Shown in pieces: positions 1 to 64,000 of a DNA stretch of 64,000 nucleotides. A program made the translations under genes and the position numbers. Every line of letters starts with the position of its first letter. The stretch's first letter is position 1. Source of the stretch: Sedimentibacter sp. SX930 (GTDB taxonomy: Bacteria > Bacillota > Bacilli > Lactobacillales > Aerococcaceae). The stretch covers positions 62,001-126,000 of the forward strand of contig MUZD01000010.1 of NCBI GenBank assembly GCA_002155105.1, read 5' to 3'. The notes beneath the pieces are model-generated. The model did no database searches. It was not told the origin of the DNA and saw nothing but the letters and a program-made list of their open reading frames with translations.

Positions 1-1
1 C

Positions 2-340
2 GATTATGAAGCCTCAAAAGCTTTCTACACTGAGGTGTTGGAATTGCCGATTATCCGCGAAAACTACCGGGCCGAAAGGGATTCCTACAAACTTGATCTC
101 AAGCTGGGGGAGAGCGAAATCGAGTTGTTCTCTTTTCCGAATCCGCCTGAGCGCCCGAGCGGTCCGGAATCAGTCGGGCTCCGGCATCTTTGCTTCTATG
201 TGGAGGATGTCGAGGCGACTGTAGCGGAGTTGAATCGCAAAGGTGTGGAAACTGAGCCGATCCGCTTGGATGACTACACGAACAAAAAATTCACTTTTTT
301 CAAGGATCCGGACGGCTTGCCGCTGGAGCTGCATGAATAA
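2..340 (+). CDS. VOC (glyoxalase-fold) family protein, 5' partial
   Basis: The open frame enters from the left edge, so the N-terminus and start codon are missing. About 112 C-terminal residues remain. The visible part contains AFYTEVLELPIIRENYR, typical of the first beta-alpha-beta unit of vicinal-oxygen-chelate proteins of the lactoylglutathione-lyase-like group. Later come GLRHLCFYVEDVEAT and FFKDPDGLPLELHE, the second metal-site module and the usual ending of small single-domain members. Members of this family can act on methylglyoxal adducts or be resistance proteins, and the substrate cannot be read here. A strong terminator follows directly, so this is the end of a transcript. Confidence 0.8.
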   Translation, partial: DYEASKAFYTEVLELPIIRENYRAERDSYKLDLKLGESEIELFSFPNPPERPSGPESVGLRHLCFYVEDVEATVAELNRKGVETEPIRLDDYTNKKFTFFKDPDGLPLELHE

Positions 341-350
341 AGCTTAGCTG

Positions 351-390
351 AAACGGGTAGTGTCTCATTTGAGGCGCTCCCCGTTTTTTC
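351..390 (+). terminator. Rho-independent terminator after the VOC gene
   Basis: AACGGG at 352-357 pairs with CCCGTT at 380-385. Between them AGTGTCTC and GAGGCGCT continue the stem, with G-U pairs and a short loop. A run of T follows. Confidence 0.8.
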
Positions 391-436
391 GGCCGTTCTT
401 ACCAATCTTGTTGGTTGGGGATTCCACGTATTTTCC

Positions 437-584
437 ATTCAGCTCCGGTGAGGGCCCCTTCGCCGGAGTACAACGGCAGCAATCTGTTATCAACTCCTGC
501 GAGTCCGTCCTCATCGGAGAAAGCATGGGAAATTACGGTCCGAACTCCGGCGAAGCCTGCGTTCACCGGAGTACAGAACAGAAG
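437..584. repeat. Composite CTCCGG intergenic repeat, copy 1
   Basis: This GC-rich stretch lies in the 417-bp gene-free region between the VOC and PTS genes. It has CTCCGGTGA paired with TTCGCCGGAG, then TCATCGGAGAAAGCA, then GTCCGAACTCCGGCGAAGCC paired with TCACCGGAG. The same three-part order occurs at about 40204-40344, and inverted at about 44272-44402. Translations through it are low complexity and I do not call a gene. Confidence 0.7.
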
Positions 585-624
585 CCTCCATTCGAGGCGG
601 CGCCTTCTTTGGTTCAAACTGATA

Positions 625-640
625 ATTTGTAAACACAAAT
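625..640. promoter_or_regulatory. GntR-type operator upstream of PTS IIC
   Basis: ATTTGTAAACACAAAT is an inverted repeat, ATTTGT-N4-ACAAAT. It matches the perfect palindrome at 3601-3616 in front of the GntR gene of the same locus in all but one of its 16 bases. It is probably the binding site of that regulator. Confidence 0.7.
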
Positions 641-652
641 TTTAAATAGGTA

Positions 653-681
653 TTTACAACGAAAGAGAAAGGGGTTACAAT
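653..681 (+). promoter_or_regulatory. Probable promoter of PTS locus 1
   Basis: A -35-like TTTACA (653-658) and a -10-like TACAAT (676-681) are separated by 17 bp. They lie 12 bp downstream of the palindromic operator and 77 bp upstream of the IIC start. An overlapping alternative (TTGTAA at 628 with TATTTA at 651) cannot be excluded. Confidence 0.5.
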
Positions 682-757
682 GTGAAAAAGAGAGTTGGAG
701 GAGGCAACTCAATCATCAATCAGAACAAGCAGAGCAAAAAGTTTAGGAGGAAAAAGA

Positions 758-2095
758 ATGGAAAATGCGAAGTGGATTGAACGTTTGAATATGATCGCCT
801 ATAAGATCAATGATTTGAAGTATATCATCGCAATCAAAAATGCCTTTTCAATGCTGTTGCCGGTCATCATCACAGGTGCTTTTGCTACTTTATTTTCGAA
901 CATGGTGTTCGATTCGACGAATGGGTTGGCCCAATTTGAGGCTTTACGGTTCTTGGAACAAATGAAACCGATTACGCAGGCGATCAACTATGCCACCATG
1001 AATCTGATGACGATCGGTGCGGTCTTTTTGATCGGGATTGAAGTCGCTAAACTGAACAAAGTATCCGATCATTTCGCCGGTCTTTTGGCGGTCATCAGTT
1101 ATATTGCGACCATCCCGACAGCAATCGAAGTTCTCTTTGAAGAGACGCCGGTTCCGGTGACAAATGTCCTTTCCAGCAATTATACAGGGTCACGCGGCTT
1201 ATTCCTGGGTATGTTCATCGCCATCTTATCCGTTGAACTTTACACCTGGTTGAGCAAACAGGATAAACTGAAAATCACCATGCCTGATACGGTACCTACG
1301 AATGTTTCCCGCGGTTTCTCTGCTTTGATTCCGACTATTTTGACGGTTTCGTTGATTGCGGCAGGTGCCCATCTGATTTTCATGATCACGGGATTGACTT
1401 TGTATGACATCATCTATACGACCATCCAAGCGCCGCTTGCGAAAGTCGTTCAAGGTTTGCCGGGTATCCTGTTGCTGATGTTCGTCTCGCAGATTTTTTG
1501 GGTGATCGGGATCCACGGTAACCAAATGATCAAACCGATTCGCGAGCCTATTTTATTGGCTGCGATCGCCGAAAATACAGCCGCTTTTGAAGCCGGCAAG
1601 GAAGCTCCGAACATCATCAACATGCCATTCTGGGATATGTACATGAGCATGGGTGGATCCGGCGTTACGATCGGTCTCTTGATCGCCGTCTTCTTGGTTT
1701 CGAAACGAGCCGACTTCAAGGAAATCGGCAAACTGTCTGTAGGCCCTGGCCTCTTCAATATCAATGAACCACTTATTTTCGGGATGCCGATCATGCTGAA
1801 TCCGATCATGGCGATCCCATTCATCTTGACGCCTCTGGTTACAGGTACAATCGGTTACTTCGCGACGGCAATCGGATTTGCCGGCAAGGCGGTCGTGATG
1901 GTTCCTTGGACAACGCCACCATTGATCAGCGGCTATCTTGCGACAGCCGGCAGCCTGGGTGCGGTTGCTACGCAACTGATTTGTATCGCTGTTTCCGTGC
2001 TGATCTATCTGCCGTTCGTGAAGGCCAGCAATCGTACGCTTGCAGTGGAACCAGAAACCGAAAAGGAAGCAAAAGTGGCGGCAGCCACAGAATAA
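758..2095 (+). CDS. PTS system cellobiose/beta-glucoside-type IIC permease
   Basis: Integral membrane sugar channel of the lactose/cellobiose PTS family. It moves a beta-linked disaccharide across the membrane while IIB phosphorylates it. The start at 758 is chosen because TTTAGGAGGAAAAAG precedes ATG; the open frame extends 21 codons upstream without a ribosome site. The 445-residue protein has about ten hydrophobic segments and the family signatures FWVIGIHGNQM and FNINEPLIFGMPIMLNP, which line the substrate chamber. It is followed 31 bp downstream by a GH1 phospho-glycosidase and then the GntR gene. No IIA or IIB gene is nearby, so the phosphorelay must be supplied elsewhere, perhaps by the locus at 61 kb. 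The exact sugar is not known. Confidence 0.93.
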   Translation: MENAKWIERLNMIAYKINDLKYIIAIKNAFSMLLPVIITGAFATLFSNMVFDSTNGLAQFEALRFLEQMKPITQAINYATMNLMTIGAVFLIGIEVAKLNKVSDHFAGLLAVISYIATIPTAIEVLFEETPVPVTNVLSSNYTGSRGLFLGMFIAILSVELYTWLSKQDKLKITMPDTVPTNVSRGFSALIPTILTVSLIAAGAHLIFMITGLTLYDIIYTTIQAPLAKVVQGLPGILLLMFVSQIFWVIGIHGNQMIKPIREPILLAAIAENTAAFEAGKEAPNIINMPFWDMYMSMGGSGVTIGLLIAVFLVSKRADFKEIGKLSVGPGLFNINEPLIFGMPIMLNPIMAIPFILTPLVTGTIGYFATAIGFAGKAVVMVPWTTPPLISGYLATAGSLGAVATQLICIAVSVLIYLPFVKASNRTLAVEPETEKEAKVAAATE

Positions 2096-2126
2096 TGAAG
2101 GATTTGAACAGAAAGGGGAATGAGGA

Positions 2127-3542
2127 ATGTTAAAAAATATACCAGAAGGATTCATCTTGGGTGCATCTTCTTCTGCATGGCAGACGGAGGGCTGGAAGGG
2201 CAAAAAAGAAGGGCAGGATTCCTACCTGGACATGTGGTACAAAGAGGAGCCTTTCGTATGGCATGAAGGCTATGGACCGGCTGGAGCTACCTCATTCTAT
2301 GACCGCTACAACGAAGATGTGGCCTTGATGAAAGAAATCGGTCTGACGCATTACCGGACGTCGATCAACTGGGCGCGTTTCTTTACGGATTATGAAAATT
2401 CAGTAGTCGATGAAGATTATGCCCAGCACATCAGCGATGTTGTGGATGCGCTGCTTGATGCTGGAGTAGAGCCAATGCTGTGCCTGGAGCATTACGAAGT
2501 CCCTGCCTATCTGATGGAGAAGTACGATGGCTGGAGCTCGAAGCATGTCGTCGAACTCTACGCGAAATATGCCGAAATAGCGTTCGAACGCTATGCCGAC
2601 CGCGTCAAAAATTGGTTCACTTTCAACGAACCGGTTGTCATCCAGACGCGCATCTACCTCGATGCCATCCGTTATCCGCATGAACAGGATACGTCGAAAT
2701 GGATGCAATGGAATTTCAACAAGGTGATCGCTACGGCACGGGCAGTCCAAATTTTCCATGAAAAAGGCTATAGCGGCCAGATCGGAGCCATCCTCAATCC
2801 GGAGGTGACCTACGCGCGTTCCTCATCACCGGCTGACCAAAAAGCCGCCCGGATGTATGACCTGTTGTATAACCGTATTTTTTTGGATCCGTTGGTGAAG
2901 GGGGAGTATCCCGACGAGTTGTTTGATGTGCTCACAAAGCACGCTATCCCGTTTGAATACTCCGAAGAGGAACTGCTCATCATCAAAGAAAATACGGTGG
3001 ACTATCTCGGAATCAATCTGTATTTCCCGAAACGGGTCCGGTCCCCGCGTTACGAGTGGAACAAGGAGACACCTTTCCATCCGGAATACTATTACGAAGA
3101 GTTTTCCTTGCCGGGCAGAAGGATGAACACTTCGCGCGGTTGGGAAATCTACCCGCAGATCATGTATGATATGGCCATGCGCCTGAAATCGGAATACGGA
3201 AATATCCCGTGGTTCATCGCGGAAAGCGGGATGGGCATCGAGCAAGAGGAGCGCTTTGCGGACAGCAAGGGCACCATTCAGGACGATTACCGTATCGCTT
3301 ATATCACTGAACATTTGAATTCCTTGTTGGATGCAGTCAAAGACGGAGCGAACTGCAACGGCTACATGCTGTGGGCCTTCACTGATTGCGTCTCTCCTAT
3401 GAATGCCTTCAAGAATCGCTACGGACTTGTGCGGATCGATCTGGAGGACGACAAGAAGCGTTCCCTGAAACAATCCGCCTATTGGTACCGGGATCTCATC
3501 CAAAGCAAGCGACTTGAAGTGGCGGAGCACATGTACAAGTGA
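2127..3542 (+). CDS. Glycoside hydrolase family 1, 6-phospho-beta-glucosidase-like
   Basis: Cytoplasmic retaining glycosidase that should split the 6-phosphorylated disaccharide delivered by the preceding IIC. It has 471 residues, normal for GH1. Family features are TEGW near the N-terminus, the acid/base motif WFTFNEPVV (Glu168) and a C-terminal YRDLIQSK end. The nucleophile region reads IAESGMGIEQEERF (Glu366), with Ser where nearly all GH1 enzymes have Asn in the E-N-G motif. The catalytic Glu itself is present, so the enzyme is probably active. The related GH1 at 19140-20534 keeps ENG. It forms an operon with the IIC gene. Beta-glucoside versus beta-galactoside specificity cannot be settled by reading. 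Confidence 0.9.
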   Translation: MLKNIPEGFILGASSSAWQTEGWKGKKEGQDSYLDMWYKEEPFVWHEGYGPAGATSFYDRYNEDVALMKEIGLTHYRTSINWARFFTDYENSVVDEDYAQHISDVVDALLDAGVEPMLCLEHYEVPAYLMEKYDGWSSKHVVELYAKYAEIAFERYADRVKNWFTFNEPVVIQTRIYLDAIRYPHEQDTSKWMQWNFNKVIATARAVQIFHEKGYSGQIGAILNPEVTYARSSSPADQKAARMYDLLYNRIFLDPLVKGEYPDELFDVLTKHAIPFEYSEEELLIIKENTVDYLGINLYFPKRVRSPRYEWNKETPFHPEYYYEEFSLPGRRMNTSRGWEIYPQIMYDMAMRLKSEYGNIPWFIAESGMGIEQEERFADSKGTIQDDYRIAYITEHLNSLLDAVKDGANCNGYMLWAFTDCVSPMNAFKNRYGLVRIDLEDDKKRSLKQSAYWYRDLIQSKRLEVAEHMYK

Positions 3543-3557
3543 CCCTTGTTTTCCCTA

Positions 3558-3588
3558 TTGCATAATGGCCAGTTGTCTATGTTATAAT
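3558..3588 (+). promoter_or_regulatory. Probable promoter of gntR (locus 1)
   Basis: TATAAT at 3583-3588 is a perfect -10 box. TTGCAT at 3558-3563 is a possible -35 with a long 19-bp spacer. The palindromic operator starts 13 bp after the -10, about where transcription begins, which fits autorepression. Confidence 0.55.
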
Positions 3589-3600
3589 CAACAAGGAGAG

Positions 3601-3616
3601 ATTTGTAAATACAAAT
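3601..3616. promoter_or_regulatory. GntR operator (autoregulatory)
   Basis: ATTTGTAAATACAAAT is a perfect 16-bp palindrome between the -10 box and the gntR start. It matches the site at 625-640 upstream of the PTS operon in 15 of 16 positions. Confidence 0.75.
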
Positions 3617-3647
3617 TTCCATATCACGTAGATAAGTGGTGAAGCGC

Positions 3648-4379
3648 ATGGCAAAATACAAAGAAGTCGCAAATGAAATCAGAAAAAGAATCAAAAGCGG
3701 AATCTATCATTCCGAAGAAAAAATTCCCGATCAGGAGTCATTGGCGAAAGAGTTCAGCACCAGCCGCGTGACGGTAAAAAAAGCGCTCGATATGCTGAGC
3801 GTCGCCGGGTTGGTATACACAATCCAAGGTTCGGGGACCTATGTGAAAAAAAACGCGGTCAATCTGGCCGAGCGGAGCATCCAAATCGGTCAGAATGTCG
3901 GCTTGACCGCTGCGGCCGGTGAGCGACTGGAGCTGAAGACGGAAGTGCTGGATTTCAACGTCCGCTTCCCGGATGAGGAAGAATGCAACCAGTTGAGCAT
4001 CACTCAGGAGGAGCCCGTCTATGACATCAAACGGCTGCGGATCCTGGACGAAAAGCCTTATTCTTTGGAGCATACGATCATCCCGATCGTGCTGGCCCCG
4101 AACATCACGAAGGACATCCTGAACCGCTCCCTCTATGACTATCTCCAAGGGGATTTGGGGATTGTTTTCGGCGACAACCGGCAGACAGTCCGCGCGGTCA
4201 AACCGGACGATAACGACAAGCAATATCTGCATTGTTCCAATGAGGATCCGGTCCTTGAAGTCAGCAAGGTCATGTTCCTTGAAAGAGGGACGCCATTGGA
4301 ATATTCTGTCGTGCATCACCGCTATGACATGGTCGAGATGTCCTTCATCAACGTCAGCCGGGACGGACTATTGGGATAG
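3648..4379 (+). CDS. GntR-family (HutC/UTRA) transcriptional regulator
   Basis: DNA-binding regulator of 243 residues. Residues 1-70 form a winged helix-turn-helix (DQESLAKEFSTSRVTVKKAL); the rest is a UTRA sugar-phosphate-sensing domain with the usual VYDIKRLRILDEKPYSLEHT motif. The start at 3648 gives MAKYKEVANEIRKRI, matching its paralogue at 16893-17606 (MKKYEEIADELRRRI). A GTG 12 bp upstream is less likely. It lies downstream of the IIC-GH1 pair, with a matching palindrome before itself and before the PTS gene. It probably represses both transcripts and is released by the imported sugar phosphate. Confidence 0.9.
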   Translation: MAKYKEVANEIRKRIKSGIYHSEEKIPDQESLAKEFSTSRVTVKKALDMLSVAGLVYTIQGSGTYVKKNAVNLAERSIQIGQNVGLTAAAGERLELKTEVLDFNVRFPDEEECNQLSITQEEPVYDIKRLRILDEKPYSLEHTIIPIVLAPNITKDILNRSLYDYLQGDLGIVFGDNRQTVRAVKPDDNDKQYLHCSNEDPVLEVSKVMFLERGTPLEYSVVHHRYDMVEMSFINVSRDGLLG

Positions 4380-4436
4380 CTTTTACGGACAACGAGGTTG
4401 CGTGGCGACTTTCGTTGTCCGTTTTCCGTAAAAGCT
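4378..4436 (+). terminator. Large inverted repeat / terminator after gntR
   Basis: AGCTTTTACGGA (4378) pairs with TCCGTAAAAGCT (ending 4436), and the nested ACGGACAACGA pairs with TCGTTGTCCGT. The 5' arm overlaps the gntR stop codon. The T-run is short, so termination efficiency is uncertain. Confidence 0.6.
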
Positions 4437-4465
4437 TTGCGTTACAATAATGAAAACGCTATACT
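4437..4465 (+). promoter_or_regulatory. Promoter of aldo/keto reductase with cre-like site
   Basis: TTGCGT (4437-4442), a 17-bp spacer and TATACT (4460-4465). TGAAAACGCTATAC at 4451-4464 overlaps the -10 and matches the CcpA cre consensus TGWAANCGNTNWCA except for its last two bases, so catabolite control is possible. Confidence 0.6.
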
Positions 4466-4493
4466 AGGTATATTAACTTGTTGAGGTGATGAT

Positions 4494-5483
4494 ATGTATC
4501 AACCGGCACAAAACAGATATGACAAAATGATCTATAACCGCGTAGGCAACAGCGGGCTGAAACTGCCTGCCATTTCCCTAGGGCTTTGGCATAACTTCGG
4601 CGAGGTGGATCTGTTCGACAATTCGCGCAAAATGGTCCAACGCGCCTTCGATCTGGGGATCACCCATTTCGATCTGGCGAACAACTACGGTCCGCCTCCG
4701 GGCAGCGCGGAAGAAACTTTCGGCAAGATTTTGAAGAAGGACTTCCTGCCTTACCGGGATGAGCTGATCATTTCCAGCAAGGCCGGCTATGATATGTGGC
4801 CCGGTCCATACGGGGAATGGGGCTCCAAAAAGTATTTGACGGCGAGCCTTGATCAAAGTCTGAAACGGATGGGGCTTGATTATGTGGATATTTTTTATTC
4901 GCATCGTCCGGATCCTGAAACACCATTCGAAGAAACTGCACAAGCATTGGATCTGATGGTCCGTCAAGGAAAAGCTCTGTATATCGGCATCTCCAACTAT
5001 TCTGCGGAGCAGACTGCTGAAATTGCAGCCATCTTCAAAGATCTTAAGACGCCGTTCATCATCCACCAACCGGCCTACAATATGTACAACCGTTGGATCG
5101 AGGATGGGCTGCAGGATGTTCTGACGGCCAATAAGTTGGGAACCATCGCCTTCAGTCCGTTGGCGCAAGGCATGTTGACCGACCGCTATTTGCATGGCAT
5201 TCCGGAAGATTCACGTGCCGGCAGACCTTCTTCTCCGTTCTTGAACGCGGAGCGGGTGCAGGAAACCATCGAGAAATCACGCGCTTTGAATGAAATCGCG
5301 CAAAGACGCGGCCAAACTTTGGCTGAGATGGCAGTCGCTTGGATTCTCCGTGATGGGAAAGTAACAAGCGTGCTGATCGGCGCCAGCAGAGTGAGCCAAA
5401 TCGATGATAACGTAAAAGCGTTGGAAAACCTTGATTTCACCAATGAAGAATTGGATGAAATCGAAGCGGTATTGGCAAAATAA
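4494..5483 (+). CDS. yghZ: Aldo/keto reductase, L-glyceraldehyde-3-phosphate reductase type (YghZ-like)
   Basis: NADPH-dependent (beta/alpha)8 barrel reductase, 329 residues. It strongly resembles E. coli YghZ/Gpr, which reduces L-glyceraldehyde 3-phosphate and detoxifies methylglyoxal. Shared signatures are LSLGLWHNFG-like ISLGLWHNFGEV, THFDLANNYGPPPGSAEE (with the catalytic Asp and Tyr), KAGYDMWPGPYG, DYVDIFYSHRPDPETP (His) and the C-terminal VLIGASRVSQIDDN cofactor loop. The ribosome site is a GAGGTGATGAT-like sequence just before ATG. It is a single-gene unit with its own promoter and terminator. The natural substrate here is inferred only from family similarity. Confidence 0.9.
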   Translation: MYQPAQNRYDKMIYNRVGNSGLKLPAISLGLWHNFGEVDLFDNSRKMVQRAFDLGITHFDLANNYGPPPGSAEETFGKILKKDFLPYRDELIISSKAGYDMWPGPYGEWGSKKYLTASLDQSLKRMGLDYVDIFYSHRPDPETPFEETAQALDLMVRQGKALYIGISNYSAEQTAEIAAIFKDLKTPFIIHQPAYNMYNRWIEDGLQDVLTANKLGTIAFSPLAQGMLTDRYLHGIPEDSRAGRPSSPFLNAERVQETIEKSRALNEIAQRRGQTLAEMAVAWILRDGKVTSVLIGASRVSQIDDNVKALENLDFTNEELDEIEAVLAK

Positions 5484-5494
5484 AAAATAGGAAC

Positions 5495-5537
5495 AGCTTC
5501 CCGAAGCGATGCCATGCATCATTCGGGGAGCTTTTTT
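5495..5537 (+). terminator. Terminator after aldo/keto reductase
   Basis: AGCTTCCCGAA (5495) pairs with TTCGGGGAGCT (ending 5532) and is followed by TTTTTT. Confidence 0.8.
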
Positions 5538-5583
5538 GCTGACAGGCTGATGTATCTGCTCCAGTGTAAGGCATTGTGAACAG

Positions 5584-5602
5584 AAAATAGTATTACTATT
5601 TT
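5584..5602. promoter_or_regulatory. Palindrome upstream of the EamA transporter
   Basis: AAAATAGTATTACTATTTT is a perfect 19-bp palindrome about 120 bp before the transporter start. It has no T-run or loop suited to a terminator, so an operator for an unidentified regulator is the simplest reading. Confidence 0.4.
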
Positions 5603-5720
5603 GCAGAAATCTGCTTGCAGACAATCAGAATGTTGGGTAAAGTGGATAAGTATGCCCGGATTGTTCATCAGCATCAAGCCAATCGGGCAAGCATCTTTAT
5701 TCATAGAAAGGGGAAGTTAT

Positions 5721-6617
5721 ATGACAGACAGAAGAAAGGGACAGATCGGACTTATTTTTGTGACGATGATATGGGGTTCAGGTTTCGTCGTGAGCGCCAT
5801 ATCTTTGGAGTATTTTTCCCCATACCAAATATTGACCATGCGTTTTTTGTTGGCATTCATACTGATGGGGGCAATTTTTTTCGGCCAGCTGAAGCATGCG
5901 ACCAAAAAGACCTATCTCAAAGGCATCGGTCTCGGAACCATCCTTTACTTGGCTTTCTTGTTTCAGACGGTAGGTCTTGTATATACGACACCTTCGAAGA
6001 ACGCTTTCCTTACCGCCTTCAATGTCGTATTGGTGCCGTTCATAGGCGCATTGTTCTTCAGAAGGAAAGTTACAGCCCCGGCCATCGTGGGCGCGCTGTT
6101 GTCGATCGGCGGCATCGCCGTCATTTCCCTTACCGACTTCCACAGTGTAAACTTCGGGGATATGCTGACGCTGGTTTGCGCTCTGTTGTTCGCCTTGCAG
6201 ATCATCTTCACAAACCGGTTCGTGCTGGGTGAAAACATTTATGCATTGACCACCATCCAGATGGGCACTGCCACTCTCTTAGGGGTGCTCGTATCGCTCG
6301 TAAGGGGAGAATTTTTGTTTCCGGCAGCCGCGGAAGGCTACTTTTCCATCATTTATTTGGGGACGGTCAGCACTATGCTGGGCTTTCTGATCCAAACGGC
6401 CTCGCAGCAGTTCACCAAAGAAACGGAAACAGCCATCATCCTGTCGCTGGAAGCCGTGTTCGGGATGGTCGCTTCAGCGCTTTTTCTGAAGGAAGAGATC
6501 ACGTTGCGGATGCTTATCGGAGCAGCTTTGATATTGGCTGGCGTATTGGTCGTGGAACTGAAACCGAAGCAAGAAAAAGTGGATGCACCATTCGGGGATC
6601 TGGATCTGCGGGATTAA
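5721..6617 (+). CDS. EamA/DMT-superfamily transporter
   Basis: Membrane transporter of 298 residues with ten predicted hydrophobic helices in two EamA repeats (about residues 8-140 and 150-288). The first repeat starts GLIFVTMIWGSGFVVS, a typical drug/metabolite-transporter opening; the second ends IGAALILAGVLVVELK. The start at 5721 follows GAAAGGGGAAGTTAT; the frame is open further upstream but lacks a ribosome site. These proteins usually export amino acids, metabolites or drugs, and the substrate cannot be predicted. It stands alone between two terminators. Confidence 0.88.
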   Translation: MTDRRKGQIGLIFVTMIWGSGFVVSAISLEYFSPYQILTMRFLLAFILMGAIFFGQLKHATKKTYLKGIGLGTILYLAFLFQTVGLVYTTPSKNAFLTAFNVVLVPFIGALFFRRKVTAPAIVGALLSIGGIAVISLTDFHSVNFGDMLTLVCALLFALQIIFTNRFVLGENIYALTTIQMGTATLLGVLVSLVRGEFLFPAAAEGYFSIIYLGTVSTMLGFLIQTASQQFTKETETAIILSLEAVFGMVASALFLKEEITLRMLIGAALILAGVLVVELKPKQEKVDAPFGDLDLRD

Positions 6618-6641
6618 ATGGTAAGAGCATCAACTGAAATC

Positions 6642-6690
6642 GAAAACACAGGGGCGTGAATCCTAGCCGGATTCACGCCCCTGTGTTTTC
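6642..6690. terminator. Strong symmetric terminator hairpin
   Basis: GAAAACACAGGGGCGTGAATC pairs perfectly with its complement ending at 6690, with a 6-nt loop. A- and T-tracts on both sides allow function in either direction. Confidence 0.85.
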
Positions 6691-6742
6691 ATTTGACGAT
6701 TCTGAATATTACGGGTATGATGAAGGTGAAATTTTTTACTGA

Positions 6743-7744
<1,002 letters not shown>

Positions 7745-7757
7745 TCTTGCAGATAAG

Positions 7758-7799
7758 GCACTTTCGAACATCTGAACAGATGGGAGAAAGTGCTTTTTT
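7758..7799 (+). terminator. Terminator after lacI-type gene
   Basis: GCACTTTC and CATCTG pair with CAGATG and GAAAGTGC, followed by TTTTTT. Confidence 0.8.
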
Positions 7800-7815
7800 C
7801 TTACTGCACAAACAA

Positions 7816-7829
7816 GTAAAATATTTTAC
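7816..7829. promoter_or_regulatory. Palindrome GTAAAATATTTTAC, possible operator
   Basis: Perfect 14-bp palindrome upstream of the ABC importer promoter. Its GTAA/TTAC ends match those of the repeat at 7887-7899. It may be an upstream half of a looped LacI-type operator pair. Confidence 0.45.
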
Positions 7830-7850
7830 CGAATAATCAGTGAAAATTTG

Positions 7851-7879
7851 TTTACTTTATTTATCCGGTTTGGTATTAT
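7851..7879 (+). promoter_or_regulatory. Promoter of the galacto-oligosaccharide operon
   Basis: TTTACT (7851-7856), a 17-bp spacer and TATTAT (7874-7879), 45 bp before the lipoprotein start. Confidence 0.6.
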
Positions 7880-7886
7880 ATTTTTA

Positions 7887-7899
7887 GTAAAGCGATTAC
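7887..7899. promoter_or_regulatory. LacI-type operator GTAAAGCGATTAC
   Basis: Inverted repeat with a central CG, as usual for LacI-family sites. It sits at the expected transcription start, where a bound repressor would block RNA polymerase. It is also a partial cre match in its 3' half. Confidence 0.6.
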
Positions 7900-7923
7900 A
7901 TCTAATAGAGGAGTGTTTCGGAT

Positions 7924-9216
7924 ATGAAGAAGAGAGCCTTATTGTTATCACTCAGCAGTGTAGTTTTATTATCGTTGGCAGCGTGCGGTCCAGCTGAAAG
8001 TAATTCGGATTCCGCCAATGCAGCTGATTCGGTTACTAGCCAGGATGGAGACTTTGAGGGTCAAACCTTGGTCGTGTGGGAAGACATTGACAAATCAGTT
8101 GGGATCGAGGAGGCCATTGCCGAGTTTGAAAGTGAATACGGCGTTACTGTGGAAGTGACCGAAAAAGCCTATGGTGGTCAACTGGAAGATCTGCGCTTGG
8201 ACGGACCTGCCGGAACGGGACCCGATGTATTCACGATACCAGGAGATCAAGTCGGAACTGCTGTAGTTGAAGGTTTGCTTAAAGAGCTAACAGTAGAAGA
8301 GGATGTTCAGAATCTCTATACAGATGTAGCTTTGGAGTCGCAGATGGTTGACGGAAAACTTTACGGATTGCCGAAAGTCGTCGAAACGACCATTCTTTAT
8401 TACAACAAAGATCTTATTTCTGAAGCGGAAGTGCCTACGAATATCGAAGATTGGTATGAACTTTCGAAAACAGCGACAGCGGATGGACAATACGGTTTGT
8501 TGGCTTTATGGGATCAGATTTATTATGCCCAAAGCGTAATCGGTGGTTATGAAGGCTATATTTTTGCAAAAGATGCAGAAGGGAAATACGATACAACGGA
8601 TATCGGCTTGAATACCGATGGCGCAGTCGAAGCGGCAGCCTATATACAAAAATGGTATGAAGAAGGGTTATTCCCATCCGGTATGATCGGAGAGCAAGCG
8701 ATCAATGTGTTGGATTCCTTGTTCAGTGAAGGGAAAGCGGCGGCTGTGATTTCGGGGCCATGGAATTTGGAACCATTCTCCAGTGCCGGCATTGACTACG
8801 GCATCCTTCCTTTGCCGGAATTGCCGAACGGAAACCCTATGAGTGCCTTTGTAGGCGTGAAGAGCTATAACGTGAGCAGCTATTCAAAAAATTCGGAATT
8901 AGCGGAATTGTTCATCGAATTCATCACAAATGAAGAAAATTCGCTTCGTCGTTACCAAACAACAAAAGAAGTACCAGCCGTGAAATCTTTGGCTGAAGGG
9001 GATGCCTTGGCGGATGATCCTGCAGCGCAAGCGGTCGCACAGCAAAGTCTGCATTCTGAATTGACACCGAACGTGCCTGAGATGAATGAAGTCTGGTCTC
9101 CTGCGGATGCGGCACTACAAACCATCGCAACCGGAAAAGCAACACCGAAGGAAGCCTTGGATCAGGCCGCAGAGACTATCGAAAGTCAGATTTTGGCGAA
9201 TCATGGCGGTCAATAA
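7924..9216 (+). CDS. ABC transporter sugar-binding lipoprotein (galacto-oligosaccharide type)
   Basis: Extracytoplasmic solute-binding protein of 430 residues. The signal peptide ends in the lipobox LAAC with the lipidated Cys near residue 21. A Ser/Asp-rich linker and a MalE-type fold follow: TLVVWEDIDKSVGIEEAIAEF, GTGPDVFTIPGDQVG, GLPKVVETTILYYNKDLI, GKAAAVISGPWNLEPF. It delivers oligosaccharides to the two permeases encoded next. The neighbouring GH42 enzyme points to beta-1,4-galacto-oligosaccharides, as in GanS/GanO systems, though a maltodextrin-type ligand is not excluded by sequence alone. It is the first gene of the operon. Confidence 0.92.
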   Translation: MKKRALLLSLSSVVLLSLAACGPAESNSDSANAADSVTSQDGDFEGQTLVVWEDIDKSVGIEEAIAEFESEYGVTVEVTEKAYGGQLEDLRLDGPAGTGPDVFTIPGDQVGTAVVEGLLKELTVEEDVQNLYTDVALESQMVDGKLYGLPKVVETTILYYNKDLISEAEVPTNIEDWYELSKTATADGQYGLLALWDQIYYAQSVIGGYEGYIFAKDAEGKYDTTDIGLNTDGAVEAAAYIQKWYEEGLFPSGMIGEQAINVLDSLFSEGKAAAVISGPWNLEPFSSAGIDYGILPLPELPNGNPMSAFVGVKSYNVSSYSKNSELAELFIEFITNEENSLRRYQTTKEVPAVKSLAEGDALADDPAAQAVAQQSLHSELTPNVPEMNEVWSPADAALQTIATGKATPKEALDQAAETIESQILANHGGQ

Positions 9217-9252
9217 GCAATACAGCACATAAAGAAAATGGGGTGAGAAATA

Positions 9253-10512
9253 TTGAAACATAGTAAAACGGCAGCTGTCCTCTCTCTCTTACCGGGAGGG
9301 GGGCAGTTTTACAATAAACAGTGGTTAAAGGGCCTGCTCTATCTGATTGCGACAGTAAGTTTCGCCTTTGCTTTTGGAGATCTATTGAATATGGGATTAT
9401 GGGGCATCATTACCCTGGGGGACCAAATCCCGCGCGACAACTCGGTCTTTTTGTTGGCAGAGGGCATATTGGCAATCATCATCCTATTCTTTGGAGTGAC
9501 CCTTTACTGGTTGAACATACGGGATGCCTACAAGAACGGTGAAAGAAGGGATCTTCAACTGCCGGTTACCTCATTAAGAGAGAGCTATCTCAACCTGGTG
9601 GAACAAGGTTATCCCTACGTCATCAGCGGCCCGGCAATCCTGTTGCTTATCTTTGCGGTCATCTTTCCAATCATGTTCAGCTTTGCCTTGGCTTTCACCA
9701 ACTATGATCTGTACCACAGTCCGCCCGCGCATTTGTTTGATTGGGTGAGGTTCAAGACTTTCGCAAATATATTTACTGTCGATATTTGGCGCTCCACCTT
9801 CTTTGATGTGTTGGGGTGGACCGTTGTCTGGACCTTGCTGGCTTCAACATTGCAGATCACTATCGGAGTATTTTTGGCTGTAGTGGTGAATCAAAAGGAT
9901 TTGAAGTTGAAACGCTTCATTCGGACCATGTTCGTTTTGCCCTGGGCAGTGCCCGGGTTTGTGACGATTTTGGTGTTTGCCGGCATGTTCAATGATAGCT
10001 TCGGAGCAATCAACAACGATATCTTGGCTTTCTTCAACATCAGTCCGATCCCTTGGATGACCGATGCGTTGTGGACAAGGGTAGCGCTGATCACTATCCA
10101 AGGCTGGCTGGGTTTTCCGTATATATTCATCGTCACAACCGGCATTCTGCAGTCGATTCCGGAGGATCTTTATGAAGCAGCAGTCATTGATGGGGCAACG
10201 TCATGGGATAAATTCATGAACATCACACTGCCTGTGATACTGACATCGATGGCACCGACATTGATTACACAATATACGTTCAACTTCAATAACTTCAATA
10301 TCATCTATCTGTTCAATGGCGGAGGACCAGCCACTCCAGGATCTACAGCAGGAGGGACGGACATTCTGGTGTCTTGGATCTACAAATTGACGATGCAGTC
10401 CAGCCAATACGCTTTGGCTGCAGCACTCACGATCCTATTGTCTGTTTTTGTCATCGCGATTGCCATGTGGCAGTTCAGAAAATCTAATTCGTTTAACCAA
10501 GAGAGGAGATAA
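9253..10512 (+). CDS. ABC sugar permease, MalF/GanP type
   Basis: Inner-membrane permease of 419 residues. The start is TTG after GGGGTGAGAAATA. An N-terminal extension with extra helices (LLPGGGQFYNKQWLKGLLYL) precedes the core domain, as in MalF/GanP. The EAA loop that contacts the ATPase reads EAAVIDGATSWDKFMNITLP. It pairs with the MalG-type permease 2 bp downstream. No ATPase gene is present in the operon, so a shared MsmX-like ATPase is expected. Confidence 0.92.
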   Translation: MKHSKTAAVLSLLPGGGQFYNKQWLKGLLYLIATVSFAFAFGDLLNMGLWGIITLGDQIPRDNSVFLLAEGILAIIILFFGVTLYWLNIRDAYKNGERRDLQLPVTSLRESYLNLVEQGYPYVISGPAILLLIFAVIFPIMFSFALAFTNYDLYHSPPAHLFDWVRFKTFANIFTVDIWRSTFFDVLGWTVVWTLLASTLQITIGVFLAVVVNQKDLKLKRFIRTMFVLPWAVPGFVTILVFAGMFNDSFGAINNDILAFFNISPIPWMTDALWTRVALITIQGWLGFPYIFIVTTGILQSIPEDLYEAAVIDGATSWDKFMNITLPVILTSMAPTLITQYTFNFNNFNIIYLFNGGGPATPGSTAGGTDILVSWIYKLTMQSSQYALAAALTILLSVFVIAIAMWQFRKSNSFNQERR

Positions 10513-10514
10513 GT

Positions 10515-11363
10515 ATGAAAACGACAAAAAATCGCAGATATGCACGATTATTCTTTTCCTACCTGATCATTGCATTCTTTGTTGGGATCATTGCGTACCC
10601 TCTTTTGTGGACGATCGGTGCGAGTTTTAATCCGGGGAACAGTCTGATCAGCACAAGTATGTTTCCGGAAAATCCGACATTGGATCATTATCGGGAACTC
10701 TTCGCCGGAAAACAAAGCTTGCCTTATGGGACCTGGTATTTGAATTCCCTTAAAATCAGTCTTTTCACGATGATCGGGACAGTCGTCAGTGTAAGTCTGA
10801 CGGGGTATGCATTCTCAAGATTCCGATTCAAAGGAAGGAAGAATGGGCTGACGCTGTTTCTGTTGTTGCAGATGATTCCGCAATTCTCGGCCTTAGTGGC
10901 GATATTCGTGTTGGCGCAATTGTTGGGGCTCGTCAACAGTCATGTGCTGCTGATCCTGTTGTACATCGGCGGACAGATTCCCATGAATACTTATTTGATG
11001 AAAGGCTACATGGATACTATCCCTTATGATTTGGACGAAAGCGCACGGATTGATGGCGCGAGTCACACGAAAATATTTATCGATATTATTCTGCCGCTTT
11101 CCAAACCTATGATTGCAGTGGCTGCCATGAACGGATTTACGGGGCCATTGGGGGATTTCGTCATCTCATCAACGATATTAAGGAAGACGGAAGCTTATAC
11201 ATTGCCGATCGGACTCTATAATTTAGTCAATGACGTGATGGGTGCCAGTTACACAACTTTTGCGGCAGGCGCCATCTTGATCAGCTTACCCGTTGCAATC
11301 ATCTTCATACTGTTGCAAAAAAACTTTGTGTCTGGTTTGACCGCAGGCGGGACGAAAGGTTAA
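10515..11363 (+). CDS. ABC sugar permease, MalG/GanQ type
   Basis: Second permease subunit, 282 residues, six helices. The EAA loop DESARIDGASHTKIFIDIILP is followed by the typical SKPMIAVAAMNGFTGPLGDF stretch. The ribosome site GAGAGGAG lies within the end of the previous gene, so translation is probably coupled. It ends with the MalG-style short C-terminus FVSGLTAGGTKG, also seen in maltodextrin and galactan permeases. Confidence 0.93.
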   Translation: MKTTKNRRYARLFFSYLIIAFFVGIIAYPLLWTIGASFNPGNSLISTSMFPENPTLDHYRELFAGKQSLPYGTWYLNSLKISLFTMIGTVVSVSLTGYAFSRFRFKGRKNGLTLFLLLQMIPQFSALVAIFVLAQLLGLVNSHVLLILLYIGGQIPMNTYLMKGYMDTIPYDLDESARIDGASHTKIFIDIILPLSKPMIAVAAMNGFTGPLGDFVISSTILRKTEAYTLPIGLYNLVNDVMGASYTTFAAGAILISLPVAIIFILLQKNFVSGLTAGGTKG

Positions 11364-11386
11364 TTCAATTAAAGGAGTTTTCGACT

Positions 11387-13444
11387 ATGGCAATAAGAAA
11401 ATACGTCACCAAGAAGAACCATTTTCTTCACGGTGGTGATTACAATCCGGATCAATGGCTGGATCGACCGGATATACTGGCGGAAGATTTGGAGTTTATG
11501 CGTCTCTCCAAAACAAACACTTTTTCCCTAGGGATTTTTGCATGGAGCGCATTGGAACCGCGTGAAGGCGAATATGAATTTGGTTGGCTGGATGATCTTT
11601 TCGAAACGATCCATAAGAATGGCGGCAACATCATTTTGGCAACACCAAGCGGAGCGAAACCAACCTGGATGGCAAAAAAATATCCGGAAATTCGCCGGGT
11701 CACAAGCAAGCGCGAGCAGGAACTTCAGGGGCGGAGGCATAACCATTGTTTCACAGCGCCTGTCTATCGTGAAAAGACTGCCCAAATGAACCGGAAACTG
11801 GCTGAGCGTTATGGGCAACACCCAGCTTTATTGATGTGGCACGTTTCGAACGAGTACGGTGGGGAATGCCATTGCGATCACTGCCAAACAGCTTTCCAAG
11901 GCTGGCTGAAAGAGAAATACGACAACAATCTGGAAAAATTGAACCAAGCTTGGTGGACCAGTTTTTGGAGCCATCGTTACGAGGAATGGGATGAAATCGA
12001 ATCACCTTCACCTTTAGGGGAATACGAAATGCACGGCTTGGTCCTGGATTGGAAACGGTTTGTGACGGATCAGACGATAGCGTTCTATGAGAACGAAGCA
12101 GCCCCTCTCCGCGAGTTGACGCCGGAAGTGCCGATTACGGTCAATTTTATGGCCGATACCGACGAACTGCTTCCTTTCCAGGCTTTGGACTACAGTAAAT
12201 TTGCCGAACATGTCGACGTCATCAGCTGGGATGCCTACCCGGCTTGGCATAAAGAAGGCGTTACGACAGCCGATTTGGCGATGCGTGTCGGTTTTGTCGA
12301 TGATTTATATCGTTCGTTGAAACAACAGCCATTCCTCCTGATGGAATCAACACCCAGCGGAGTCAATTGGCATGGCGTAAACAAAACGAAGCGGCCTGGA
12401 ATGCACCTCCTGTCCTCCGTCCAGATGCTTGCGCACGGATCGGACAGCATCATGTATTTCCAATGGCGAAAATCGCGCGGCTCTTCAGAAAAATTGCACG
12501 GTGCGGTAGTGGATCATGATCGTGATCCGCACAATCGTGTTTTCCAGGACGTGACGGAGGTAGGGAACGTGTTGGAGCGGCTCCAAAATGTTGTCGGCAG
12601 TATCCGTGAGGCGGAGGTTGCAATCCTTTATGATTGGAACAACCATTGGGCTTTGCAGGAAATTCAGGGCTACAGTAAGGAAACGCTGCGTTATCCGCAA
12701 ACGGTGCAAGAACATTACCGCTATTTTTGGGAACATGATATCCCTGTGGATGTGATCACGGAGAAACAAGATTTTTCGAACTTTAAAGTGCTGGTTGCGC
12801 CGATGCTTTATATGTTGCCGCTAGCCATGCAGGAGCGCTTGAAAGCATTCGTGGCTGCAGGCGGAACGCTGGTGACCACCTACATTACGGGTATTGTGGA
12901 TGAAAATGATTTGACCTATTTAGGCGGCTGGCCGGAGATCATGCAGGAAATCTGCGGAGTGAAATTGGGTGAAACGGACACTTTTTATCCGTCAGATACT
13001 AATCGGATAACTTATCAAGGGCAGACTTTTGAAGTGAAAGATTACGCTGCTCTGCTTACGGTAACTGACGGGGAAGTGCTTGCGACCTATCTTGATGATT
13101 TTTATCAGGGTACTCCAGCTGTGACGAGACATAGCTTTGGAAAAGGCCGAACCTATGTGATAGGAGCCCGTACGGAACAAGCGTTTCATGAAATGCTCTA
13201 TAATGAAATTACCGAACAAGCAGGAATTGGGGCACCTTTCGCGATTGGACATGGGAAGGGCGTTTCTGTGCAAGTGCGCACTGCCGACGAAGCAGCTTAT
13301 GTATTCGTGATGAATTTTACGGAAGAGGAACAGACGATTCGTTTGCCTTTCCAACTCGAAGACATGCTTACGCAGCGGAAAGAAGAAGGGCAAGTCAGAT
13401 TGGAAAAGTATGCAGTAAGGGTATATGTTCAGCACAATATATAA
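11387..13444 (+). CDS. Beta-galactosidase, glycoside hydrolase family 42
   Basis: Cytoplasmic beta-galactosidase of 685 residues that hydrolyses imported galacto-oligosaccharides or lactose. Signatures are the N-terminal HGGDYNPDQWLD, the acid/base Glu156 in HVSNEYGG and the nucleophile Glu320 in LLMESTPSGVNW. Cys121 together with the ECHCDHC cluster (Cys161, 163, 166) matches the zinc site of GH42 trimers. The order is barrel domain (to about 390), a trimerisation domain resembling a glutamine amidotransferase fold, and a small C-terminal beta domain. There is no signal peptide. It is the last gene of the importer operon. Confidence 0.95.
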   Translation: MAIRKYVTKKNHFLHGGDYNPDQWLDRPDILAEDLEFMRLSKTNTFSLGIFAWSALEPREGEYEFGWLDDLFETIHKNGGNIILATPSGAKPTWMAKKYPEIRRVTSKREQELQGRRHNHCFTAPVYREKTAQMNRKLAERYGQHPALLMWHVSNEYGGECHCDHCQTAFQGWLKEKYDNNLEKLNQAWWTSFWSHRYEEWDEIESPSPLGEYEMHGLVLDWKRFVTDQTIAFYENEAAPLRELTPEVPITVNFMADTDELLPFQALDYSKFAEHVDVISWDAYPAWHKEGVTTADLAMRVGFVDDLYRSLKQQPFLLMESTPSGVNWHGVNKTKRPGMHLLSSVQMLAHGSDSIMYFQWRKSRGSSEKLHGAVVDHDRDPHNRVFQDVTEVGNVLERLQNVVGSIREAEVAILYDWNNHWALQEIQGYSKETLRYPQTVQEHYRYFWEHDIPVDVITEKQDFSNFKVLVAPMLYMLPLAMQERLKAFVAAGGTLVTTYITGIVDENDLTYLGGWPEIMQEICGVKLGETDTFYPSDTNRITYQGQTFEVKDYAALLTVTDGEVLATYLDDFYQGTPAVTRHSFGKGRTYVIGARTEQAFHEMLYNEITEQAGIGAPFAIGHGKGVSVQVRTADEAAYVFVMNFTEEEQTIRLPFQLEDMLTQRKEEGQVRLEKYAVRVYVQHNI

Positions 13445-13447
13445 ATT

Positions 13448-13489
13448 GAAAGAGGCCGGGATGCATTGATCCCAGCCTCTTTCGCTTTT
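13448..13489. terminator. Bidirectional terminator between GH42 and galM
   Basis: GAAAGAGGC-GGGAT pairs with ATCCC-GCCTCTTTC between convergent genes, with a T-rich 3' flank. Confidence 0.8.
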
Positions 13490-13565
13490 CCGTTAGTAGG
13501 ACTTAAGATTGTTTCAAATAAAGATACAGCCGTAAGCCCATTCTTGTTATCGCCTTACTTATCTA

Positions 13566-14615
13566 TCAGTCCTGGATTTCGAATTTGTAGATCGTTTCAG
13601 CCGAATAGACTTCATCCGGATGGAGCGTGATGTCACCGAATCCTTCTTGGTTGATGGCGTCAGGCAATGCCTGCGTCTCCAAGGTGATGCCTGCATATTG
13701 GATGACCGGACTGCCGGCGATCGTGTACTTATCGACGGCGCCGTTGTGCATGAAGATCACGACGCAATCCTGATCGGTAAACATTTTGACACTTCGGCCG
13801 GACTCTGTGTCGCTGAGGATCGCATCGGGTTGGCCTTCGTCATGCTGAAGCAGGAAAGGGTGGTCGAAGCCGGCGACTTTCCGAGTCTGCGGATGGCTCC
13901 CTTCAGCTGCGACTGAGAGCTTTCCTCCGCTGCGGAAATCAAAAGGGGTGCCTTCAGCCGGCAACAAGGCTCCGGAAGGGAGATTCTCATCGCCCAATTC
14001 GGCAAAAGCCGCGCTGTTCAGTTGCAGGTCGTGCTGCAGGATCGGTTTGTTGATGTCCCCGCTCAGGTTGAAGTAGACATGGTTAGTCGGGTTGAATAAA
14101 GTTGCCTGATCCGTCGTTGCCCGATAAGTGACTTTCCATTCGCTGTCGGAAGTTAGCGTGTAGCTGACCGTTACCGAAAGTGTTCCAGGATAGCCATTGG
14201 CGCCATCTGCATCGATTGTCTTGAAGTGGATACTGGCCTCGTCAGCGGATGCCTGCACCTCCGCATCCCAGACAAGGGTATCCAATCCGGTCGGGCCGCC
14301 GTGGAGTTGATTGCCTCCTTCATTCACGACCACTTGATGCGCTGTTCCGTCCAAATCAAAAGCCCCTTTGGTGATGCGTCCGGCAACCCGGCCGATAGTA
14401 GCTCCGTAATACGGTCGATGCGTCACGTAATCATCCAATGAATCCATCGCCAAAATAACGTTCTCCGTCTTTCCATTTTTATCCGGCATCAAAAGTTCCG
14501 TGATAGTGGCACCGTAGGTCATCGCTGTAAGGGAGATGCCGTTTGGATTCGTCAAGGTGTAAGCTACGACCTCCTTTCCGTGAACTTGCCCGATTATTGT
14601 TTCAGATACTTTCAT
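13566..14615 (-). CDS. galM: Aldose 1-epimerase (mutarotase)
   Basis: Interconverts alpha and beta anomers of galactose or glucose so that beta-galactose released by GH42 can enter the Leloir pathway. It has 349 residues, the usual length. Family motifs are YYGATIGRVAGRI, LHGGPTGLDTLVWD, the catalytic His in NPTNHVYFNLSG and the catalytic Glu in GITLETQALPDA. The ribosome site is GAAAGGGGAACAATA before ATG. It is transcribed towards the galactosidase operon and away from the fructokinase gene. The leader carries a perfect hairpin next to the ribosome site. Confidence 0.93.
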   Translation of the reverse strand: MKVSETIIGQVHGKEVVAYTLTNPNGISLTAMTYGATITELLMPDKNGKTENVILAMDSLDDYVTHRPYYGATIGRVAGRITKGAFDLDGTAHQVVVNEGGNQLHGGPTGLDTLVWDAEVQASADEASIHFKTIDADGANGYPGTLSVTVSYTLTSDSEWKVTYRATTDQATLFNPTNHVYFNLSGDINKPILQHDLQLNSAAFAELGDENLPSGALLPAEGTPFDFRSGGKLSVAAEGSHPQTRKVAGFDHPFLLQHDEGQPDAILSDTESGRSVKMFTDQDCVVIFMHNGAVDKYTIAGSPVIQYAGITLETQALPDAINQEGFGDITLHPDEVYSAETIYKFEIQD

Positions 14616-14632
14616 TATTGTTCCCCTTTCGT

Positions 14633-14658
14633 GATTGCTTCGTTCAAGCGAAGCAATC
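14633..14658 (-). promoter_or_regulatory. Perfect hairpin in the galM leader
   Basis: GATTGCTTCG and CGAAGCAATC pair around a 6-nt loop immediately upstream of the galM ribosome site. It could affect translation or mRNA stability. Any effect is inference. Confidence 0.5.
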
Positions 14659-14681
14659 GATCCGCTATGATTTTCTTTTAA

Positions 14682-14722
14682 AGTATAGTTTTATTCCCAC
14701 TCCACATTGTAAGCGTTTGATT
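14682..14722 (-). promoter_or_regulatory. galM promoter region with LacI/cre-like site
   Basis: On the minus strand a -10 TATACT lies at 14687-14682. TTGTAAGCGTTTGATT (14708-14722) has the central CG and GTAA half-site of LacI-family operators and overlaps the expected -35. It matches cre in 11 of 14 positions. The rest of the 352-bp divergent region is AT-rich, with no gene seen. Confidence 0.45.
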
Positions 14723-14857
14723 TTTTAAAATCAATACAAACAGTAAAATTTTTAGCGAATTAAGTAAATATTTAGCAATGCTGTAGGCGGTGTACGAAAA
14801 AGTGCTGAATTTCAGCAGAAAATGCTTGAAAAACATGATTCCGGCAACTGAAAGCGG

Positions 14858-14863
14858 TATAAT
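14858..14863 (+). promoter_or_regulatory. -10 element of the fructokinase gene
   Basis: Perfect TATAAT in AGCGGTATAATGG. No good -35 is seen 16-18 bp upstream. Confidence 0.4.
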
Positions 14864-14967
14864 GGAAAGAGGTGCGAATCTGCTTTTTCATAAAAAATCG
14901 GACGGCTATTGAGCGGAATCCGAGGTGGCAACGCACGCGAAAACTAACCAATTGGAGTGAGAAATTT

Positions 14968-15828
14968 ATGCTAGTAGGTGGAATTGAAGCAGGCGGAACA
15001 AAATTTGTGTGCGCCGTCGGAAATGAAAAAAATGAGTTGTTGGAGCGGGTCGCTTTCCCGACGACTACGCCGGAAGAAACATTGGAGCAGGTATTTTCTT
15101 TCTTTGATCGTTTTGATTTAGCCGCAATCGGAATCGGTTCCTTTGGGCCAATCGACGTCAACAAAGACTCGGAAACATATGGACATATCCTCTCCACACC
15201 AAAGTTGGCCTGGAAAGATTTTGATTTCCTTGGTGCCATGAAAGCAAGATATGCTGTTCCAATGGGATGGACGACTGACGTGAATGGCGCTGCCTTGGGC
15301 GAATCCGCTCTTGGTGCTGCAAAAGGGATGAAGAACATCATGTACATCACGATCGGCACAGGTGTTGGAGCCGGTGCAATCGTCGATGGGAAAATTCTGG
15401 AAGGCATCGGCCATCCGGAAATGGGGCACATATTGGTGCGTCCGCATGAAGATGATCACTATGAAGGTTTCTGCCCTTACCACGGCAACTGCCTCGAAGG
15501 GATGGCTGCCGGTCCTTCAATCGACGGACGTCTGGGTAAAGCCGGCAAAGATGTGGAACCTACCGATGCAGTCTGGGATTACATCGCTTATTATATTGCG
15601 CAAGCTTTGGAAGCCTACACGGTCATCCTGCGTCCGGAGCGCATTGTATTGGGCGGGGGCGTCATGAAGGTCCCTGGTATGCTTGATAATATCAAAGCGA
15701 AATTTACGAAGCTGCTTGCCGACTATGTGCCGGTCCCTGCTGTCGATGATTATCTTGTGTTGCCAGGCTTGGTAGATGATGCCGGCATCACCGGTGCGAT
15801 CATCCTGGCGAATGAAGTGAAGGCGTAA
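14968..15828 (+). CDS. scrK: ROK-family fructokinase
   Basis: ATP-dependent sugar kinase of 286 residues, most like the fructokinases of lactic acid bacteria. The start at 14968 follows TTGGAGTGAGAAATTT and gives MLVGGIEAGGTKFVCAVG, the ROK phosphate-binding opening. The middle has ITIGTGVGAGAIVDG. The zinc motif is HPEMGHILVRPH followed by FCPYHGNCLEGMAAGPS. It is convergent with manA across a shared terminator, a frequent pairing: fructokinase and mannose-6-phosphate isomerase both deliver fructose 6-phosphate. Mannose or glucose as substrate remains possible. Confidence 0.88.
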   Translation: MLVGGIEAGGTKFVCAVGNEKNELLERVAFPTTTPEETLEQVFSFFDRFDLAAIGIGSFGPIDVNKDSETYGHILSTPKLAWKDFDFLGAMKARYAVPMGWTTDVNGAALGESALGAAKGMKNIMYITIGTGVGAGAIVDGKILEGIGHPEMGHILVRPHEDDHYEGFCPYHGNCLEGMAAGPSIDGRLGKAGKDVEPTDAVWDYIAYYIAQALEAYTVILRPERIVLGGGVMKVPGMLDNIKAKFTKLLADYVPVPAVDDYLVLPGLVDDAGITGAIILANEVKA

Positions 15829-15851
15829 AAAACGATCGAACCAGTAACAGA

Positions 15852-15898
15852 AAAGCGACCCCATCCCGACGAAGCTATCGTCAGGATGGGGCCGCTTT
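15852..15898. terminator. Bidirectional terminator between fructokinase and manA
   Basis: AAAGCG-CCCCATCC-GACG pairs with CGTC-GGATGGGG-CGCTTT. Flanking A and T runs serve both strands. Confidence 0.8.
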
Positions 15899-15911
15899 AT
15901 TATTATTATTA

Positions 15912-16871
15912 TCAGCTGTTTTTCGGTCCGGGAGTGGAAGCTACCAGTTCCATGCTGCCGGATAAAGACCAAGCTGTAACCGTCGCAGGTAAGATGAAGT
16001 GGTCGCCTTTCTGCAATGGGTAAGCTTTTCCATCGACAGTCAGGCTGCCGGTGCCTTCAATGACGCTCGCCAAGGTATAGGGAGCCGTCTTGTTGAAGGC
16101 CATTTCCGAAAGGACGTCCCATTTATAGACAGTGAAATAGTCACTTTCGATAAAAGTCGTCACGGTATTTCTGTCCACAGTGGTTGTTTCGAAATGGTTC
16201 GCAGGATCTTTATGCGGGATCATCGACACAGCGATCGATTGTTGGATGTGCAGGTCGCGGGTGTTGCCTTGATCGTCTTTGCGGTCGAAGTCGTAGACGC
16301 GGTAAGTCGTGTTGCTGCTCTGTTGCGTCTCCAGAATCGTGATTCCGCCGCCGATGGCATGGATGGTACCGCTCGGAACGAAGAAGAAGTCGCCTTTCTT
16401 CACTTTGACGTGGCGCAACAGCCCATCCCAGTTTCCTTCCGCGATCATTTCCGAGAACTGTTCTTTTGTTTGGGCATTGTGTCCGTAGATGATTTCGGAA
16501 TCGTCATCGGCATCGATGATGTACCAGCATTCGGTTTTCCCCAACTCGCCTTCATGCTTCAGTCCATAAGCATCATCAGGATGCACTTGGACGGATAAGG
16601 CTTCGGCAGCATCGATGATTTTGGTCAGCAATGGGAAGACGGGCGAAGTCGGATTTTCGAACAACTCAGGATGCTCCGCATAGAGGACATCCAGTTTGGT
16701 GCCGGCGAATTGTCCGTTTTCCACCGCACCGGTGCCGTCGGGATGGGCGCTGATGGCCCAGCATTCGCCGGTATGGTCGCTGGGGATGTCGTACCCGTAG
16801 ATGTCGCGCAGCTTGGTGCCGCCCCAGATTTTTTCTTGCAGGACAGGTTGGATAAACAATGGCTCTTGCAT
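15912..16871 (-). CDS. manA: Mannose-6-phosphate isomerase, class I
   Basis: Interconverts mannose 6-phosphate and fructose 6-phosphate; zinc enzyme with a cupin fold. It has 319 residues, the short Firmicutes form. The start is after TTAGGAGGAAAAAT. Zinc-site motifs are LSVQVHPDDAYGL and FVPSGTIHAIGGGI; KTECWYIIDAD is also typical. It follows the GntR gene by 21 bp on the same strand and is probably cotranscribed with it. Confidence 0.95.
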   Translation of the reverse strand: MQEPLFIQPVLQEKIWGGTKLRDIYGYDIPSDHTGECWAISAHPDGTGAVENGQFAGTKLDVLYAEHPELFENPTSPVFPLLTKIIDAAEALSVQVHPDDAYGLKHEGELGKTECWYIIDADDDSEIIYGHNAQTKEQFSEMIAEGNWDGLLRHVKVKKGDFFFVPSGTIHAIGGGITILETQQSSNTTYRVYDFDRKDDQGNTRDLHIQQSIAVSMIPHKDPANHFETTTVDRNTVTTFIESDYFTVYKWDVLSEMAFNKTAPYTLASVIEGTGSLTVDGKAYPLQKGDHFILPATVTAWSLSGSMELVASTPGPKNS

Positions 16872-16892
16872 ATTTTTCCTCCTAATATTTTG

Positions 16893-17606
16893 TTATTGTT
16901 TGATGATATCGGTGATGGTGTAGGAACGTGTATCGAAGCGACTGCGAGCAGTGGAGTACTCGAAAGGAGTCCCATTCGTCAGATAAACGACTTGTTCCAC
17001 TTCAAGAATCGGCGTATGTTGATCGCATGCCAATTCTTGCCAATCCAGTTCATTAGAGCGATCAGCGTGGATTTTTCGGTAAGCACCACCGATTTTTAGC
17101 CCTAAGGTGTCGCGGATGTGGTCATAGATGGAATGATGGATAATATCTTCAGTCAAGTCCTTGACCAATCCGGCTACAAAGTAGGTGTTTTCAAGGATAT
17201 AAGGTTTGTCGTCAATAATCCTCAGGCGTTGCAGGTGGTAGACAGGCTGATTGTCCTCCAGCATCAACAAGGATTTTATATTTTCGGAAGGGAACAGGAT
17301 ATCAAAGAGGATGATTTTGCTCTTTACCGTTTTATTCGGAAACTGTTTGGATAAGCCTGCATATTCATCTGCTTTGGAATCTCCGCTATTCCAGAGGGCG
17401 CTCTTGATGACAAAAGTGCCGACACCCCGTTTGCGGAAAATCAGACCTTCCATTGCGATCATGTCGATGGCTTTCTTTAAGGTCATCCGGCTGACGCCAA
17501 ATTCTTCCGCCAAAGCGATCTGGTCCGGGAGCATTTCATCTTCCGCGTATTCGCCATCAGCGATGCGGCGCCGCAATTCATCCGCTATTTCTTCATATTT
17601 TTTCAT
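16893..17606 (-). CDS. GntR-family (UTRA) regulator of PTS locus 2
   Basis: Regulator of 237 residues. The N-terminal winged helix is DQIALAEEFGVSRMTLKKAID; the UTRA domain begins near residue 90 (VYHLQRLRIIDDKPYILENT). It is paralogous to the regulator at 3648-4379 but clearly different in sequence. It lies downstream of the GH1-IIC pair on the minus strand and upstream of manA. The palindrome TATGTCTATACATA before the GH1 gene is a good candidate for its operator. The expected effector is the phosphorylated beta-glucoside. Confidence 0.9.
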   Translation of the reverse strand: MKKYEEIADELRRRIADGEYAEDEMLPDQIALAEEFGVSRMTLKKAIDMIAMEGLIFRKRGVGTFVIKSALWNSGDSKADEYAGLSKQFPNKTVKSKIILFDILFPSENIKSLLMLEDNQPVYHLQRLRIIDDKPYILENTYFVAGLVKDLTEDIIHHSIYDHIRDTLGLKIGGAYRKIHADRSNELDWQELACDQHTPILEVEQVVYLTNGTPFEYSTARSRFDTRSYTITDIIKQ

Positions 17607-17646
17607 TACAGTCTATCCTCCCGGAAATTACACGATTTCAATCCCC

Positions 17647-17676
17647 ATTATACCGTAATGGCTAGACTTGAAACAA
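17647..17676 (-). promoter_or_regulatory. Promoter of gntR-manA
   Basis: Minus strand: TTGTTT (17676-17671), an 18-bp spacer and TATAAT (17652-17647), 41 bp before the gntR start. A weak GAAAT...ATTTC inverted repeat lies between promoter and ribosome site. Confidence 0.6.
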
Positions 17677-17707
17677 GCTAACCTTTACATTTGGCTGATT
17701 AAGGAAA

Positions 17708-17747
17708 GGCAAATGGCCCGAAGCAGGTTGCCTCGGGCCATTTGCTA
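17708..17747 (-). terminator. Hairpin after PTS IIC (locus 2)
   Basis: GCAAATGGCCCGA pairs with TCGGGCCATTTGC. The T-run after it on the minus strand is interrupted, so it may be a weak terminator or a 3'-end stabiliser. Confidence 0.6.
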
Positions 17748-17785
17748 GGAAAGAACAGAGAATGCAGTTTCCGGATTGAATCAGC

Positions 17786-19114
17786 TTAGTTTTTTGATTG
17801 CGCGCCTTGCAAGGAAGTGCGGTCAGATGCCTGCGTGTCTTCCTCGAAAGTAAGTGCCAAATTCGCTTTATCGACAACCTTCAGGAATGGATACCACATC
17901 ACACCGACGATTACGAAGTCGATCAGTTGCAGCACGCCGCCCATAACGGAGTTGGTGGCCATCATACCGCTGAAGAACAACGGAACAGTCCACGGAACCG
18001 TTACACCAGTTGGAGTAGGGAACAAACCGGATGCCATTGATAAGTAGTTTACGGTCGTTACGATTAAAGGTGTCAAAATCCAAGGGATAGCGATGGATGC
18101 GTTCAATACAATCGGTAATCCGAAGATGACAGGTTCGTTAACGTTGAACAAGCCAGGTCCGATCGCCAAACGACCGATATCCTTCATTTGACGGCTCTTC
18201 ATGACGAATGCCATCAAGATGACTACCATCAACGTCATACCGGAACCACCCAGACCGACTGTGAATGTTTCCATGAATGGCTTTGTGATGATGTGCGGCA
18301 GTGCTTCACCAGCTTTAAAAGCATCCAAGTTTTCCAAAGCCAAGGTGTTCCAGATCGGATCCATGACGGAGTTGACGATGATTTGGCCATGTAAGCCGAA
18401 GAACCAAAGGATTTGCACGAAGAACAGGGAAACCAAAGTAGCAGGCAAGCTGCTTCCCAATCCGACAAGCGGTTTTTGGATGACTGTGTAGATGACATCA
18501 TGCAAGTTTGTTGTAAAAACGCCAGAAACCAATGCATTAAGCATCAGGAAAATGGTAAGTGTAGAAATTGCCGGAATCAGGGCACCGAATGAGCGGGCAA
18601 CAGCATCAGGAACACCTTCAGGCATTTTGATGACGATTCCTTTTTTGGTGATTCGCACATAAATCTCAGCTGCGATGAAGGCAGCCAACATGCCGATGAA
18701 CATTCCTTTAGCGCCTAGGCGATCCAAGGAAAGGGCGCCGCTGACTTCAGCACCGTCTGCTGTTGTAAAGTTGAAGGGTGTCAAAATCAAGTAAGAAGAT
18801 AATGAAACAGCTCCTCCGAAGATGCCATCTTCATCATAAGAACGGGTCAGGTAATACCCGATACCGAACGTGATGAAAATCGTCATGATGGACATAGTCG
18901 CGTTTTGCCCGTTTCCGAACAGACCGCCCAAAGTCCCTTTCAGATCATCGCTCCAGAACGGCAGGTTGTTCAATACAACGACGATTGAACCGAACATCGT
19001 CAGTGGGAAAGAAAGCATAAAAGCGTCACGCAATACTGCTAAGTATCTGTTTGAGCCGAGCTTGCCGGCAAGGGGAGTCAATTTTTCGGCTAAATTATCA
19101 ATAAAATTATTCAT
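17786..19114 (-). CDS. PTS system cellobiose-type IIC permease (locus 2)
   Basis: Membrane PTS permease of 442 residues with about ten hydrophobic segments. Conserved motifs are LWFFGLHGQIIVNSVMDPIW and LFNVNEPVIFGLPIVLNAS, equivalent to the GIHG and NINEPLIFGMP signatures of cellobiose and lactose IIC proteins. The ribosome site AGAGGAAAATGACCA precedes ATG. It is cotranscribed 25 bp after the GH1 gene. As in locus 1, no IIA or IIB gene is beside it. Confidence 0.92.
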   Translation of the reverse strand: MNNFIDNLAEKLTPLAGKLGSNRYLAVLRDAFMLSFPLTMFGSIVVVLNNLPFWSDDLKGTLGGLFGNGQNATMSIMTIFITFGIGYYLTRSYDEDGIFGGAVSLSSYLILTPFNFTTADGAEVSGALSLDRLGAKGMFIGMLAAFIAAEIYVRITKKGIVIKMPEGVPDAVARSFGALIPAISTLTIFLMLNALVSGVFTTNLHDVIYTVIQKPLVGLGSSLPATLVSLFFVQILWFFGLHGQIIVNSVMDPIWNTLALENLDAFKAGEALPHIITKPFMETFTVGLGGSGMTLMVVILMAFVMKSRQMKDIGRLAIGPGLFNVNEPVIFGLPIVLNASIAIPWILTPLIVTTVNYLSMASGLFPTPTGVTVPWTVPLFFSGMMATNSVMGGVLQLIDFVIVGVMWYPFLKVVDKANLALTFEEDTQASDRTSLQGAQSKN

Positions 19115-19139
19115 TGGTCATTTTCCTCTCTTAGAAAAC

Positions 19140-20534
19140 TTATGCGTCAAAACCATTTTTGTCTGAAACCTGTTTAAACCAGTAACCACTTTTCTTGATT
19201 GTGCGTTTTCCTTCTTCCGCCAGATCGACCGCAATGAAGCCGTAGCGGTTTTTGTAGGCGTTTGTCCAAGACCAGTTATCCATGCACGTCCACATATGGT
19301 AACCTTTCACGTTGCAACCCTCCTGCAACGCTTGATGGACATATTTCAGATGATCTTGGACAAATTCGATACGGTAATCATCTTCGATCATGCCATCCGC
19401 GTTGATGAAGCGCTCTTCGCCTTCCACACCCATCCCGTTTTCGGAAATGTAGCAGGGCAGGTTTCCGTAGTTGTCACGGACGTTGATCAGGCAATCATAA
19501 ATGCCTTTTTCGTAGATTTCCCAGCCACGGTATGGATTCATTTTGCGTTCCGGCCAGATGTAATTGTCGAAGTAATCATCCGGCATCGGGTTGTCGGACA
19601 CGCGTTCCGTGCTTTCTTTTTTCATGATGCGTCTTGGCTGATAGTAATTGATCCCCAGAATGTCGATGGTATTATGTTTGATGAGTTCTAATTCCGATTG
19701 CGTATATTCCGGTAGGTAATCCAATTCCTTCAGCAGCGAAACCAAATCTTCGGGGAAGGTGCCTTTGATGGCAGGGTCCAAGAAGGAACGGTTGAAGAAG
19801 GCATCAGCGAGACGGGCTGCCTTGACGTCTTCAGGATCATTCTCATTGCGCGGGTAACTAGGCGTCAGATTGAGGATGATGCCGATTTGCCCGTCAAGGT
19901 TCATTTCATGATAAATTTTGATGGCTTTTGCGCTTGACAACGTTTCGTGATAAGCGACTTGAGCGGCTTTTTTCATATCCACGACACTAGGGTAGTGGAA
20001 TTGGTAGAGATAGCCGCCTTCGACCGGAACAATCGGTTCATTGTGGGTGAACCATTTTTTTACGCGGTCGCCGAACAGTTCGAAGCAGATGCGCGCGTAA
20101 TCCGCATAGGCATCCACGACTTCTTTGCTTTCCCAGCCTCCTTTCTGTTGTAATGACAACGGCATATCAAAGTGATAAAGATTCATGAAAGGTTCGATGC
20201 CGTTGGCCAATAGCTCGTCGATGTAGCTATTGTAAAACGCCACCGCCTCAGGATTCACTGCGCCGATCCCATCCGGAATCAGACGGCTCCATTGAATGGA
20301 GGTTCGGTACGTAGTGTGTCCCGTTTTTTTCATGAGTGCTATATCTTCTTTGTAGCGATTGTATACGTAGGATGTGTCTTCAGGACCGACTTGATTGAAG
20401 AACAGCTCTGGGTTCTGTTTGTACCAATGATCCCAGATGCTGTCTCCTTTGCCGTCTCCGGCAACCGTGCCCTCTGTCTGCGGTCCGCTTGCTGCCGAGC
20501 CCCACCAAAAACCTGCAGGAAATTCGTATTTCAT
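19140..20534 (-). CDS. GH1 6-phospho-beta-glucosidase (locus 2)
   Basis: Cytoplasmic GH1 enzyme of 464 residues. It contains FWWGSAASGPQTEG at the N-terminus, acid/base Glu166 in WFTHNEPIV and nucleophile Glu365 in YISENGMGVEGEERF. Related in sequence to the GH1 of locus 1 but with the standard ENG motif. It is first in the minus-strand GH1-IIC operon, controlled by a promoter with a cre site over the -35 and a palindromic operator near the start. It should hydrolyse the phosphorylated disaccharide imported by the following IIC. Confidence 0.92.
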   Translation of the reverse strand: MKYEFPAGFWWGSAASGPQTEGTVAGDGKGDSIWDHWYKQNPELFFNQVGPEDTSYVYNRYKEDIALMKKTGHTTYRTSIQWSRLIPDGIGAVNPEAVAFYNSYIDELLANGIEPFMNLYHFDMPLSLQQKGGWESKEVVDAYADYARICFELFGDRVKKWFTHNEPIVPVEGGYLYQFHYPSVVDMKKAAQVAYHETLSSAKAIKIYHEMNLDGQIGIILNLTPSYPRNENDPEDVKAARLADAFFNRSFLDPAIKGTFPEDLVSLLKELDYLPEYTQSELELIKHNTIDILGINYYQPRRIMKKESTERVSDNPMPDDYFDNYIWPERKMNPYRGWEIYEKGIYDCLINVRDNYGNLPCYISENGMGVEGEERFINADGMIEDDYRIEFVQDHLKYVHQALQEGCNVKGYHMWTCMDNWSWTNAYKNRYGFIAVDLAEEGKRTIKKSGYWFKQVSDKNGFDA

Positions 20535-20551
20535 CTAAACAACTCCATTTC

Positions 20552-20565
20552 TATGTCTATACATA
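20552..20565. promoter_or_regulatory. GntR-type operator before GH1 (locus 2)
   Basis: TATGTCTATACATA is an inverted repeat (TATGT-N4-ACATA) between the -10 box and the GH1 start. It is the likely site of the GntR protein encoded at 16893-17606. Confidence 0.65.
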
Positions 20566-20577
20566 ACTTCAAAAAGA

Positions 20578-20606
20578 ATTATACAAAACAAAAAAAGAAA
20601 ATGCAA
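20578..20606 (-). promoter_or_regulatory. Promoter of the GH1-IIC operon (locus 2)
   Basis: Minus strand: TTGCAT (20606-20601), an exact 17-bp spacer and TATAAT (20583-20578). Confidence 0.8.
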
Positions 20607-20615
20607 TCGATTTCA
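20602..20615. promoter_or_regulatory. cre-like CcpA site
   Basis: TGCAATCGATTTCA differs from the cre consensus TGWAANCGNTNWCA at one position. It overlaps the -35 box of the GH1-IIC promoter, so catabolite repression is likely. Confidence 0.7.
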
Positions 20616-20723
20616 AAGAAAAATATATATTTTTATTATTTCTCAATTATTTCCGCCTTTTAGCGAGAATTCGCAACGAGATTATGGTATAAAAAGAACA
20701 AACAGGTTTGGAGGCGATAGGTG

Positions 20724-21644
20724 ATGAAAATTGGAGTCATCGGGTTAGGTAACATTGCACAAAAGGCGTATCTCCCGGTCATGGTCGAGATGCAGGATGA
20801 GGTGGAATGGCATCTGTGCTCGCGAAACAGAGAGAAGCTGGAAGCCGTAGGAAAAAAATTTGGCTTCCAGCATTTGTATACCTCGATCGAGGAATGGTTG
20901 GACAGCGGAATCGAGGCTGCCTTTGTGCACGTAGCTACCGTTGCCCATGCGGAAATCATCCGCAAGTTGCTGGAGCGCGGCATTTCGGTCTATGTGGACA
21001 AGCCCATCAGTGATGATCTGGAAGAAACAAAGCAATTGATTGAGTTGGCGGACGCTAAGGGCTTGCTCCTTACAGCTGGCTTCAACCGCCGTTTTGCTCC
21101 GATGGTGGAACGGTTGAAAGGGATTCCTGACAAAAAGATGATCCTGATTCAGAAGGATCGCGTGAAGAACGTGGAACCCGTCCGCTTCGCCGTCTACGAT
21201 TTGTTCATCCATATCGCGGATACCGCTTTGTATTTGTTGGATGATGAGGTGGTGTCGGTGCAATCGCATCTGGTCGAAAACGAAGGGGAGTTGAAACGGC
21301 TATGGCTGATGCTCGAAACGAAGAGCGCCACTTGTTTCGTTTCGATGAACTATGAAGCGGGAGCCAATCAGGAAGTCATGGAAGTCCAAAGTCCGGAGGG
21401 GATCGCGCGCGTCCTGAATTTGACCGATATGACCATCCAACAAAAAAATGGCAAGCAGCAAATTGCTTTCGGCGATTGGGAAGGGACGCTCCGCAAAAGA
21501 GGATTCGAGCCATTGATCGATTCGTTTGTCGCGGGCGTAAAGGAACATACCAACCCAGTCTCCACAGAATCAAGCTATCTGAGCCATTCGTTGTGCGAGA
21601 AAATTCTCGCCGACAACGGATTCGGAAACAAGCCAAACGGATAG
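20724..21644 (+). CDS. Gfo/Idh/MocA-family oxidoreductase (YceM/MviM-like)
   Basis: NAD(P)-dependent dehydrogenase-like protein of about 306 residues. The Rossmann opening is MKIGVIGLGNIAQKAYLPV; the conserved Lys lies in VYVDKPISDD, followed by GFNRRFAPMVERL. It resembles E. coli YceM/MviM, whose substrate is unknown. A GTG one codon upstream is an equally spaced alternative start after GGAGG. An extended -10 (TGGTATAAA, 20685-20693) precedes it. No neighbour explains its role. Confidence 0.85.
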   Translation: MKIGVIGLGNIAQKAYLPVMVEMQDEVEWHLCSRNREKLEAVGKKFGFQHLYTSIEEWLDSGIEAAFVHVATVAHAEIIRKLLERGISVYVDKPISDDLEETKQLIELADAKGLLLTAGFNRRFAPMVERLKGIPDKKMILIQKDRVKNVEPVRFAVYDLFIHIADTALYLLDDEVVSVQSHLVENEGELKRLWLMLETKSATCFVSMNYEAGANQEVMEVQSPEGIARVLNLTDMTIQQKNGKQQIAFGDWEGTLRKRGFEPLIDSFVAGVKEHTNPVSTESSYLSHSLCEKILADNGFGNKPNG

Positions 21645-21652
21645 AACGAAAT

Positions 21653-21699
21653 TTTTGTAGGTACAAATTATATGTTTTTGTTAATTTGTTCGTACATAT
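21653..21699. promoter_or_regulatory. Two GntR-like inverted repeats before the MATE gene
   Basis: TTTTGTAGGTACAAAT (21653-21668) and ATTTGTTCGTACATAT (21684-21699) have the same half-sites and 4-bp spacing as the operators at 625 and 3601. The second lies just upstream of TATAAT (21704-21709). Confidence 0.5.
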
Positions 21700-21703
21700 C
21701 TGG

Positions 21704-21709
21704 TATAAT
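21704..21709 (+). promoter_or_regulatory. -10 element of the MATE gene
   Basis: Perfect TATAAT with extended TGG, 42 bp before the start. The -35 region (TTAATT at 21681-21686, 17 bp away) is poor. Confidence 0.5.
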
Positions 21710-21750
21710 GTAAATCAGCAAGGCCTAGGATCATCAAACGGAGGTGAAGG

Positions 21751-23136
21751 ATGACAAAAGATATGACTGCCGGCAGTCCTGCGAAGCTGCTTGTGCTGTT
21801 CTCGGTTCCGATGCTGATTGGGAATATCTTCCAACAACTGTACAGCTTAGCGGACACAATCATCATCGGCAGGACATTGGGAGTGGACGGACTGGCGGCC
21901 ATCGGATCGGTCGGCGGGGTGCTCTTTTTTATCCATGGATTTGGGATCGGGGTCACTTCGGGTTTAGGGATCGTCATCGCGCAGCGTTTTGGTACGAAAA
22001 ATGAGGAGCGGATCCGGAAGAGTATCACGATAAGCGTCTGGATAACGCTCATCATGACTGTCCTCATAACCCTCCTGAGTGTTTTGTTCGCTGAAGATAT
22101 CCTGCTGTACATGGATACGCCGGCTGAAATAAGCAAGGAAGCCGAAGCCTACTTTTTGACATTGATGTGGGGTTCGGTTGCGATCATGGTGTTCAATTTG
22201 TTGAGTAACATCCTGCGTTCGCTGGGTGACAGCAAACTGCCCCTGGTCATCCTGATGATTTCTTCCCTATTGAATGTGGTTTTGGATTATGTGTTCATTG
22301 TCTGGTTTTCTATGGGGGTCGCAGGAGCGGCGCTGGCGACTGTTGCGTCGCAATTGTTCGCCAGTTTTCTCTGTTTCTTATACATAAGGAAGAAAATGGC
22401 GATCCTGCGTTTCTCCAGAGAAGATTGGCACATGCAGCCTACGGATTTCTCGTTGCCGTTGAAAATTTCGCTCCCGATCGGTCTGCAAGCCTCCATCATT
22501 TCGATCGGTTTGATTGTATTGCAGAAAAGTCTGAATGGTTTTGGCCCGGAAGCTGTCGGTGGATACGCCATCGCCCAAAAATTGGACATCATGGTAACAT
22601 TGCCGATAGCTTCCATCGGTATCGCGATGGCCACTTTCGCAGCCCAAAACTATGGAGCCGGTTTGTACTCGCGGATTTGGGCGGGCGCCCGCATCAGTTT
22701 GCTGCTGTCTTTTTTCTACAGCATTCTGTTGGGAGGAGCGCTTTTGTTCTTCGGGACGGATCTCATCCGGTCGTTGTTCAATCAGAATGATCCGGCTGTA
22801 TTGGCGTATGCGCATACGTATTTTGTTGCCACGGCCAGCTTCTATCTTGTATTGACGACGTTGATCATCTTGCGGTATACGCTGCAAGGTGTTGGGGAAA
22901 ACGCTGCGCCTACCTTTGGGGGTGTAATGGAGATGGTCGCTCGCGTCCTCGTTCCGTTGGGATTTTCCGGTCTGCTGGGCTACCAGGCTGTCGCATTTGC
23001 CAATCCCGTTGCTTGGGTGGGGGCTGCCGTACCCATGATGTACGCTTATCGTCAGTTGAAAAGAAAATTGACATTATTGGAAGAGAAAAGATGCAAGGAA
23101 GCCGAGGGTGAGCGATTGGTTGAATTGTCGGATTGA
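21751..23136 (+). CDS. MATE-family efflux transporter
   Basis: Sodium- or proton-coupled multidrug/toxin exporter of the DinF/NorM-like group. It has 461 residues and twelve predicted helices in two halves. The opening AKLLVLFSVPMLIGNIFQQLYSLADTI matches the typical first helix; IGNIFQQLY..DT is the hallmark. The ribosome site is CGGAGGTGAAGG. It is a single gene with its own promoter; two palindromes upstream suggest control by a GntR-type protein. The substrate is unknown. Confidence 0.92.
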   Translation: MTKDMTAGSPAKLLVLFSVPMLIGNIFQQLYSLADTIIIGRTLGVDGLAAIGSVGGVLFFIHGFGIGVTSGLGIVIAQRFGTKNEERIRKSITISVWITLIMTVLITLLSVLFAEDILLYMDTPAEISKEAEAYFLTLMWGSVAIMVFNLLSNILRSLGDSKLPLVILMISSLLNVVLDYVFIVWFSMGVAGAALATVASQLFASFLCFLYIRKKMAILRFSREDWHMQPTDFSLPLKISLPIGLQASIISIGLIVLQKSLNGFGPEAVGGYAIAQKLDIMVTLPIASIGIAMATFAAQNYGAGLYSRIWAGARISLLLSFFYSILLGGALLFFGTDLIRSLFNQNDPAVLAYAHTYFVATASFYLVLTTLIILRYTLQGVGENAAPTFGGVMEMVARVLVPLGFSGLLGYQAVAFANPVAWVGAAVPMMYAYRQLKRKLTLLEEKRCKEAEGERLVELSD

Positions 23137-23196
23137 TAATCCATTATTGATGCATATCTAAGTTAATAAACCGATATAAACCGATTCGGAATATGC

Positions 23197-23331
23197 TATA
23201 ATAAGATTAAATCATGATTGTAAAAGTTGGTTGCCCCTCGAACGGAATGGTTTAGGGTAAGCCGGCATGGTTCAGGTTGTGTGTTCGTTTAGGAGTTCAA
23301 TACTAGATTCACTATCTTGAGGAGGAAAAAA
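23197..23331 (+). promoter_or_regulatory. Transketolase promoter and long leader
   Basis: TATAAT at 23197-23202 is preceded by two AACCGAT direct repeats, with no clear -35. A leader of about 125 nt follows, containing a small stem (GGTTTA-GGG-TAAGCC enclosed by GAAC/GTTC). I do not recognise a riboswitch class. Confidence 0.4.
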
Positions 23332-25335
23332 ATGTTTGATCAAATTGATGAGTTAGCAGTTAATGCAGTACGTACACTTAGCATAGACGCCGTACAGAAG
23401 GCCAATTCAGGGCATCCTGGTTTGCCGATGGGAGCCGCTCCGATGGCCTACGCGCTTTGGACAAAACATTTGAAAGTCAACCCTAAGAACAGTTTATGGG
23501 CAGACCGTGACCGTTTCGTATTATCAGCTGGACATGGGTCATCCATGTTGTACAGCTTGCTGCACTTATCCGGCTTCAATGTGAGCCTGGACGACGTGAA
23601 GAACTTCCGCCAATTCGGCAGCAAAACACCTGGACACCCGGAAGTGCATGATACGGACGGCGTGGAAGCGACAACCGGTCCATTGGGACAAGGGATCGCG
23701 AATGCAGTCGGTTTCGCAATGGCGGAAGCGCACTTGGCGGCTACTTACAACAAAGAAAACTTCCCGGTTGTGGATCACTACACCTACTTCCTGAACGGCG
23801 ACGGCGATTTGATGGAAGGCATCTCCCATGAAGCAGCCAGCTTAGCCGGCCACCTGAAATTGGGCAAACTGATCGGTTTGTATGACTCCAATGATATCTC
23901 CTTGGATGGACCGACTTCGAAATCATTCACTGAAGATGTAGCAGCCCGTTTTGAAGCCTACGGTTGGCAACATATCCTGGTCAAGGACGGCAATGATCTG
24001 GAAGCCATCTCTAAAGCCATCGAAGAAGCGAAAGCTGAAACCGAAAAACCGACTTTGATCGAAATCAAAACGATCATCGGCTTTGGTGCTCCTGACGCAG
24101 GAACGCATAAAGTGCATGGTGCTCCTCTTGGAGCGGAAGGCGTTACATTTGCTAAAGCGGCTTACGGCTGTGCGGATGAAGCTTTCTGCGTACCGGCTGA
24201 AGTGACAACCCGTTTCGACGAAACAATGGTTGCAGATGGCCAAGAGGCTGAAGCCGCATGGACAGCAATGTTCAACGACTACAAAGCAGCTTATCCGGAA
24301 TTGGCGCAACAATTCGAAGCTGCCATCGACGGTAAATTACCTGAAGGCTGGCAAGACAAACTGCCGACTTATGAAGTGGGCAGCGCAGCCAAAGCTAGCC
24401 GTGTGACCAGTGCTGAAGCGATCCAAGCATTGGGTGAAGCTGTACCTTATTTCTGGGGTGGTTCTGCGGACTTATCGTCTTCAAACAACACAATGATCAA
24501 ATCGGCAAGTGACTTTGAGCCGGGCAACTATGCCGGCCGCAACATCTGGTACGGTGTGCGCGAATTCGCGATGGCCGCTATCATGAACGGCATCGTTCTG
24601 CATGGCGGAACCAGAACGTATGTAGGGACATTCTTCGTCTTCACGGATTACCTACGTCCAGCAATGCGTTTGGCTGCCATCTCGCACTTGCCTGGCACGT
24701 ACGTGATGACGCATGACTCAATCGCGGTCGGCGAAGACGGCCCGACGCATGAGCCAGTGGAACACTTGTCCAGCTACCGTGGAATGCCGAACTTGACGGT
24801 TCTGCGTCCGGCCGACGGCAACGAAGTCAGTGCTGCTTGGGAAATCGCCGTGTCTTCAGCGGACAAACCAACGATGTTGGTGCTGACGCGCCAAAACTTG
24901 CCTGTTTTGGAAGGCACAAAAGAAATGGCCCGCGAAGGCGTGAAGAAGGGGGCATATGTGCTTTCGCCGCAACAAGGCGAAACACCTGCCGGCATCCTGA
25001 TTGCAACCGGTTCGGAAGTGAGCATGGCTGTGGAAGCGCAGCAACAATTGCGTGAAGCTGGAGTGGACGTCTCTGTTGTCTCCATGCCGAGTTTCGATCT
25101 GTTCGAAGCGCAGGATGCTGCCTACAAAGAAACAGTCTTGCCTGGCGCAGTCCGCAACCGCATGTCCATCGAAATGGGCGCGACCTTCGGTTGGGAACGT
25201 TATGTCGGCCTGGATGGCCTTGCTTACGGCATCGATACTTACGGCGCAAGCGGCAATGGCAACGTCGTAATGGCGGAATATGGCTTCACTACTGAAAAAG
25301 TGGTTGCAGCCTATCAAGCAAAATTCACAAAATAG
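23332..25335 (+). CDS. tkt: Transketolase
   Basis: Thiamine-diphosphate enzyme of the non-oxidative pentose phosphate pathway; moves two-carbon units between ketoses and aldoses. It has 667 residues. The start at 23332 follows TTGAGGAGGAAAAAA; five codons of open frame upstream are discarded. Motifs are [18 protein letters not shown], the ThDP-binding GDGDLMEG and, in the pyrimidine domain, [17 protein letters not shown]. Its codon choice suggests high expression. Pentoses from the downstream arabinan cluster would be processed through it, though the two are separate transcripts. Confidence 0.97.
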
Positions 25336-25353
25336 ACCTCAATTTTAGGAATC

Positions 25354-25399
25354 AAAAAGCTGCGACCCACTCCTCCCGGAGCGGATCGCAGCTTTTTTT
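25354..25399. terminator. Bidirectional terminator between tkt and the ArsR-type gene
   Basis: AAAAAGCTGCGA pairs with TCGCAGCTTTTT around a G/C-rich middle, between convergent genes. Confidence 0.85.
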
Positions 25400-25405
25400 C
25401 ATTTT

Positions 25406-26308
25406 TCAGGAATAGTAGGCTTTGAAGTTGATGTCCTGGTCATGATTTCCGAATTTTTTGCCGAATAGGGTCACGCCTCCGACGTTTTCAGCATCCGGCT
25501 TCACTTCGATGCGGATCTCCCATGTTTCAGCTGTCTTATTCAGGTCAGCGATACTGACTTGGGAAAGAGGGTCTCCATCCATATAAGTACCATGATGGGT
25601 TACCCTTAATGTTTTCAACAAACCGTATTGGTTCAAATTCGAAGGCCACCAGGATGGATTCAGCTTCCCGCGCGTGTCCGCGAAATCGCCTGGGCTCGTC
25701 CATGTGCCCAATTCTGTTCCGTTCAAGGTGAATGTGATGTCGGACGGCCAAACATCATTCGAAAAAGGGAATTCCGAACTGATTTCCATGCTGATGTCGA
25801 TTTGCTCCAGCGTGTCGTCAGGCGTCAGGAAGTTGGGGGTTTTGTATTCCACATAGCCTGCAGTGAACCAAAGGATGCTGGCGTCCATTCGCCCGGAGTC
25901 CATGAAGTATTTCGGTTCATCGACATTTCCGATGAAATCTTTGGAGTCAGCTAAGCCGCAGGTCGGAGTGACGTGATAATCCGTGTAGTGCCCGATTGGA
26001 ATGGCGGTATCAAAGGTTTCGAAGGAGTGGTAGATTTTCTTCGGAAAATGGATGTCGATATGATCGACTTTCAGGATGGATACCTTTTGGAGACCGGATA
26101 TGCCGGGAATCCTTTCCGTTTTGATGATACCAACGGCTTCAAGTTTTTTGATGTGTTTTGAAATGATGGCGCTGCTTAGATTCAGTTCAAGCGCGAGATC
26201 TTTCACATTCATTTTTTGTTTGGATAATAATTGGATGATCTTTAAGCGTATATCGCTAGCCAATGCCTCATATACAGCCAAAGATGATTCGGATATGTCC
26301 AATTGCAT
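25406..26308 (-). CDS. ArsR-type regulator with a large C-terminal sensor-like domain
   Basis: 300 residues, about three times the size of a classic ArsR protein. Residues 1-80 are a winged helix (ASDIRLKIIQLLSKQKMNVKDLALELNLSSAIISKHIKKLE). The remaining 220 residues are rich in aromatic, Gly and Asp residues and look beta-rich (FTAGYVEYKTPNFLTPDD, ITFTLNGTELGTWTSPGDFAD, VGGVTLFGKKFGNHDQD). I do not recognise a named domain there; a carbohydrate-binding sandwich is an inference. It has no ArsR metal-binding Cys cluster. It is divergent from the arabinofuranosidase operon and its own promoter is overlapped by GTGATAAA inverted repeats, so it most likely controls arabinoside use. Confidence 0.8.
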   Translation of the reverse strand: MQLDISESSLAVYEALASDIRLKIIQLLSKQKMNVKDLALELNLSSAIISKHIKKLEAVGIIKTERIPGISGLQKVSILKVDHIDIHFPKKIYHSFETFDTAIPIGHYTDYHVTPTCGLADSKDFIGNVDEPKYFMDSGRMDASILWFTAGYVEYKTPNFLTPDDTLEQIDISMEISSEFPFSNDVWPSDITFTLNGTELGTWTSPGDFADTRGKLNPSWWPSNLNQYGLLKTLRVTHHGTYMDGDPLSQVSIADLNKTAETWEIRIEVKPDAENVGGVTLFGKKFGNHDQDINFKAYYS

Positions 26309-26347
26309 AAGCTCACCTCATTTTTCATTTTTGTTAATGATATTGTA

Positions 26348-26382
26348 TATCACTGTATGTGATAAATATAAAAGTTTATCAC
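26348..26382. promoter_or_regulatory. Inverted repeats over the ArsR-type gene promoter
   Basis: TATCAC-N5-GTGATA (26348-26364) and GTGATAAA-N8-TTTATCAC (26359-26382) share a half-site and cover the -10 and spacer of the minus-strand promoter. Autoregulation is likely. Confidence 0.6.
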
Positions 26383-26393
26383 TAGTCTGTCAA
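26365..26393 (-). promoter_or_regulatory. Promoter of the ArsR-type regulator
   Basis: Minus strand: TTGACA (26393-26388), a 17-bp spacer and TATATT (26370-26365). Confidence 0.7.
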
Positions 26394-26418
26394 TAGGTTG
26401 GCTTACATTACTCCATAA

Positions 26419-26635
26419 GTTAACTAAAAATGATTTTTGTCTATTATAGCGACAAAAAGGCTAGCTAAGAAGCCTGCTGTGGCAGCAAAAACGAACAAGG
26501 TTAACAAATGTGTTTATCAAGTTAAGTGTTTTTTTGTTAAAACAACAAAAATAATGTTGACAACGTTTGCATAGTTCGATATTATTACCTCATAAGTTAA
26601 TTTTATTAATCTTAGTGAATGAAAAGGTTAACTAA
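26419..26635. repeat. Repeated GTTAA elements in the divergent control region
   Basis: GTTAACTAA occurs at 26419-26427 and 26627-26635; GTTAA also occurs near 26500, 26521, 26536 and 26596. They flank the arabinoside operon promoter. The 344-bp gene-free region holds these, the two promoters and the GTGATAAA repeats. Confidence 0.5.
26557..26585 (+). promoter_or_regulatory. Promoter of the arabinoside operon, with cre-like overlap
   Basis: Consensus TTGACA (26557-26562), a 17-bp spacer and TATTAT (26580-26585). TGACAACGTTTGCA at 26558-26571 matches cre in 12 of 14 positions and covers the -35. Confidence 0.8.
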
Positions 26636-26643
26636 GTTGGTGA

Positions 26644-28152
<1,509 letters not shown>

Positions 28153-28168
28153 AATTGGAGGCATTAAA

Positions 28169-29398
28169 ATGAAAAATGCACACAGAAAGTTTTTATCAGC
28201 AGCGACTTTGGCAGGCATCACCTTATTGGCAGGTTGCGGGAACGCAAATACGATCACATTCTGGAACCCGTTGACCGGGGACGATGGTGCCTACATGGAT
28301 GCGTTGGTTGCCGAGTACAATGAGACAGACCCTGAATTCCCAGTTGAGAGCGTCATCACAGCGGATATGTACACCAAAATTTACACAGTCATGAACTCCG
28401 GCAAAGACATTCCGGATTTAACCTTGATTCACGCGGACCGGGTTCCCCAATTCGCTGACCTGGATATGTTGGAGCCTGTCGAAGGGTTGATGACAACGAA
28501 TACCGATCTGAAAGCGGACAACTACCTTGAAGTAGCCTGGAATGCAGGCAATTATGAAGGAACGCAATACACGGTTCCGTTGGATATCCACGGCAATGCG
28601 ATGTATTACAACACCGATCTGTTGGATAAATATGACGCAAACACTTTCCTGGATGATGATGTGGTGACGATCGAAGAAATCCTGTCGTTGGATGGGAAAC
28701 TGGACGAAGGACAGTATGCCATCAACAATGCCTTGATTGAATGGGTTGCATTGGCGAACGTCGTCAACGTTGGTGGGGATATTTCCGATGAGGCAGGCAA
28801 TCCTACCATCAATACGGATGCGATGAAAACGGTAGTCGAACAATTGAAATCGGTAGCGGACGCAGGCTTGATGTCCCCTTACGGAGAAGATGGTTATGCG
28901 ATGTTCCAATCGGGAGACGTGTTGTTCTCTACTGACGGAACCTGGACATCCACAGCACACGGGTCTGTTGAAGGGTTGAACTTCGGAGTGACCAACATTT
29001 ATTCCGTGACGCCTGACAAATTCACAAACAGATCTTCTGCCCACTTATTCTCGTTGTTGAACAACGAAGACAGAACCGACGAAAAAGAACAAGGGGTTGC
29101 AGACTTCTTGAGCTGGATGCGCGAAAACTCGATCGATTGGGCTGGTGCCGGTCAAATCGTGGCAAGTAAAGAAGTGTTCGAGAGCGAAGAATATCAACAG
29201 TATCCACAATCCTTCTTCACAAGCTCAGATGTCGAAAAAGAAGCTTCCTATATCTTCGAGTACAAATATTACAGCTATGTCGAATCGGCTCTGGCTACCG
29301 TTTTATCTGATATGATCTACGGCAACATCACAATCGATGAAGGTCTGGATCAAGCTCAAAAAACAGTCGAAGATCTGATTGCCGAAAACGCAAGCTGA
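28169..29398 (+). CDS. ABC transporter substrate-binding lipoprotein (arabino-oligosaccharide)
   Basis: Extracellular binding protein of 409 residues. The signal peptide ends in lipobox LLAGC (Cys about residue 23). The mature part has a family-1 binding-protein fold: TITFWNPLTGDDGAYMDALV, PDLTLIHADRVPQFADL, TVPLDIHGNAMYYNTDLL, DVLFSTDGTWTSTAHG. The context, between GH51 and two permeases, suggests arabino-oligosaccharides. A hairpin in the 98-bp gap to the permease genes probably keeps this gene more highly expressed than the permeases. Confidence 0.92.
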   Translation: MKNAHRKFLSAATLAGITLLAGCGNANTITFWNPLTGDDGAYMDALVAEYNETDPEFPVESVITADMYTKIYTVMNSGKDIPDLTLIHADRVPQFADLDMLEPVEGLMTTNTDLKADNYLEVAWNAGNYEGTQYTVPLDIHGNAMYYNTDLLDKYDANTFLDDDVVTIEEILSLDGKLDEGQYAINNALIEWVALANVVNVGGDISDEAGNPTINTDAMKTVVEQLKSVADAGLMSPYGEDGYAMFQSGDVLFSTDGTWTSTAHGSVEGLNFGVTNIYSVTPDKFTNRSSAHLFSLLNNEDRTDEKEQGVADFLSWMRENSIDWAGAGQIVASKEVFESEEYQQYPQSFFTSSDVEKEASYIFEYKYYSYVESALATVLSDMIYGNITIDEGLDQAQKTVEDLIAENAS

Positions 29399-29434
29399 TC
29401 ATCCAACCGCAATGGAGTGACAAGGAAGTAATTC

Positions 29435-29482
29435 AAAAATTCATACGGCATTCTTAATCGGAATCGCTGTATGGATTTTTTT
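29435..29482 (+). terminator. Attenuator-like hairpin between binding protein and permeases
   Basis: AAAATTCATAC pairs with GTATGGATTTT and is followed by a T-run. It lies inside the operon, so partial termination would raise the binding-protein:permease ratio. Confidence 0.65.
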
Positions 29483-29496
29483 GAAAGGAAGATAAT

Positions 29497-30420
29497 ATGC
29501 AAACATCTGAAGCTGTATCCACCAAAGTGAACGTTAAAGACAACAAGAAAAAAAACTTTAAATTTTTGTATTTCATAGGTCCCCACTTGATTCTGTTCTT
29601 TGTATTCGTGCTGTTGCCGATCATATACGGTATTTATTCTTCATTCACACAGTGGAACCTTATTTCCGACCAGACTTGGGTAGGCTTGAACAACTACAAA
29701 ACGATTTTGTTGGACCAGGAGTCGACGTTCTATTTTCAATTCCGGAATGGTCTGAAAAACACTTTGCTCTTTGTGCTCTACACGATCCCTTTCCAAATTC
29801 TGTTCCCGCTGATGATCGCAACCGTCATGCAGCATAAAGGACTGAAATTCAAAGGCTTGTTCCAAGCCATCTTTTATGTTCCAGGACTCGTTTCCGCCTC
29901 GGCAGGCGCCTTGATTTGGCTATTGATCTTTAATCCGAGATTGGGGCCCATGAACAACTTGGTCGCTTCGGATGTCGTTTGGACAGCCCAGCAACCGTAT
30001 GCCTGGATCGTCATCTTCGTGATGTCGATGTGGGGTGCGATCGGCGGAAACCTGATCATTTATCGTTCCGCTATGGCGGGCGTATCGGAGGACCTTTACG
30101 AAGCCGCTGAAATTGACGGTGCGGGCTCGTTCCGAAAATTCATCAGTATCACATTGCCTTCCATCCGGTTCCCGCTGTTCTATACATTCGTCATGTCCAC
30201 TGCGGGTGCCTTCAATGTCTACGTTCAACCACTGATGGCAACGAATGGGGGACCTAATCAGTCCACAACTGTCTTGATGATGTACATCCGCAACCTGGCA
30301 TTCGGCTCGGGCGAGTCGGTTGCGGGTATGGCTTCCGCAATGGCAGTCCTGTTGGGTCTGGTCATTCTGGCAGTCTCTGCCTTGCAATTCTATGTCATGA
30401 CGAAAAGATCGAAGGGGTGA
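29497..30420 (+). CDS. ABC sugar permease (MalF type, arabino-oligosaccharide)
   Basis: Membrane permease of 307 residues with six helices and the EAA loop EAAEIDGAGSFRKFISITLP. The ribosome site is GAAAGGAAGATAAT. Its stop codon overlaps the ribosome site of the next permease. It resembles AraP-like permeases of Bacillus, whose importer AraNPQ uses MsmX as ATPase; no ATPase gene is present here either. Confidence 0.92.
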   Translation: MQTSEAVSTKVNVKDNKKKNFKFLYFIGPHLILFFVFVLLPIIYGIYSSFTQWNLISDQTWVGLNNYKTILLDQESTFYFQFRNGLKNTLLFVLYTIPFQILFPLMIATVMQHKGLKFKGLFQAIFYVPGLVSASAGALIWLLIFNPRLGPMNNLVASDVVWTAQQPYAWIVIFVMSMWGAIGGNLIIYRSAMAGVSEDLYEAAEIDGAGSFRKFISITLPSIRFPLFYTFVMSTAGAFNVYVQPLMATNGGPNQSTTVLMMYIRNLAFGSGESVAGMASAMAVLLGLVILAVSALQFYVMTKRSKG

Positions 30421-30425
30421 AAAAG

Positions 30426-31265
30426 ATGAGAAAAAACAATGTTTCAAAATATTTGGCTTATGCCTTCCTGATTCTGTTGGCGCTTGTCTGGTTGTTCCCG
30501 GCTCTTTTCGGGCTGTTCACATCCTTCAAATCCCAAGGTGACATCATGGAAGTGGGCTTCCGGATGTTCCCTGCCAACTGGATCGTCACCAATTACCTGA
30601 AATTGCTGCAGAATACATCGAGCGCGCCAATCATCACGTGGTTCTTCAATTCATTGTTCGTTTCGACCACGCATGCTTTGTTGGTTGTGGTAGTCGTCTC
30701 CTTGGCCGCATTCGGCTACACAAGGGTCAATTTCAAAGGCCGCGATGCTTTGTTCTATGGCGTGCTTGCCATCTCGATGTTCCCTTCCGCCGTGAATATC
30801 ATTCCTTCCTATAAGATTGTGGATTCCTTGGGTTGGGTGAACACGTACTTGGCAGTCATCATCCCGGGTTTGGGAGGCGTCGGAAATGTGTTTCTGGTCC
30901 GCCAATTCATGCAGAACATTCCGGCAGAATACGATGAGTCCGCAAGAATGGATGGCGCTTCGGATTTCGTGATCTATAAAAACATCATCCTTCCTTTAGT
31001 GAAGCCTGTCCTGATTGTTGCGGGAATGTTCTCGTTCGTCGGCTCATGGAATGACTTCCTGTGGCCAACCATCGTTTTGAGCGATGTCAAAAAAATGACG
31101 ATCACAGCTGGTCTGCAATTGTTGCAGGACTTGTACGGCAACTATGTGATGATCGGGCAACTGATGTCGGCTGCAGTCATCGCCATGATCCCAACAGTGC
31201 TGCTGTTCGTATTTGCACAGAAGTATTTCATTGATTCATTAAATCTAAATGTAGGCATTAAGTAA
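30426..31265 (+). CDS. ABC sugar permease (MalG type, arabino-oligosaccharide)
   Basis: Second permease, 279 residues, six helices, EAA loop DESARMDGASDFVIYKNIILP. ATG at 30426 is chosen because AAGGGG lies 8 bp upstream; a GTG at 30417 sits on that ribosome site. The C-terminus FIDSLNLNVGIK resembles AraQ-type permeases. It forms the channel with the preceding MalF-type subunit. Confidence 0.92.
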   Translation: MRKNNVSKYLAYAFLILLALVWLFPALFGLFTSFKSQGDIMEVGFRMFPANWIVTNYLKLLQNTSSAPIITWFFNSLFVSTTHALLVVVVVSLAAFGYTRVNFKGRDALFYGVLAISMFPSAVNIIPSYKIVDSLGWVNTYLAVIIPGLGGVGNVFLVRQFMQNIPAEYDESARMDGASDFVIYKNIILPLVKPVLIVAGMFSFVGSWNDFLWPTIVLSDVKKMTITAGLQLLQDLYGNYVMIGQLMSAAVIAMIPTVLLFVFAQKYFIDSLNLNVGIK

Positions 31266-31279
31266 CGGGGTGTTAATAG

Positions 31280-31693
31280 ATGAAAAGAACTTTGGAAAGA
31301 AACCTATTAAGAGGCGGTGCCATCTGGAATCTCATCAATGGGATGGTCACGATACTGGGATATGCAACCTGGATCAAAACATCCGGAATCGGTGCGCTGT
31401 CTTCCGGGATGTCATCCGATATCAACTTCGACGGTTCTTTGATCGACTCCGTCTACACCATTGCAGTCGGGTACGGCATTCTGCAGTTGATCATCGGTGT
31501 ATTCAATATCATTATTGTGCGCCGTCTCCGGAATAATCAAATACAGAAAAGGGTAGTTGTTTGGCTGGTGGGATTGCTCCTCTTCTCGATCAGCACAATG
31601 GATGTCATCGGCATCATCATCTACTCGGTGCTGTTCGTCATCTATCAATCGCGCAATAAAGCGATCCTATTGGCAAACCAAATGTCCCTTTGA
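31280..31693 (+). CDS. Small membrane protein of unknown function in the arabinan operon
   Basis: 137 residues, with four hydrophobic segments at about residues 10-30, 58-78, 90-110 and 112-128 (TIAVGYGILQLIIGVFNIII; VVVWLVGLLLFSISTMDVIG). The N-terminus is basic (MKRTLERNLLRGG). I do not recognise a characterised family. The ribosome site AACGGGGTG precedes ATG. It is 14 bp after the permease and 34 bp before the lipoprotein arabinanase, so it is cotranscribed with an importer and may help it or the envelope enzyme. The function is unknown. Confidence 0.8.
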   Translation: MKRTLERNLLRGGAIWNLINGMVTILGYATWIKTSGIGALSSGMSSDINFDGSLIDSVYTIAVGYGILQLIIGVFNIIIVRRLRNNQIQKRVVVWLVGLLLFSISTMDVIGIIIYSVLFVIYQSRNKAILLANQMSL

Positions 31694-31727
31694 TTTCATA
31701 ATGAAGAGAAAAGTCGAGGTTGTGATT

Positions 31728-33170
31728 GTGCAAAAAAAAATACTATTCAGTCTGTCGGCTGTGGCATTATTGGCCGGCTGCGGGGAAGAAGCAAAAAATG
31801 CTACAGCGGTACCGAACCAGGAGGTCAGCCTGAATCAAAATTTCAAGGAAGCCTCCGTCCATGACCCGTCGATCATTTTTGCTGAGGAGCAATACTATGT
31901 CATCGGGTCCCATCTGGCATTCGCGAAGAGTCCGGACTTGATGAATTGGGATCAATTGGCGACGAGTGTTTCGACAAGCGAGTTGTTCGAGGACGTCACC
32001 GTTTCGCTGGCGGAAAGTTTCGATTATGCCAGAACGGATACGCTCTGGGCAAGCGACATAACCCAACTGAAGGACGGGAAATACTATCTTTACTATTGTT
32101 TCTGTGAAGGCAGCAGCCCGCAGTCGACGCTGGGAGTTGCAGTGTCGGATTCAATCGAAGGCCCCTACGAGGACAAAGGCATCTTTTTGACATCGGGCAC
32201 CGAGAGCGTTACCGGGGCAGCGTTCGATGCGACGGAAGAGCCGAACGTCATTGATCCGCACGTTTTTTACGACGAGGAAGATAGGCTGTGGATGGTATAT
32301 GGCTCCTACTCAGGAGGTATTTTTATACTTGAGATGGATTCCGCAACCGGGTTTCCGAAAGAAGATCAAGGCTATGGCAAAAAGTTGCTGGGCGGCAACC
32401 ACAGCAGGATTGAAGCCCCCTATATTCTGTACAACAAAGACACAGAGTATTATTACCTGTTCCTGTCCTTTGGCGGCTTGGACGCAAGCGGCGGCTACAA
32501 CATCAGGGTCGCGCGGTCGAAGAATCCCGATGGGCCGTATGAGGACGCAAGCGGCAATGCGATGATGGAAGCCAAAGGTGAAGAAGGCAGCTTCTTCGAT
32601 GATAAGGCGATAGAAGATTACGGAACCAAGCTTATCGGTAATTTTGAGATCACGAATGAACAGGATATCCCTGTCGGCGGCTATGTGTCGCCTGGGCATA
32701 ATTCAGCCTACTATGATGAAGTTGAGAATAAATACTATATCATTTTCCACGCACGTTTTCCGAACAAGGGTGAGCATAATGAAGTGCGGGTCCATCAATT
32801 GTTCTTTAATTCAGATGGCTGGCCGGTGATTGCACCGATGAGATATGCCGGGGAGTCCCTCACCGCTTTGGAAACAGCGGATATAGCAGGGGATTACCGC
32901 TTCTACAAAATGGACAATGCAATCGATGCCGACTATGAAGAGGAACTCGCGCTGACGTTGACCGCTATGCACCTTGCCTACGGTAAAGGCGGAGGCTATT
33001 GGAAAGGGTCGGAATTGCCGGACGAATCGAGTTTGGTCCTGAATTTCACCGAATACAAAGGCTACTTCATCCGACAATGGGATGAAGTGAACGGAGTCGA
33101 AACGACGACTTTTTCAGGCATGTCCGATCAAGGGGAAGCCTTGTTCGGCATCAAAAAAACAGAAAATTAG
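31728..33170 (+). CDS. GH43 endo-arabinanase lipoprotein (AbnB-like)
   Basis: Cell-surface-anchored enzyme predicted to cut alpha-1,5-arabinan internally, 480 residues. The start is taken as GTG at 31728, with GAGG 8 bp upstream, giving MQKKILFSLSAVALLAGCGEE: signal peptide plus lipobox LLAGC. An ATG at 31701 lacks a ribosome site. The five-bladed GH43 catalytic set is visible: Asp46 in VHDPSII, Asp176 in NVIDPHVFYD and Glu229 in SRIEAPYI. The C-terminal ~130 residues form the extra domain found in B. subtilis AbnB-type arabinanases. It supplies oligomers for the importer encoded just upstream. Confidence 0.88.
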   Translation: MQKKILFSLSAVALLAGCGEEAKNATAVPNQEVSLNQNFKEASVHDPSIIFAEEQYYVIGSHLAFAKSPDLMNWDQLATSVSTSELFEDVTVSLAESFDYARTDTLWASDITQLKDGKYYLYYCFCEGSSPQSTLGVAVSDSIEGPYEDKGIFLTSGTESVTGAAFDATEEPNVIDPHVFYDEEDRLWMVYGSYSGGIFILEMDSATGFPKEDQGYGKKLLGGNHSRIEAPYILYNKDTEYYYLFLSFGGLDASGGYNIRVARSKNPDGPYEDASGNAMMEAKGEEGSFFDDKAIEDYGTKLIGNFEITNEQDIPVGGYVSPGHNSAYYDEVENKYYIIFHARFPNKGEHNEVRVHQLFFNSDGWPVIAPMRYAGESLTALETADIAGDYRFYKMDNAIDADYEEELALTLTAMHLAYGKGGGYWKGSELPDESSLVLNFTEYKGYFIRQWDEVNGVETTTFSGMSDQGEALFGIKKTEN

Positions 33171-33195
33171 AGTAAAGAATAAAGAGGTGGATTCT

Positions 33196-34161
33196 TTGGT
33201 TAAGGCTATGACAACTTACAAAAACCCGATTGTGATCGAAAGAGCGGATCCATGGGTCTACAAACATACGGACGGTTATTATTATTTCACCGGCTCGGTT
33301 CCGGGCTATCAGGAGATTGAAGTGCGCCGCGCGAAAAGCCTGAACGAGCTTGAAGACGGCGAACGTGCGAGCGTTTGGCGAGCGCATGCAACAGGCCCTA
33401 TGAGCAGCCTGATTTGGGCGCCGGAAATCCATCTGATCCAAGGGCGCTGGTACATCTATTTCGCCGCTGCAGGAACGGATAAAGTCGCCAAAGGCACGTT
33501 CCAGCACCGCATGTACGTGCTGGAGTGCGACGGCGAAAACCCGTTGACAGGCAATTGGATCGAAAAAGGCCAGGTCAAAACGGCATTCGAAAGTTTCAGC
33601 CTGGATGCGACTGTGTTCGAATTGGGCAACAAACTCTATTATGTTTGGGCCCAAAAAGATCCGGCCATCCCGGGCAACTCCAATCTCTATATTTCCGAAA
33701 TGCAGAACCCGTGGACACTCTGCGGTAAGCAGACGCTCCTGAGCATTCCGGCATACGCTTGGGAAAAAGTGGGCTTCTTGGTGAACGAAGGGCCTGCAGT
33801 CATCATCCGCAACGGCAAAGTATTCATCACCTATTCCGGCAGCGCCACAGATGAAAATTATTGCATGGGACTGCTGTGGGCGGATGCGGAAACCAATTTG
33901 TTGGACGGCTACAACTGGCACAAACTGGCGGAACCGGTCTTCCGGAGTTCCGCCAAGAACCAACTGTTCGGGCCGGGGCACAACAGCTTCACCCGCAGCG
34001 AAGACGGTGAGAACGACGTGCTGATCTACCACGCGCGGCCGAAAATCGTGACGGAAGGCGATCCCTTGGATGTGCCGGACCGCCATGCGCATGCGCAAGT
34101 GTTTTCTTGGAGCGATAACGGGTTTCCGATTTTCGGAGAACCCGGAACAGACAATGACTAG
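33196..34161 (+). CDS. GH43 arabinofuranosidase-type hydrolase, cytoplasmic
   Basis: About 321 residues with no signal peptide; probably an exo-acting alpha-L-arabinofuranosidase or arabinan hydrolase. TTG at 33196 is preferred because AGAGGTGG ends 5 bp before it; GTG at 33187 and ATG at 33208 are alternatives. Catalytic residues are Asp18 in ERADPWVYK, Asp137 in LDATVFE and Glu198 in VNEGPAV, with [10 protein letters not shown] in the first blade. The short, single-domain layout differs from the lipoprotein GH43 before it, so the two act in succession. Confidence 0.87.
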
Positions 34162-34178
34162 AAGGGATGGATAGCGAT

Positions 34179-35630
34179 TTGAATAAGATACAAGTAACCT
34201 TGAACAGAGAAAAAGGGACGATCAGCCGCTACGTATACGGTCAATTTGCGGAGCATCTGGGCAGATGCATCTATGAAGGTGTCTGGGTGGGAACCGATTC
34301 GGAAATCCCGAATGTCAATGGCATCAGGCAAGACGTTGTGGAGGCGCTGAAAGCCATCCAGGTTCCGGTCATCAGATGGCCGGGCGGCTGCTTTGCGGAC
34401 GAGTACCACTGGAAAGATGGCATCGGTCCTACCGAAGAGCGCGCCACGATAGTGAATACGCACTGGGGCGGCGTGACGGAGAACAACCATTTCGGTACGC
34501 ATGAGTTCTTTGAATTATGCAGACAGGTCGGGGCGGAAGCCTACATCAACGGCAACGTCGGCAGCGGCACGGTCCAGGAGATGCAGGAGTGGGTCGAATA
34601 CATGACGATGGACGGCATTTCGCCGATGTCGAAGTTGCGGCGCGAAAATGGCCAGGATGAGCCTTGGAAAGTCAAATTCTTCGGCGTCGGCAATGAGAGC
34701 TGGGGCTGCGGCGGCAACATGCGGCCGGAATACTACGTTGATCTGTACCGCCGTTACCAAACCTACGTCAGACAGTACACGAAAGAACCACTTTACAAAA
34801 TCGCCTGCGGTCCGAATATCGACGATTACTACTGGATGGATGTGCTGATGAAGAATGCGGCACCGTTCATGGACGGCATCAGCCTGCACCATTATGCGCT
34901 GGCTTCGGTATGGGAAGACAAGCGCCCGGCGTTGGGCTTCCCTGAAAAAGAATGGTTCTCGCTGATCGACAGCGCTTTGAAGATGGATGAATTGATCACG
35001 CGCCACAGCACGATCATGGACAAGTACGACCCTGACAAACGTGTCGGTCTGATCGTGGATGAATGGGGTTCCTGGTTGGCTGTGGAGCCGGGCACAAACC
35101 CGGGTTTCCTGTACCAACAGAACACGATCCGGGATGCGATGATTGCAAGTCTGACTTTGAACATTTTCCATAAGCATGCAGAGCGCGTTCAGATGGCGAA
35201 TATTGCCCAAATGGTCAATGTGCTGCAGGCCATGATCCTGACCGAAGGCGCAGAAATGATCAAGACCCCAACCTATCATGTGTTCGATCTTTACAAAAAC
35301 CACCAAGACGCCACACTCGTGGACGCTGATGGCGCTGTTTCCGGCACGACCAGTTACACGATATCCAAAAAAGACGGTGTCATGACGGCATCCTTCTGCA
35401 ACTACAGTTTGATTGACGCGGAAACCATCACGTTGAGCCTAGTCGGCGGCGCATTCGGGGAAGTAGCAGCAGAGGGCATCTTCGGGACCAAAACGGATGA
35501 TCACAACTCGTTCGAAAATCCTGAAGCCGTTGCGAAACAAGCATTCACTGGTTTTGCGGTGGATGGCAACGAAGTGACGATTACGCTGCCTCCGATGAGT
35601 GTCGTTTCTTTATACGCAAAGGAAAACTGA
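34179..35630 (+). CDS. abfA: Alpha-L-arabinofuranosidase, GH51 (second copy)
   Basis: Cytoplasmic arabinofuranosidase of about 483 residues. TTG at 34179 has GGATGG 8 bp upstream; an in-frame ATG at 34167 directly abuts AAGGG and is less likely. Motifs are [38 protein letters not shown], acid/base Glu173 in [11 protein letters not shown] and nucleophile Glu295 in [10 protein letters not shown]. It is closer to the common AbfA/Abf2 type than the first GH51 gene. The stop is 1 bp before the next gene. Confidence 0.93.
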
Positions 35631-35631
35631 C

Positions 35632-35868
35632 ATGACCTGCAAAGGCTGTGAACGCCACAACCAGATGATGGAGATGGATATCGAAAGCGCCATCGATGAG
35701 CAACTGTCGATGGAACTGAACCACGCTTCCGAAGGTCTGCGGGATCAACGGCTGGCTGCCTGCAGTGTGTGTCCGGCGCTTTCGGAGCATACGTGTAAGC
35801 ATTGCGGCTGCTTCGTGCGCTTCCGGGCCAGTCTGCAGGACAAACGTTGCCCTTTGGGGAAGTGGTGA
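35632..35868 (+). CDS. Small cysteine-rich protein, DUF6171-like
   Basis: 78 residues. Cysteines are in MTCKGC, LAACSVCPA, TCKHCGCFVRFRA and RCPLGKW, with IDEQL in between, which matches my memory of the DUF6171 family. The paired Cys suggest zinc or a metal cluster, but no activity is known. It starts 1 bp after GH51 and is therefore translationally coupled in the arabinan operon. Elsewhere such genes are not tied to sugar use, so the link may be positional only. Confidence 0.75.
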   Translation: MTCKGCERHNQMMEMDIESAIDEQLSMELNHASEGLRDQRLAACSVCPALSEHTCKHCGCFVRFRASLQDKRCPLGKW

Positions 35869-35990
35869 ATCCATCCGTTTCAGGCACCGCATTTGCATCA
35901 GTGCGCATAAAAACAGGAATAGCTGCCGGCTTGCTGGTGGCTTTTCTTGTATCTTGGTGTGAAATCAGAATAAAAAAATGGATGAAATGA
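35865..35990 (+). CDS. Candidate 41-residue single-span membrane peptide
   Basis: GTG at 35865 overlaps the stop of the Cys-rich gene (GTGA) and has GGGGAAG just upstream. The peptide contains a hydrophobic span (TGIAAGLLVAFLVSW) and a basic tail (EIRIKKWMK), a layout common in real small membrane proteins. It ends 9 bp before the GH127 gene. Without comparison it could be chance, so confidence is low. Confidence 0.35.
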   Translation: MNPSVSGTAFASVRIKTGIAAGLLVAFLVSWCEIRIKKWMK

Positions 35991-35999
35991 GGATTCAGA

Positions 36000-37988
36000 A
36001 TGATCAAACCATCGCTGCAGCAACATCCGAAAGTGACAGTATCTGACAGCTTTTGGCTGAAGTACAGGCAACTGGTTAAAGAGGAAATGATCCCATTCCA
36101 ATGGGATGTCCTCAACGACAGAGGGAACATCACCATCGAAAGCGAAAGGGATGATGCGACCATCCCGACGGAAAAAAGCCATGTGATCGAAAACTTCAAG
36201 ATAGCGGCCGGACTGAAGGCAGGACACCATTACGGCTGGCTATTCCAGGACAGCGATCTGTACAAATGGATCGAAGCGGCAGCCAACACACTCGCGTTGG
36301 AAACGGATGAAGCTCTGATCGCCCAAGTGGAAGAAACGATCGACCTCCTGGAAGCGGCTCAGGCAGATGATGGGTATTTGAGTACCTATTATCAGATCGA
36401 TGCCCCGCAACTGAAGTTCAGAAGGTTGTTCGAAAGCCATGAACTGTACTGCATCGGTCACCTGATCGAAGCCGCCATCGCCTATAAGGAAGCGACCGGT
36501 TCCGAGCGGCTGCTTCAGATCGCCGACAAAGCGATCGTCTGCGTCGAAGCGCATTTCGGCAAAGCGGAAGGGAAAATCGACGGTAGCGACGGCCACCAGG
36601 AAATCGAACTGGCGCTTGTGCGCCTGTACGAGTTGACGGGAAATCGGAAATACTTGGATTTGAGCGCCTACTTCCTGGATGTTCGCGGCCAGAAACCAGA
36701 TTTCTTTGCGGACCAACTGGAAGAAAATGACCGCTTGGGATTGCAGCAAGGATCCAAGCCTGTCATCAACACCGTCTACCATCAAGCGGATAAACCGGTC
36801 ATTGAACAGGATACAGCCAGAGGGCACGCTGTCCGGTTGGTCTATATGGCGCAGGCCATGGCGGGTACCGGACATTACCAGGAAAATGAAAAATTGGTTG
36901 CTGCGGCGAAAAAAATCTGGGAAAACATCGTCCAAAAAAGGATGTACGTCACAGGCGGCATCGGCTCGACTGTCCGCGGGGAAGCCTTCACCTATGATTA
37001 TGATTTGCCGAACGATCTGATGTACTGCGAAACATGCGCGGCGATCGGGCTACTGAATTTTTCGAATGAACTCTTGAAAAGCGAAACCGACAGCCGGTAT
37101 GCGGACATTATCGAAAGGACGCTCTATAACGGCATCATCAGTGGCATGGCCTTGGACGGAAAACACTTCTTTTACGTCAATCCGTTGGAGGTGGATCCGC
37201 AAGCGAGCGCCTTGAATCCGGACAAGAGCCATGTGAAGGCGGCGCGGCCATCCTGGTTCGGTTGTGCTTGCTGTCCGCCGAACTTGGCGCGCACGCTGCC
37301 CGCTGTCGGAAGATACGCCTTTACCCAAAAGGCTGATGAAGTGCTGCTGAATCTGTTCATCGACTGCGAGTTGGCCGCGGAAAAAGATGGCAAAGCATAC
37401 ATGATTCGACAAAGCCATACGTTTTCCGAGCAGGGCCGGACCCTCATCACGGTCGAAAAAACAACCTCCGCTGTGCTGCGTTTGGGCATCCGTATCCCTT
37501 ATTGGGCGTCGGATCCAATGCTGGTTGTGGATGGCGAAGAAGTGGTCGCTGAAATCAGCAATGGCTATACCTATGTGACCGTAAAGTCCGAATCGATGGC
37601 TATCGAATTGAGCTACACAATCGCAATCAATGAACTAGAGGCGCACCCGCTCGTCAAAGCGGATAAGGGCAAAGTCTCCCTGCAACGGGGGCCTTTCATA
37701 TATTGTATGGAAGAACAGGACAACGGGAAACAGCTGCATCTGCTGGCATTGACCGGAGCGATCCGACCGCGTTTCCGATCGGATAAGATTCTCGGCGATA
37801 TCGTCTGCCTGGAAGCCGAAGGGGAGCTGCATGTGATGGAGGATGATTGGCAGGACACGCTGTACCGCGTCCATAAGAAACTGCAAACTGTTCCCCAAAA
37901 ACTGACTTTCATCCCTTACTACAGTTGGGGCAATCGCTCCTTGGGAGAAATGCAGGTATGGATCGATAAGGAGGACGCGCATGTTTAG
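36000..37988 (+). CDS. Beta-L-arabinofuranosidase, GH127
   Basis: Cytoplasmic enzyme of 662 residues that should remove beta-L-arabinofuranose. Its core is an (alpha/alpha)6 barrel, recognisable by HVIENFKIAAGLKAG, FESHELYCIGHLIEA and VTGGIGSTVRGEAF. The zinc/thiolate catalytic set of Bifidobacterium HypBA1 is visible: Glu344 and Cys346 in YCETCAAIG, and Cys424/Cys425 in FGCACCPPN, where the first is the nucleophile. C-terminal beta domains follow. The stop overlaps the next gene by 8 bp. Confidence 0.93.
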   Translation: MIKPSLQQHPKVTVSDSFWLKYRQLVKEEMIPFQWDVLNDRGNITIESERDDATIPTEKSHVIENFKIAAGLKAGHHYGWLFQDSDLYKWIEAAANTLALETDEALIAQVEETIDLLEAAQADDGYLSTYYQIDAPQLKFRRLFESHELYCIGHLIEAAIAYKEATGSERLLQIADKAIVCVEAHFGKAEGKIDGSDGHQEIELALVRLYELTGNRKYLDLSAYFLDVRGQKPDFFADQLEENDRLGLQQGSKPVINTVYHQADKPVIEQDTARGHAVRLVYMAQAMAGTGHYQENEKLVAAAKKIWENIVQKRMYVTGGIGSTVRGEAFTYDYDLPNDLMYCETCAAIGLLNFSNELLKSETDSRYADIIERTLYNGIISGMALDGKHFFYVNPLEVDPQASALNPDKSHVKAARPSWFGCACCPPNLARTLPAVGRYAFTQKADEVLLNLFIDCELAAEKDGKAYMIRQSHTFSEQGRTLITVEKTTSAVLRLGIRIPYWASDPMLVVDGEEVVAEISNGYTYVTVKSESMAIELSYTIAINELEAHPLVKADKGKVSLQRGPFIYCMEEQDNGKQLHLLALTGAIRPRFRSDKILGDIVCLEAEGELHVMEDDWQDTLYRVHKKLQTVPQKLTFIPYYSWGNRSLGEMQVWIDKEDAHV

Positions 37989-39252
37989 AGGTTACGCACA
38001 GACACCGCCAAAAGGTTGGAACAGCTGGGATTCTTTCGGGGCTAGCGTGACGGAAGAGGAAGTGTTGACCAACGCTGAAGTGATGGCGAAAAATTTGAAG
38101 GACTATGGTTGGGAATACGTTGTCGTGGATATCCAGTGGTATGAACCGCGCGCCGATTCCTGTGCTTATCACCCGTTCACCGAACTTTGTCAGGATGAAT
38201 CCAGCCGACTGATCCCTGCCGAAAATCGCTTCCCTTCGAGTGCCGGGGGACAAGGGTTCAAACCGTTGGCGGATGCCGTGCACGCAATGGGGCTGAAATT
38301 CGGCATCCATATCATGCGCGGCATCCCGAGGCAGGCGGTGCATGGCGATACCCCAATTTTGGGTACGCAAAAAACAGCCCGGGATATTGCGGATGAAAAT
38401 TCCATCTGCCCATGGAACACGGATATGTACGGCGTGGATGCGTCGAAAGAAGGAGCACAAGCGTATTATGATTCGCTTTTTACTTTATATGCCTCCTGGG
38501 GGATCGACTTCCTGAAAGTGGATGATATCGCCGATTCGAAATTATACGGAACCCACACAGGCGAAATCGAACTGATCCGGAATGCCATCGACGGTTGCGG
38601 CAGGCCGATGGTGTTGAGCCTCTCACCGGGACCCGCCCCGATCGAAGCGGGCACCTTTTTCCAACGGAATGCCAACATGTGGCGGCTGACGGATGACATG
38701 TGGGACAACTGGCAACAGCTTTATGACATGTTCGGACGCTGCGGAAAGTGGTCGGCTTTTGTCGGCGCCGGCACTTGGCCGGATTGCGACATGCTGCCGC
38801 TGGGCCATATCGGCACCCGAACTGTTGCCGACGGATCGGAAGCGCGTATGACACGGTTCACGAAGGATGAACAGCGCTCCTTGATGACGCTGTGGTCGAT
38901 TTTCCGTTCGCCGTTGCTGTACGGCGGCGATCTGCGGAAATTGGATGACTGGACGCGGGCGCTGTTGACCGACCCTTATCTGATCGATGCGCATCAGAAC
39001 GGGCGCAATGCAAGCGAAGTGTACAGGAAGGATGATTTTGTGGTTTGGGTTTCACAAAGTGATGCCAGGAAATATGTCGCTTGCTTCAATCTGTCGGATG
39101 ATCCGGCCCGTTTGCCAGAATCCGCCGGGGAATGGCTGCGGACAATGGGCGGAGACATGCATGAAGTTTGGGCGAACCGGACGGTGTTGATTGCGGATGC
39201 GGAAACGACTTTTATCGCTCCGCACGGCGTCGCTCTGTATGTTTCCAAGTAG
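37981..39252 (+). CDS. GH27 alpha-galactosidase / beta-L-arabinopyranosidase
   Basis: GH27 barrel enzyme of 423 residues with no signal peptide. It opens PPKGWNSWDSFGASVTEEE and has the nucleophile Asp181 in DFLKVDDIAD and an acid/base region WRLTDDMWDNW (Asp238/239). GH27 includes alpha-galactosidases and beta-L-arabinopyranosidases. The position at the end of an arabinan operon, overlapping GH127 by 8 bp, favours an arabinoside substrate, but the specificity is not visible in sequence. The ribosome site AAGGAGGACGCGC lies inside the GH127 coding region. Confidence 0.9.
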   Translation: MFRGYAQTPPKGWNSWDSFGASVTEEEVLTNAEVMAKNLKDYGWEYVVVDIQWYEPRADSCAYHPFTELCQDESSRLIPAENRFPSSAGGQGFKPLADAVHAMGLKFGIHIMRGIPRQAVHGDTPILGTQKTARDIADENSICPWNTDMYGVDASKEGAQAYYDSLFTLYASWGIDFLKVDDIADSKLYGTHTGEIELIRNAIDGCGRPMVLSLSPGPAPIEAGTFFQRNANMWRLTDDMWDNWQQLYDMFGRCGKWSAFVGAGTWPDCDMLPLGHIGTRTVADGSEARMTRFTKDEQRSLMTLWSIFRSPLLYGGDLRKLDDWTRALLTDPYLIDAHQNGRNASEVYRKDDFVVWVSQSDARKYVACFNLSDDPARLPESAGEWLRTMGGDMHEVWANRTVLIADAETTFIAPHGVALYVSK

Positions 39253-39422
39253 AAACAGAACGGGAAATTGGGCAGATCGGAAAAGTTCCGTAAAGTGTCC
39301 CTATGCTTTTGGCGCGTTTAAGGATAAAATGGGAGGTATCATATACTCGGAAGTTCAGCTTCCTTTGGCCGGAAAGGTTCAAGGGAGAGGGGACCAGAAT
39401 GCGCCATGGAGGGGATACACCA

Positions 39423-40178
39423 GTGAAAACCGTTCAAGTGAAAGATGTCGTCTTCAACGAAGGCAGGCCGAAAATCTGCGTGCCGTTGGTAGGGAAAACA
39501 AAACAGGAAATCATTGCCGAGGTAAAAATGTTGGAAAACGTCGCTTTCGATCTGGCTGAGTTGCGCATCGATTTTTTCGAAGATGTAGAGCATCCCGATC
39601 AGGTCGGGGCATTGTTGGCAGAAATCAACAGCATCTACAAAAAGCCGTTGTTGTTCACGTTCCGCACCAAAAAAGAGGGCGGGGAGCGCGAGCTGAGCTT
39701 GGATCGCTATGTTGAACTGAACCGTTTCGTGATCCAGAGCGGGCTGGTGGACCTGGTCGATCTCGAACTGTTCAGTTCTGAAGCAGAGGTGATCGAATTG
39801 ATTGCCGAAGCGAAAGAAAACAACGTGAAAGTCGTTCTGTCGAGCCATGATTTCTTCCGGACGCCCACTAAAGAAGAAATCGTCGCGAGATTGGTGAAGA
39901 TGCAAGGAATCGGGGCGGATATCACGAAGATTGCGGTCATGCCGCAAAGCGAGGAAGATGTGCTGACGCTGCTGGCGGCGACATTGGAAATGAAAAAAGC
40001 GAAAGCTGACCGCCCGTGCATCACGATGTCGATGGGCAAATACGGTGTCATTTCGCGCTTGGCAGGAGAACTGTTCGGTTCGTGTTTGACTTTCGCGGCT
40101 GCCAAAGAGGTTTCCGCGCCTGGCCAAGTGTCTGTCCGCGATGTCCGTTCCATCCTGGAGATTTTGGCGTTGGATTAA
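39423..40178 (+). CDS. aroD: 3-dehydroquinate dehydratase, type I
   Basis: Third step of the shikimate pathway: 3-dehydroquinate to 3-dehydroshikimate through a Schiff base. 251 residues are obtained with GTG at 39423, which has GGAGGGG 8 bp upstream and gives the usual MKTVQVKDVVFNEGRPKICVP-like N-terminus. An ATG 24 bp upstream also has a purine-rich region. Catalytic residues are His142 in SSHDFFRTP and Lys169 in ITKIAVMPQ. No other aromatic-pathway gene is adjacent. The 170 bp before it show no clear promoter or terminator. Confidence 0.92.
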   Translation: MKTVQVKDVVFNEGRPKICVPLVGKTKQEIIAEVKMLENVAFDLAELRIDFFEDVEHPDQVGALLAEINSIYKKPLLFTFRTKKEGGERELSLDRYVELNRFVIQSGLVDLVDLELFSSEAEVIELIAEAKENNVKVVLSSHDFFRTPTKEEIVARLVKMQGIGADITKIAVMPQSEEDVLTLLAATLEMKKAKADRPCITMSMGKYGVISRLAGELFGSCLTFAAAKEVSAPGQVSVRDVRSILEILALD

Positions 40179-40203
40179 GGAACGCGATCTGAAATGTGTG
40201 GGC

Positions 40204-40344
40204 TTCAGCTCCGGCGAGGCTTGCGCCCGCCGGAGAAAAATGGTAATGCTCCATCTCAGCTTCGATGAAGCCGCTCCAATCGGAGGAAACAAATGAAAGG
40301 TTGTCCGAACTCCGACGAAGCCTCCGCTCACCGGAGGACAGAAG
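40204..40344. repeat. Composite CTCCGG intergenic repeat, copy 2
   Basis: Same three-part order as 437-584: TTCAGCTCCGGCGAGGC with GCCGGAG, then CAATCGGAGGAAACA, then GTCCGAACTCCGACGAAGCC with TCACCGGAG and ACAGAAG. It fills most of the gap between aroD and the terminator. Confidence 0.75.
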
Positions 40345-40360
40345 CGGAACCCTGGATAAG

Positions 40361-40410
40361 CAAGTAAGCCAAAAAGGCCATCCCGAGAAAGGTTGGCCTT
40401 TTTGGCTTGC
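40361..40410. terminator. Bidirectional terminator between aroD and aldo/keto reductase
   Basis: CAAG-AAGCCAAAAAGGCCA pairs with TGGCCTTTTTGGCTTG around a short loop between convergent genes. Confidence 0.85.
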
Positions 40411-40433
40411 GTGGTTGCCGGTGTTGCTTCTTC

Positions 40434-41411
40434 TCAACTTCTAGGTTTGAAGCTGCTCACTTTCAATAAAATTTGGTTGATGCCAAGCAGCAGTTCGTCC
40501 GTCAATTCGATATCCACCGACTTGATGTTATCCTCGATCTGTTCCGGACGGCTGGCGCCGATGATGGCTGAGCTGACGCCGGGTTGGCGCAGAATCCAGG
40601 CCAAGGCCAGTTGCGGCATGGTTATTTCCAATTCATGGGCGATGGCTTCGATTTCCCCGATGGCTTCCAACAGGGACTCGTTTTCCAGATATTTTTGCAT
40701 CGTGCTGTTCAGCTTGCTGTTGGCGGCACGGCTGCCTTCCGGAACTTGTTGTCCGGATTTGTACTTGCCGGTCAGGATGCCTTGTCCCAATGGGGAAAAG
40801 ACCACTTGCCCCATGCCGTTGGCGACGGAGACGGGCAGGACATCGACCTCGATGTAGCGCTCAATCATATTGTAAATCGGTTGGTTGGAAACGAGCGGCC
40901 GGAAATTATGCTGTTTTGCGATCTTGTGGGCTTCCTGGATTTTGTCGGCTGGCCATTCGCTGACGCCGGCATAAAGGATCTTGCCTTGACGCTGCAGATC
41001 ATCGAGCGCCCAGAGCGTTTCCTCCATCGGTACGCTCGGATCGTAACGGTGACATTGGTAAAGGTCCAGATAATCCATATCCAAGCGTTTCAGGCTGGCG
41101 TCGCAGGATTCGATGATGTGCTTGCGCGACAAGCCCCTGTCGTTCGGGCCGTCACCCATCGGGAAATAGACTTTGCTGGCGACGACCAAACTGGAGCGCC
41201 GATAGTCCTTCAGCACTTTTCCGAGCACAGTCTCAGCAGCACCCTTTTCATAAACGTTGGCTGTGTCGAAAAAGTTGATGCCTGCATCATACGCGGTCCG
41301 GATGCATTCCTCCGCTGTCTGATCCGCTACCGATTTTCCGTACGTCAACCAACTGCCCAGTGCGATTTCGCTGACGCGCAAACCACTTTTCCCTAGATTC
41401 CTGTATTTCAT
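40434..41411 (-). CDS. Aldo/keto reductase, KvBeta/YrpG-like
   Basis: NADPH-dependent reductase of 325 residues. The start at 41411 follows AAGGAGGACGAGTGG and gives MKYRNLGKSGLRVSEIALGSW; a much longer open frame upstream is not used. Motifs are INFFDTANVYEKGAAE (catalytic Asp and Tyr), DYLDLYQCHRYDP (His) and SSAIIGASRPEQIEDNIKS (cofactor). It belongs to the potassium-channel beta-like AKR group. The substrate is not predictable. It is divergent from another aldo/keto reductase. Confidence 0.9.
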   Translation of the reverse strand: MKYRNLGKSGLRVSEIALGSWLTYGKSVADQTAEECIRTAYDAGINFFDTANVYEKGAAETVLGKVLKDYRRSSLVVASKVYFPMGDGPNDRGLSRKHIIESCDASLKRLDMDYLDLYQCHRYDPSVPMEETLWALDDLQRQGKILYAGVSEWPADKIQEAHKIAKQHNFRPLVSNQPIYNMIERYIEVDVLPVSVANGMGQVVFSPLGQGILTGKYKSGQQVPEGSRAANSKLNSTMQKYLENESLLEAIGEIEAIAHELEITMPQLALAWILRQPGVSSAIIGASRPEQIEDNIKSVDIELTDELLLGINQILLKVSSFKPRS

Positions 41412-41549
41412 CCACTCGTCCTCCTTGATTATGATGACAATCTTTGAGCCATTAATCAGACTTTGATGATAAATATAATAGCTTTCTATCCTTATCATAA
41501 GCCACAAAATCGAAATCGCCAAAGGAAAAGGCCACCGAATCGAAAAAAA

Positions 41550-41563
41550 TGGAAGCGCTGTGA
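41550..41563. promoter_or_regulatory. Weak cre-like site
   Basis: TGGAAGCGCTGTGA matches the cre consensus in 12 of 14 positions, just upstream of the -35 of the next gene. Confidence 0.4.
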
Positions 41564-41569
41564 TTTTTT

Positions 41570-41597
41570 TTGTATTAACGACAAAAAAAGGTATACT
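41570..41597 (+). promoter_or_regulatory. Promoter of the second aldo/keto reductase
   Basis: TTGTAT (41570-41575), a 16-bp spacer and TATACT (41592-41597), 46 bp before the start. Confidence 0.6.
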
Positions 41598-41643
41598 TGA
41601 TGTAAGGAACGGTGTCAAAGAACAGAAAGGATGGGGTCTGTAA

Positions 41644-42543
41644 ATGACGAACATAGACGAAAACATCATGGCTTCTCTGCGGAAAGCAAATGCCAATCGG
41701 ATGGTTGCGTTGCCGGATGGCAGCATCATGCCACAGGTGGGGCAAGGAACGTGGTACTTGGGTGAGGATTCTGCAAAAAGGCAAGAGGAAATAGAAGCTT
41801 TGCGTTTAGGTGTGCAATTGGGCATGACCCTTATCGATACAGCCGAAATGTACGGGGACGGGAAGTCGGAGCGCTTGGTAGGTGAAGCGATCAAAGGCAT
41901 CCGTGACCAAGTCTACCTTGTTTCCAAAGTGTATCCGCATCGGGCCAGCCGGAATGAAATTTTGGCTGCCTGTGCCGAAAGCTTGCGCAGATTGGATACG
42001 GACCACTTGGACCTTTATTTGCTGCATTGGCGCGGAAGTGTGCCTTTGTCGCAAACGATAGCCGGAATGGAGCAGTTGAAGGCGGAAGGAAAGATCGGCA
42101 GATGGGGCGTTTCCAACTTCGACATCCATGATATGCAGGATCTTTTGTCGATGGAGCACGGGAACCAATGCCAAGTCAATCAGGTCTTGTATCATTTGGG
42201 GTCCCGCGGCATTGAGTACGATCTGTTGAAATGGCAACGGGAGCACAACATTCCGATCATGGCCTACTCGCCATTAGCCCAGGGAGGCAGGTTGCGCGAG
42301 CAACTGCTGGAGAGTGAAGAAGTGCAGCGCATCGCCAAAAAACACGGTGTCGAAGCAATCCAGATCATTCTGGCGTGGTGCATTATCCAGCCGGACATTG
42401 CAGCGATACCGCGATCTTCCAACCCCGACCACACGTATCTCAATGCCCAAGCTTCCAAAATTCGTCTGGATGACGAAGATCTGAAACTGCTGGACAAAAG
42501 GTTCCCGGCACCCGCTCACAAAACGGCGCTGGATATCCTTTGA
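41644..42543 (+). CDS. Aldo/keto reductase, YtbE/AKR5-like
   Basis: 299 residues, different subfamily from the two other aldo/keto reductases here. Motifs are DGSIMPQVGQGTWYLGED, MTLIDTAEMYGDGKSE, DHLDLYLLHWRG and AAIPRSSNPDHTYLNA at the cofactor phosphate site. The ribosome site is AAAGGATGGGG. A RpiR-type element begins 4 bp after the stop, but that belongs to the next gene. The physiological substrate is unknown. Confidence 0.9.
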   Translation: MTNIDENIMASLRKANANRMVALPDGSIMPQVGQGTWYLGEDSAKRQEEIEALRLGVQLGMTLIDTAEMYGDGKSERLVGEAIKGIRDQVYLVSKVYPHRASRNEILAACAESLRRLDTDHLDLYLLHWRGSVPLSQTIAGMEQLKAEGKIGRWGVSNFDIHDMQDLLSMEHGNQCQVNQVLYHLGSRGIEYDLLKWQREHNIPIMAYSPLAQGGRLREQLLESEEVQRIAKKHGVEAIQIILAWCIIQPDIAAIPRSSNPDHTYLNAQASKIRLDDEDLKLLDKRFPAPAHKTALDIL

Positions 42544-42546
42544 AGA

Positions 42547-42573
42547 TGAAACAAACTGTTTCATTTCTGAAAC
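42547..42573 (+). promoter_or_regulatory. Shared RpiR-type operator candidate (copy at GH4)
   Basis: A 27-bp element beginning TGAAACAAA and ending TTTCTGAAAC, with an internal GAAAC-N5-GTTTC inverted repeat. It equals the element at 57877-57903 in 24 of 27 positions, which lies between the RpiR gene and its GH1. The rest of the 263-bp gap before GH4 has no other clear feature. Confidence 0.65.
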
Positions 42574-42806
42574 GAAAATCATAATAGAGAACCTGCAATC
42601 AAAATGTAAGGGGATTCTCCGGATGCAACGGGGGTGTGCTATCATAAACTCAGGAAGCGAAAAGCCCTTTCACGGACGGCTGGAATGAAAGCCTTTCCTG
42701 TACGGGTGTTGGTGGACATTAGCTGTTTTTGCTAGGGAATGCATTGTCACGACAGAATTTTTGAGCCGGAAAGCAAAAAAGTAACCAAAAATAGGAGGAA
42801 GCATGC

Positions 42807-44204
42807 ATGTCGAAAGAAGCTTTGAAGATTGTAACGATTGGTGGAGGTTCCAGTTATACACCGGAATTGATTGAAGGATACATCTTAAGAAAAGATGAAT
42901 TGCCTATCAAAGAAATTTGGTTGGTGGATATCGAAGCAGGTAAGGAAAAACTGGAGATCGTCGGCGCAATGGCGAAACGCCAAGTCGAGGCGGCTGGTTT
43001 GGACTGGGAAGTCCACTTAACATTGGATCGTTTCAATGCTTTGAAAGATGCGGATTTCGTAACGACGCAATTCCGTGTAGGTTTACTGAACGCTCGTATC
43101 AAAGATGAGCGCATTCCATTGTCCCATGGTGTTTTGGGTCAAGAAACCAATGGTGCAGGCGGGATGTTCAAAGCTTTCCGTACGATTCCAATCATCGGCC
43201 AAATCATTGCGGATATGAAAGTGCAATGTCCGGATGCATGGTTGATCAACTTTACGAACCCTGCAGGTATGGTGACTGAAGCAGCCATCAAACATTTCGG
43301 TTGGAAGAAAACAATCGGTCTATGCAATGTTCCGATCGGACACCGCAAAGTCGCAGCAGAAAAATTAGCGATTCCTGAAGATGAATTATTATTCAAATTT
43401 GCCGGGATCAACCACTTCCACTGGCACCGTGTCTGGGATGACAAGGGCGCTGAACGCACAGATGAAGTGATCGATATGGTTTACGGACCGCAAAAAACAG
43501 AAGACGAAAACCATCTGAAGAACATCCACAGTGCGCAATTCCACTACGAGCAATTGAAGGACCTGGGATTGCTTCCATGCGGATACCACCGTTATTACTA
43601 TATCGAAGATGAAATGTTGAAGCATTCCATCGAAGAGTTCGAAAAAGGCGAAACGCGTGCGCAAGTCGTCAAGGCAACAGAAACGCGCTTGTTCGAACTT
43701 TACAAAGATCCAGCTTTGAACTACAAGCCGGAAGAATTATCGCAACGCGGCGGTACGCACTACAGCGACGCAGCCTGCGAAGTGATCGCGTCGATCCAAA
43801 ACGACAAACGCACGGACATGGTCGTATCGACAGCAAACAACGGCACAATCCAAGATATGCCATACGACTGTGTCGTAGAAGTTTCCGCCTTGATCACAGC
43901 CCATGGCGCAGAACCGTACAACTGGGGCGAAATGCCTTCAGCGGCCCGTGGCTTATTGCAAGGCATGAAAGCGATGGAAGAAACAGTCATCCGCGCAGCC
44001 ATCACAGGCAGCTATGGTGCGGCATTGCAAGCATTCACAATCAACCCGCTTGTGCCAGGCGGAACAACAGCTAAGACTTTGTTGGATGAATTATTGTATG
44101 CACACAAAGAGCACTTGCCACAATTTGCAGAAAAAATCGCTGAAATCGAAGCAAACCAACCGGAAACAGTTGCTTACGTCGATGAATTGATGAAATCAAA
44201 CTAA
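42807..44204 (+). CDS. 6-phospho-beta-glucosidase, GH4
   Basis: NAD+- and Mn2+-dependent phospho-glycosidase of 465 residues. It works by an oxidation-elimination mechanism unrelated to GH1. Motifs are the dinucleotide loop IVTIGGGSSYTPELIEG, NFTNPAGMVTEA, GLCNVPIG with the metal-binding Cys, and AGINHFHWH with the metal His. Similarity is to LicH/CelF-type 6-phospho-beta-glucosidases rather than alpha-glucosidases. The ribosome site is ATAGGAGGAAGC. No PTS gene is adjacent; a shared RpiR-type element links it to the locus at 57-63 kb. Confidence 0.93.
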   Translation: MSKEALKIVTIGGGSSYTPELIEGYILRKDELPIKEIWLVDIEAGKEKLEIVGAMAKRQVEAAGLDWEVHLTLDRFNALKDADFVTTQFRVGLLNARIKDERIPLSHGVLGQETNGAGGMFKAFRTIPIIGQIIADMKVQCPDAWLINFTNPAGMVTEAAIKHFGWKKTIGLCNVPIGHRKVAAEKLAIPEDELLFKFAGINHFHWHRVWDDKGAERTDEVIDMVYGPQKTEDENHLKNIHSAQFHYEQLKDLGLLPCGYHRYYYIEDEMLKHSIEEFEKGETRAQVVKATETRLFELYKDPALNYKPEELSQRGGTHYSDAACEVIASIQNDKRTDMVVSTANNGTIQDMPYDCVVEVSALITAHGAEPYNWGEMPSAARGLLQGMKAMEETVIRAAITGSYGAALQAFTINPLVPGGTTAKTLLDELLYAHKEHLPQFAEKIAEIEANQPETVAYVDELMKSN

Positions 44205-44220
44205 AAAAAATAGAGCGTGA

Positions 44221-44263
44221 AAAAGAGTGGTTGCCCGAAAAATGGGCAACCACTCTTTTTTTG
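44221..44263 (+). terminator. Terminator after GH4
   Basis: AAAAAGAGTGGTTGCCC pairs perfectly with GGGCAACCACTCTTTTT and is followed by further T. Confidence 0.9.
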
Positions 44264-44271
44264 TTGGCCAA

Positions 44272-44402
44272 ACTGCGGCGAACGGAGGATTCGCCGGAGG
44301 TCGCCCTACATTTTGGTTGTGTTCTCCGATGAGGGAACCTTCGCCGTAGTTGAGGCGGATCATTACCGATGTCCTCCGGCGAAGGTGGCTTGGCCGGAGT
44401 TA
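44272..44402. repeat. Composite CTCCGG intergenic repeat, copy 3 (inverted)
   Basis: Read on the minus strand it gives CTCCGGCCAAGCC with TTCGCCGGAG, then CATCGGAGAACACA, then TCCGGCGAATCC with TTCGCCG. The order is as in copies 1 and 2 but more diverged. Further CTCCGG and GCCGCC pieces continue to about 44440. It lies between the convergent GH4 and DegV genes. Confidence 0.6.
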
Positions 44403-44453
44403 CGGCCGAATTACGCCGCCGTTCTCCGGCTAGCGGGATCATCACACTCTCTT

Positions 44454-45317
44454 TTAGTCCTCCAACACCATGATGCCGACTCCAAGCAGACCGGGTCCGG
44501 TGTGGACACCCAATACCGGCGAAATTTGACCTTCCGCGTAGATTTTTGCCCCAGCAACCAGATCCTTCAGTTGCTCTTTCATAAGCAGCATCTCTTCATA
44601 GTCATCGCCATGGCAAATCGATAAATAGTAATTTTTATGCTGACCCAGTTTTTCGCGGGTCATATCGATCAGTTTCTGGATACTCTGTTTGCGACCGCGC
44701 ACTTTCGCGACCGTATAATAGATGCCGTCTTCGTTGCAGGAAATGATCGGTTTGATGTTCAAGGCGCTTCCCAGGATACCGGAAACTTTACCGATGCGGC
44801 CGCCTTTCATCAGATACTCCAAGGTGCCGACCCCGAAGAGGATGGTGGACTTTTTCACGGCTGCTTGTGTTTTCGTAACGACTTCATCGAACGGAAGTCC
44901 CGCTTCGATCTGTTCTGCAGCATAAAGCGCCACAAATCCCGATGCGATAGCGATATTCAGTGTGTCAATGACGGCGATCCGCATATCCGGGATATCTTCC
45001 GCCAATAATTTGATGGTTTGGTAGGTACCGCTCAATCCGCTGGAAATGGCGGATACAATTACTTGATCGAAGCCGTCCGCTTTTATTTTGGCGAAAGTTT
45101 CGACAATCGTTTCCGGCAAAGGCAAGCTTGTCTTCGGTATCTCTTCCTGGAATCTTTCGTAAACTTGCTCTGGGGTGATGTCGACCCGGTCGCGATAGCT
45201 CGCATCTTTGTAATTGATCATCAACGGTAAGGTGTAGATTTGGTATTTTTCGAGCAACTCCTGCGGAATATCGTTGCAGGAATCGGCCAAGACGGCAATG
45301 GAATTAGATTTCATCAT
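44454..45317 (-). CDS. DegV family fatty-acid-binding protein
   Basis: 287 residues. Typical DegV start ADSCNDIPQELLEKYQIYTLPLMIN and lipid-binding loop SSGLSGTYQ, plus TLEYLMKGGRIGKVSG. Members bind fatty acids and, as FakB, present them to FakA for phosphorylation. The start at 45317 follows AAAGGAGAGAATACTA; an adjacent in-frame ATG is 3 bp further on. It overlaps the upstream DUF1836 gene by 14 bp, a frequent arrangement in lactic acid bacteria. Confidence 0.9.
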   Translation of the reverse strand: MMKSNSIAVLADSCNDIPQELLEKYQIYTLPLMINYKDASYRDRVDITPEQVYERFQEEIPKTSLPLPETIVETFAKIKADGFDQVIVSAISSGLSGTYQTIKLLAEDIPDMRIAVIDTLNIAIASGFVALYAAEQIEAGLPFDEVVTKTQAAVKKSTILFGVGTLEYLMKGGRIGKVSGILGSALNIKPIISCNEDGIYYTVAKVRGRKQSIQKLIDMTREKLGQHKNYYLSICHGDDYEEMLLMKEQLKDLVAGAKIYAEGQISPVLGVHTGPGLLGVGIMVLED

Positions 45318-45879
45318 TAGTATTCTCTCCTTTTTGGGATGCGTGACTGACGCCATCGACCAAAATGATTTTTTGTGTCAACAATTTCGAAGCAAGCGAC
45401 AGCGTGATCATCTTCAAAGCGATGTTTTCGCTGTGGATATTCTCCAAGGTATACGTAAAATGCTCTTTCTTGTCTAGATCACGGAAAAGCATCCGGAAGG
45501 CATACTCCAACTCTTGGCAGAAGGTGTCGTACGCAATCTGGAAGCCGCGGATGGAGACTTGCAAGTCAAGCCCTTTTTTCACCTCTGACAACGGCAATAC
45601 TTGTTTGAGCAAAGTGATGACGATCAGTTGGGCGATGTGGGTTTTGAAATATTTCTTTTTCTCTGGTTTGTCGATCAGCTGCAGTTTAACGTAATTATTG
45701 ATCATAGCCGGCGTGATGATGCGTTCTTCCTGCGTGGCGTTCAGGAAACTCAATTGCTTTTCGATGATGGCGATCACTTGATCGCTGTAGACGCCAAAAT
45801 CAGGCAGCTCGTCAAATCGGATGAACGTCAAGTCGAGCAGCTGGTGCTGATAATCTTCCAGTTCTGGTTTAAGTTTCAC
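45304..45879 (-). CDS. DUF1836 family protein, possible DNA-binding regulator
   Basis: 191 residues. The DUF1836 signature is visible: IRFDELPDFGVYSDQVIAIIEKQLSFL, then ITPAMINNYVKLQLI, which looks like a MerR-style helix-turn-helix, and KKKYFKTHIAQLIVITLLKQVL. The function is not established. It is coupled by overlap to the DegV gene. A 17-bp palindrome lies 34 bp upstream of its start and could be its own operator. Confidence 0.82.
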   Translation of the reverse strand: MKLKPELEDYQHQLLDLTFIRFDELPDFGVYSDQVIAIIEKQLSFLNATQEERIITPAMINNYVKLQLIDKPEKKKYFKTHIAQLIVITLLKQVLPLSEVKKGLDLQVSIRGFQIAYDTFCQELEYAFRMLFRDLDKKEHFTYTLENIHSENIALKMITLSLASKLLTQKIILVDGVSHASQKGENTNDEI

Positions 45880-45912
45880 GGGACAACCTGCTTTCTGAAC
45901 TAAAAAAACAAA

Positions 45913-45929
45913 CTAGTTTTAAAAACTAG
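45913..45929. promoter_or_regulatory. Palindrome before the DUF1836 gene
   Basis: CTAGTTTTTAAAACTAG is a perfect 17-bp palindrome in the leader. Another ACTAGAT element lies at about 45948. Operator or small hairpin. Confidence 0.5.
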
Positions 45930-46032
45930 ATGTGATGCTTTTGGATACTAGATAAATGTAACAGTATTCAAAGATTATTTCAATCGAAAAGGCTCAGCAT
46001 TGAGAGGCTGGAACCAAAAAAAGAAACCATTT

Positions 46033-46839
46033 TCAGGCTTCTTTCCAGTCGTCATATTCTGTTTCTGTTGCCGTACCGAAATAGCGGGCTACTTCATGAG
46101 AGGCGTGGGCATCGGAACCCTTCTCGTAGGTGAGGCCGATTTTTATGGCGTAAGCCATCATTTCCGGATCCGGGTAAGTTTTGCCGTAGTCCGGTTTGTC
46201 GATTCCGGCAAAATTGTAATCAAGGGTGTACCCGCTCTCCTTCACCTTATCCAACAGCAGCTTCCAGTCGATCGGATCGCTGACGCTGTAAGCTTTTTGG
46301 AACTTGTGGATCAGATTGATGTGCCCGATTTTTTTCGGGGTCAGTTCTCCATACGGAAGTGCCAAAGCTTTTTTGACTGCCGCTTCGTAAAGGCTGTAGA
46401 GCGCTTCGTAGCCGATTTCCGCACCTTTTTGCGTGAACGATTCGCGGTCCAAGTCGATGCAGAAGTATTCATCCGGCGCGAGCTGCACGAAATGCACGCT
46501 CAGAATCGAGTGGGGGACCGTTCCCGGGTATTTCTCCAGGAAGGCGCGCGTTTCCGGTTCCTTTCCTTCCAGATAATCCAATTCAAAACCGGCATGGATT
46601 TCGATGATGCCTTGATACTTTTTGGCAAGTGTGCGGACTTCGGCCAAGTAGGCATCGACGTCTTCAGGGCGCATTGAGCTGTCTTTGTCCGGAAGCGGAT
46701 CTTCCATCGGTAATGGCGCGTGTTCCGTGAACGTGAGGGACTCGAGTCCGGCCTCGATGGCAACCTTCACATAATTTTCCAAAGCATCGGATGAACCGTG
46801 CAGGCAATAGGGGGTATGGACGTGTCTGTCGCTGAGCAT
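46033..46839 (-). CDS. hisJ: Histidinol-phosphatase, PHP family (HisJ/HisK type)
   Basis: Dephosphorylates L-histidinol phosphate in the penultimate part of histidine synthesis. 268 residues with a metal-dependent PHP barrel: DRHVHTPYCLHGSSD, TFTEHAPLP, GFELDYLEG, SVHFVQL and GSDAHASHEVARYF supply the metal ligands. It is divergent from the his operon, which lacks a phosphatase gene, so it completes the pathway. The 150-bp divergent region has an extended -10 for the his side. Confidence 0.93.
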   Translation of the reverse strand: MLSDRHVHTPYCLHGSSDALENYVKVAIEAGLESLTFTEHAPLPMEDPLPDKDSSMRPEDVDAYLAEVRTLAKKYQGIIEIHAGFELDYLEGKEPETRAFLEKYPGTVPHSILSVHFVQLAPDEYFCIDLDRESFTQKGAEIGYEALYSLYEAAVKKALALPYGELTPKKIGHINLIHKFQKAYSVSDPIDWKLLLDKVKESGYTLDYNFAGIDKPDYGKTYPDPEMMAYAIKIGLTYEKGSDAHASHEVARYFGTATETEYDDWKEA

Positions 46840-46900
46840 CTTCTATCTTCCTTCCTTCGTAAAGTGTCATCATTTTAGGATACAATGTGGCGGCTTTCTA

Positions 46901-46909
46901 TGGTATGAT
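46901..46909 (+). promoter_or_regulatory. Extended -10 of the his operon
   Basis: TGGTATGAT (46901-46909) is a TGn-extended -10. No good -35 is seen. Between it and hisZ, ATTCTAACG and ATTCTAAGG form a direct repeat. I see no T-box. Confidence 0.45.
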
Positions 46910-46989
46910 AACACCAACGTCTAATGGTATTCTAACGATATTCTAAGGATAACAGATGGACTATCAAAAAGAAATGGGAGTGAGACAGT

Positions 46990-47820
46990 TTGGACGAAAT
47001 GATGACGAATGAATCGTTGCTAGCGAAGAAACAAAGAGAGATGGGGTTTCTCCATCATTTCCACCACTTAGGGTACGATCTGATAGACCTGGGAGTCGTA
47101 GAGAAATTTGAGTGGACACAACTGTCTCATGATGACTTGCATCTGATGCTGAACCGGCATAAATGGCAAAGCGGCGATAAACTTTTCGCACTGCGCAGTG
47201 ACTGGACGAATGCCATCGTGAGATACCGCAAGCAGTACCATTTACGCGCCGATAAAATAGCCTATTCCGGCCCGGTCTATTCGCTGCTGAAAGAGCGTCA
47301 CCAATTGGGTGTGGAAACATTTACCGACTCGATTCCGAAACAGATCGAGGTTTTAGGGGATATGATCACATTCATGGAGAAGGAATTGGACCTTTCCTTA
47401 TCGGTTGCGGTAGTCAGCCATAACAAATTACTGAAAAAAATTCTGAGCCCGCGGGAGTTGGAAGATCCTTCCGTCCGCAAGTTCATTTGTGAAAGAAACC
47501 AGGATGCCTTGAAGCATTGTTTGGGTGCGAACCATCCGCTGATCGGTTTGATGGACAAAGCACCTACGGAACAGGCCGGCTATCTGAAGGAAAACTATCC
47601 TGAACTGACCGGACATTTGAATGAACTGGCGGAATGGGAAGCGACGCTGAAAAGCAAGAACGTGGATTACGTCTACGCGGATATGCTGGCATTGCCGAAC
47701 CAATCCTATTACAAGGGAATCTTTATTCAGCTGTACGGTGAAAATCAAACGGAACCCGTAGCATCGGGCGGTCAATACACAAGCTCTTCCAAAGCATTCG
47801 GAATGGCCATCAACAATTAA
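46990..47820 (+). CDS. hisZ: ATP phosphoribosyltransferase regulatory subunit HisZ
   Basis: Histidyl-tRNA-synthetase-like subunit required by short-form HisG. TTG at 46990 lies 9 bp after GGAG; an ATG 9 bp further on is too far from it. 276 residues is shorter than usual HisZ (about 320-400); the class II core is recognisable (FHHLGYDLIDLGVVEKFEW, FALRSDWTNAIVRYRKQYH, IAYSGPVYSLLKERHQLGVE). The C-terminal part is reduced. It is the first gene of the operon. Confidence 0.88.
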   Translation: MDEMMTNESLLAKKQREMGFLHHFHHLGYDLIDLGVVEKFEWTQLSHDDLHLMLNRHKWQSGDKLFALRSDWTNAIVRYRKQYHLRADKIAYSGPVYSLLKERHQLGVETFTDSIPKQIEVLGDMITFMEKELDLSLSVAVVSHNKLLKKILSPRELEDPSVRKFICERNQDALKHCLGANHPLIGLMDKAPTEQAGYLKENYPELTGHLNELAEWEATLKSKNVDYVYADMLALPNQSYYKGIFIQLYGENQTEPVASGGQYTSSSKAFGMAINN

Positions 47821-47832
47821 CGGAGGGAAAAA

Positions 47833-48450
47833 ATGATTACTATCGCGCTATCAAAAGGCAGACAGCTTAAGGATTTTATCCAATACTTGGATGAAATCAA
47901 CCTGACGGAATGGTCGACAGCATTGAAGTCCGTTTCTCGGGAATTGGTCATTCAGACAAAAGACACCCGCTTCATCTTGGTTAAAGGGGAAGATGTGCCC
48001 GTATATGTGGAGGAAGGGATCGCGGATCTGGGCATCACCGGAAGCGATATTTTGATCGAGCAGAACTGCAACATCAACAATCTGATGGATCTGCCTTTCG
48101 GTTATTGCCATTTCGCCATCGCCAGCAAAGAGAAGAAAGACGTTTATCCAGTAGTTGCGACGAAGTACGTGAACTTCACCAGACAATATTTTGATTCCAT
48201 CAAGCAACCCGTGAAGATCATCAAGCTGAATGGGTCCGTAGAATTGGCCGCTACCATCGATATGGCGGACGCGATCATGGATATCGTCCAATCCGGCAAA
48301 ACGCTGCATGATAATGGGTTGAGCGAGCAGGTCCGGCTTGATGACATAAACGCACGCCTGATTTCGAACAAGCATGCTTATTTCTCCAAATATGATGAAA
48401 TCCAGACTATAATCAACCAATTGAAGGTGAAAAATAATGTACACAACTAA
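47833..48450 (+). CDS. hisG: ATP phosphoribosyltransferase, short form
   Basis: First committed step: ATP plus PRPP gives phosphoribosyl-ATP. 205 residues, the short form lacking the C-terminal regulatory domain, which fits the presence of HisZ. Motifs are ITIALSKGRQ, GIADLGITGSDI and the PRPP loop KLNGSVELAATIDMAD. The ribosome site is ACGGAGGGAAAAA. It overlaps hisD by 14 bp. Confidence 0.96.
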   Translation: MITIALSKGRQLKDFIQYLDEINLTEWSTALKSVSRELVIQTKDTRFILVKGEDVPVYVEEGIADLGITGSDILIEQNCNINNLMDLPFGYCHFAIASKEKKDVYPVVATKYVNFTRQYFDSIKQPVKIIKLNGSVELAATIDMADAIMDIVQSGKTLHDNGLSEQVRLDDINARLISNKHAYFSKYDEIQTIINQLKVKNNVHN

Positions 48451-49687
48451 AACGTTCAAGGAAGCTTACAAAACAAAAAACACGATCGACTTTTCGAAGA
48501 CGCAAGCCGTTATGGAAATCATCCAGACGGTCCAGGAAAAAGGCGATGCCGCTCTGTTCGAATACGCAAAACGTTTCGATGGGGCGGACATCACGGAATT
48601 GGAAGTGCCGCGGAGCGTCATCAAGGAAGCCTATGACACTTTGGATGCAGACTTGCGCGCTGCTTTGGAGGAAGCCCGCGACAACATCACGGTCTACCAA
48701 GAAAGCATCAAGTGGCAACAGTCTCCTGCTGGGGAACTGTACCAGAAAATCCATCCATTGAACAAAGTCGGCATTTATGTGCCGGGCGGCAAAGCAAGTT
48801 ATCCTTCCACAGTCCTGATGACTGCGGTATTGGCTAATGTAGCGGGCGTAAAGGAAACAATCGTCGTGACCCCGCCGCAAAAGACCGCCATCAATCAGGC
48901 AACCTTGGCAGCTTGCTATATCTGCGGCGTGACCCACGTTTACCAAGTGGGCGGAGCCCAAGCTGTTGCTGCCTTGGCTTACGGGACGGAAACGATTCCG
49001 CGCGTCGACAAAATCGTCGGACCCGGGAACCAATATGTCGCCTTGGCCAAAAAATTGGTCTACGGAGATGTCGGCATCGATTCGATCGCCGGACCATCCG
49101 AGATTGTCGTAGTCGTCGACGAAACGGCGAACAACGAATGGGTTGCCATCGATCTGCTGGCGCAAGCCGAGCACGATGAATTGGCCCGCACTTTCCTTGT
49201 CTGCGACAACGAAGAGAAATTGGCCGCCATCGAAGCCGAACTGCTTGTCCAAAAAGCGAAACAAAGCCGCATAGAGGTCATCGAGGAGAGTTTGAAGCAC
49301 AATCACTTCCCGATTTTGACTAGCGGTAAAGAAGAGAACATCGAAGTCGTGAATCTGATTGCAGGCGAGCACGTCTCGATCCAGACAAAAGACGCAGAAG
49401 ATTACATTGATGCCATCGAAACTGCCGGAGCGATCTTCATCGGTGAATATTCGCCTGAAGCGATCGGGGATTATGTTGCCGGACCTAGCCACGTGCTACC
49501 TACCGGAGGCAATGCACGCTTTGCGAACGGTTTGTCCGTAAACGACTTCCTGCGCCCGAACTCTGTCCTGAACCTGAAGAAAGAAACGTTCCGGAAAATG
49601 GCTCCGGCCGGAATGCTGATCGCGACAGAAGAGTCGTTGCAGGCCCACCACGATTCCTTGGCTGTCAGAATGGGGGACGACAAATGA
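48437..49687 (+). CDS. hisD: Histidinol dehydrogenase
   Basis: Zinc enzyme that oxidises L-histidinol to histidine in two NAD-dependent steps. 416 residues. Motifs are NKVGIYVPGGKASYPSTVLM, YQVGGAQAVAALAYGTE, KIVGPGNQYVA and GPSHVLPTGGNARFANGLS with the catalytic His. It overlaps hisG and, by 4 bp (ATGA), hisC. Confidence 0.97.
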   Translation: MYTTKTFKEAYKTKNTIDFSKTQAVMEIIQTVQEKGDAALFEYAKRFDGADITELEVPRSVIKEAYDTLDADLRAALEEARDNITVYQESIKWQQSPAGELYQKIHPLNKVGIYVPGGKASYPSTVLMTAVLANVAGVKETIVVTPPQKTAINQATLAACYICGVTHVYQVGGAQAVAALAYGTETIPRVDKIVGPGNQYVALAKKLVYGDVGIDSIAGPSEIVVVVDETANNEWVAIDLLAQAEHDELARTFLVCDNEEKLAAIEAELLVQKAKQSRIEVIEESLKHNHFPILTSGKEENIEVVNLIAGEHVSIQTKDAEDYIDAIETAGAIFIGEYSPEAIGDYVAGPSHVLPTGGNARFANGLSVNDFLRPNSVLNLKKETFRKMAPAGMLIATEESLQAHHDSLAVRMGDDK

Positions 49688-50682
49688 TCCGGATAAACAA
49701 AAATGAAAGTCCCATCCGTGCACTGACAAATGAAGAAATTGCCGAAATAGCCGTATCGACGCGCTTCCAGGAGTATACGGACGATGCCATCGACCGCCTG
49801 ACGGAAGCGTATGCCGCTTTCCACGGAGAAGATCCAGCCCTGATCGCTTTTGCCAACGGATCGGATGAGTGGATCCAGAAGTGCACGATCCTTTTGGGGG
49901 ACGGGCCGATCCTGATGCTGGAGCCGGATTTCGTGATGTACGAAGAGTATGCCGCGCAATTCCAACGTGAAATCATCAAAGTGCCGTGCCGAGCAGATTA
50001 TTCCTTTGACTATGACCAAGTGTACGCCGTCATCGAGAAGGAAAAGCCTTCCTATTTCATCGTTTCGCAACCGAACAACCCGCTGGGCGGGCTGCATCCT
50101 GCCGCTTTCATCGAAAAGACAGCGGATCTGCTGGCTGAATCCGGCGGCTATCTGATTTTGGATGAGGCTTACATGGATTTCGTGGACAATCCGCCGGTGC
50201 GTCCGGTAGGGGATCACGTCATCCTTTTGCGTACCCTGTCAAAAATCTACGGCTTGGCCGGTCTGCGCATCGGCATCGCCAGTTCGACTGAGAAGACGAT
50301 GCAGTTGTTGAACTCCATCGCGCATCCGTATCCGCTCAATACTTTATCGTTGAGCATAGCGGCCTACTTGCTGGAGCATCCGGAACGGCTGAGGGCCTTC
50401 ATGGCTGATCAGCGCCGGCTTTCCGCCAAACTGAAGAAAATATTCAATGAAGGCGTAGGGGATATTCTTTCCGTGCTGCCTAGCGAAACGAATTTCGTCT
50501 TCACTTACGGTGAATTGGCGCCCGCGTTGGGCCAATGGATCATCGACCACGGCTATCAGCCGCGGACTTATGAAAAATCAGGCATCCCGTGCATCGAAAC
50601 GGCTGTGCGTTACTCGATCGCCACGGATGAACAGTTGGATGCCTTAGCCGAAATCATCAGAGAATGGAGAGAACAGCTGTGA
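49684..50682 (+). CDS. hisC: Histidinol-phosphate aminotransferase
   Basis: PLP-dependent class I/II aminotransferase converting imidazole-acetol phosphate to histidinol phosphate. 332 residues. The PLP lysine is Lys187 in RTLSKIYGLAGLRIG; SQPNNPLGG and YLILDEAYMDF bind cofactor. It is translationally coupled to hisD and hisB through 4-bp overlaps. Confidence 0.95.
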   Translation: MIRINKNESPIRALTNEEIAEIAVSTRFQEYTDDAIDRLTEAYAAFHGEDPALIAFANGSDEWIQKCTILLGDGPILMLEPDFVMYEEYAAQFQREIIKVPCRADYSFDYDQVYAVIEKEKPSYFIVSQPNNPLGGLHPAAFIEKTADLLAESGGYLILDEAYMDFVDNPPVRPVGDHVILLRTLSKIYGLAGLRIGIASSTEKTMQLLNSIAHPYPLNTLSLSIAAYLLEHPERLRAFMADQRRLSAKLKKIFNEGVGDILSVLPSETNFVFTYGELAPALGQWIIDHGYQPRTYEKSGIPCIETAVRYSIATDEQLDALAEIIREWREQL

Positions 50683-51257
50683 GCGTATCAAAAGAGCGCA
50701 TTACCAAAGAAACGAAAATCGCCATCACCTTGAAACGAGGGTTGGAACCTTCCGTCATCAACACAGGTGTGGGCTTCTTGAACCATATGTTGGATCTTTT
50801 CGCTTTCCATGGCCACTTCGTTTTGGATGTGCAGGTGGACGGCGACACGGATGTGGATGATCATCACACAACCGAAGATGTCGGGATCGTCTTGGGGCAG
50901 TTGTTGGCTGAATTGGGCCAGGATAAAGGCGCCATCAATCGCTACGGGAGTGCCTATGTGCCGATGGATGAAACCTTGGCCCGTTCCGTCATCGACATCA
51001 GCGGCCGCCCTTATCTGAGTTTCAATGCCGCGTTTTCGAAAGAAAAAGTGGGCAGTTTCGATGTGGAACTGGTTGAAGAATTCTTCCATGGTTTGGTCAT
51101 CAATGCCCGTTACACGGCACATATCGACTTGATCCGCGGCGGCAACACGCACCATGAAATCGAAGCCGTCTTCAAAGCTTTTGCGCAAAGCCTGCGCATC
51201 GCGATGGCTGATTCAGATGTGCAGCGCTTGCCTTCCTCAAAAGGAGTGATCGAATGA
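50679..51257 (+). CDS. hisB: Imidazoleglycerol-phosphate dehydratase
   Basis: Manganese enzyme, monofunctional (no phosphatase domain), 192 residues. GTG at 50679 overlaps the hisC stop (GTGA) and has GGAGAG 7 bp upstream; an ATG 15 bp earlier is disfavoured. Metal motifs are GFLNHMLDLFAFHGHF and DDHHTTEDVGI, with the later NTHHEIEAVFKAFAQSLR. Confidence 0.95.
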   Translation: MSVSKERITKETKIAITLKRGLEPSVINTGVGFLNHMLDLFAFHGHFVLDVQVDGDTDVDDHHTTEDVGIVLGQLLAELGQDKGAINRYGSAYVPMDETLARSVIDISGRPYLSFNAAFSKEKVGSFDVELVEEFFHGLVINARYTAHIDLIRGGNTHHEIEAVFKAFAQSLRIAMADSDVQRLPSSKGVIE

Positions 51258-51829
51258 TAGCAATCGTTGATTATGGTTTGGGGAACATCGCGAACCTGAC
51301 GAACGCCATCCGTTTTCTGGGCTATGAAACGGTCCTGACGCATGACGAAGCAGAATTGCGCAAGGCGGACGTCATCGTCCTGCCGGGCGTGGGACATTTC
51401 AAGGATGCCATCGAGCGGATCGATGCGATCGGTTTGCGGGAACTGCTGACTGAATTGGAGCAGACAAAGCCGTTCATCGGCATCTGTCTCGGGATGCAAC
51501 TCCTGTTCCAGCACAGCGAAGAAGGCGATGTGGATGGGTTGGGCTTTTTGCCTGGCGAAGTGAAATACATCGTCAGCGATTTGCCGGTTCCGCATTTGGG
51601 CTGGAACAATCTGCATTCAAGCCAACCGGGCTTGGACAAGGATGTCTATTTCATCCATTCCTACAAGGTAGTGACCGACGAAAATGTTGTGGCAACGGCG
51701 GATTATGGTCAGGAAATCGTGGCTATCGTCCAGAAGGATAACGTCATCGGCATCCAGTTCCACCCGGAAAAAAGCGGGGATTACGGTCTGGAAATTTTGA
51801 ACCAAGCTTTGCAAGGGGGATGGAAATAA
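51254..51829 (+). CDS. hisH: Imidazole glycerol phosphate synthase, glutaminase subunit
   Basis: Class I glutamine amidotransferase that feeds ammonia to HisF. 191 residues. The nucleophile is Cys78 in GICLGMQLLF; the His-Glu pair is in GIQFHPEKSGDYGLE. IVDYGLGNIANLTNAI opens the protein. It overlaps hisB by 4 bp. Confidence 0.97.
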   Translation: MIAIVDYGLGNIANLTNAIRFLGYETVLTHDEAELRKADVIVLPGVGHFKDAIERIDAIGLRELLTELEQTKPFIGICLGMQLLFQHSEEGDVDGLGFLPGEVKYIVSDLPVPHLGWNNLHSSQPGLDKDVYFIHSYKVVTDENVVATADYGQEIVAIVQKDNVIGIQFHPEKSGDYGLEILNQALQGGWK

Positions 51830-52534
51830 ATGATAGAGATTTGGCCGGCGATCGACTTGATCGACAACAAGAGTGTCCGTCTGACCGAAGGGGACTACGG
51901 AACGAAAGAAGAAATGCAGCGCACGCCTCAGGAAGCTATCGCTTTTTATGCGCAATATGAACAAGTGAAACGCATCCATATAGTGGATCTGATGGGCGCC
52001 TTGAACCAAAAACCGGAAGAGACACCGTTCATCGAGCAACTTTTGCAACAGAGCGCATTGCCTGTCGAAATCGGCGGGGGCATCCGTTCCGAAGAAACCA
52101 TCAAGCACTATTTCGAAAAAGGCGCCAGCTATGTGATCGTCGGGACGAAAGGGCTGCAGGATCTGCCATGGTTGGCTGAGATGACGGCGAAATATCCCGG
52201 CAAGATCTACTTGGGTCTGGATGCAAAAGGTGAACTGGTCGCCGTGAACGGCTGGACCGAAACGGGCCGCCAAACCATCTATGATGTCGTGGAAGCGACG
52301 AATCCGATGGCTTTGGGCGGCATCATCTATACGGATATCTCGAAAGACGGCAAGATGGCCGGACCGAACTTTGAGTTGACGGGCAAGCTTGTCGAACTCT
52401 CGACCCATCCCATCACCGCATCTGGCGGCGTCCGCAACATCGAAGACATCAAAAAATTGGAAGCTTTGGGTGTGGCGGCAGCGATCGTCGGCAAAGCGGC
52501 CAATACGGATGCCTTCTGGGAGGGCTTGGCATGA
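51830..52534 (+). CDS. hisA: ProFAR isomerase HisA
   Basis: (beta/alpha)8 isomerase of the fourth step, 234 residues. IWPAIDLIDNKSVRLTEGDY holds the catalytic Asp near residue 8; EIGGGIRSEETI and ASGGVRNIEDI form the phosphate sites, and TDISKDGKMAGPNF holds the second catalytic Asp. It begins directly after the hisH stop and overlaps hisF by 4 bp. Confidence 0.96.
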   Translation: MIEIWPAIDLIDNKSVRLTEGDYGTKEEMQRTPQEAIAFYAQYEQVKRIHIVDLMGALNQKPEETPFIEQLLQQSALPVEIGGGIRSEETIKHYFEKGASYVIVGTKGLQDLPWLAEMTAKYPGKIYLGLDAKGELVAVNGWTETGRQTIYDVVEATNPMALGGIIYTDISKDGKMAGPNFELTGKLVELSTHPITASGGVRNIEDIKKLEALGVAAAIVGKAANTDAFWEGLA

Positions 52535-53295
52535 TAAAGAAACGGATCATTCCCTGCCTGGATGTGAAGGACGGCACGGTCGTAAAAGGGATCCAATTCA
52601 AGGGATTGCGGGAAATCGGCGATCCGGTCGAACTGGCGAAGCGCTACAATGCTTTGGGTGCGGATGAACTGGTCTTTCTGGACATCTCCGCAACCGAAAC
52701 CGGGCACAATCTGATGATCGATGTCATCCGCAAAACGGCGCAACAGCTGTTCATCCCGATGACGATCGGCGGCGGCATCAAATCGACGGATGACATTTCC
52801 CGGTTGCTCAATGCCGGAGCCGATAAAGTCAGCCTGAATTCATCGGCGTTGGCGAATCCGCAGCTAATCAAGGAAGCGAGCGACAAGTTCGGCAGCCAAT
52901 GCATCTGCATCGCTGTCGATGCGAAATGGGAAGCCGATAAAGAGGAATGGTATTGCTATACCCACGGCGGCAAAAAACGGACCGACATCAAGACGTTGGA
53001 CTGGGTGCAGCAAGTGGAAGCGCTGGGGGCCGGCGAATTGCTGGTCACCAGCATGGATTATGATGGCATGAAGCAAGGCTTCGATCACCGTTTGCTGAAC
53101 AAAATCCAAGCATTGGTCTCGATCCCTGTCATCGCTTCCGGAGGCGGCGGCAATGCCCAGCATTTCGCCGACTTGTTCAAGGAAACAGATGTATCGGCTG
53201 GATTGGCAGCTTCAATCTTCCATGATGAAGAAGTGTCGATCGCCGAAGTGAAAGAATGCTGCACGGAGAATGGAGTGGATATGCGCAATGTCTAA
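52531..53295 (+). CDS. hisF: Imidazole glycerol phosphate synthase, cyclase subunit
   Basis: Partner of HisH, 254 residues. RIIPCLDVKDGTVVKGIQF carries the catalytic Asp; DELVFLDISATETGH, TIGGGIKSTDDI and VTSMDYDGMKQGFD are the other conserved loops. It overlaps hisA by 4 bp and hisI by 8 bp. Confidence 0.97.
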   Translation: MIKKRIIPCLDVKDGTVVKGIQFKGLREIGDPVELAKRYNALGADELVFLDISATETGHNLMIDVIRKTAQQLFIPMTIGGGIKSTDDISRLLNAGADKVSLNSSALANPQLIKEASDKFGSQCICIAVDAKWEADKEEWYCYTHGGKKRTDIKTLDWVQQVEALGAGELLVTSMDYDGMKQGFDHRLLNKIQALVSIPVIASGGGGNAQHFADLFKETDVSAGLAASIFHDEEVSIAEVKECCTENGVDMRNV

Positions 53296-53929
53296 ATACG
53301 ATGCACTAGTGCCTGATTTTTCGAAAGGGTTATTGACTGTCGTTCTTCAGCACTTTACGAACAAAAATGTTTTGATGGTCGGATTCATGAATGAAGAGGC
53401 CTTTGAATTGACGAAACGTGACGAGATTGTCTGGTTCTTTTCCAGAAGCAAAAACCGGCTCTGGAAAAAAGGCGAGTCCAGCGAGCATTACCAGTTCGTG
53501 AAGGACATGTATCTGGACTGCGATCAGGATGCGTTGCTCATCATGATTGATCCGGCTGGCCCGACTTGCCACCGTAACACGGAAAGCTGTTTCGATGTGC
53601 CGGTTGCTTTTGGTTTGGATGACTTGGAAGAGACGATCCGCCAGCGCGCTGTTGGACATGATGAAAAGTCCTACACGAACTACTTGCTGGACAAGGGAAC
53701 AGATAAAATTGCCAAGAAATTCGGCGAAGAGGCTTTTGAAGTCGTCATCGGCGCAAAAAATCACGACAAAGAAGAAGTCGCCAACGAAACGGCAGACCTG
53801 CTTTACCACCTCGGCGTACTCCTGTACGACCAAGGCGTCGACGTAGCCGATGTGACCAAAGTCCTGATCGAACGCCACCAAAAGAAAAACAACTTCAAAG
53901 GCGAACGAAAAGATGTAGATAATTACTAG
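53288..53929 (+). CDS. hisI: Bifunctional phosphoribosyl-AMP cyclohydrolase / phosphoribosyl-ATP pyrophosphatase
   Basis: Fused HisI-HisE protein (hisIE), 213 residues. Residues 1-110 are the cyclohydrolase with zinc-site motifs DMYLDCDQDALL and DPAGPTCHRNTESCF; residues 115-213 are the pyrophosphatase (KFGEEAFEVVIGAKN, ANETADLLYHLGVLL). ATG at 53288 lies within the end of hisF after GGAGTGG. It is the last gene of the operon. Confidence 0.96.
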   Translation: MSKYDALVPDFSKGLLTVVLQHFTNKNVLMVGFMNEEAFELTKRDEIVWFFSRSKNRLWKKGESSEHYQFVKDMYLDCDQDALLIMIDPAGPTCHRNTESCFDVPVAFGLDDLEETIRQRAVGHDEKSYTNYLLDKGTDKIAKKFGEEAFEVVIGAKNHDKEEVANETADLLYHLGVLLYDQGVDVADVTKVLIERHQKKNNFKGERKDVDNY

Positions 53930-54180
53930 GATACGATGAATTGCGGGTAGGGGATGAGCACTAAGAGGACATTACGAGAACGGCCGCTTTTTGGCCGTGA
54001 CGTAATGTCAGCTTAGGCGGAATCCCCTGCAATTCAGAGTTCAACTACTAGGAGAGTGTGATGATTCGCGTTTAGACACCCGTACGTTGGAGTAACCGCC
54101 TTCCGTTCACCTCTTTTGTGGACGAAAGGCGGTTGCGAAACGTTAGTGGTGTCTGCGAATCAGAACCGTTCTAGGATACG
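53926..54180. repeat. Two tandem ~122-bp modules, each a long imperfect hairpin
   Basis: CTAGGATACG (53926), CTAGGA (54048) and CTAGGATACG (54171) bound two modules. Module 1 folds as GAATTGC/GCAATTC (53938-54035) with inner pairs GGGGA/TCCCC, GC-CTAAG/CTTAG-GC, GACATTACG/CGTAATGTC and ACGGCC/GGCCGT. Module 2 folds as GATTCGC/GCGAATC (54063-54161) with AGACACC/GGTGTCT, ACGTT/AACGT, AACCGCCTT/AAGGCGGTT and CGT-CAC/GTG-ACG. The stem sequences differ but length and pattern agree. No gene is seen in this 374-bp gap. Confidence 0.75.
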
Positions 54181-54206
54181 TTGAATCCCAAATTCTGATT
54201 TATCCG

Positions 54207-54255
54207 GTAACCGGAGCTATCCCTTGACAGAAGGGGCAGTTTCGGTTATTTTTTG
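54207..54255 (+). terminator. Terminator after the hairpin modules
   Basis: TAACCG-GCT-TCCCTT pairs with AAGGGG-AGT-CGGTTA and is followed by TTTTTT. It probably ends the his transcript with the two modules in its 3' region. Confidence 0.7.
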
Positions 54256-54303
54256 TCTTGAAGAGAGAATGTTTCCATATTAAACAAAAATGGGGCGATG
54301 ACG

Positions 54304-54582
54304 ATGAACGTGTTGGCTGTGGAACTGTCTATGCGGCTTTTTGATTCCAATTCTCTGAAGGACAAGCGCAGCGTTGTGAAAAGCATCCTTGCCAAGATGC
54401 ATCAACGGTACAATGTCAGCATTGCGGAAGTATCGGCACAGGATATGTTGAACCAGGCCGTCATCGGATTGGCGGTTGTCAACAGCTCCCGGGTCCTATG
54501 CCAACAAATCGTGGATAAAATCATTGAGGAAATTGAATCGAACTATCCGGTGGAAATCTACCAAATCAACGAAGTCGAATAA
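54304..54582 (+). CDS. DUF503 (YlxP-like) protein
   Basis: Small protein of 92 residues matching the DUF503 family: LSMRLFDSNSLKDKRSVVKSILAKMHQRYNVS, then AVIGLAVVNSSRVLCQQIVDKI. Family members are short, and their role, perhaps linked to translation or ribosome assembly, is not firm. ATG at 54304 sits 8 bp after GGGG; an ATG two codons earlier is too close. It stands alone here. Confidence 0.88.
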   Translation: MNVLAVELSMRLFDSNSLKDKRSVVKSILAKMHQRYNVSIAEVSAQDMLNQAVIGLAVVNSSRVLCQQIVDKIIEEIESNYPVEIYQINEVE

Positions 54583-54591
54583 GAAGCTGAA

Positions 54592-54644
54592 GGAGCTGTA
54601 TCAGAACCGGAATAGGATTTTCTGGTTTTGATACAGCCCTTTTT
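54592..54644 (+). terminator. Terminator after DUF503 gene
   Basis: GGAGCTGTATCA-AACC pairs with GGTT-TGATACAGC and is followed by TTTTT. Confidence 0.8.
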
Positions 54645-54675
54645 AATTCAATCCCTATTTTATTTCTTGTAGCAT

Positions 54676-54866
54676 CCTGGATGTCCGATTTATCTGGATT
54701 ATCGGACAACGAACGGATCTGACGAACCCTGGTTGTCCGATTCAATCGAATTATCGGACAACGAATGCATCGTACGAGCTCTGGATGTCCGATTCATTCG
54801 GAATATCGGACAACGAACGCATCGTACGAGCTCTGGATGTCCGATTCATCTGGATTATCGGACATC
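54676..54866. repeat. Four-unit 52-bp tandem palindromic array
   Basis: TGTCCGAT begins at 54682, 54734, 54786 and 54838, an exact 52-bp period. Each unit has TGTCCGAT-N11-ATCGGACA, a 27-bp inverted repeat, followed by a conserved linker such as ACGAACGCATCGTACGAGCT. The last unit is truncated after the palindrome. It occupies the gap between two convergent genes; I see no gene in it. Confidence 0.85.
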
Positions 54867-54897
54867 TCGCGCTCCCGTTAGGGCTGCTGCCCGCAAA

Positions 54898-54930
54898 GAA
54901 TGGGCTGTCTACGTATGAGACAGCCCATTG
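54898..54930. terminator. Hairpin at the end of the acetyltransferase gene
   Basis: AATGGGCTGTCT pairs with AGACAGCCCATT around a 7-nt loop. There is no real T-run on either side. Confidence 0.55.
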
Positions 54931-54935
54931 GTCGG

Positions 54936-55697
54936 TTATTTGAAGACTTTAAGGAGCTCGTAGCGGAAAGAAATGTATGTGTAATTTTGGCGATTGTACA
55001 TCTCGCGCGCCGTATCCGCTGCATCAGCCACCAAAAGGACGGTCTTCCCGTCGGCATGCTCCATCACGAATTGTTGCAGCGCCGTTCCGATCCCTTTGCA
55101 CCGGGAATCTATGGCGACATAGAAATTATCTATTTCAATGCTGTCCTCTTTCAGATAAAGGTCGATGGAACCGACCGCTTCATCAGAGCATAGGGCCACG
55201 ATGGGACGGAAGGCCGGATTTTCGAATTTAGCTTGGGTGTAGGGTTGCTTCTGTTTCGCGAATTCCTCGCTGACTTCCTTGTCTGCCTGGGCGGATAAAG
55301 ACAGATAGGCACTGCGGTTCTCGGCGTTCACCCAGTCCACTCTGACGTCGGAAGGCGTTTCATAAATCCGCGTCGGCACAAAGGTTCCGGGAGGGGCCGC
55401 GTACAACTCCAATACATCCAGGCTGAAATCGTTCGATCCCAGATAGGAAATAATCGGCTGCGGAATTTCACAATCTTCGGGCCAAATGAATTTTATGAAA
55501 TCCTGGCCATTTTTTTGGTGCTCTGATTTCAAATAAGCTTCCGTCTCCACGAATTCAGCGAAGGTGGGGACGCGATGGAAAATCACATAATTTTCGATGT
55601 GCATGAAAAAAGCTTCTTCATTGCGATTGTGCGTGTACAGAGAGGTTTCTTTGGCTATGGACTTGCTGTGTTCGATATCCTTGAAAGAAAAGGTCAT
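54936..55697 (-). CDS. GNAT-family N-acetyltransferase with extra N-terminal domain
   Basis: 253 residues. The C-terminal half is an acetyltransferase domain: SIEIDNFYVAIDSRCKGIGTALQQF contains the acetyl-CoA loop (R-x-K-G-I-G), and the end ENYTYIS-like NRQNYTYISFRYELLKVF is typical. The N-terminal ~130 residues (FFMHIENYVIFHRVPTFAEF, ELYAAPPGTF) form an additional domain I cannot name with certainty. The ribosome site is TAAGGAGTCCAAAA. The acceptor substrate is unknown. Confidence 0.82.
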   Translation of the reverse strand: MTFSFKDIEHSKSIAKETSLYTHNRNEEAFFMHIENYVIFHRVPTFAEFVETEAYLKSEHQKNGQDFIKFIWPEDCEIPQPIISYLGSNDFSLDVLELYAAPPGTFVPTRIYETPSDVRVDWVNAENRSAYLSLSAQADKEVSEEFAKQKQPYTQAKFENPAFRPIVALCSDEAVGSIDLYLKEDSIEIDNFYVAIDSRCKGIGTALQQFVMEHADGKTVLLVADAADTAREMYNRQNYTYISFRYELLKVFK

Positions 55698-55893
55698 TTT
55701 TGGACTCCTTAAAAAGAAAAATTGATGCAGGCTTCAAGATATGATAGCATAGGAAAGGAATTTGTTACAATAAGCCGAAACAGGATAAGCGGCGGAATCG
55801 CTGGAAACACATGCCAAAAGCAGCGGCGTGTGCTCCGCGTTCGACCATTATCAAGTGTTTGCGCTTGTGTTTTTTAATAGATAGGAGATATAA

Positions 55894-56931
55894 ATGAGAG
55901 ATTATCAAAAATTGTACGAGAACATAAAGGCTTTTCATAAATTGAAACCTTGGGACAAAATGAAAGACACGGACGTCGTCGGAATCAAATATTCCGATCG
56001 CAAGGAGCCTGTATTCTTTGCTTTGGATGGGCTGGATGAGGACAGCATCGGATTGAGTGTGTTCAGGGATGTTTCGGAATACATCCTCTATTTGGATCTG
56101 CTGGAGTCGGAGTTCACGGAAGCGGATGGCATCGGGGAATACACCGAAAAGCTGAAGAACATCAGACTTGAATTCGTCGACCGAAGCAAACTGGAAGAAA
56201 TCGACTATAACCGCATCCGCACAACGGATGTCAAATTCCGCGGCAAGAAAGCTTGGCCGGAACTGCTGGATTTTACGCCAGGCTTTGTTCCTTGGTCGGC
56301 TACCGAAGAGGACATCGCTCTTTTTGAGCGGGTACTGGAGAGCTTTTTGGAAATGTTCCCCACCTACAGCAAACTGGACTTTGACAAGTCCTTTGCGGCA
56401 GATGACGTTCCGACTCGCTACTATTACCAAGCAGGAACAAAGGACAGCGTTTGGAAATTGAAAGAAGAACATATCCTCGCGTTCCTGACTGGCGGCGAAT
56501 TGACGAAAGGCCCATACGATCTGATGCTTTCCCAGTTCGAAATCCGTCGTCTGATGATGGAGAAGAAAACGTTCTTAAGAAACACCTTCGAAGTAGATTT
56601 GTTCTATTTACCGCAACCAATCACCTTCAAAGAAGGGGAACGGCCGCGTTTTGTGAAGATGATGGCCATCGCGGATAAGAAATCAGGGGAAGTTCTTCTG
56701 GCTACAGTGCTGACTTCCGATAAATCACGCGATATCCAATTCGAACTGTACAAATACCTGTTTGAAGCGAAAGTCTTCCCTGCAAAAATCGAGATGCGCG
56801 GCGACAGCGTGTTGGAAACCTACGAAATGTTGGTTCCCTTGTTGGATGAGCTGGACATCGCACACAGCGAAAAGAGCAAACTGCGAAAAATCGAGGCATT
56901 CCGCAAAAGCCTTGCGGAAGATATCTTCTAA
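55894..56931 (+). CDS. Uncharacterised two-domain protein (DUF7309/DUF6930-like)
   Basis: 345 residues, soluble, acidic, no signal peptide. The N-terminal part MRDYQKLYENIKAFHKLKPW with DVVGIKYSDRKEPVFFALDG, and the C-terminal part GEVLLATVLTSDKSRDIQF with PAKIEMRGDSVLETYEMLVPLL, recall the DUF7309 and DUF6930 families from memory, so treat the names as tentative. The ribosome site is ATAGGAGATATAA. It is a single gene, with a degenerate RpiR-like element and a strong terminator right after it. The function is unknown. Confidence 0.75.
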   Translation: MRDYQKLYENIKAFHKLKPWDKMKDTDVVGIKYSDRKEPVFFALDGLDEDSIGLSVFRDVSEYILYLDLLESEFTEADGIGEYTEKLKNIRLEFVDRSKLEEIDYNRIRTTDVKFRGKKAWPELLDFTPGFVPWSATEEDIALFERVLESFLEMFPTYSKLDFDKSFAADDVPTRYYYQAGTKDSVWKLKEEHILAFLTGGELTKGPYDLMLSQFEIRRLMMEKKTFLRNTFEVDLFYLPQPITFKEGERPRFVKMMAIADKKSGEVLLATVLTSDKSRDIQFELYKYLFEAKVFPAKIEMRGDSVLETYEMLVPLLDELDIAHSEKSKLRKIEAFRKSLAEDIF

Positions 56932-56932
56932 T

Positions 56933-56956
56933 GAAACAGCCCGTTTTTCTGAAATA
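56933..56956 (+). promoter_or_regulatory. Degenerate RpiR-like element
   Basis: TGAAACAG....GTTTTTCTGAAAT resembles the elements at 42547 and 57877, but with a shorter centre. It lies upstream of the RpiR gene, before a terminator, so it may be a relic or an upstream site. Confidence 0.35.
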
Positions 56957-56964
56957 AGCATCAT

Positions 56965-57017
56965 AAAAAACAAAACAATTTTGCGTTCCGTAAAATTGTT
57001 TTGTTTTTTGTTTTTTT
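56965..57017 (+). terminator. Strong terminator before the RpiR gene
   Basis: AAAACAAAACAATTTT pairs with AAAATTGTTTTGTTTT, with a long T-rich tail. The A-rich 5' side could also serve the other strand. Confidence 0.85.
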
Positions 57018-57107
57018 CAAAATAAATGGTAAAATGGTTAAGAAGAAAAGACAACGAACTAATGCACGCCTCAGAGCTTATTTTGTTCCAGATAAAGGGG
57101 TTTTTAT

Positions 57108-57863
57108 GTGTTCAACCAAGAAAATGTGAAGTTATTGACGAATACAGAGTTAAAGGTATACGAATACATCGTGCAGCATGCCCAAAAAGTCATCCGTATG
57201 AGTGTTCGTGAGATCGCATCCGAGACCCATGTATCGCCGGCGACGGTTACGCGGACAATCAGCAAGTTGGGTTTCGAAAATATCTGGGAGTGCAAATTGC
57301 ATCTGAAGGAAATGGATAACCGCAAACACAATAAGAAGGTGTTTGAAACTTCCGAAATCGTTGAAGAGTTTTTCAGTCGTTCCATGCAATCCGAATATGA
57401 GGAAAAAATCCACTCCGCAGTTGAGTTGATAGCAAATTCCGACGTTGCCGTTTTCTTTGGCATCGGCACGTCTGGATTGGTTGCTGCCTATGCATCCCGA
57501 CAGTTTTCAAACCTGGGTCAAAGCACCTTCCATATCCAAGACCCCTATTATCCATTCCATTTGATCAGCAGACAATATACAAACACAGTAGCGATTGTTT
57601 GTTCCGTTTCCGGAGAAACAGAAATCATGTTAAGAAAAGTGGGCGATTTGAAGAGTCTGGGGAGCAAAATCATCAGCATCACAAATTCCTCCACCAATTC
57701 ATTGGCAAGGCAATCAGATATCAACCTCGCTTATCACCTGACTCCTGAATATGTCGATGAAGAGGTAAACGTGACTTCCCAATTACCGGCCGTGTTTTTG
57801 ATTGAAACACTGGCAAGACGCAATTATAACTACATGCAACAAATGCATAACAACAAGCTATAG
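57108..57863 (+). CDS. RpiR/MurR-family regulator of PTS locus 3
   Basis: Regulator of 251 residues. GTG at 57108 follows AAAGGGGTTTTTAT. The N-terminal RpiR helix-turn-helix is MSVREIASETHVSPATVTRTISKLGFENI. A SIS sugar-phosphate domain follows at about 95-230 (VAVFFGIGTSGLVAAYASRQF, AIVCSVSGETEIML, IISITNSSTNSLARQSDI). It should sense a phosphorylated sugar. It precedes GH1-IIC-IIB-IIA-GH1, and the 27-bp element in between is a good target site. Confidence 0.92.
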   Translation: MFNQENVKLLTNTELKVYEYIVQHAQKVIRMSVREIASETHVSPATVTRTISKLGFENIWECKLHLKEMDNRKHNKKVFETSEIVEEFFSRSMQSEYEEKIHSAVELIANSDVAVFFGIGTSGLVAAYASRQFSNLGQSTFHIQDPYYPFHLISRQYTNTVAIVCSVSGETEIMLRKVGDLKSLGSKIISITNSSTNSLARQSDINLAYHLTPEYVDEEVNVTSQLPAVFLIETLARRNYNYMQQMHNNKL

Positions 57864-57876
57864 CAGAGCCCTGAAT

Positions 57877-57903
57877 TGAAACAAATCGTTTCTTTTCTGA
57901 AAC
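57877..57903 (+). promoter_or_regulatory. RpiR-type operator candidate before GH1 (locus 3)
   Basis: A 27-bp element starting TGAAACAAA and ending TTTCTGAAAC, 45 bp upstream of the -35 box. 24 of 27 bases are shared with 42547-42573 before the GH4 gene. Confidence 0.65.
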
Positions 57904-57947
57904 AGCATTCCAAAAGCTGATTATTGTTCCTTTAATGCATGTAACTG

Positions 57948-57975
57948 TTTACATTTCGTTCACAAACTCTATAAT
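57948..57975 (+). promoter_or_regulatory. Promoter of PTS locus 3
   Basis: TTTACA (57948-57953), a 16-bp spacer and TATAAT (57970-57975). A leader of about 140 nt follows. Confidence 0.65.
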
Positions 57976-58059
57976 AAACTTATATTGAAAAACAGAAAGC
58001 GCATTCGCAATCTGGAAACGAATCTTTTTGAAAAGAAGAGAGTTCGCTTTTGAAAATCA

Positions 58060-58073
58060 TGTAACCGCTTTAA
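58060..58073. promoter_or_regulatory. cre site in the leader of PTS locus 3
   Basis: TGTAACCGCTTTAA matches the cre consensus in 13 of 14 positions. About 85 bp downstream of the -10 it would act as a CcpA road-block. Confidence 0.65.
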
Positions 58074-58104
58074 GGTAGTCGGCTTCCTGAGTGGAAATCG
58101 ATAG

Positions 58105-59520
<1,416 letters not shown>

Positions 59521-59716
59521 AGGTAGAAAGCAAGAATAGTTTTTCGCACCATCCATTGTTGATAAAGAACAGCGGCAAGTGAATGCGGAAAACGAAGGCC
59601 CATTGTTCTGAGACTGACTGGCAGAATCCGGACAAGCAATCATATCAATTTATTTTACTGTTTTCGAAGACGGCACGCTGTCTTCACAAGTGTTCCTAAC
59701 AGAGGAGGATTTTATT

Positions 59717-61027
59717 ATGGATAAATTCTTAGAATTTTTAGAAGGAAAATTGGGTCCTATAGCGTATAAATTAAATGCAAACCGTTACTTATCGGCAATT
59801 AAAGAAGGTTTCTTCGGAGCGATGTCACTATTGATCATCGGTTCCATGTTCCTATTAGTTGCTAACTTACCAATTCCAGGATACGCTGATTTCATGGCAG
59901 GTGTTTTCGGCGCTGACTGGACACAATTCTTCATGGTTCCATTCGATATGACCATGAACATCATGACAATCTTCGTTATGATCGGGATGGCGAAAGATTT
60001 ATGCAAAACCTATGGAATTGATGATGTAGCAGGGATTATTTATGCGCTTGTTGGATTCCTTATTTTGACACCGTCAATCTTAAGCACCGATAATGCAGCA
60101 GGAATCCCAATGGGAAACTTGAGTGCTAGCGGATTGTTCTTAGGTATGATGAGTACTGTTTTGGCAGTTGAAATTGTACGTTTCGTTTTGGGCAGAGGAT
60201 GGACAATCAAAATGCCAGATTCGGTTCCTGCAAACGTTGCGAGATCATTTGATGCCTTAATACCTGGCTTGTTTGTTATCTTGGTATTCGATATTTTGAA
60301 ATTGATTTTTGCTATGACATCATTTGAAACAGCCCAAGCATTCATTTTTGAAATTATTCAAGCACCATTGACTAGTATTGGTGCCACGTTACCAGCGACA
60401 ATCCTTGTAGTCATCTTAGAAACACTATTGTTCTCATTCGGCTTGCATGGTCCAAATATCTTGGGTGCGGTAATGAACCCAATTTGGTTGACACTGACTG
60501 CTGAAAATGCTAGTGCATATGCAGCAGGAGAAGTATTACCAAACATCGTCAATGCTCAATTCTATGCAAATTTCATTAAAATTGGTGGTGCTGGAGCAAC
60601 TTTTGGACTAGCGTTATTGTGTTTATTCGTTGCAAAATCGAGCCAATTCAAAACGTTGGGTAAGTTAGCAATCGGACCCGCAATATTTAACATCAACGAA
60701 CCGTTGATCTTTGGTATGCCAATCGTATTGAATCCTATCTTGATGATTCCATTCATTTTGTCACCGGTAGTCATGACTACCTTAACGTATATCTTGATGA
60801 ACATTGGCTTGATTCCACTTACAAATGGGGTAAACATACCTTGGACTACACCACCAATTATTTCTGGATTCCTTATAAGCGGCTGGCAAGGTGCTGTATG
60901 GCAAGTAATCGAAATGGGCTTAAGTGCTTTAATCTTCTACCCATTCTTCAAATTGGAAGATAACAAAGCTTACCAAATCGAAATGGGTCAAATCGAAGCT
61001 GATGAATCAGGCAACGTAGTAGCATAA
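59717..61027 (+). CDS. celB: PTS cellobiose/lichenan-type IIC permease (locus 3)
   Basis: Membrane permease of 436 residues with about ten helices. Signatures are LFSFGLHGPNILGAVMNPIW and FNINEPLIFGMPIVLNP. ATG at 59717 follows AGAGGAGGATTTTATT; nine open codons upstream are ignored. The only permease here with its own IIB and IIA downstream. The gene is visibly AT-richer than its neighbours: two sampled 60-base blocks (60301, 60601) have 17 and 23 G+C, against 33 in a block at 61921. Confidence 0.95.
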   Translation: MDKFLEFLEGKLGPIAYKLNANRYLSAIKEGFFGAMSLLIIGSMFLLVANLPIPGYADFMAGVFGADWTQFFMVPFDMTMNIMTIFVMIGMAKDLCKTYGIDDVAGIIYALVGFLILTPSILSTDNAAGIPMGNLSASGLFLGMMSTVLAVEIVRFVLGRGWTIKMPDSVPANVARSFDALIPGLFVILVFDILKLIFAMTSFETAQAFIFEIIQAPLTSIGATLPATILVVILETLLFSFGLHGPNILGAVMNPIWLTLTAENASAYAAGEVLPNIVNAQFYANFIKIGGAGATFGLALLCLFVAKSSQFKTLGKLAIGPAIFNINEPLIFGMPIVLNPILMIPFILSPVVMTTLTYILMNIGLIPLTNGVNIPWTTPPIISGFLISGWQGAVWQVIEMGLSALIFYPFFKLEDNKAYQIEMGQIEADESGNVVA

Positions 61028-61093
61028 TCATATAACGTCAAAATGAGCCCCTTTCATAGGGGCTCAAATTAGATATAAGGATGGGGAAATATT

Positions 61094-61414
61094 ATGGCAG
61101 ACAAAACAATCATGTTAGTATGTGCAGCTGGGATGAGCACCAGCTTACTTGTATCAAAAATGCAAAAAGCGGCGGTGGCACAAGGATTGGACGCTGATAT
61201 TTTCGCAGTATCCGCTTCAGAAGCAGACGCACATTTGGCTAAGCAAAAAATCGACGTCCTGATGTTGGGACCTCAAGTCAAATACATGAAGAAACAATTC
61301 GAAGATAAAGTTGCCGGCACTGACACAAAAATGGATGTCATCAACATGCAGGACTACGGCATGATGAACGGCGAAAAAGTATTGAAAACAGCTCTTACTT
61401 TAATGGGCGAATAA
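61094..61414 (+). CDS. celA: PTS cellobiose-type IIB (first copy)
   Basis: Cytoplasmic phosphocarrier of 106 residues. The P-loop-like active site MLVCAAGMSTSLLV carries the phosphorylated Cys10. It accepts phosphate from IIA and transfers it to the sugar in IIC. It is 66 bp after IIC and 25 bp before IIA. A copy differing at two residues is at 63439-63759. Confidence 0.96.
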   Translation: MADKTIMLVCAAGMSTSLLVSKMQKAAVAQGLDADIFAVSASEADAHLAKQKIDVLMLGPQVKYMKKQFEDKVAGTDTKMDVINMQDYGMMNGEKVLKTALTLMGE

Positions 61415-61439
61415 TAACAACACTGAAGGAGTAACTCTA

Positions 61440-61757
61440 ATGGCAGAACCAAAAAACCTGGATGTCATCATGCAGTTGATCATGCATGGGGGCGATGCAA
61501 AAGGAAATGCGATTGAAGCGATCGAAGCGGCAAAAGCAGGAGACTTTGCATTAGCAAACGAAAAAATCAGTGAATCGGAAAAAGCATTGGTGGAAGCCCA
61601 CCATGCGCAGACCGGTCTGTTGACACAAGAAGCATCAGGCGATGCAGTGGAATTGTCCTTATTGATGGTCCACGGACAAGATCACTTGATGACGTCCATC
61701 GCATTCAAAGACTTGGCGAAAGAAATCGTCGAAATCTATGAGAAAATCGCAAAATAG
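61440..61757 (+). CDS. celC: PTS lactose/cellobiose-type IIA (first copy)
   Basis: Trimeric helical phosphocarrier of 105 residues. The phosphorylation His is in LVEAHHAQTGLLTQEA; the C-terminal helix contains MVHGQDHLMTSIAFKDLA. It passes phosphate from HPr to IIB. The ribosome site is GAAGGAGTAACTCTA. A second copy starts at 63785 and is nearly identical over the visible part. Confidence 0.96.
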   Translation: MAEPKNLDVIMQLIMHGGDAKGNAIEAIEAAKAGDFALANEKISESEKALVEAHHAQTGLLTQEASGDAVELSLLMVHGQDHLMTSIAFKDLAKEIVEIYEKIAK

Positions 61758-61778
61758 TCACTGATCACCAAACATAGA

Positions 61779-61817
61779 TGGACCATAAATCGCTCATATG
61801 ATTTATGGTCCATTTTG
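61779..61817 (+). terminator. Hairpin between IIA and the second GH1
   Basis: TGGACCATAAAT pairs with ATTTATGGTCCA, followed by a short T-run. It may attenuate rather than stop transcription into the following GH1 gene. Confidence 0.7.
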
Positions 61818-61826
61818 CATTTTTAA

Positions 61827-63299
<1,473 letters not shown>

Positions 63300-63337
63300 G
63301 GTCTTGCCTTCGCGGAAGCAAAAAGAAAGCGATTTGC

Positions 63338-63397
63338 TGAAAACGTTTGTAAAATTATGTAAGTGCTTGCGACAAACGCTATCATGTGTGTTATAAT
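63338..63397 (+). promoter_or_regulatory. Promoter with cre-like sites before the second IIB-IIA pair
   Basis: TATAAT at 63392-63397; possible -35 TTGCGA (19-bp spacer) or GCGACA (17 bp). TGAAAACGTTTGTA (63338-63351, 12 of 14) and GACAAACGCTATCA (63371-63384, 11 of 14) resemble cre; the second lies inside the promoter. Confidence 0.55.
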
Positions 63398-63438
63398 AAT
63401 TGCATATTAAATTATATTTATGGATGGAGAGAATGAAT

Positions 63439-63759
63439 ATGGCAGATAAAACAATCATGTTAGTATGTGCAGCTGGAATGAGCACCAGCTTACTTGTGTC
63501 AAAAATGCAAAAAGCGGCGGTGGCACAAGGATTGGACGCTGATATTTTCGCAGTATCCGCTTCAGAAGCAGATGCGCACTTGGCTAAGAAAAAAATCGAC
63601 GTCCTGATGTTGGGACCTCAAGTTAAATACATGAAAAAACAATTCGAAGATAAAGTTGCCGGCACTGACACAAAAATGGATGTCATCAACATGCAGGACT
63701 ACGGCATGATGAACGGCGAAAAAGTATTGAAAACAGCTCTTACTTTGCTGGGCGAATAA
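63439..63759 (+). CDS. celA: PTS cellobiose-type IIB (second copy)
   Basis: 106 residues, almost identical to the protein at 61094-61414: Lys replaces Gln near residue 51 and Leu replaces Met near the end. The nucleotide sequence is also almost the same, with scattered silent changes. ATG at 63439 is 9 bp after GGAGAG; two upstream in-frame ATGs are less suitable. The active-site Cys is kept. It has its own promoter with cre-like sites. Confidence 0.94.
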   Translation: MADKTIMLVCAAGMSTSLLVSKMQKAAVAQGLDADIFAVSASEADAHLAKKKIDVLMLGPQVKYMKKQFEDKVAGTDTKMDVINMQDYGMMNGEKVLKTALTLLGE

Positions 63760-63784
63760 TTAAGAAGACTAAGGAGTTTATAAC

Positions 63785-64000
63785 ATGGCAGAACCAAAAA
63801 ACCTGGATGTCATCATGCAGTTGATCATGCATGGGGGCGATGCAAAAGGAAATGCGATTGAAGCGATCGAAGCGGCAAAAGCAGGAGACTTTGCATTAGC
63901 AAACGAAAAAATCGGCGAATCGGAAAAAGCATTGGTGGAAGCCCACCATGCGCAAACCGGTCTGTTGACACAAGAAGCATCAGGCGATGCAGTGGAACTG
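63785..64000 (+). CDS. celC: PTS lactose/cellobiose-type IIA (second copy), 3' partial
   Basis: The first 72 codons are visible before the window ends. They differ from the copy at 61440 at four bases, giving one Ser-to-Gly change (EKIGESEKA). The phosphorylation site AHHAQTGLLTQEA is intact. The 25-bp spacer to IIB differs from that of the first pair although the coding parts are conserved. Confidence 0.93.
   Translation, partial: MAEPKNLDVIMQLIMHGGDAKGNAIEAIEAAKAGDFALANEKIGESEKALVEAHHAQTGLLTQEASGDAVEL

Follow-up and report, generated by a model that had tools for sequence, protein, structure and literature searches.

We consider it likely that an RpiR-family regulator encoded in the 64,000-nt stretch of DNA analysed here (the window) activates both a GH1-PTS operon and a lone GH4 gene through a three-unit operator array, with CcpA control superimposed. 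In the proposed mechanism, the RpiR protein encoded at 57108-57863 would bind the array before GH4 and that before GH1, each of which occupies roughly -105 to -49, immediately before the -35 region. Once the PTS has brought in a beta-glucoside in phosphorylated form, this sugar phosphate would switch RpiR on, and the regulator would recruit RNA polymerase both to the promoter of the GH1-PTS operon and to that of GH4, an extended -10 promoter with no -35 box. The PTS and two mechanistically different 6-phospho-beta-glucosidases, GH1 and GH4, would form one regulon, and CcpA would repress at cre sites on top of RpiR control.

The genes, promoter boxes, array units and cre-like sequences whose positions are given here lie on the forward strand. 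The regulator, the putative binder of both arrays, carries an HTH_6 domain (PF01418, residues 8-69, 43 bits against a cut-off of 28) and a SIS phosphosugar-binding domain (PF01380, residues 108-228, 56 bits against a cut-off of 25), and judged by both domains it is a member of the MurR/RpiR family. In the same locus are a GH1 gene for a probable 6-phospho-beta-glucosidase (58120-59520) and the PTS genes for EIIC of the lactose/cellobiose family (59690-61027), EIIB (61094-61414) and EIIA (61440-61757), followed by a terminator-like hairpin (61776-61815). A second GH1-EIIB set lies beyond the first PTS genes, downstream of this hairpin, and the EIIB coding region is duplicated (61086-61385 and 63431-63730, 2345 bp apart, 96% identity); in the relative G068 (L232) the second GH1-EIIB set is also followed by EIIA. 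The GH4 gene (42807-44204) has the Pfam N- and C-terminal GH4 domains (PF02056, PF11975), and the closest solved relatives of its product, 5c3m and 1s6y, are both named 6-phospho-beta-glucosidase. Its translation contains LCNVPIGH, in which CNVP (residues 173-176) is what we take to be the active-site signature of the GH4 6-phospho-beta-glucosidase subgroup, and the enzyme is a probable NAD/metal-dependent 6-phospho-beta-glucosidase. GH4 evolves unusually slowly (Ks 0.13-0.32 versus 0.23-1.06 for rpiR in the same genome pairs; protein identity 98-100% in most species); either gene exchange or a very high expression level might be the cause.

The first-pass annotation had stated that a 27-bp element before GH4 (42547-42573, TGAAACAAACTGTTTCATTTCTGAAAC) matches one between rpiR and GH1 (57877-57903, TGAAACAAATCGTTTCTTTTCTGAAAC) in 24 of 27 positions and that both contain GAAAC-N5-GTTTC, and direct comparison confirmed this, the two differing at the remaining three positions. 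Its description of the element as an inverted repeat was too narrow: to judge from the sequence, the 27 bp make up the distal portion of a larger structure, a three-unit array of about 57 bp with units at 0, +21 and +41. In this pattern, TGAAACA-N4-GTTTC stands at 0; the GAAAC unit at +21 has CCA or CAT as its end, and the GAAAC unit at +41 is weaker. Before GH4, the palindromic unit 1 (TGAAACAAACTGTTTC, 42547-42562) forms the start of the 27-bp element and is conserved in all 11 Trichococcus GH4 promoters; unit 2 (TGAAACGAAAATCAT, 42568-42582) follows at +21, and the degenerate unit 3 (AGAACCTGCAATCAAA, 42588-42603) at +41 has one mismatch to the three-unit pattern in the window's genome. The array before GH1 is composed of unit 1 (TGAAACAAATCGTTTC, 57877-57892), unit 2 at +21 (TGAAACAGCATTCCA, 57898-57912) and a likewise degenerate unit 3 at +41 (TGATTATTGTTCCTTT, 57918-57933). 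The degenerate unit is the third in Trichococcus and the first in G052, a genome of another genus of the same family.

The window's genome groups with Trichococcus, named contigs of which carry RpiR orthologs 88-96% identical. The conservation check suggested earlier, by which absence of the element from orthologous GH4 genes would count against the proposal, found it in oriented alignments upstream of GH4 in 11 of 11 Trichococcus genomes having a GH4 ortholog; between rpiR and GH1 it is present in 12 of 12 having an RpiR ortholog. None of the 23 Trichococcus copies deviates in the outer GAAAC half-sites, which are 21 bp apart, and two species show decay of the GTTTC arm in the middle. Past offset 27, identity between the GH4 and GH1 promoters within a genome is near background, for which reason we rejected the idea that one promoter was recently copied onto the other.

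The position of the array relative to the core promoter is strikingly constant. At the GH1 promoter, the -35 box TTTACA (57948-57953) and the -10 box TATAAT (57970-57975) were recognized, the latter beginning 93 bp from the array start. The candidate -10 box of GH4, TATCAT (42640-42645; TAAAAT in most relatives), follows TG and also begins 93 bp from the array start, and no -35 consensus was found at this candidate promoter. The same 93 bp separate array start and -10 start in 11/11 GH4 and 12/12 GH1 promoters of Trichococcus, before GH4 of G052, where the extended -10 is similar (TGCTAAAGT), and in two Desemzia genomes, and the distance is 94 bp in Atopococcus and 93-94 bp in Listeriaceae, whose -35 sits at offset 70-71 from the array start. 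The sole misfit to 93-94 bp is an array-like, divergent copy in one Listeriaceae genome (G170), which has no promoter at the usual offset. Of 15 representatives, 11 had their top-scoring leader promoter at offset 93 or 94, where 0.33 would be expected, a comparison that is only a guide because the representatives share ancestry. For GH4, the -10 assignment leans on relatives, since in the window's species two other candidates score higher than the box at offset 93; this box ranks first in the more distant relatives G065 and G052, and a rival candidate at offset 206 has a higher score in several species. The GH4 leader also contains GCATTGTCACGACAGAATTTTTGAGCCGG (42740-42770), which is invariant in 10 of 11 genomes, missing in G065, and includes a rival promoter candidate. 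An RNA element in the leaders was ruled out, as the search of the 64,000-nt window against Rfam gave no match.

The sequence between array and -10 has a mean identity of only 0.33-0.35 across lineages and is near background when the two promoters, GH4 and GH1, are compared within one genome, and the distance from the array to the start codon varies far more, from 129 to 270. The distance from array to core promoter is thus constant while the intervening sequence diverges, as expected of a class I-type site. One stretch in this interval, TCAAAATGTAAGGGGATTC at 42599-42617 between the GH4 array and -10, is near letter-for-letter the same in 11/11 Trichococcus genomes, the most divergent included, and may be a poor cre or the site of another factor. 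At the GH1 promoter, a cre-like sequence (TGTAACTGTTTACA, 57940-57953) overlaps the -35 box and is conserved in 12/12 genomes, a second one in the leader (ATGTAACCGCTTTA, 58059-58072) is near-invariant in 12/12 genomes, and in Listeria a conserved cre-like sequence overlaps the -10. The assignment of these sequences as cre is made solely by resemblance to the known consensus and suggests that CcpA repression could be layered on top at the candidate sites.

The rigid spacing between array and -10 points to an activator and not to a simple repressor. The opposite sign of control, in which RpiR bound to the array would repress both promoters until a phosphosugar releases it, as with the Gram-negative MurR and RpiR, has in its favour that most Gram-negative family members repress (reviewed in PMC4286628) and that the -35 and -10 boxes of the GH1 promoter are both good ones. 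We nevertheless regard it as unlikely. The array does not fit a simple palindromic RpiR repressor operator, i.e., a single inverted repeat overlapping the promoter: it stops 14 bp short of the -35 and leaves the promoter free. A blocking repressor would not need a distance to the -10 that is constant to the base pair in unrelated promoters, a GH4 promoter devoid of a -35 is what is expected of an activated promoter, and ClaR, GlaR and Lmo2795, three characterised Gram-positive RpiR proteins, are all activators. The geometry points to a class I-type activator, and we infer activation of GH1-EIIC-EIIB-EIIA and GH4 from the fixed site upstream of the -35, the GH4 promoter without a -35 and these three activators. 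With somewhat less confidence than in the regulon itself, we lean towards the generalization that some Gram-positive RpiR proteins form a subgroup of class I-type activators whose recognition site is a rigid array of three units between about -105 and -49. As a module, this array would occur on otherwise unrelated promoters, those of GH1 in several genera and of GH4 in two, with a spacing to the -10 kept within one bp despite the turnover of the sequence in between.

The link between array and regulator extends beyond Trichococcus. Desemzia, Atopococcus, Brochothrix and Listeria have RpiR orthologs about 45-50% identical and, at the same locus, the element before GH1 in the full array form with units at 0, +21 and +41. 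When 395 Lactobacillales genomes were scanned for the three-unit pattern blind to genes, matches were obtained in 48, and the array was present in 43 of the 45 genomes with an RpiR ortholog (defined as above 200 bits) versus 5 of the 350 without, three of these five looking like chance; the corresponding Fisher p values (2e-49, and 5e-39 without Trichococcus) are only guides because related genomes are not independent samples. Close relatives of the window's GH1 (59-69% identical) occur in sampled genomes having neither the array nor an RpiR ortholog above 200 bits; therefore the array follows the regulator, not the enzyme, and its interpretation as a feature of the GH1 gene was rejected. The RpiR relatives of Streptococcaceae are only about 28-39% identical, and the three-unit array is absent from the 12 loci checked in this family, which rules out the same array for those loci. 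In four Streptococcaceae loci (L223, L224, L226, L229), GTTTC/GTTCC-N6-7-GAAAC, with different spacing, comes after rpiR relatives lying upstream of an EIIB-like gene, and is perhaps the operator of a related regulator. In four genomes that are probably Listeriaceae (L096, L098, L104, L105), palindromes of the form ATTTCCCGGGAA(A/T) lie just upstream of rpiR; they do not resemble the array.

One of the two genomes with an RpiR ortholog that the scan missed, G052, carries rpiR directly after GH4. Its GH4 is 86% identical to that of the window and has a diverged array upstream (profile E=3e-5), and the pair has a transposase gene on one flank and genes for Mur ligase and D-Ala ligase on the opposite flank. 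The transposase gene, with integrase-core domains (L231, 4459-5784), stands directly after rpiR at the place expected for GH1, which looks like a replacement of the downstream target. Together with the conservation before all Trichococcus GH4 genes, this adjacency supports the proposal of the first-pass annotation that the isolated GH4 gene belongs with the rpiR-GH1-PTS locus, and a split RpiR regulon with the two loci 15 kb apart is well supported.

Co-occurrence alone cannot separate the array from rpiR, because both share one locus in most genomes. It is conceivable that another factor binds the array and that array and rpiR are just co-resident in a mobile sugar locus; a ROK protein would be the candidate, given the ROK genes in the Listeria and Desemzia operons. 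We hold this for quite improbable, and more so than repression by RpiR, as rpiR is the factor common to all settings. No ROK gene was found among the scanned genes of the Trichococcus locus, and no ROK, GH1 or PTS gene among the scanned neighbours of the rpiR-GH4 pair in G052, which nevertheless has a relative of the array.

The two sites of the putative RpiR regulon stand out in the whole genome. The pattern TGAAACN5GTTTCN4CTGAAAC has only two matches in 3.13 Mb, namely the elements at 42547 and 57877; no further match appeared with one or two mismatches, and matches at three mismatches were not commoner than those of a reversed control pattern. A 57-bp profile built on sequence alone, from 22 training sequences of many genera that included both window sites, recovered both sites in the genome with E=5e-11 and 8e-10, the next match having E=0.012. 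Although GAAAC-N5-GTTTC with one mismatch is fairly common in the window, a similarity of the two elements by chance or as remnants of a dispersed repeat without regulatory role is effectively refuted by full sites numbering only two genome-wide and by an array maintained across families with constant spacing.

A weaker copy of the element had also been proposed before rpiR itself, at 56933. Such a sequence exists (56932-56955) with one mismatch to GAAACN5GTTTC, but matches of this quality are near chance in the window (7 against 3.2 expected; at least 7 in 5 of 100 shuffles). It is located after the stop codon of the gene preceding rpiR and before that gene's terminator. We do not count it as a site because it is degraded in most Trichococcus species and the search of the genome with the 57-bp profile did not recover it, its signal being below the profile noise. 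Autoregulation of rpiR through this sequence is therefore unsupported, and we rejected it as an autoregulatory site.

Class I activators such as CRP sit at -61.5 to -92.5. The array resembles their sites in being helically phased upstream of the -35 at a constant distance to the start, and differs from CRP-type sites by its three tandem units, to which RpiR is predicted to bind. The GlvR operon of Bacillus subtilis, a maltose system, comprises a PTS gene and the gene for an alpha-specific GH4 6-phospho-glucosidase. It shares with the Trichococcus set an RpiR regulator combined with GH4 and PTS genes, but is a single operon whereas the Trichococcus set is split; GlvR is cited as an RpiR activator in PMC4286628. 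The literature search returned nothing relevant on RpiR operators built of direct repeats and no mapped operator for Gram-positive RpiR activators. The RpiR-family activators GlaR (YugA) of L. lactis (PMC6528599) and Lmo2795 of Listeria monocytogenes (PMC10667646) have been demonstrated by EMSA and expression to act at sugar operon promoters; the sections of both reports that we draw on describe EMSA binding of promoter fragments and no mapped site, and the sugars differ, being galactose for GlaR and N-acetylmannosamine for Lmo2795. ClaR (YebF) of Lactococcus lactis IL1403 is encoded near 6-phospho-beta-glucosidase and cellobiose-type PTS genes, and on cellobiose its deletion lowered bglS (GH1) 36-fold and celB (EIIC) 8-fold, cellobiose-6-phosphate being the proposed signal (PMC4286628). 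The rpiR gene of the window similarly adjoins GH1 and cellobiose-type PTS genes, and by analogy the Trichococcus regulon would work like that of ClaR. It differs in that GH4 is among the predicted targets and a three-unit operator array is described, as no operator and no GH4 target were reported for ClaR (PMC4286628).

For Trichococcus, Desemzia, Atopococcus, Brochothrix and Listeria, our results provide an operator consensus together with the geometry of the promoters; the predicted targets are a PTS and two phospho-glucosidases, GH1 and GH4. The predictions on geometry are precise enough to be tested at the resolution of single bases and of half a helical turn. That RpiR proteins can activate sugar operons was already known, while the regulon proposed here, its operator and its geometry are newly described.
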